Source: Planctomycetota bacterium (GTDB taxonomy: Bacteria > Planctomycetota > JAMOSO01). From it: 20,013 bases of DNA. Both the position numbers and the translations under genes were made by a program. Where the stretch lies: contig JAMOSO010000002.1 in the NCBI GenBank assembly GCA_027063065.1, forward strand, positions 1 through 20,013, given 5' to 3'. This document shows, piece by piece, positions 1 to 20,013 of the stretch. Each line of letters opens with the position of its first letter. Within the stretch, counting starts at the first letter, position 1. The notes below the pieces were generated by a model. It was given only the letters and a program-made list of their open reading frames with translations, was not told the origin of the DNA and made no database searches.

Positions 1-1
1 T

Positions 2-1279
2 TTTATTTTTCCACTTAGTTTGTCTGCAAGTTCAGATGCGACAATTACAGTAGATTATTATCAAAGTGGTGGTGATGCCGATTCATCGGATTTTTCTAAT
101 GCTCTTACAGGTACTGTAACATTTGATCCAGGTGTAATTAGTAAAGATATTATCTTTGATATAGTTGATGATGGTTTAGAAGAAGACCCTGAAACATTAA
201 CAATTAGTATAACTAATGTCAGTGGAGCTTCAGCTACAATAGTAAATGCTACAGCAAGCGGGTTAATAGACGATTCTGATATACCGTTAGGTATTTCTTT
301 ACACCCTGGAGATGGAGCAGAGACTTTAGGTATCGCTAATGTGCCGATTACTTTATATCCGCCTCGATCAATAACAGTTACAGTTGATTGGGCAACAACT
401 GATGATGTTGCAATTTCTCCGTCTGATTATATTTCAGCATCTGGAACAGTAACTTTTGCTCCAGGTGAATCTGAAAAAATGATTGATATTGTTGTAGTAG
501 ATACTCCAGATGATATAGAATTGCCAGAAACTTTTAACGTAAGTTTAAGCAATCCAGTAGGTGCATCGTTGGCAAGTTCTACAGCTAGTGTTGCAATTTT
601 TGAGACTGCGATAACTATTAGTGATATAACAGTAGACGAATCAGTAGGTAATGCTGAGTTTGCTGTTACATTTAGTCGTGCAATTAATACAACAGCAACA
701 ATTACTTTGGCCACGGTTGATGGCACAGCTATCGAAGGTGTAGATTATATTACAAGTAGTATTTCTTTAGAGTGGGCTCCAGGAGTAAGTGAAACCAAAA
801 CATTTAGCGTGCCTATTTTAGATGACGACCTATCTGAGCCATCTAAAGTATTTAATGTATTATTTGTGGATGATAATCAACAATCAGCATTACGTACAGA
901 TCATTTAGACAAAGGGGTAAGGTTAGCTCAGGCTACTATTACTGATAGTGATACAGGAACGGTTGAAATTAATATTGATGAGGTAAATATTTATAGAACT
1001 AAAGCACCAGGTCCATTGGGTTTTCATGTAAGTTTATCTATGCCAGCATTAACAACTGTTACAATTGATTATGTTACAAACAATGGGACTGCTCTGGCTG
1101 GGAGTGATTATGTGTCTAGCTCTGGTAGCGTATCGTTTGCTCCAGGAGAAACATTAAAACAAATACCTATTACCATAATTGATGATGGTGTTAATGATGG
1201 TATGGAGTATTTTTTCTGTAAATATAAGCAATCCTATCGGAGCGTCTGCTACTATTGTCAATGCAATAGGAAAAGGTGA
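2..1279 (+). CDS. Secreted Calx-beta repeat protein, 5' part (partial, then frameshifted)
   Basis: The reading frame is open to the left edge, so the true start and any signal peptide lie outside the window; the TTG at 20 is not a credible start because domain sequence already precedes it. The translation is a chain of Calx-beta domains, beta-sandwich units common in bacterial adhesins that often bind calcium. Repeating motifs are VTVDWATTD or VTIDYVTNNGTA, then DY(I/V)SxSGxVxFAPGE, then an acidic IxDDxxxE and a closing VxLSNPxGAS strand. I count three full units, a partial first unit and most of a fourth. The frame ends at TGA 1277-1279, but the last 20 or so residues are out-of-frame translation: after the T run at 1210-1215 the expected strand continues in the +1 frame (next entry). 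The phrase GASATIVNA occurs in unit 1 and again just after the break in the other frame, which shows both halves were one protein. Product localisation (extracellular or cell surface) is inferred from the domain type. Confidence 0.8.
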   Translation, partial: FIFPLSLSASSDATITVDYYQSGGDADSSDFSNALTGTVTFDPGVISKDIIFDIVDDGLEEDPETLTISITNVSGASATIVNATASGLIDDSDIPLGISLHPGDGAETLGIANVPITLYPPRSITVTVDWATTDDVAISPSDYISASGTVTFAPGESEKMIDIVVVDTPDDIELPETFNVSLSNPVGASLASSTASVAIFETAITISDITVDESVGNAEFAVTFSRAINTTATITLATVDGTAIEGVDYITSSISLEWAPGVSETKTFSVPILDDDLSEPSKVFNVLFVDDNQQSALRTDHLDKGVRLAQATITDSDTGTVEINIDEVNIYRTKAPGPLGFHVSLSMPALTTVTIDYVTNNGTALAGSDYVSSSGSVSFAPGETLKQIPITIIDDGVNDGMEYFFCKYKQSYRSVCYYCQCNRKR

Positions 1280-3476
1280 TATAAAGGATCCTAGCATTTT
1301 TAATATTTCATCTATAACTCCTTCTAGTCCAGTAGAGGGTGATACTGTAACTGTTAGAGTAGAATTGCAAGATCCTGATTCTGGTTTGCCACAAGCACCA
1401 GGATTTGATATTAGTGTAAATTATCAGCTTACTGATGATTCTGCTGTTGTTGCCAGTGATCTTTCGGGAACAAGTACAGCTACATTAAACTTTGCACCTA
1501 CAGATACTTATGTAGAGTTTAACATAAATATATTAGACGATAGTTTAATAGAGGGTGAAGAAATATTTAATATTATATTAAGCTCTCCCGTACCAAGTGA
1601 ATTTGTAACTGGAATAGCTAAACAAATAACTATTAAAGATAATGATTTTAGCACATCTGTAGTGCGTTCAGTGCCAGCATCCATTTACGTTTCCACTATA
1701 GGTTCTGATACTAATGATGGCTTAAGCATTGGCTCTGCAGTGGCTTCGTTGAGTAGTGCCTTATCATTAGCAATTCCCGGTGATGTAATAAGATTAGCAC
1801 CTGGTGTATACACTAGTGAAAAACCATTAATATTGACTTGTGGTAATATTACTATTATGGGCGCAGATCCAAAATTAGGTGCTGCGACAGTTATTGATTT
1901 GGCTGGTTTTACATCAACATATATTGCAGATTCAGACACCACTACTTTGAAGGCCTTGAATATTACTAATATATCTTTTATAAACGGCAATAATGTTAGA
2001 GGTTTAGGGGCAGTGTTTAATTTTAGCCATGGTACTGAGTTAAATATTAATAATTGTGTGTTTAAACATAATTATGCCTTACAAGGTGGTGCTATTGCTG
2101 TGATGGGATATGATTCAATTTTAAACCTAGAGGGTTCTGTCTTTGATGATAACACAGCTACAGATGCAAATAATAATTTAGGTGGTGCATTATATTTACA
2201 GACAACAAATCAAAAACATAAGATTGTTAATACAATATTTAAAAATAATTCAGCTAGCCATGGAGGAGCTATTTATAGTTCTGATTCTGTCGCAGAAATA
2301 AATGGATGTAAGTTCTTTAAAAATATGGCTACAGTAGACGGTGGTGCTATTGCATTATCAGCTCATGTAGATACATTTGAAGTTAATGCATCTATATTTA
2401 TTAAAAATAATGCTGATCATAGTGGCGGAGCTGTAGCTTCTAAAGCGTTCGCCAAATTTATTAATTGTAATTTTGTTGCTAATACTGCCGCAGTGGATGG
2501 TGGAGCAATTTATTTTGCTGATGAAGGTGATTGCGATGTGCGCAATTCTATTTTATATGATAATGCAGCTAATAGACTTGCAAATGATTTGTCAATTAAT
2601 TCTAGCTTAACAGTAGTACCAGTTATTAATGTGATTAATAATATTTTAAGTGTTGGATTAGGTGTTAAATTTGTAGACAGTAGCAATAGTGTAATAGATC
2701 CATTATTTAAAGAGTTGGATACGGTCAATAATATTTATGATTTAAGACTGCAGGATACTTCAACCGCGATAGGAATGGCCGATGCCTACCATTCATTGCG
2801 TAGTTTTAATGGAGCATTAAGAGTTTCGCCAGCCGATATAGGAGCTTATGAGTCAAATCTGCCAGTCGTAGAATTTGATATTCCAGTTGGTAGTGCTCCA
2901 GAAGATTATGTAATGATTTCTCCAGTTGAAGTTCAAGGTGCAGGTTCTTTATTAAATCAGTTAGAAAGCCAATTAGGTCCGTATGGTGATTTGACTGCTT
3001 ATAGATTGTTTCAGTGGGATCCTTTGACACAGCAGTATTTGGAAGGTCCTGCTATACCCGGTATGACAAATAATGAGGCAATGGGAGCTCAGGCATTATG
3101 GTTAATATCGCGTGAACCTATTAAATTGCATTTTACAGGCGAGGCACCAAATGGATATACCAGTGTAGTCAAAACTTTAAGTAGTGGTTGGAATATGCTG
3201 GGTATACCATTTACTGATGGCAATATGAAGGCAGGAGATATTATCAAGGTACAAAATTCACATGGCGTTTATGTGAGTTTTGATTCTACTCAGGCAAATC
3301 CAGATAAAAATGGTGAATACAACGACACTATTGCAAATGATGCTTTATATAGTTGGGATGAAAATATTAAACAGTATGTTGATATTAAATTTGAGAATTT
3401 AAAACCTGGACAAGGAATATGGTTGTATAATGTAACATCAAAAGACGTTGTGGTGTTATTTTCGACAGGTGATTAA
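1179..3476 (+). CDS. Calx-beta / beta-helix surface protein, 3' part (separated by a frameshift)
   Basis: This is the continuation of the preceding gene in another frame; homologous sequence resumes at about 1216 (SVNISNPIGAS), so the ATG at 1179 is only the first formal start. Order of parts: the end of Calx-beta unit 4; a further Calx-beta unit (about 1315-1650) ending ITIKDND; a pectate-lyase-like entry module (YVSTIGSDTNDG ... GDVIRLAPGVY) at about 1685-1820; then a right-handed beta-helix with six GGA(I/L/V) turns at 2085, 2181, 2262, 2340, 2424 and 2499, alternating with FxxN(x)A strands, much like chlamydial Pmp repeats. The C-terminal 200 residues form another beta-rich module with SGWNMLGIPF, a LYSWDENIKQY strand and PGQGIWLY, a pattern I associate with C-terminal modules of large secreted proteins; I cannot name a family. 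No sortase motif or hydrophobic anchor is visible. It ends in TAA just before a hairpin terminator. Confidence 0.8.
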   Translation: MMMVLMMVWSIFSVNISNPIGASATIVNAIGKGDIKDPSIFNISSITPSSPVEGDTVTVRVELQDPDSGLPQAPGFDISVNYQLTDDSAVVASDLSGTSTATLNFAPTDTYVEFNINILDDSLIEGEEIFNIILSSPVPSEFVTGIAKQITIKDNDFSTSVVRSVPASIYVSTIGSDTNDGLSIGSAVASLSSALSLAIPGDVIRLAPGVYTSEKPLILTCGNITIMGADPKLGAATVIDLAGFTSTYIADSDTTTLKALNITNISFINGNNVRGLGAVFNFSHGTELNINNCVFKHNYALQGGAIAVMGYDSILNLEGSVFDDNTATDANNNLGGALYLQTTNQKHKIVNTIFKNNSASHGGAIYSSDSVAEINGCKFFKNMATVDGGAIALSAHVDTFEVNASIFIKNNADHSGGAVASKAFAKFINCNFVANTAAVDGGAIYFADEGDCDVRNSILYDNAANRLANDLSINSSLTVVPVINVINNILSVGLGVKFVDSSNSVIDPLFKELDTVNNIYDLRLQDTSTAIGMADAYHSLRSFNGALRVSPADIGAYESNLPVVEFDIPVGSAPEDYVMISPVEVQGAGSLLNQLESQLGPYGDLTAYRLFQWDPLTQQYLEGPAIPGMTNNEAMGAQALWLISREPIKLHFTGEAPNGYTSVVKTLSSGWNMLGIPFTDGNMKAGDIIKVQNSHGVYVSFDSTQANPDKNGEYNDTIANDALYSWDENIKQYVDIKFENLKPGQGIWLYNVTSKDVVVLFSTGD
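2085..2510 (+). repeat. Beta-helix GGAI/FxxN protein repeats
   Basis: Six coding repeats begin with codons for Gly-Gly-Ala plus a hydrophobic residue at 2085, 2181, 2262, 2340, 2424 and 2499. Spacing is 75-96 bases, about 25-32 residues per coil. Between them are strands such as FKHNYA, FDDNTA, FKNNSA, FIKNNA and FVANTA. The repeats are diverged at DNA level, so this is an old protein-level repeat and not a recent tandem duplication. Confidence 0.75.
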
Positions 3477-3484
3477 TAAATTAT

Positions 3485-3520
3485 AAATAACCAAATGCTT
3501 TAAATGGTGTTTGGTTATTT
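3485..3520. terminator. Bidirectional hairpin terminator between convergent genes
   Basis: A perfect 11-bp inverted repeat, AAATAACCAAA at 3485-3495 and TTTGGTTATTT at 3510-3520, encloses a 14-base loop. It begins eight bases after the plus-strand gene stop and overlaps the stop codon of the convergent tldE gene. Reading leftwards the stem is followed by a T-rich tract; on the plus strand the T tract is weaker. It probably ends transcription from both sides. Confidence 0.7.
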
Positions 3521-4819
3521 TGCTTTACCTGATATAGATAGGTTGTCTACTAGCATATATGGCAGTAAACTAGAACCGTTTAATTCTTGTTCTGTGGATA
3601 GACCAACAATTTGATTGCCAAATTCATAAATATTACCAGCTAGCATTGCATCTTTCACACGCCCAATTATTTGGCCGTTTTCTACAATAAAACCTAAGCT
3701 AATATTAACAGAAAATTCTCCTGCTAATGAATTGCCTTGTCCTTCTCCTAGTATGTTTTCTACAATGATAGCTTTTGGAAATTGTGTATATATTTCTTGT
3801 AAGCTCATATCTCCAGGCTCTAATACTAGATTGGAGATATCAATATTTGGTTGTGAACTAAAACTTCTGGTTGCATTTCCTGTGGCAGTTGTTTGGCATT
3901 GGTTAGCTGTTTGTAAATCATATAGATGTGTTTTTAGTATACCGTTTTTGACTAAATATTTTTTAAAAACTTCTGTACCTTCCATATCAAATTGACAACT
4001 GCCGTATGCAAAATCAATACTGGGATCATCAATTAAATTTATCATTGGTGATATTATTTGTTTTTCAAGTTTATTGCCTAAGGGGGATATCCCTTTTTGT
4101 ACTGTTTTGCCATTGATTCCCTGAATTATCATTCTCATGAGCATTCTTACAGCACGAGGAGTAAAGATTACAGGTAGTTTTTCTGTTTTAGCCGTAATAT
4201 TAATTTGGCTTAAACGATAAAGATTTGAAATTTTATCTATTATTTTTTGCGTGTCATTTTGGTATGATGCCGAACTAACACCACTAGACAACATAAGCAT
4301 ACCATTATTATCTACTTTTAAGATATCGGCAAATAGACTAAATCCTGAATCTAAACTTTTTAAATATAACCCAGATGAGTTTAATATTTGTGTATGGGCA
4401 ATACCAGAACTGGTTTGAGTGTTTATTTTTAAGCTTGAATCTAATTGTTTTAAATTTTCAATGATTATTTGGCAATTTTTTAACAAAATTTCATCAGTTA
4501 ATTTGTTTATATTGTCATCAAAAATTAAAGTTTTAGTTGGTTTGCAAGAATCTGGAAATTGTATATAAGCTTTCTTACCAAACTTAGCACTTACAATGGC
4601 TTGATTAATTAACCTGTCGATATTTTTTAAATTTGTTGTAGCTGCAAAACCTATTTTACCTTCTTTAATAATTCTTAGCCCTATACCACTAGTTTCATTG
4701 GTAGATATGGTTTTTAATGAATTATTTTCAAAATGAAAACTTTTGCTTAAATTAGAACTGTGTATAATTTCGTATTCAATATTCAATGGTCTTAGCCGAT
4801 TAGCAAGTTTATATAGCAT
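3515..4819 (-). CDS. tldE: TldE/PmbA family protein, non-catalytic TldD partner
   Basis: A 434-residue homologue of TldE (PmbA). In characterised systems TldD and TldE form a heterodimeric zinc protease that matures peptides such as microcin B17 and degrades unfolded peptides or the CcdA antitoxin; TldE lacks the metal site. Here the protein has the family layout: an N-terminal segment with GIGLRIIKEGKIGFAATTNL, a central region, and the conserved C-terminal barrel part (GTEVFKKYLVKNGILKTHLYD, TGNATRS, ENILGEGQGNSLAGEFSVNISLGFIVENG). No HExxxH motif is present, as expected for the E subunit. The ATG directly follows the tldD TAA, and a strong GGAGG lies 7 bases upstream inside the end of tldD, so the two are translationally coupled. 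The gene ends in the shared terminator at 3485-3520. Confidence 0.92.
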   Translation of the reverse strand: MLYKLANRLRPLNIEYEIIHSSNLSKSFHFENNSLKTISTNETSGIGLRIIKEGKIGFAATTNLKNIDRLINQAIVSAKFGKKAYIQFPDSCKPTKTLIFDDNINKLTDEILLKNCQIIIENLKQLDSSLKINTQTSSGIAHTQILNSSGLYLKSLDSGFSLFADILKVDNNGMLMLSSGVSSASYQNDTQKIIDKISNLYRLSQINITAKTEKLPVIFTPRAVRMLMRMIIQGINGKTVQKGISPLGNKLEKQIISPMINLIDDPSIDFAYGSCQFDMEGTEVFKKYLVKNGILKTHLYDLQTANQCQTTATGNATRSFSSQPNIDISNLVLEPGDMSLQEIYTQFPKAIIVENILGEGQGNSLAGEFSVNISLGFIVENGQIIGRVKDAMLAGNIYEFGNQIVGLSTEQELNGSSLLPYMLVDNLSISGKAK

Positions 4820-6193
4820 TTAACGACCTCCAATAACAACGTTTTTAATTTTTATATGCGGAGCTCCACAACTTACACGCAAAGGGCTTTGACCTGCTTT
4901 ACCACAGCCACCCATTCCGCCAAATAAAGTAAGATCGTTACCAATTAACTCTATATTTTTGAGTGTTTCAAATACATTGCCAGTTAGCACTATATCACGA
5001 CATCGTTTGCCAATTTTGCCATTGGTTATATTAAATGCTTCTTCAGCGGAAAAGGTAAACATTTCGGTATTTGTTTGTCCACCTAAGCTACCTTTTGCAT
5101 ATATGGCTTGATTGCAAGAGTCAAGCATTTCGTCAAGGTTAGAATTACCATTGTCGATAAATGTGTTGGACATTCTCACTATAGGGTGGTGTGCATAGTT
5201 GATGGCGCGTCCATTACCTGTAGGAGATTCGTTCATAGCGGTAGCTGTTTCTAATGAGTGTAAACGTCCTGTAAGTATGCCATTTGTAATTAAGTTGGTG
5301 CGTTGCGCTTTAACGCCTTGTGAGTCATATATGTAGCTTCCAGCTTCATCAGTTAAACTAGCATCATCAATTACATTTAATTCATCAGATCCAAATTGTT
5401 TGCCGAGTCGCATGAGGTTAGCAAAGTCTGGGTTTTCGTAAATAAAATCAGCTTCACTTAGATGTCCAAAAGCTTCGTGTATAAAAACGCCTGCTAATTT
5501 TGGATCTAATATGACATCATAGGTATCTGCTTTGATAGGTTTTGCCTTTAATTGCTCAATTGCGCGTTTACATACTTGCTCGCATTCTATTTCTAAATTT
5601 TTAACAATTTCAAATCCGCGTAAATCGCCAACGCTATGATAGGCATTTTGCACATCATTGGCTTTTCTAGCTTGAGCAGATAAAGATAAACCGCAAAATT
5701 TATTAATTGTTTCTATTTCGGCTCCTTCAGAATTACAAAATATATGCTTTGAACACCTATCATTATAAGATACAGAAGAGCTAGTGATAGATTTGTGTGA
5801 CAATAAAATTTTATTATAAGCGTTAATTAAATTATGTTTTTCGTCAATTGAAATATTAGAAAAATCTACCCCAGTTCCTTCATGGGTTTTATCTTTTAGA
5901 TTTGGGATATTTGTAATATATTCATGACCTTTACCTGTTATTTTCACTGCGGCTTCGGCTTGTTTGCAGGCTATTTTTGCGTAGCGACCTATATCTTGGA
6001 TGTTGTTAAACGAGGCAAATCCCCACCGGCCTTTAATTAATACTCTTATTGAGCCGCCAACGGCTGATGTTTCACCAATTGATTCTAATTGGGAACCACG
6101 ATAATAAATACGATTACCCAATCCTTCTTGAATTCTTATTTCAAAATAGTCGGCTTTTATATGTTGTTTAGCTAGTTTTATATATTTTTGCAT
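4820..6193 (-). CDS. tldD: Zinc metalloprotease TldD
   Basis: A 457-residue TldD. The catalytic zinc motif HEAFGH is at residues 239-244 (His239, Glu240, His244), and the third ligand of the family corresponds to Cys430 in the C-terminal GGCGKAGQ segment, matching the position of Cys454 in E. coli TldD. The N-terminal half has the usual SIRVLIKGRWGFAS strand and the end is IKNVVIGGR, typical of the family. With TldE it forms a cytoplasmic protease that cuts unstructured peptides threaded into a sealed chamber. It is the first gene of a two-gene operon; no microcin or RiPP precursor is visible beside it, so a general peptide-turnover role is more likely than dedicated maturation. The ATG at 6193 gives the normal N-terminus, but no clear Shine-Dalgarno or promoter is seen in the 60 bases between it and the upstream terminator. 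Confidence 0.93.
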   Translation of the reverse strand: MQKYIKLAKQHIKADYFEIRIQEGLGNRIYYRGSQLESIGETSAVGGSIRVLIKGRWGFASFNNIQDIGRYAKIACKQAEAAVKITGKGHEYITNIPNLKDKTHEGTGVDFSNISIDEKHNLINAYNKILLSHKSITSSSVSYNDRCSKHIFCNSEGAEIETINKFCGLSLSAQARKANDVQNAYHSVGDLRGFEIVKNLEIECEQVCKRAIEQLKAKPIKADTYDVILDPKLAGVFIHEAFGHLSEADFIYENPDFANLMRLGKQFGSDELNVIDDASLTDEAGSYIYDSQGVKAQRTNLITNGILTGRLHSLETATAMNESPTGNGRAINYAHHPIVRMSNTFIDNGNSNLDEMLDSCNQAIYAKGSLGGQTNTEMFTFSAEEAFNITNGKIGKRCRDIVLTGNVFETLKNIELIGNDLTLFGGMGGCGKAGQSPLRVSCGAPHIKIKNVVIGGR

Positions 6194-6252
6194 AGATTTA
6201 CTTATCGGGCTATTTTAATTACAAGTTTAATCAATCTATGTTTTTATGACAT

Positions 6253-6286
6253 AAAAAGGCTCAGATTATTAGTCCGAGCCTTTTTT
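6253..6286 (-). terminator. Rho-independent terminator of the hcp operon
   Basis: AAAAAGGCTC at 6253-6262 pairs with GAGCCTTTTT at 6276-6285, with a 13-base intervening segment that can form two more pairs. Reading on the minus strand it follows the hcp stop (6298) by about 12 bases and ends in a T run. The symmetric A/T flanks allow function in both directions. It separates the hcp operon from tldD. Confidence 0.85.
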
Positions 6287-6297
6287 AACAGAATGTT

Positions 6298-7617
6298 TTA
6301 ACCAATTAATTTTGGTAGATCTTCTTCAACTGTAGAAATTAAATGAAGATTAAAATTTTCTACTAAAAAGTTAAAGATGGCTTCATTTACAAATTGTGGA
6401 GGTCTAGGTCCAATATAGATGTTTTGAATACCTAAGCTTAGTAAAGCAAACAAAATTAACACAGCTTTTTGCTCCATCCACATTAATGAAATTGCAATTG
6501 GTAAATCGTTTACTGCAATACCTGTTGCTTCGGATAAAGCTAAGGCGATTTGCACTGCACCATTAGAATCATTACATTGGCCTAAATCTAAGTATCGAGG
6601 AATTTCAGTACCAGGAACATTGCCAAAGTCTAAATCATTAAAACGAAATTTACCACAAGAGCTAGTGATGATAACTGTTGTTTCTGGCAATTGTTTTGCC
6701 ATTTCGCGATAGTAATCACGTCCTTTTCCTGGGGCATCACAACCTGCCATAACGATAAATTTAGTTATTTTGCCACTGTTAATAGCTTCTAAGATTTGAG
6801 GTGCTAAACTTAAAATAGTTTTATAGTTATGACCAGTGGTTAAGGTATCTTCAGAGTCAAAGCCTTGAATGTCATCACAAGCTAAGGCAGTTTTTATTAC
6901 TTCACTATAATCATTGCCTTCAATGTGTTTGCCTTGACTAACACCTACTTGACTAGTGGTAAATAAACGATCACAGTAGCTTGCATCGGAACGTGGTATA
7001 ACAATACAGTTAGTATTGACGACAATAGCGCCTTGCCATTTTTCAAAAAGAGCTTTTTGATCAAACCAAGCTTTTCCAATATTACCTTTTAAGTGTGAGA
7101 ATTTTTTAAGTTCTGGGTAAGCGTGCGCAGGTAACATTTCTGAGTGTGTATAAACATTAATACCTTTACCTTCTGTTTGTTCTAATAACTCTTTAAGCAT
7201 TTTTAAGTCGTGGCCTGATACCAATATTCCTTTACCTTCTGCTTTATTTTGAGTTACTGTTACTGGAGTAGGCACACCTAATTTGTTATGGTGAGCATCG
7301 GCTAAAAGTCCCATTACTTCAACTCCGGCAGTGCCTACAGCCATTAATTGCTTGATGTGTCTGTCAAAATCAAAATTTACATTTGTTAATGTAAAGTATA
7401 ATGTTTCTGCTGTCACTTTATCGACATTGCTTGTATCTGCACCTAACTGATGTGCTTGCGAACGATAAGCAGCTAAACCTTTAAGACCATAAATCATCAT
7501 ATCTTGTAAGCGAGCTAAAGTGCTATCTTTGCCACAAGTTCCTTTTTCTGCACCAGACGAACCACACCCGCCTGGGGCAGACATTTCACATTGATTACAT
7601 AACATTGCTAAATCCAT
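6298..7617 (-). CDS. hcp: Hybrid cluster protein (Hcp), short form
   Basis: A 439-residue hybrid cluster protein (prismane protein, historically hydroxylamine reductase; E. coli Hcp acts as an NO reductase and S-nitrosylase). All expected ligands of the 4Fe-2O-2S hybrid cluster can be assigned: His136 (SGHDL), Glu160 (HSEM), Cys204 (NTNC), Cys293 (MAGCD), Cys321 (SSCGKFRFND), Cys348 (LGQCND) and Glu382 (MWMEQKA). The N-terminal cluster Cys are 7, 10, 18 and 28 (CX2CX7CX9C). The protein is about 110 residues shorter than the roughly 550-residue class I/II enzymes and goes straight from the N-terminal Cys region to the later helices, the deletion that defines class III Hcp. The ATG at 7617 has a strong AAGGAG seven bases upstream. 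It is the last gene of the operon, 105 bases after the six-Cys gene, and may also have its own promoter. No adjacent hcr reductase is present, so its electron donor is unknown. Confidence 0.95.
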   Translation of the reverse strand: MDLAMLCNQCEMSAPGGCGSSGAEKGTCGKDSTLARLQDMMIYGLKGLAAYRSQAHQLGADTSNVDKVTAETLYFTLTNVNFDFDRHIKQLMAVGTAGVEVMGLLADAHHNKLGVPTPVTVTQNKAEGKGILVSGHDLKMLKELLEQTEGKGINVYTHSEMLPAHAYPELKKFSHLKGNIGKAWFDQKALFEKWQGAIVVNTNCIVIPRSDASYCDRLFTTSQVGVSQGKHIEGNDYSEVIKTALACDDIQGFDSEDTLTTGHNYKTILSLAPQILEAINSGKITKFIVMAGCDAPGKGRDYYREMAKQLPETTVIITSSCGKFRFNDLDFGNVPGTEIPRYLDLGQCNDSNGAVQIALALSEATGIAVNDLPIAISLMWMEQKAVLILFALLSLGIQNIYIGPRPPQFVNEAIFNFLVENFNLHLISTVEEDLPKLIG

Positions 7618-7652
7618 ACCTTTTCTCCTTCGTATTTAGGTACTAAAACATC

Positions 7653-7671
7653 TATTTATTTAAAATAAATA
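7653..7671. promoter_or_regulatory. AT-only palindrome in the hcp leader
   Basis: TATTTATTT and AAATAAATA flank a single A in the 105-base gap before hcp. It could be a regulator site or a weak hairpin. In such AT-rich DNA it may also be chance, and I do not see a convincing -35/-10 pair with it. It does not match the usual FNR half-site TTGAT. Confidence 0.25.
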
Positions 7672-7722
7672 ATTCTAAAAAATTTATGTGTAAAAACTAT
7701 ATTAATATTGTATTCCCGAAGT

Positions 7723-7962
7723 TTAGTAATTTATACCAGCTTCTAAAATATTTTCTGGGTCAAAAGCATGACAAGGTGTAACTCCATGTACCATACCACA
7801 GTTTTGGCATTTATGAGCAAAGGTTAACATCTCTTGCTCAGTTCCACAACTGCAGGTAAAAAATAATGGGGCGGGAAGCGCTTCTTGATCAAATCCCATT
7901 GATCTAACTTTGTCAATAATTTCTTGACCGTTGGTAAAACCTCCTGAACATCCGTCGTGCAT
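7723..7962 (-). CDS. Small six-cysteine protein, probable metal or Fe-S binder
   Basis: A 79-residue soluble protein with Cys at 5, 37, 39, 52, 55 and 64, arranged as CSCG, CQNCG and PCHAFDP. The CXC plus CXXC pattern with a nearby Cys/His suggests a zinc ribbon or small Fe-S site; this is inferred from cysteine spacing only and I do not recognise a named family with certainty. The start is well supported: TAGGAGAGATT precedes the ATG, and the TAG of this string is the stop codon of the ABC ATPase gene upstream, so the two genes are coupled. Its position between the ATPase and hcp argues for a role as a small partner, for example electron or metal carrier, in the same process. The TAA stop at 7723-7725 is followed by the longest gap in the operon. 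Confidence 0.8.
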   Translation of the reverse strand: MHDGCSGGFTNGQEIIDKVRSMGFDQEALPAPLFFTCSCGTEQEMLTFAHKCQNCGMVHGVTPCHAFDPENILEAGINY

Positions 7963-7970
7963 AATCTCTC

Positions 7971-8966
7971 CTAATTTAATTTTTTTCCGTTGCGCAATTT
8001 ATTACGCAAATTTTGAACTTTGTCATCCATTGCTTGGATTTCACTTAAAATTTCTCGTTCTTCTGGAGATGATTCTATCACCTCTATAATTGCGCCTTTA
8101 GCTATAATTAGTCTTTTTTGCGCAGACAAAGCTAGCACAGGATCGTGTGTAGCGATTAAGACTATTTTTTCTTCACTTAGCAGTAAATCTAGTGCTTTTT
8201 GACGATCTATGCCAGCGTTTTCTATTTCATCGATTAATACAATTGGGCTTCTGCTTAGATATGCTGTATCTGCAATCATCAATGCTCTGCTTTGCCCACC
8301 ACTTAAACTTGTAATTGCTGTTTGAGGATTGAATGATTCTCCTGCAAGTTGGTTTGCAGAATTAATTATCTTTGCTATTTTTGTTTGCGCATTATTGATT
8401 AGACGGCTTTCAGCGTGTAGTTCTAAAAAATCTTGTACAGATAGATCCATTACAAAATTCATATTTTGTGACAATTGAGCTACTAATTTATCTGATGGAG
8501 AAAAACGCTTTTTCATATCAGGTATTTCGTTATTAATTAAAATTTGTCTGCCAGTAGGGGTGTCTCCTTGTGCGATCCATTCAATATCAGCTAATAATCT
8601 ACTTTTTCCACTACCTGTTGGCCCAACTATTGAAATGATATCCCCACGTTTAAAACATAATTTGTCGAAGTTCTCTTTGTTGCCATTTTTATCTGTGCCG
8701 GGCAATATGGTAATGCTGTCTACTTGGTTTTTATTTTCACCTAAAAAACTTAACATATTAGTAATGTATACAGCGAGATTGTCTATGGTGTTTTTTTCAT
8801 TAAGAGTGTGTTCTTCTAAATAATTTGGTGACTTAGAATCAAACCATTGGTGTATTGTTTGGGATGATATTGGTATTGGTATTCCATCTAAGAAAGTTTC
8901 TAAAAACGGATAAGACTCTATTAACTTGTCGGTTGGTATGTTTGCTAGTTCTTGATGATTAATCAT
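7971..8966 (-). CDS. Soluble ABC-type ATPase with N-terminal extension, no permease partner
   Basis: A 331-residue ATP-binding cassette protein. Walker A is GPTGSGKS (115-122), a Gln lies at 165 (AQLSQ), the signature LSGGQ is at 221-225, Walker B is IVLIDEIE (242-249) and the switch His is 274 (ATHD). All catalytic elements are intact. It has an unusual extension of about 105 residues before the cassette; its first part (TDKLIESYPFLETFLDG) resembles a DUF1858-like helix pair, a weak similarity by eye. There are no membrane segments, and no permease gene lies in the operon. The Walker B continuation IENAGID, instead of the usual PTxxLD, is closer to non-transport ABC ATPases. The C-terminal 35 residues are charged and helical. 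The start overlaps the end of the GTPase gene by 8 bases. The role is unknown; partners are inferred to be the adjacent binding-protein-like and GTPase products. It ends with TAG. Confidence 0.85.
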   Translation of the reverse strand: MINHQELANIPTDKLIESYPFLETFLDGIPIPISSQTIHQWFDSKSPNYLEEHTLNEKNTIDNLAVYITNMLSFLGENKNQVDSITILPGTDKNGNKENFDKLCFKRGDIISIVGPTGSGKSRLLADIEWIAQGDTPTGRQILINNEIPDMKKRFSPSDKLVAQLSQNMNFVMDLSVQDFLELHAESRLINNAQTKIAKIINSANQLAGESFNPQTAITSLSGGQSRALMIADTAYLSRSPIVLIDEIENAGIDRQKALDLLLSEEKIVLIATHDPVLALSAQKRLIIAKGAIIEVIESSPEEREILSEIQAMDDKVQNLRNKLRNGKKLN

Positions 8967-9660
8967 TTTGTTTTTCCAAATTTATTTTACGCACATTTCC
9001 CATTTGATATTCTTCACCTATACGAGTTTCTCCTAGGCAGTAAGAGCATAATGCAGAAGGCATTGCAAATCGTAGTTCTTTGCCCAGTAGCGTGTCTAAT
9101 TCTGTTTTGTCAGCTTTAATTAATGTAGATAATTCGTATGCACCTTGCCCAGTTAATCCGTTTATATTTAGTATAGCTGCCATTGGATTTACGGACTGCA
9201 CTCTTGAAGCAAATACTTCACGTTCTGCTTGAGATACAATATCTCCTTTTGTTATAGCTACAATATCGGCTGATCGTAACATGGGGCCTATTTTTGCAGG
9301 TGTTGAAATACCGCTTAAGTTGTCAATTACGCATATTGCAATAATATCTTTAATGTATGGACTACAGCGATTGCATAATCCAGCTGATTCGCTGATTAAA
9401 ATATCAAAATTTTCTTTTTTACCCCATTGTAAAACTTCTTCGATATTTGATACAAAATAGTGATCTGGACATAATCCGCCGGAAATGCCTTTTTTGACTG
9501 GTATGCCAGCTTCTTTGTATAACTTATCATCGTCAGTTTTAAGACAATCAAATTTTACAGCCCCAATTTTTAAGTTACTACTTTGCAATGCAGAAATAGT
9601 TTTTAAAATAACCGCTGTTTTACCTGATGAAGGTGGTCCAGAAACAATAACTAAACGCAT
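8959..9660 (-). CDS. G3E/HypB-UreG-like P-loop GTPase with Cys pairs
   Basis: With the ATG at 9660 this is a 233-residue P-loop protein. That start is preferred over the upstream ATG at 9687 because the P-loop strand MRLVIVSG begins there and GAGGAAG (9665-9671) sits four bases upstream. The P-loop is GPPSSGKT (8-15), followed by GGLCPDHY (61-68), a Walker B-like strand ILISESAGLCNRC (87-99) and TKGD as the likely guanine-specificity motif. This layout is that of the metal-insertion GTPases UreG, HypB and CobW-like proteins, where Cys/His residues near switch regions bind Ni or Zn. Candidate metal ligands here are Cys39, Cys64, His67, Cys96, Cys99 and a C-terminal CSYC (205-208). Genes for urease and hydrogenase are absent nearby, so the client is probably encoded in this operon. 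It overlaps the preceding gene by 10 bases and the next by 8. Confidence 0.82.
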   Translation of the reverse strand: MRLVIVSGPPSSGKTAVILKTISALQSSNLKIGAVKFDCLKTDDDKLYKEAGIPVKKGISGGLCPDHYFVSNIEEVLQWGKKENFDILISESAGLCNRCSPYIKDIIAICVIDNLSGISTPAKIGPMLRSADIVAITKGDIVSQAEREVFASRVQSVNPMAAILNINGLTGQGAYELSTLIKADKTELDTLLGKELRFAMPSALCSYCLGETRIGEEYQMGNVRKINLEKQND

Positions 9661-10868
9661 TGTGCTTCCTCGAAAATTTTTAAACATCTTTGGATTTCAT
9701 AAGTTAAATCTGTTTTTTTAATGTAGTCCCATCCTAGCCATTGCCATGGAGCGTTTTGGTTTAATTTGTTGTCTATGTTTGGATGTAAACTGGGGAATAA
9801 TCCTTTATGTGCTAAAATTTCAGCAGTTTCTAAAGATGAAAACAAATCGATTATAGGTTGAAGTTTTTGAGCTTTCGAGGCCTTAGCTAACATAAAAATC
9901 GGGCTGATTATAGCGCCGTCTTCTGGCCATACGGCTTGCATGGGTCCATTTCCTTTTGCCATTTTGGTAAAAAAATATGGCATAATAGTAACAGTTGGTC
10001 GTTTTGTAGCCCCTTTGCCTTTGGCACCTTTAACCATCTCAGCAGGATGCATTGCCGTAGCCATACTGCGTCCTAAGTCTTTTACTCCTTTATCACCAAA
10101 TCTTTTTTGTATAGTTAAAATAATTGCATTGAATAAATCAAAATCTGATACAGGTAATGAGACTCTTCCTGCAAAGCGTGGATGCAAAATATCTTCCCAT
10201 GTTTTTGGTAAAGGTTCGTCATGCAGTTCGTTGGTATTTACTAAAAATACTGCTGGAACTGTTGCAATCATCGAATAATGCCCATCTGGATCAACCAAAT
10301 TAATTTTATCGAAATCTTTATTGATACAGTTTTGTTTGAATGGTGATAAATCTTTAAAGACACCATCAGCTTTTAATTTGCCCATTTTGGTTTTATCAAA
10401 ATATAGTTCAAATCCAGCAGAAATAAATATATCAGGTATACTATCAATATTGTTAAAGTCTTGCAGATGTTCTTCTACCCATGCGGCACCTTCGCTGGCA
10501 GCTTTTAATACGTATTTTAATGGCGTTTTAGAATTGCTAGCATAGTTTTCAAATGATTCCATTAAAGGTACTCGTACGGGGCAAGGTAATAATCCTGCTA
10601 TAAATAATTCTGCATTATCTGATGAAGCATTATCTCCTAAGGTAACATCGCCACTTGAGATTAAACTATCATGTATTTGTTTGATTAATGCCTGAGCGTC
10701 AATGTCTTTTGTAGCAGCTGCTTGTGATAGTGTTATAGTTGCGCCTAACGTATCTAATAATTGCTGATTATCTACTTGATCAAAGCCTATATTTTTTAAA
10801 ACATCTTTGAGTATAGGGTTAAATTCTACAGTTTGTTTTAATGTCCAGTTTAAATTTGGTTTAGTCAT
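9651..10868 (-). CDS. DUF1858 plus cytoplasmic ABC solute-binding-like protein
   Basis: A 405-residue protein with two parts. Residues about 7-70 look like a DUF1858/ScdA_N-type helical domain (TLKQTVEFNPILKDVLKNIGF), a domain also found at the N-terminus of the Fe-S repair protein ScdA/YtfE family. Residues about 85-395 look like a type-2 periplasmic binding protein of the iron/spermidine-binding class (AELFIAGLLPCPVRVPLMESFENY start, GVFKDLSPF, LPKTWEDILHPRFAGRVSLPVSD, later KGLFPSLHPN). There is no signal peptide or lipobox; the protein begins with a DUF1858 domain, so it should stay in the cytoplasm, which is abnormal for a binding protein. Cys96 in LPCPVR is a candidate ligand. It overlaps tetR by 8 bases and the GTPase by 10 and ends with TAG. 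The ligand is unknown; a metal, an anion or another protein are all possible. Confidence 0.82.
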   Translation of the reverse strand: MTKPNLNWTLKQTVEFNPILKDVLKNIGFDQVDNQQLLDTLGATITLSQAAATKDIDAQALIKQIHDSLISSGDVTLGDNASSDNAELFIAGLLPCPVRVPLMESFENYASNSKTPLKYVLKAASEGAAWVEEHLQDFNNIDSIPDIFISAGFELYFDKTKMGKLKADGVFKDLSPFKQNCINKDFDKINLVDPDGHYSMIATVPAVFLVNTNELHDEPLPKTWEDILHPRFAGRVSLPVSDFDLFNAIILTIQKRFGDKGVKDLGRSMATAMHPAEMVKGAKGKGATKRPTVTIMPYFFTKMAKGNGPMQAVWPEDGAIISPIFMLAKASKAQKLQPIIDLFSSLETAEILAHKGLFPSLHPNIDNKLNQNAPWQWLGWDYIKKTDLTYEIQRCLKIFEEAQCV

Positions 10869-11430
10869 TTTTTTTCAACATAATTAAAAGGGCTGCGGTT
10901 ATTTTTTTACCTTCGTTTTCAAGGTTAAATAAAAAATTAGTTAATTGCCACTGGGTGACTGTTATGCGCATAGAGCCGGCGATAATTCTAAAAATTTCTT
11001 GAGTTCCAATGTCTGCACGTATTTCATTTGCCCGTTGGCCTTCATCTATTACTTTGCCTAAAATATTGCGATGTTTATGCATTGCTATCATCACTGATTT
11101 TGAAATCACAGGATCGTTTTGAAATATCGCCTCACTTAAAACAACTTTGGCCAATAAAGGATTTTGTGCAAATCTAAAGAAACGATCATTTAGAAAGTTT
11201 TTAATTTTTACTAATGAAGATTCATTGCCTTCTAAACAAGGGCTATCTAATTTAGAAAAGCTATCGATTACGCCTTGGAAAATGGCTTGTTTATTTTTGA
11301 AGTGTCGATATAAGGCTGCCTCACTTAAGCCAACTTTGTTGGCTAAGTTTTTAATTGTGCATCCTTGAATGCCTTTATTGGCAATCAATTCTATGGCGGC
11401 TTCAGTAATTTCTGTTTTTCTATTAGTCAT
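10861..11430 (-). CDS. TetR-family transcriptional regulator, first gene of the hcp operon
   Basis: A 189-residue TetR-family repressor. The N-terminal DNA-binding domain is clear: ITEAAIELIANKGIQGCTIKNLANKVGLSEAALYRHFKNKQAIF, with the recognition helix around residues 34-43. The C-terminal ligand-binding part is diverged, as usual, and shows few cysteines, so a small-molecule ligand is more likely than direct Fe-S sensing. The gene starts at 11430, one base after a perfect palindrome (11432-11455) that overlaps its likely -10 element, so it probably represses its own operon. The stop codon overlaps the start of the DUF1858/binding-protein gene by 8 bases. No Shine-Dalgarno is visible, and the predicted leader is only about 14 bases, so initiation may be nearly leaderless. 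Confidence 0.9.
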   Translation of the reverse strand: MTNRKTEITEAAIELIANKGIQGCTIKNLANKVGLSEAALYRHFKNKQAIFQGVIDSFSKLDSPCLEGNESSLVKIKNFLNDRFFRFAQNPLLAKVVLSEAIFQNDPVISKSVMIAMHKHRNILGKVIDEGQRANEIRADIGTQEIFRIIAGSMRITVTQWQLTNFLFNLENEGKKITAALLIMLKKND

Positions 11431-11431
11431 A

Positions 11432-11455
11432 ATGTTAGTAAGTATTTACTAACAT
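11432..11455. promoter_or_regulatory. Perfect palindromic operator for the adjacent TetR regulator
   Basis: ATGTTAGTAA at 11432-11441 and its exact reverse complement TTACTAACAT at 11446-11455 are separated by GTAT. Arms of 10 bp with a 4-bp centre, right beside the tetR start, are the classical layout of a TetR-family operator. It overlaps the predicted -10 of the tetR promoter, fitting repression. Confidence 0.82.
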
Positions 11456-11478
11456 AGTCTTTTTTTTTATTTTGTCAA
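11451..11478 (-). promoter_or_regulatory. Promoter of the tetR-hcp operon
   Basis: On the minus strand a consensus -35 TTGACA (11478-11473) is followed after 16 bases by TATGTT (11456-11451), four of six matches to the -10 consensus. The -10 lies inside the palindromic operator. Transcription would start near 11444, leaving a very short leader before the ATG at 11430. Confidence 0.6.
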
Positions 11479-11533
11479 ATTTTAAATAAATTTTTTAAAA
11501 ATAAGCCTCATTTATAAACTTCTTTTGGTTTTA

Positions 11534-11562
11534 TTGACGCCCAATATATAGTGTGTTAATAT
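11534..11562 (+). promoter_or_regulatory. nrdR operon promoter
   Basis: TTGACG (11534-11539), a 17-base spacer and TAATAT (11557-11562) form a good sigma-70-type promoter. The spacer contains the strong NrdR box, so a bound NrdR would block RNA polymerase. It would drive nrdR and the closely packed genes behind it. It diverges from the tetR promoter. Confidence 0.55.
11539..11554. promoter_or_regulatory. NrdR box 1
   Basis: The 16 bases match the published NrdR-box consensus (acaCwAtATaTwgtgt) at 14 positions, with the whole core CAATATATAG intact. It sits between -35 and -10 of the nrdR promoter, which predicts negative autoregulation by the NrdR-nucleotide complex. Confidence 0.7.
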
Positions 11563-11570
11563 AATTGATT

Positions 11571-11586
11571 ATACTATAAGCAGTTC
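11571..11586. promoter_or_regulatory. NrdR box 2, degenerate
   Basis: About 10 of 16 positions match the NrdR-box consensus, the left half (ATACTATA) far better than the right. It starts exactly 32 bases after box 1, which is about three helical turns and the spacing usually seen between paired NrdR boxes. Alone it would not be convincing. Confidence 0.4.
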
Positions 11587-11613
11587 ATGTTATTTAAAAT
11601 ACAAGGAAATTAA

Positions 11614-12063
11614 ATGAAATGTCCATTTTGTCAAAGCGATGATGATCGTGTTGTGGATTCAAGAGATACTGAAGATGGTGCCGCAGTGCGCCGTCGGAGA
11701 GAATGCAATAAATGTAAAAAACGTTTCACAACCTATGAACGCATAGAAGAGGTTCGTATCTTTGTGGTCAAAAAAGATGGTGCTAGGGTTCCTTTGAACT
11801 CTGATAAAATTGCTGCTGGTATTGCTAAGGCTTGTGAAAAGCGACCTGTCCCAGCTACTGATATGGAAGCTGCCGAACGTGATATTATCCAAAAAATACG
11901 TGAACGAGGTGAAAATGAAATACCCGCTAAAGAAATAGGGGAGTATGTAATGGATCGTTTAAAAGATTTAGATAAAATAGCTTATATAAGATTTGCTTCG
12001 GTATATCGTGAATTTAAAGATGTTGCTGATTTTACAGATGTGGTAAATGCTGTTAATAATTAA
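11614..12063 (+). CDS. nrdR: Transcriptional repressor NrdR
   Basis: A 149-residue NrdR of normal length. The zinc ribbon has Cys3, Cys6, Cys31 and Cys34 (MKCPFC ... CNKC) followed by KRFTTYERIE. The ATP-cone spans about residues 49-139 (VVKKDGARVPLNSDKIAAGI ... YIRFASVYREF). NrdR binds ATP or dATP in the cone and represses ribonucleotide reductase genes through paired NrdR boxes. AAGG at 11603-11606 lies 7 bases before the ATG. The gene heads a plus-strand run with an ATP-cone protein, smc, lgt, sufE and a K+ channel, and its own promoter carries NrdR boxes. No intact ribonucleotide reductase gene is in the window. Confidence 0.98.
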   Translation: MKCPFCQSDDDRVVDSRDTEDGAAVRRRRECNKCKKRFTTYERIEEVRIFVVKKDGARVPLNSDKIAAGIAKACEKRPVPATDMEAAERDIIQKIRERGENEIPAKEIGEYVMDRLKDLDKIAYIRFASVYREFKDVADFTDVVNAVNN

Positions 12064-13202
12064 TGCAAAATAAAATGAGTTTTTCATTTGTTCGCAAGCG
12101 TGATAATAGATTAGTTAAATTTAATAATGACAAAATAGAGGATGCAATCTTTGCGGCTTTTGAAGCGTCTGGACAACCAAATCGACAAAGTGCACAAGAG
12201 CTTGCTGAGGTGGTTTGTTATTATTTGTCAGAAACTGTTAGTACGCAATATCCTTCAATAGAAGAAATACAAGATATTGTTGAAAAAGTGTTGATAGAAA
12301 CAAATCATCATGAAGTGGCTAAGTCGTATATATTATACCGAGAAGAACGTGCTAGGATGCGTGCGCAATTGTATATTTATGATTCAGTTACATTACTTGA
12401 AAAGGTATGGGATAAATCTAAATTGCTACATTATTTAATAGTGGATATTGGTTTAGATGAAACAAGTGCATCTAGCGTAGTTAATGGTTTAGAAAAGATT
12501 TTATTTAATATGGGGATGAATAAAATTTCTAACACTTTATTGCTTGAACTCATTTCAAATTATTTATGCAACAATGGTTTTGGTTCTCAATCTAAAATAA
12601 TAAGACTTAATTATAATGATGTTGCTGATAATTTATATACTCCTGATGCGTTTAGAAAAATATATAAAATTTTAAGCGAGGCGGTTTTATTAGGAGGGTG
12701 TTCTGATAGATTAAGTAAGTTGATAGAAGCTAAAATATTATTAATAGATGATTTTGTGTTAGATATTATTTGTAATTGTAAACCATTTTGTTTAACCATG
12801 AATATAGAGATGGATCTTATGCCTATGGCTAAAGAAATAGGTAAGGGTGAATATGGCAACTTTGTTATATCCATAATAAATCAAATTGATTACATAGTGG
12901 AATATTTTAAAATTCAAACAAATAATCTTGCAATATATTTACAACAGTTAGATGCAATAAAATATGCTGATGTGATAAAAAAATGTCACCATAAAGTATC
13001 TCCATTAGATAAATCTAAACCAATAATTATGTATGTAGATTTGTTAAATATTGATACGTCTTTGAAGTATATGCTTGGTTTAGAAAAAACAGATGAATTA
13101 GTAAATGAAATTTTTAACAAATTAAATTCTGCAATTACGGGGTTACCTAATTATCAGCAGATTATTTTTACAAGAAAAGATAGAGAACTTTTATGCGTTT
13201 AA
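12063..13202 (+). CDS. ATP-cone protein with a possible NrdD-like remnant
   Basis: A 379-residue protein. Residues about 6-97 are an ATP-cone (FVRKRDNRLVKFNNDKIEDAI ... YPSIEEIQDIVEKVLIE ... AKSYILYREER), the allosteric nucleotide-binding domain of ribonucleotide reductases and NrdR. Residues about 115-180 (WDKSKLLHYLIVDIGLDETSAS ... ISNTLLLELISNYL) follow the segment found after the cone in many NrdD/NrdJ enzymes. A further stretch at 195-231 (PDAFRKIYKILSEAVL ... LIEAKILLIDDF) may correspond to the NrdD pattern ending in AHxxGDIHIHDL, but the His residues are lost. The catalytic cysteines, the C-terminal zinc site and the glycyl-radical loop of NrdD are all absent, and the protein is about half the enzyme length. 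It is therefore probably not a reductase; a regulatory nucleotide sensor or a decayed enzyme is possible. Base composition is more AT-rich than smc. Its ATG overlaps the nrdR stop by one base (an alternative ATG is 12075), and its end overlaps smc by 10 bases. Confidence 0.75.
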   Translation: MQNKMSFSFVRKRDNRLVKFNNDKIEDAIFAAFEASGQPNRQSAQELAEVVCYYLSETVSTQYPSIEEIQDIVEKVLIETNHHEVAKSYILYREERARMRAQLYIYDSVTLLEKVWDKSKLLHYLIVDIGLDETSASSVVNGLEKILFNMGMNKISNTLLLELISNYLCNNGFGSQSKIIRLNYNDVADNLYTPDAFRKIYKILSEAVLLGGCSDRLSKLIEAKILLIDDFVLDIICNCKPFCLTMNIEMDLMPMAKEIGKGEYGNFVISIINQIDYIVEYFKIQTNNLAIYLQQLDAIKYADVIKKCHHKVSPLDKSKPIIMYVDLLNIDTSLKYMLGLEKTDELVNEIFNKLNSAITGLPNYQQIIFTRKDRELLCV

Positions 13203-16200
13203 AAAGCATTGAGATGTATGGTTTTAAATCGTTTGCCGATAAAACGGTTGTGGATTTAGATCATGGTTTGACCGTTGTGGTGGGACCCAATGGATGTGGT
13301 AAATCAAATGTGGTTGATGCCTTGAAGTGGGTACTTGGTGAACAATCGGTATCTAGTTTACGTGGTAAAGAGATGGCTGATGTGATTTTTAATGGAACTA
13401 ATCGCCGTCATGCGCTTGGTTATGCAGAGGTTAGTTTAAATATTGATAATAACTTGGGTGCTTTAGGTGTTGATTTTACAGAGGTTAAAGTAACTAGGCG
13501 TGTTTATAGATCTGGAGAAGGAGAATATTTTATTAATAAACGTCCTTGTAGATTAAAAGATGTTAAAGAATTGTTTATGGACACAGGTCTAGGTTCTAAT
13601 TCTTATTCTATTTTGGAACAAGGAAGTATTACTGCTATTTTACAAGCTAATCCGATTGATAGGCGTGTTTTTTTTGAAGAAGCAGCTGGAATTTCTAAAT
13701 ACAAAGCTAAACGCAAAGAGACCTTGCGCAGATTAGAAAGAGTTGAGCAAAATTTGTTACGGGTAAGTGATATTACATCAGAATTAGAAAAACAATTAGG
13801 TAGTATTCGTCGTCAAGCGTCTAAAGCGAGACGTTATAAAGAAATGGCTGATAAGCTTAAACAGTTGCGGATAGCATTGGCATTAAATAATTATAAAAAT
13901 TTAACTGAAACATTAACAAAAGTAGTAAATGATTTAAATGTTAATCAAGTTAAATTAGAGGAAGTTAAAACAAAAATCTCTAGCGGTGAAGCAGAGTATG
14001 CTATTAAGCAAGAACAAGTGCTGTCTTTGGAAACTAAAATTCAAACTTTGGAAAAAGAAGTCGTAGAAATTGATGTTAGATTGGAAAATTTTGAAAAAAC
14101 AATATCTGAATCAAAACAGATGATTGCTGAATTTGAAAACAATCGTAATAATATAGAAGAGTCAATGTTAAAATATCAAGATGATATCGCTTTGATGAGT
14201 GAAGACTTACAGACTTTTGATCAACGCGGAGATGCTATCAAGGCTGAAAAAACAGCTATGGAATCAGATATTTTAGCTGCAACGGAAGTCGTAAACAATA
14301 TAGGCAAAGCCAGTCGCGAGGCTTTAGAAAATATTGAAAATATGCGCAAAGAAAACTTACGTTTAGTAGAAGAAAAATCAGCCACGTTAGGGCAAATAGG
14401 TCAAATAGATATGCAAATGTCTAATGTAAATGATCAAAATGCGTATGTGTTGGAGCGTACTAATGCCTTAGACTGTGAAATTAGAAAAGTTAGTTCAGAG
14501 CATGAAGGTCAATTATCAATGGTTTCTCATGCCCGTGAAGAATTGAATGCTCATCAACATACATCTAGATTACATCAAGAAAATTTAGACAAATTATTAA
14601 AAGAACGCAAAGAATTAGATGAAGCTGTTAAGCGTACTTCTCAACAGTTGTGGCAACAATCGTCTCGTTTAAAAGCTTTAGAAGGTATGGAAGCAAGTTT
14701 TGAAGGTTTATACGGTGGCGTTAAATCGGTTATGGTTGGTGCAGAACGCAATGAACTGCATGGCATTAGGGGGTTGGTTGCAGATATTATAGAGGTTGAC
14801 AATAAATATAATATAGCTATTGAAACAGCCTTAGGAGGTAAGGGTCAAAATATTATTACCAACACTAATAAGGATGCGAAGTTGGCGGTAGAATTTTTAA
14901 AGAAAAATAGAGCGGGTCGTGCTACGTTTATTCCTTTAGATAATATACGTTATGATAAAAGTCATAATGTACCACGAGCTAACGGTGTTTTAGGAAGAGC
15001 CGCTGATTTGGTGACCTGTAGTGCGGAGTTCACTTCAGCAGTAGAATATTTGTTGGGACGTATTTTAGTTATTGACACATTGGATAATGCTTTGGCTGTA
15101 TCAAGACAGAAAGTTGGGTATTTGTTAGTTACATTAGACGGGGAGAGTATAAATCCACGTGGTGCTATTACGGGTGGCAGTCGTGCTAAAAATAGCGATG
15201 GAGGATTGTTGCAACGCAAAAATGAAATTAAGCGACTTACTGAATTATCAAATAATTTAGAACGAGAGTTAAATAGAGACAAGTTAGCTCTTAATAAAAG
15301 TGAAGAGGCTTATAGTAAAGCATTGTCTGAATTTGATACATTTAAAGAGAGTAAGCTCAATTTGGAACGTCAACTATTTGAAGGTGAGAGTGTCTTGCGT
15401 CAATTGAACGAAAATCTCTCTAGATTAACTAAGGAAAAAACACAATTACAGGACAAGTCAGGAACATCTAAACAGTCTTTGTCTGAACTGTTAGGTGAGA
15501 AAATGCGTTTAGAATCACAGTTAGAAAGCTTAGAAAATAAGCATTCAGATATACAGTCTGCATTGTCTTTTGCTGAAGAATCTATTGCTGCATCCGATGA
15601 GAAAAGGCGCATAGCAGAAGAAAAATTAACTCAGTTAAAAATAAACAATGCAACCATCGATGCTAAGATTAATAATTTTTCTAGCGAAAAAAACAGGTTG
15701 ACTAAAGCTATTGGTGAAAGAAAAGAGTTATTAAATGATTTGCTTGAGGAAAAAAATAACCGTGGTGAAAGAACTGAAATATTGCGACAACGTATAGTAC
15801 AGAGTGAGTTATCCATAAAAGAATTTTTAAATTCAAAAGAGACAGGTAGTGCTAGATTGCGAGAATTAATCAATGAGCGTGAAAGTGTGAAAAGAACTAT
15901 GGATGCGTTTTATTTAGAAAATAAGGAAGTTATCAAACTACAGAAAGATTTAGAAAATAACATTCAACATCTGCGTATTAAAGAGGGCGAATCGCAGATT
16001 AAGCTAGATAATTTGCGTGAAACGGTTAGAGATAATTATGGTCTTAATATTGATGAGGCGTTCCAAACAGTTGAGTATAGCGAATTGGATTGGTCTTTGG
16101 CTCGCAAAGAAATCAAAGAATTAGATGATTCTATTAGGCGTTTAGGGCCCGTCAATATGGAGGCGATTGAAGAAGAAACAGAATTAGAACAAAGATTTGA

Positions 16201-16771
16201 ATTTTTAACAGCTCAAATAACTGATTTAACCAGTTCTAAAGAACAGTTGTTGGCGGTTATTGCCCAGATAAACAAAGATAGTCGTGAGTTGTTTGGTACA
16301 ACGTTTAAAGCTATTCAAGAAAATTTTGCTATTTTATTTCGCAAGTTCTTTGGTGGCGGTAAGGCAGAGTTGCGTTTAGATGGTGATGATATTTTAGAGG
16401 CCGGTGTTGAGATAATGGTGCGACCACCGGGCAAGCAACCATCAACTATGGATTTACTTTCTGGTGGAGAAAAGACAATGACCACAATAGCGTTGTTGTT
16501 TGCCATATATCGTTCTAAACCAAGTCCTTTTTGTGTGTTGGACGAAGTGGATGCTCCATTAGATGAAAGTAATATTGATAGGTTTGTAAGTGTAGTTAAA
16601 GAGCTTTTAAATACATCTCAGTTTATGATTGTTTCACATAATAAGCGTACAATAGGGATGGGTGATTGTATATATGGAGTTACTATGCAAGAGACAGGCG
16701 TAAGCCGTTTGTTGTCTATGAAGTATGAAGAGGCTGCTGCGGTTGTCGAAGATGAACGTGTCGGTGTTTAA
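13193..16771 (+). CDS. smc: Chromosome segregation ATPase SMC
   Basis: A full-length 1192-residue SMC. The N-terminal head has MRLKSIEMYGFKSFADKT and Walker A GPNGCGKS (31-38), then the conserved GTGLGSNSYSILEQG-like region with an intact FFEEAAGISKYKAKR. A long coiled coil runs to about residue 500, the hinge occupies about 503-670 (GIRGLVADIIEV ... GAITGGSR), and the second coil returns to a head with signature LSGGEKTMT (1089 on) and Walker B CVLDEVDAPLDE (Asp1117, Glu1118). SMC dimers with ScpA and ScpB load at origins and extrude DNA loops to separate sister chromosomes; scpA and scpB are not in the window. The start overlaps the ATP-cone gene by 10 bases and the stop is one base before the lgt start, so smc is embedded in an operon that begins at nrdR. 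Confidence 0.98.
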   Translation: MRLKSIEMYGFKSFADKTVVDLDHGLTVVVGPNGCGKSNVVDALKWVLGEQSVSSLRGKEMADVIFNGTNRRHALGYAEVSLNIDNNLGALGVDFTEVKVTRRVYRSGEGEYFINKRPCRLKDVKELFMDTGLGSNSYSILEQGSITAILQANPIDRRVFFEEAAGISKYKAKRKETLRRLERVEQNLLRVSDITSELEKQLGSIRRQASKARRYKEMADKLKQLRIALALNNYKNLTETLTKVVNDLNVNQVKLEEVKTKISSGEAEYAIKQEQVLSLETKIQTLEKEVVEIDVRLENFEKTISESKQMIAEFENNRNNIEESMLKYQDDIALMSEDLQTFDQRGDAIKAEKTAMESDILAATEVVNNIGKASREALENIENMRKENLRLVEEKSATLGQIGQIDMQMSNVNDQNAYVLERTNALDCEIRKVSSEHEGQLSMVSHAREELNAHQHTSRLHQENLDKLLKERKELDEAVKRTSQQLWQQSSRLKALEGMEASFEGLYGGVKSVMVGAERNELHGIRGLVADIIEVDNKYNIAIETALGGKGQNIITNTNKDAKLAVEFLKKNRAGRATFIPLDNIRYDKSHNVPRANGVLGRAADLVTCSAEFTSAVEYLLGRILVIDTLDNALAVSRQKVGYLLVTLDGESINPRGAITGGSRAKNSDGGLLQRKNEIKRLTELSNNLERELNRDKLALNKSEEAYSKALSEFDTFKESKLNLERQLFEGESVLRQLNENLSRLTKEKTQLQDKSGTSKQSLSELLGEKMRLESQLESLENKHSDIQSALSFAEESIAASDEKRRIAEEKLTQLKINNATIDAKINNFSSEKNRLTKAIGERKELLNDLLEEKNNRGERTEILRQRIVQSELSIKEFLNSKETGSARLRELINERESVKRTMDAFYLENKEVIKLQKDLENNIQHLRIKEGESQIKLDNLRETVRDNYGLNIDEAFQTVEYSELDWSLARKEIKELDDSIRRLGPVNMEAIEEETELEQRFEFLTAQITDLTSSKEQLLAVIAQINKDSRELFGTTFKAIQENFAILFRKFFGGGKAELRLDGDDILEAGVEIMVRPPGKQPSTMDLLSGGEKTMTTIALLFAIYRSKPSPFCVLDEVDAPLDESNIDRFVSVVKELLNTSQFMIVSHNKRTIGMGDCIYGVTMQETGVSRLLSMKYEEAAAVVEDERVGV

Positions 16772-16772
16772 G

Positions 16773-17570
16773 ATGCCAATAGTATGGGATGCTTCTCCAA
16801 TTTTGTTTAGTTTTGGCTCTTTTGAAATTAGATGGTACGGATTGTTGTTTGCATTAAGCTTTTATTTTGGTTTAAGCCTAATGCAGTTTATGTATAAACG
16901 TGAAAATATTATACCATTGGATATTGATAAATGTTTGACCTATATTATGGTTGGTGTAGTTGTTGGTGCTAGATTAGCGCATTGTATTTTTTATGATCCA
17001 ACATATTATTTTTCGCACCCCGTAGATGTATTGAAAGTATGGGAGGGTGGCTTGGCAAGTCACGGTGGTGGTGTTGGTTTGTTGATTGGGTTGTGGTTAT
17101 ATTGCAAACAGAGCCAAACTGAAAGTATGTTTTGGATGATGGATAGACTGTCGTTAACAATTTTATTGGGCGGTAGTTTAATCCGTTTTGGAAATTTTAT
17201 GAATTCTGAAATTATTGGCACTCCAGCTAATGTTCCATGGGCTATTGTTTTTGCACATTATGATAATGTTCCAAGACATCCGGTGCAGTTGTATGAGAGT
17301 GGTGTATACCTAATGTTGTTTGTTATTTTATTTTTAATTTACTTAAAAACTGATATTGCTAGGCGTGCTGGTATGATGATGGGGTTTTGTATGACGGGTA
17401 TTTTCGCATCGAGAATATGCTTAGAATGCTTTAAGGAAAGAATGGCTAGCTATGATTTGGCTATAGGTTTGAGTGTTGGACAGATGCTAAGTATACCATT
17501 TTTAATAGTTGGTATTGTCTTGCTTTACAGAGGTAGTAAAAAAACGTATATAATAATCAATAGGAAATAA
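16773..17570 (+). CDS. lgt: Prolipoprotein diacylglyceryl transferase Lgt
   Basis: Inner-membrane enzyme that moves the diacylglyceryl group from phosphatidylglycerol to the lipobox Cys of prolipoproteins. With the ATG at 16773 it has 265 residues, typical of the family, and begins MPIVWDASPILFSFGSFEIRWYG, the usual Lgt N-terminus; ATGs at 16725 and 16752 in the same frame would lie inside smc and add an atypical stretch. Conserved elements are the GGLASHGGGVG loop with the essential His (97), RFGNFMNSEIIG (Arg139, Asn141, Glu146 region) and PRHPVQLYES. Several hydrophobic segments form the multi-span membrane domain. It starts one base after the smc TAA and is followed directly by sufE. Its presence shows the cell makes lipoproteins. 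Confidence 0.95.
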   Translation: MPIVWDASPILFSFGSFEIRWYGLLFALSFYFGLSLMQFMYKRENIIPLDIDKCLTYIMVGVVVGARLAHCIFYDPTYYFSHPVDVLKVWEGGLASHGGGVGLLIGLWLYCKQSQTESMFWMMDRLSLTILLGGSLIRFGNFMNSEIIGTPANVPWAIVFAHYDNVPRHPVQLYESGVYLMLFVILFLIYLKTDIARRAGMMMGFCMTGIFASRICLECFKERMASYDLAIGLSVGQMLSIPFLIVGIVLLYRGSKKTYIIINRK

Positions 17571-17571
17571 A

Positions 17572-17991
17572 ATGGCTTTAGAAGATAAAAATAAATTAGT
17601 AAAGGATTTGAATGCTATAGGTGATCAGGATGAAAAATTTAGATATATTATACAGTATGGCAAGTCTTTGCCTGTATATCCTGATGAGTTTAGAAATGAA
17701 GATTTTTTGATTAAAGGTTGTGTTTCACAGTTATGGCTACATCCGGAGTTTAAAAACGATAAATTATATTTTATGGTAGATTCTGATGCTACTATTCCTA
17801 AGGGGATAGCGGCCATATTGGCGAGTGTATTTAGTGGGTTAACGCCAGATGAGGTTATAGCTTTTGATACTAGTTTTTTGTCTGATGTGGGGGTGGAGCA
17901 ACATTTAAGTATGAATAGGCGCAATGGTTTGGCCTCATTGCATAAGCAAATTAAAATGTATGGTATTGCATTTAAAGCAATGCAAAAATAA
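17572..17991 (+). CDS. sufE: SufE-family Fe-S biogenesis sulfur acceptor
   Basis: A 139-residue SufE-like protein. SufE takes persulfide sulfur from the cysteine desulfurase SufS and hands it to the SufBCD scaffold; the catalytic residue here is Cys50 in FLIKGCVSQLWL, the same place as Cys51 in E. coli SufE. Family features around it include the YxxIIxYGKSLP segment and SDATIPKGIAAILASVFSGLTPDEV. The length is normal. AGGA lies 6 bases before the ATG, and the gene starts 2 bases after lgt ends. It sits away from other suf genes in this window. Fe-S supply is relevant to the Hcp system on the other strand, but the two are separately transcribed and the link is only thematic. A CsdE-like role cannot be excluded. 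Confidence 0.93.
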   Translation: MALEDKNKLVKDLNAIGDQDEKFRYIIQYGKSLPVYPDEFRNEDFLIKGCVSQLWLHPEFKNDKLYFMVDSDATIPKGIAAILASVFSGLTPDEVIAFDTSFLSDVGVEQHLSMNRRNGLASLHKQIKMYGIAFKAMQK

Positions 17992-18788
17992 TGTTATATA
18001 AAGACAAGGTCTATCAAATTATTTTTGGTTCTGACACAAAGTTGGGTAAATGTTTTGATTTAATCTTGCTGTGTGCTATTTTGTTTTCGGTTTTAATTGT
18101 TAGTTTAGAATCTGTTAAATCATTAAATGTGCAATATGATTTATTGTTTAATAGGTTGGAGTGGGGTGTTACTGTTTTGTTTACAGTTGAATATATTTTG
18201 CGTATTTATGCGGCAGATAAAAAAAGAAAAGACTATGTCTTTAGCTTTTTTGGTGTTGTAGATTTGTTGTCAATTGTTCCTAGTTATTTACAATTAATTT
18301 TACCGTTATCGCATGTGTTTTTAGTGGTGCGATTATTGCGATTGATGCGCATTTTTAGAATTTTAAAATTAGCTCGTTATTTAAGGGCGGCTGATGATTT
18401 ACTGTTAGCATTAAAGGAAAGCAGTCAAAAGATTATAGTTTTTATAATAAGCGTAGTAATCATTGCTATTTTAACTGGTTCTCTTATGTATATTGTGGAA
18501 GGAGAATCGAGTGGTTTTACATCAATTCCTAAAAGTATTTATTAGGCTATAGTAACTTTGACTACAGTAGGTTATGGAGACATTTCTCCCGTGACGCCTT
18601 TGGGGCAGATTGTGTCTTCTGTTTTGATGATTTTGGGTTATGGTATTATAGCTGTGCCAACTGGTATTGTGTCGGCTCAGATGGGTTTGAATAAAGCTTG
18701 TAATATGTATATATGTAAACAATGTCAGCGGAGAATTGATATAGATGCTAATTATTGTCAGTATTGCGGTTTAGATGTAAATGTCTAA
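17991..18788 (+). pseudogene. Voltage-gated K+ channel with in-frame TAG in the pore helix
   Basis: A six-transmembrane Kv-type channel reading frame of 265 codons interrupted by TAG at 18543-18545. The first part (184 residues) carries S1 (about 22-39), S2 (56-72), S3 (85-101), an Arg-rich S4 (RLLRLMRIFRILKLARYLR, 114-132), S5 (147-169) and the start of the pore helix. The same frame resumes at once with [15 protein letters not shown], which contains the K+ selectivity filter TVGYGD (192-197), then S6 and a C-terminal zinc ribbon (Cys242, 245, 256, 259). Channels of this family normally have Trp at the interrupted position ([14 protein letters not shown]), so one G-to-A change TGG to TAG explains the break. 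The ATG overlaps the sufE stop by one base. Without readthrough the product lacks the filter and cannot conduct K+. It may be a recent pseudogene or a sequencing error; TAG works as a normal stop in two nearby genes. Confidence 0.88.
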
Positions 18789-18858
18789 ATCTCTTTGCTG
18801 TAATAGTTTACGTGTTTTAAAATAAATAAAGTTTTAGCTAAAGTTTTTTTATGTACGG

Positions 18859-19022
18859 TCGATAAGTGTGTTACAAGGCACGGGTTATGCCCGTTGATTT
18901 GGATGGTGGTGTTGATAAATTAGGGATATTTTATCAGTATTGAGTAGGAAACAAGGAAAAGATTACTCAAAGAGTGCCAATCCTTATCGAAAACGGACTT
19001 TCATTTATCGAAGGTCCGTTTT
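18859..19022 (+). ncRNA. Candidate structured RNA ending in a terminator (unknown family)
   Basis: The 301-base stretch between the channel gene and the next gene has no credible reading frame but many nested pairings. TCGATAAG (18859-18866) pairs with CTTATCGA (18983-18990); inside it GGCAC (18877-18881) pairs with GTGCC (18974-18978). Three hairpins lie within: GGG/CCC (18882-18892), TGATAAA/TTTATCA (18913-18936) and TGAGTA/TACTCA (18941-18969). A strong terminator follows at once. TTATCG also occurs in the terminator arm and loop, so the first strand could pair with either copy. I compared it from memory with SRP RNA, 6S RNA, tmRNA, RNase P and the common riboswitches and recognise none. 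It could be a small RNA or a structured 3' end of the operon transcript. No clear promoter is seen upstream. Confidence 0.4.
18990..19022 (+). terminator. Strong Rho-independent terminator
   Basis: AAAACGGACTTTC (18990-19002) pairs with GAAGGTCCGTTTT (19010-19022) over 13 bp with one G-U pair and a 7-base loop, followed by a T-rich tract. It ends either the nrdR-to-channel operon or the candidate RNA just upstream. Confidence 0.85.
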
Positions 19023-19031
19023 TAATTTAAT

Positions 19032-19059
19032 TTGACTTTCTACATAACCATTTTATTAT
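19032..19059 (+). promoter_or_regulatory. Promoter for the YcxB-like gene
   Basis: TTGACT (19032-19037), a 16-base spacer and TATTAT (19054-19059) match the sigma-70 consensus at five of six positions each. It lies 10 bases after the terminator and 30 bases before the start codon, so the downstream gene has its own transcription unit. Confidence 0.6.
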
Positions 19060-19089
19060 CTGCATTAATTTAATATTAGGAATTATATT

Positions 19090-19623
19090 ATGAAATTGAA
19101 ATATGCAAATATTGCCAGTGATATGGAAGCTGTAATTGATTATCAATTAATGGAGACAGAGGAAGGCTCTCAAGGGTTTAAGAAGGGTTTTCTAAAGGCG
19201 CAATTAGTCTTGGTGCCAATAGGTTTTGTTGCTCATTTAATAGGGGGCTGGCAGTGGGGTGTGGGTGTTTTGTCTTTTTTGGAAATATCTCTGATAATGT
19301 TTGGTAAAAAGCTAAGTCTAATGGCTGTAAAGATGCAGCAACAAAAGAATGCTACAATAGAAGATGGCAGTCCATTTCTACAGGAAAAAGTAATTAGCCC
19401 ATCTTTTAATGGCATAAATGTAAAGGTTGGTAAAGAACAGGGGTTGGTTTCTTGGAAACAGATAACAAAGGTAGCAAGAAATGATGAGTTTATATTTGTC
19501 TACCTCGGTCAAGAGATTCAATTTATTGTGCCAAAGCGTGCGTTTAGTGATGGAGCAAAGGGGTTTGGTAAATTTTATGCAGAATGTAAACGTTTCGGTT
19601 CTAGTCAAACAGTATTTGTATAA
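19090..19623 (+). CDS. YcxB-like family membrane protein
   Basis: A 177-residue protein. Two adjacent hydrophobic segments at about residues 38-52 and 57-72 make a membrane hairpin, and the C-terminal part (about 105-172; VKVGKEQGLVSWKQITKVARNDEFIFVYLGQEIQFIVPKRAF) has the pattern of the YcxB-like domain, a small beta-rich domain often following two membrane helices. The function of this family is not established. The start is firm: AGGAA lies 7 bases before the ATG, and a good promoter is upstream. It stands as its own transcription unit after a terminator. A C-terminal cytoplasmic domain is likely, given the lysine-rich stretch after the hairpin. Confidence 0.75.
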   Translation: MKLKYANIASDMEAVIDYQLMETEEGSQGFKKGFLKAQLVLVPIGFVAHLIGGWQWGVGVLSFLEISLIMFGKKLSLMAVKMQQQKNATIEDGSPFLQEKVISPSFNGINVKVGKEQGLVSWKQITKVARNDEFIFVYLGQEIQFIVPKRAFSDGAKGFGKFYAECKRFGSSQTVFV

Positions 19624-19691
19624 ATGTATAAATTAGTGTAGTAGATTTGAGGTGAATTAAGTTTTTGCATGAGTGTGTCGATATAAGTATT

Positions 19692-19868
19692 ATGGATATA
19701 TCTTCTGTTCAACAAAGTAATGTCGCTATGGCACAAATATTGCAAATGGCTGTTGTGGAAAGCACAGATATGGCTGAAAAAATGATTCCTATAAATTTGG
19801 CTAGTGAAGCAGGTATAATCGAGTCATCAGATACTAGTCTTGGTTCGATGTTGGATGTTATAGCTTAA
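19692..19868 (+). CDS. Small YjfB-like protein
   Basis: A 58-residue protein beginning MDISSVQQSN and continuing with a helix-forming AMAQILQMAVVESTDMAEKMI. The start and the amphipathic helix resemble the small YjfB-type family described as putative motility proteins, but the match is from memory and weak. The ATG at 19692 fits the family start; a TTG at 19665 in the same frame has GAGGTG 10 bases upstream and would add nine residues, so the start is uncertain. There are no cysteines and no membrane segment. It follows the YcxB-like gene by about 70 bases and may share its transcript. The stop is TAA. The remaining bases to the window end hold only a weak 5-bp hairpin (TGGCA/TGCCA, near 19877-19897) and A/T-rich DNA. 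Confidence 0.45.
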   Translation: MDISSVQQSNVAMAQILQMAVVESTDMAEKMIPINLASEAGIIESSDTSLGSMLDVIA

Positions 19869-20013
19869 TTTGGACTGGCATTGTAATTAACTGCCATATC
19901 GGTGTTTATTATTTTATCGCCTTATTAAAAATATTAATTTGTGATGTTTTTTAGTAAAAACAGCCCAAAAACCCTTATTTTTTCACAAAACCAAAAAAAA
20001 AATGAAAAAACTT

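Follow-up and report, generated by a model that had tools for sequence, protein, structure and literature searches.

The stretch of Planctomycetota DNA analysed here (20,013 nucleotides, hereafter the window) carries a six-gene operon that we read as a cytosolic metallocluster-maturation, or metal-delivery, module, a reading to which we assign a probability of roughly 55%. Its core would be a triad formed by a solute-binding-like protein (SBP), a GTPase and an ABC ATPase, to which the Hcp-linked branch adds MINI, a six-Cys protein of 79 aa. This functional reading draws on gene order, conservation, fold, motifs and the split of genomic partners between related groups of loci. With sister versions at hcp and nif, the triad is probably an undescribed machine that builds or loads metal clusters. 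We found no published description of an SBP-GTPase-ABC(-MINI) module, and our literature search on DUF1858 together with Hcp, or with these operon genes, returned nothing among the papers covered. We also know of no dedicated factor that explains the assembly of the hybrid cluster of Hcp.

All six minus-strand genes are intact ORFs, ordered tetR, SBP, GTPase, ABC, MINI and hcp from 5' to 3' in the operon (Table 1). Overlaps of 8 bases join tetR to SBP and GTPase to ABC, while SBP and GTPase overlap by 37 bases as annotated, or by about 10 counting from a conserved internal methionine of the GTPase (Met10, base 9660), which is probably its true start. Gaps of 8 and 105 bases separate ABC from MINI and MINI from hcp, respectively. 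Coordinates and protein families thus agree with the original prediction of a six-gene operon whose first five genes overlap or lie 8 bases apart. The claim that it contains no membrane subunit also held: Pfam and ORF annotation identified none of the six window genes as a permease, and elsewhere the triad is mostly unlinked to one. Nor did Pfam and NCBIfam profiles detect a SufB/SufD scaffold among the six genes.

Table 1. Features of the operon and of the region in front of it, in window coordinates
Feature	Position	Strand	Evidence
Perfect 20-bp palindrome GTTAGTAAnnnnTTACTAAC = GTTAGTAA-N4-TTACTAAC, in front of tetR	11434..11453	.	Single exact copy in the genome
TetR-family regulator (189 aa) at the head of the operon	10861..11430	-	TetR_N 4.7e-13
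SBP, cytoplasmic solute-binding-like protein, 405 aa; DUF1858 (5-62) and SBP_bac_6 (142-385)	9651..10868	-	SBP_bac_6 263 bits
G3E (HypB/UreG-like) GTPase	8959..9687	-	CobW/HypB/UreG Pfam; CPDH, CNRC and CSYC motifs
Soluble ABC ATPase, 331 aa	7971..8966	-	ABC_tran 56 bits
MINI, 79 aa, six Cys; MH[D/E]GC N-terminus, zinc-ribbon-like Cys pairs, TPC motif	7723..7962	-	Alignment and predicted structure
hcp, 439 aa, Prismane family	6298..7617	-	TIGR01703 562 bits vs cut-off 360.8

The NCBIfam model nearest to the regulator is of the FadR type, with a score far under the cut-off. The palindrome, present as a single exact copy in the 2.13 Mb genome, is likely an autoregulatory TetR operator. A wider regulon reached through operator copies was rejected: the same genome holds no second exact site, and matches with three mismatches occur at background level.

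The predicted structure of the SBP (pLDDT 89) has a fold of the ferric-binding-protein type, with Z 23.1 to FbpA (1mrp) and FutA1 (2pt2) and an rmsd of 3.3-3.4 over 286-288 residues, at an identity of 10-14%. Its Cys96, more than 90% conserved, falls near the position of FbpA His9 by alignment offset only. Despite this likeness to FbpA, FutA and SfuA, the SBP_bac_6 proteins of ABC importers, the window protein is cytoplasmic, begins with DUF1858 and has neither an export signal nor a permease. No signal segment was detected in its first 45 residues, where the best 12-residue Kyte-Doolittle mean was 0.57; two control proteins that are exported gave 2.65 and 2.89. With DUF1858 at its N-terminus and no hydrophobic segment there, it does not correspond to the exported binding protein of an ABC importer, as had been predicted. 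A cytoplasmic location is supported for the SBP, GTPase, ABC and MINI proteins alike. DUF1858 presumably resembles the N-terminal domain of the YtfE/ScdA (RIC) iron-centre repair proteins. Like the DUF1858 protein, these occur with hcp/NO genes, but the triad has no hemerythrin domain.

The GTPase contains a cobW domain (48.2 bits; Pfam cut-off 20.7) and shares with UreG, HypB and CobW the P-loop G3E domain. Its CPDH motif, invariant in 54 out of 54 GTPases, aligns with the metal sites of UreG (CPH) and HypB (GCH), in keeping with the metal-insertion type originally proposed. It departs from these proteins in two further invariant Cys pairs, CNRC and CSYC, and in scores below the equivalog cut-offs of HypB (51.5 vs 121.2 bits) and UreG (27.3 vs 204.2 bits). 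It occurs together with an SBP and an ABC ATPase, outside any urease or hydrogenase context. The N-terminal domain of that ATPase weakly resembles DUF1858 (hhalign 45.6%; 20 column shuffles gave no more than 1.5%). A ligand-binding fold combined with two NTPases, often with regulator genes adjacent, could also be read as a cytosolic sensor, in which the SBP would detect a metal or a metabolite, and signalling through the ABC ATPase and the GTPase would set enzyme activity or expression. We regard this as highly improbable, since there is no output domain and delivery accounts better for the invariant Cys and CPDH metal motifs in the GTPase.

MINI contains exactly six cysteines (C5, C37, C39, C52, C55 and C64), all of which, together with H2, are invariant across 18 sequences. 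It matched no Pfam or NCBIfam family. With its predicted structure (pLDDT 90), Foldseek gave no significant match, and the best structural likeness was a weak one to the LysW zinc ribbon (Z 2.6). MINI shares with HypA an MH[D/E] start, a zinc-ribbon-like Cys quartet and a position as the small protein accompanying a HypB-like GTPase, but it is shorter and has the extra C5 and a TPC motif. Homology was undetectable (hhalign probability 1.0%, not significant), and its identification as HypA was rejected.

The partner of Hcp in Escherichia coli is Hcr, and many bacteria with Hcp are devoid of the SBP-GTPase-ABC module, which, therefore, cannot be strictly required for Hcp. The TIGR01703 match of the window Hcp covers the whole protein and exceeds the cut-off; Pfam profile positions 78-161 are missing. 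On its sequence, this Hcp is of the class III type, lacking about 100 aa in the middle. Class III was defined in Methanothermobacter marburgensis by the lack of the class I/II middle region of about 100 residues (PMC10502027). The two proteins also share an all-HCP profile, but the window Hcp has no rubredoxin domain, is bacterial and shares its operon with the triad.

The triad is a conserved operon in more than 10 phyla, and its recurrence in operon form at most of 54 loci that were fetched independently indicates that the grouping exceeds chance. GTPase trees divide the triad loci into the window's group (86 loci) and sister groups (31 loci). Within the window's group, 34 out of 86 loci have hcp no more than 7 kb away, most of these being from Tissierellales and, as related loci, not independent; none of the 86 has nif within that distance. 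The sister groups have nif or nitrogenase-like genes nearby in 14 of 31 loci and hcp in none. Tissierellales, from a phylum other than the window's, keep its exact order SBP>GTPase>ABC>MINI>hcp, so that the gene order does recur across phyla. The link to hcp is real and recurrent; the weak link suggested by the first 55 loci (7 adjacent to hcp) was overturned by the Tissierellales sample. Among 60 newly fetched loci, hcp was found within 4.5 kb in all 24 with MINI and in 4 of the 36 without it.

A sister-group locus in Desulfobulbia reads nifE-nifN-nifB-SBP-GTPase-ABC-nifO, with NifE (644 bits), NifB (398) and nitrogenase-associated protein (139) all above cut-off, and in Rhodoblastus the triad is part of a V-nitrogenase cluster (VNFD 981 bits). 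Among 199 genomes from a single proteobacterial family, 6 have an alternative nitrogenase, and the triad occurs in these same 6 and in no others. Nitrogenase was present in 13 out of 13 sister-group genomes checked, compared to 1 out of about 36 from the window's group (first locus set). Both paralogues occur together in genome G1093, where one adjoins hcp (L143) and the other lies in a NifHDK-like operon (L174). In the class Bacteroidia, the module was found in the seed genome only, among 295 genomes, and the plasmid search for it retrieved one Fusobacterium record.

Other genes were observed around individual loci. A YgbA_NO gene lies directly upstream of the module in L037 (ygbA is also present in the window's genome), a hemerythrin-PAS gene follows MINI in L018, Crp-type regulators are near L014 and L022 and an Rrf2 regulator near L010, and NapC-type and multihaem cytochromes adjoin L008/L009. 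Neighbourhood links could also arise from shared regulation.

The original prediction of an Hcp-maturation module stands in part. Its recurrent association with hcp holds for the window's group (34/86 loci, with the Tissierellales order), but not for the sister groups (0/31), and Hcp exclusivity fails: out of 48 genomes carrying the GTPase, 20 gave no match to Hcp. About ten of these 20 have MINI, which indicates other clients even in the window's branch. Sister groups sit in nif/vnf clusters or beside metal importers, and never next to hcp. A strictly Hcp-dedicated factor fails by the refuting condition set with the original prediction, that the accessory genes usually occur without hcp; strict Hcp-only maturation is too narrow and was ruled out. 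Carbon monoxide dehydrogenase, an Hcp superfamily relative, was rejected as a client, CooS-like matches being weak and confined to about 4 of the 48 genomes. What survives, and has been strengthened, is a module of wider scope for metalloclusters or metal delivery, one branch of which serves Hcp.

The predicted NO-stress association is also visible, with YgbA_NO, hemerythrin-PAS, Crp and Rrf2 regulators beside some module loci. An NO-induced module might repair, or strip iron from, NO-damaged Fe-S proteins, Hcp being a co-regulated neighbour rather than a client and sister versions protecting NO-sensitive nitrogenase. The neighbours of L037, L018, L014/L022, L010 and L008/L009 and ygbA in the window's genome fit this, as does the inclusion of hemerythrin and cytochrome genes in HcpR regulons (PMC1274295). 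We nevertheless consider it unlikely: hcp aside, no NO-stress gene is consistent across loci, and the sister groups, placed within nifENB operons for cofactor assembly and next to metal importers, suggest a role in supplying metal or cofactor. These importers (ModAB, Fec-type, Ssu-type or phosphonate/vanadate (Phn)-type), like the Znu-like importer after the triad in Fusobacterium, could instead suggest that the ATPase and SBP are metal importer parts with a permease encoded elsewhere, the cytosolic SBP acting as a late acceptor. That is very doubtful, given that the neighbouring importers have their own ATPase and exported binding protein, the triad operon lacks a permease, the SBP lacks a signal peptide and a tested metal-import family is near only 3 of the 86 window-group loci.

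In the metal-delivery module that we favour, the SBP would do its binding in the cytosol rather than outside the cell, with iron, a different metal or a chelated metal as its ligand. It would be opened or driven by the ABC ATPase, which would dock onto it by way of their related N-terminal domains of the DUF1858 type; under this proposal no membrane subunit would be needed, as for SufC, a soluble ABC ATPase that acts in cluster biogenesis without a permease. The analogy with SufBCD concerns the mode of working rather than sequence, and the window operon has no SufB/SufD scaffold. The GTPase would take the metal at its CPDH/Cys sites and release it to the client on GTP hydrolysis, like UreG/HypB, with MINI as a client adaptor or zinc-ribbon partner. 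The client would be Hcp in the window's branch, its hybrid Fe-S-O cluster requiring a last step of iron loading, or repair, during nitrosative stress, and a nitrogenase or nitrogenase-like enzyme, and its cofactor, in the sister groups. More tentatively, at somewhat less than even odds, the triad may be an undescribed general cytosolic metallocluster machine that combines a G3E GTPase with importer parts redirected to the cell interior, with dedicated versions for Hcp (with MINI), for Mo-/V-nitrogenase cofactor assembly and for nitrogenase-like enzymes.

Little is established, to our knowledge, about how diazotrophs lacking NifQ bring the heterometal to the cofactor. The clean partition of one module between hcp and nif/vnf offers a shared, testable candidate for both fields, and the module might be worth adding in nitrogenase engineering. 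If the reading is true, the module would clearly illustrate how a binding protein and ATPase of the ABC type can be employed entirely within the cell.

Six open frames on the minus strand (6298-11455) match the genes and the gene spacing of the original prediction, and hcp starts 105 bases after the gene for a 79-residue, six-Cys mini-protein. The 439-residue Hcp lacks profile positions 78-161; a missing middle region is a trait of class III Hcps (PMC10502027).

The solute-binding-like protein (SBP), proposed to be cytoplasmic, begins with DUF1858 and has no hydrophobic stretch at its N-terminus, hydrophobicity being used in place of a signal-peptide predictor. In line with the original prediction, the operon contains no permease gene. 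A confident SBP model (pLDDT 89) has a main domain of the ferric-binding-protein fold (Z 23 to both FbpA and FutA1). The N-terminal domain of the ATPase weakly resembles the DUF1858 part (45.6%, versus at most 1.5% for column shuffles). All 54 relatives of the GTPase have CPDH, with CNRC and CSYC almost as constant. In alignments, CPDH falls on the metal sites of two chaperones, the CPH motif of UreG and the GCH site of HypB. The protein is neither HypB nor UreG proper, both scores being far below cut-off.

Locations and family assignments of the features
Feature	Location	Strand	Assignment
tetR product	window operon	minus	TetR (Pfam, NCBIfam)
SBP	window operon	minus	DUF1858+SBP_bac_6 (Pfam, NCBIfam)
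GTPase	window operon	minus	CobW/HypB/UreG (Pfam, NCBIfam)
ATPase	window operon	minus	ABC_tran (Pfam, NCBIfam)
Mini-protein	window operon	minus	no Pfam or NCBIfam family matched
Hcp	window operon	minus	hydroxylamine reductase/Hcp, 562 bits (Pfam, NCBIfam)
Perfect palindrome before tetR	11434-11453		single copy in genome
Two paralogous genes after hcp	3515-6193		TldD/PmbA (TldE) protease pair in looks (by inspection)
Upstream genes	11614-16771	divergent	NrdR + large ATP-cone/ribonucleotide-reductase-like genes (by inspection)
YgbA_NO gene elsewhere in window's genome	G000:C54:12301-12582 (L062)
Second ABC-GTPase pair, Rhodoblastus G099	L075:7525-10379		~40% identical, without SBP, beside sigma-54 activator
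Tandem triads, one very divergent	L041:1653-12239		between two Ssu/NMT1-type ABC importers
Divergent GTPase-ABC-SBP set	L173 and L174, ~9000-17600		then NifH-, NifD-, NifK-like genes + Fec-type importer

A genome scan yielded 54 GTPase loci, most with an SBP-GTPase-ABC operon (the triad), from Desulfobacterota, Spirochaetota, Acidobacteriota, Bacteroidota, Bacillota, Fusobacteriota, Planctomycetota, Krumholzibacteriota, Chlorobiota, Myxococcota and Pseudomonadota. Open reading frames of related loci come from mechanical calling and bear names based on similarity, and many sampled genomes are draft MAGs. One record, Fusobacterium vincentii "plasmid pSB055A" (NZ_CP084075.1, 2.1 Mb), looks like the chromosome: the stretch read carries dnaJ-like and other housekeeping genes. 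The mini-protein gene followed the triad in 23 loci, and Hcp adjoined it in 7 of 55, window counted; a rough chance expectation is ~0.2 of the other 54. A strict dedication of the accessory genes to Hcp fails: 20 of the 48 triad genomes searched in this first set had no Hcp match, so Hcp cannot be the sole client. Some triad neighbours are reminiscent of nitrosative stress (YgbA_NO, Rrf2, Crp, hemerythrin-PAS, NapC-type and multihaem cytochromes), and the main rival reading is a nitrosative-stress repair module merely co-regulated with hcp. In a planctomycete locus (L037), a YgbA_NO-family gene lies directly upstream of the triad.

The sample was then enriched by choice for Tissierellales, where 79 of 249 genomes encode the GTPase, and Desulfobulbia. 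Among the 60 newly read loci from these two groups, hcp lay within 4.5 kb in 28 (same strand in 27), commonly 50-170 bases past the last gene and with the window's gene order. The predicted linkage to hcp is recurrent. Where the mini-protein was present, hcp was near in 24/24 of these loci; where absent, in 4/36. The tie is not strict, because about ten mini-protein genomes of the first set showed no Hcp. In L024 (G074, C1 and C3), the contig stops just after the mini-protein gene and the genome's only Hcp begins at base 178 of another contig; the two genes are probably adjacent across the gap.

In the GTPase group holding the window's copy, hcp was near in 34/86 loci, a lower bound given the contig end in L024, and nif genes in 0/86. 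In the other, more divergent groups, nif or nitrogenase-like genes were near in 14/31 loci and hcp in 0/31. These counts exclude the split gene of L179, a member of the window's group; Fisher p, kinship ignored, was ~4e-6 for hcp and ~6e-10 for nif. In a tree of 116 GTPases, all 34 hcp-linked rows fell within one set of 76 (SH-aLRT 98) and every nif-linked row outside it, with at least five changes of hcp linkage on well supported branches. One genome, G1093, carries a copy of each kind (L143 and L174).

Nitrogenase was found in 13/13 sister-group genomes checked, versus 1/~36 of the window's group (first set). A Rhodoblastus triad lies inside a V-nitrogenase cluster with VNFD (981 bits), NifX, a phosphonate-type importer and an amino-acid-kinase family protein that we read as MoSto-like; G099, the genome with the second ABC-GTPase pair, carries the vnf-linked triad as well. 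Across 199 genomes of the family to which Rhodoblastus belongs, the triad occurs in 6, and the same six alone exceed the cut-off for V- or Fe-only-type nitrogenase; the 37 genomes whose matches are all lower-scoring (Mo-type) lack it. Desulfobulbia show the order nifE-nifN-nifB-SBP-GTPase-ABC-nitrogenase-associated protein. In two Tissierellales genomes (L173/L174), a divergent copy of the triad lies directly ahead of a nitrogenase-like operon of NifHDK-like genes plus a Fec-type importer. Sister-group triads also adjoin Fec-type metal importers in L042, L044, L047, L052, L171 and L172, with a SAM methyltransferase in several and a TrmO-like protein in L042.

In the literature collection searched, no paper on these genes turned up, a weak sign of novelty. 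The clients' common factor is an unusual Fe-S cluster and that of the module is metal-handling folds, hence a metal-delivery or cluster-maturation reading. Beyond the anatomy, motifs, fold and genomic partition observed here, we infer that the module binds metal, in which direction it passes the metal on, how it uses energy and what its clients are. On the best reading, the module would be a cytosolic machine for metal delivery or cluster maturation, Hcp and nitrogenase each having a version of their own.
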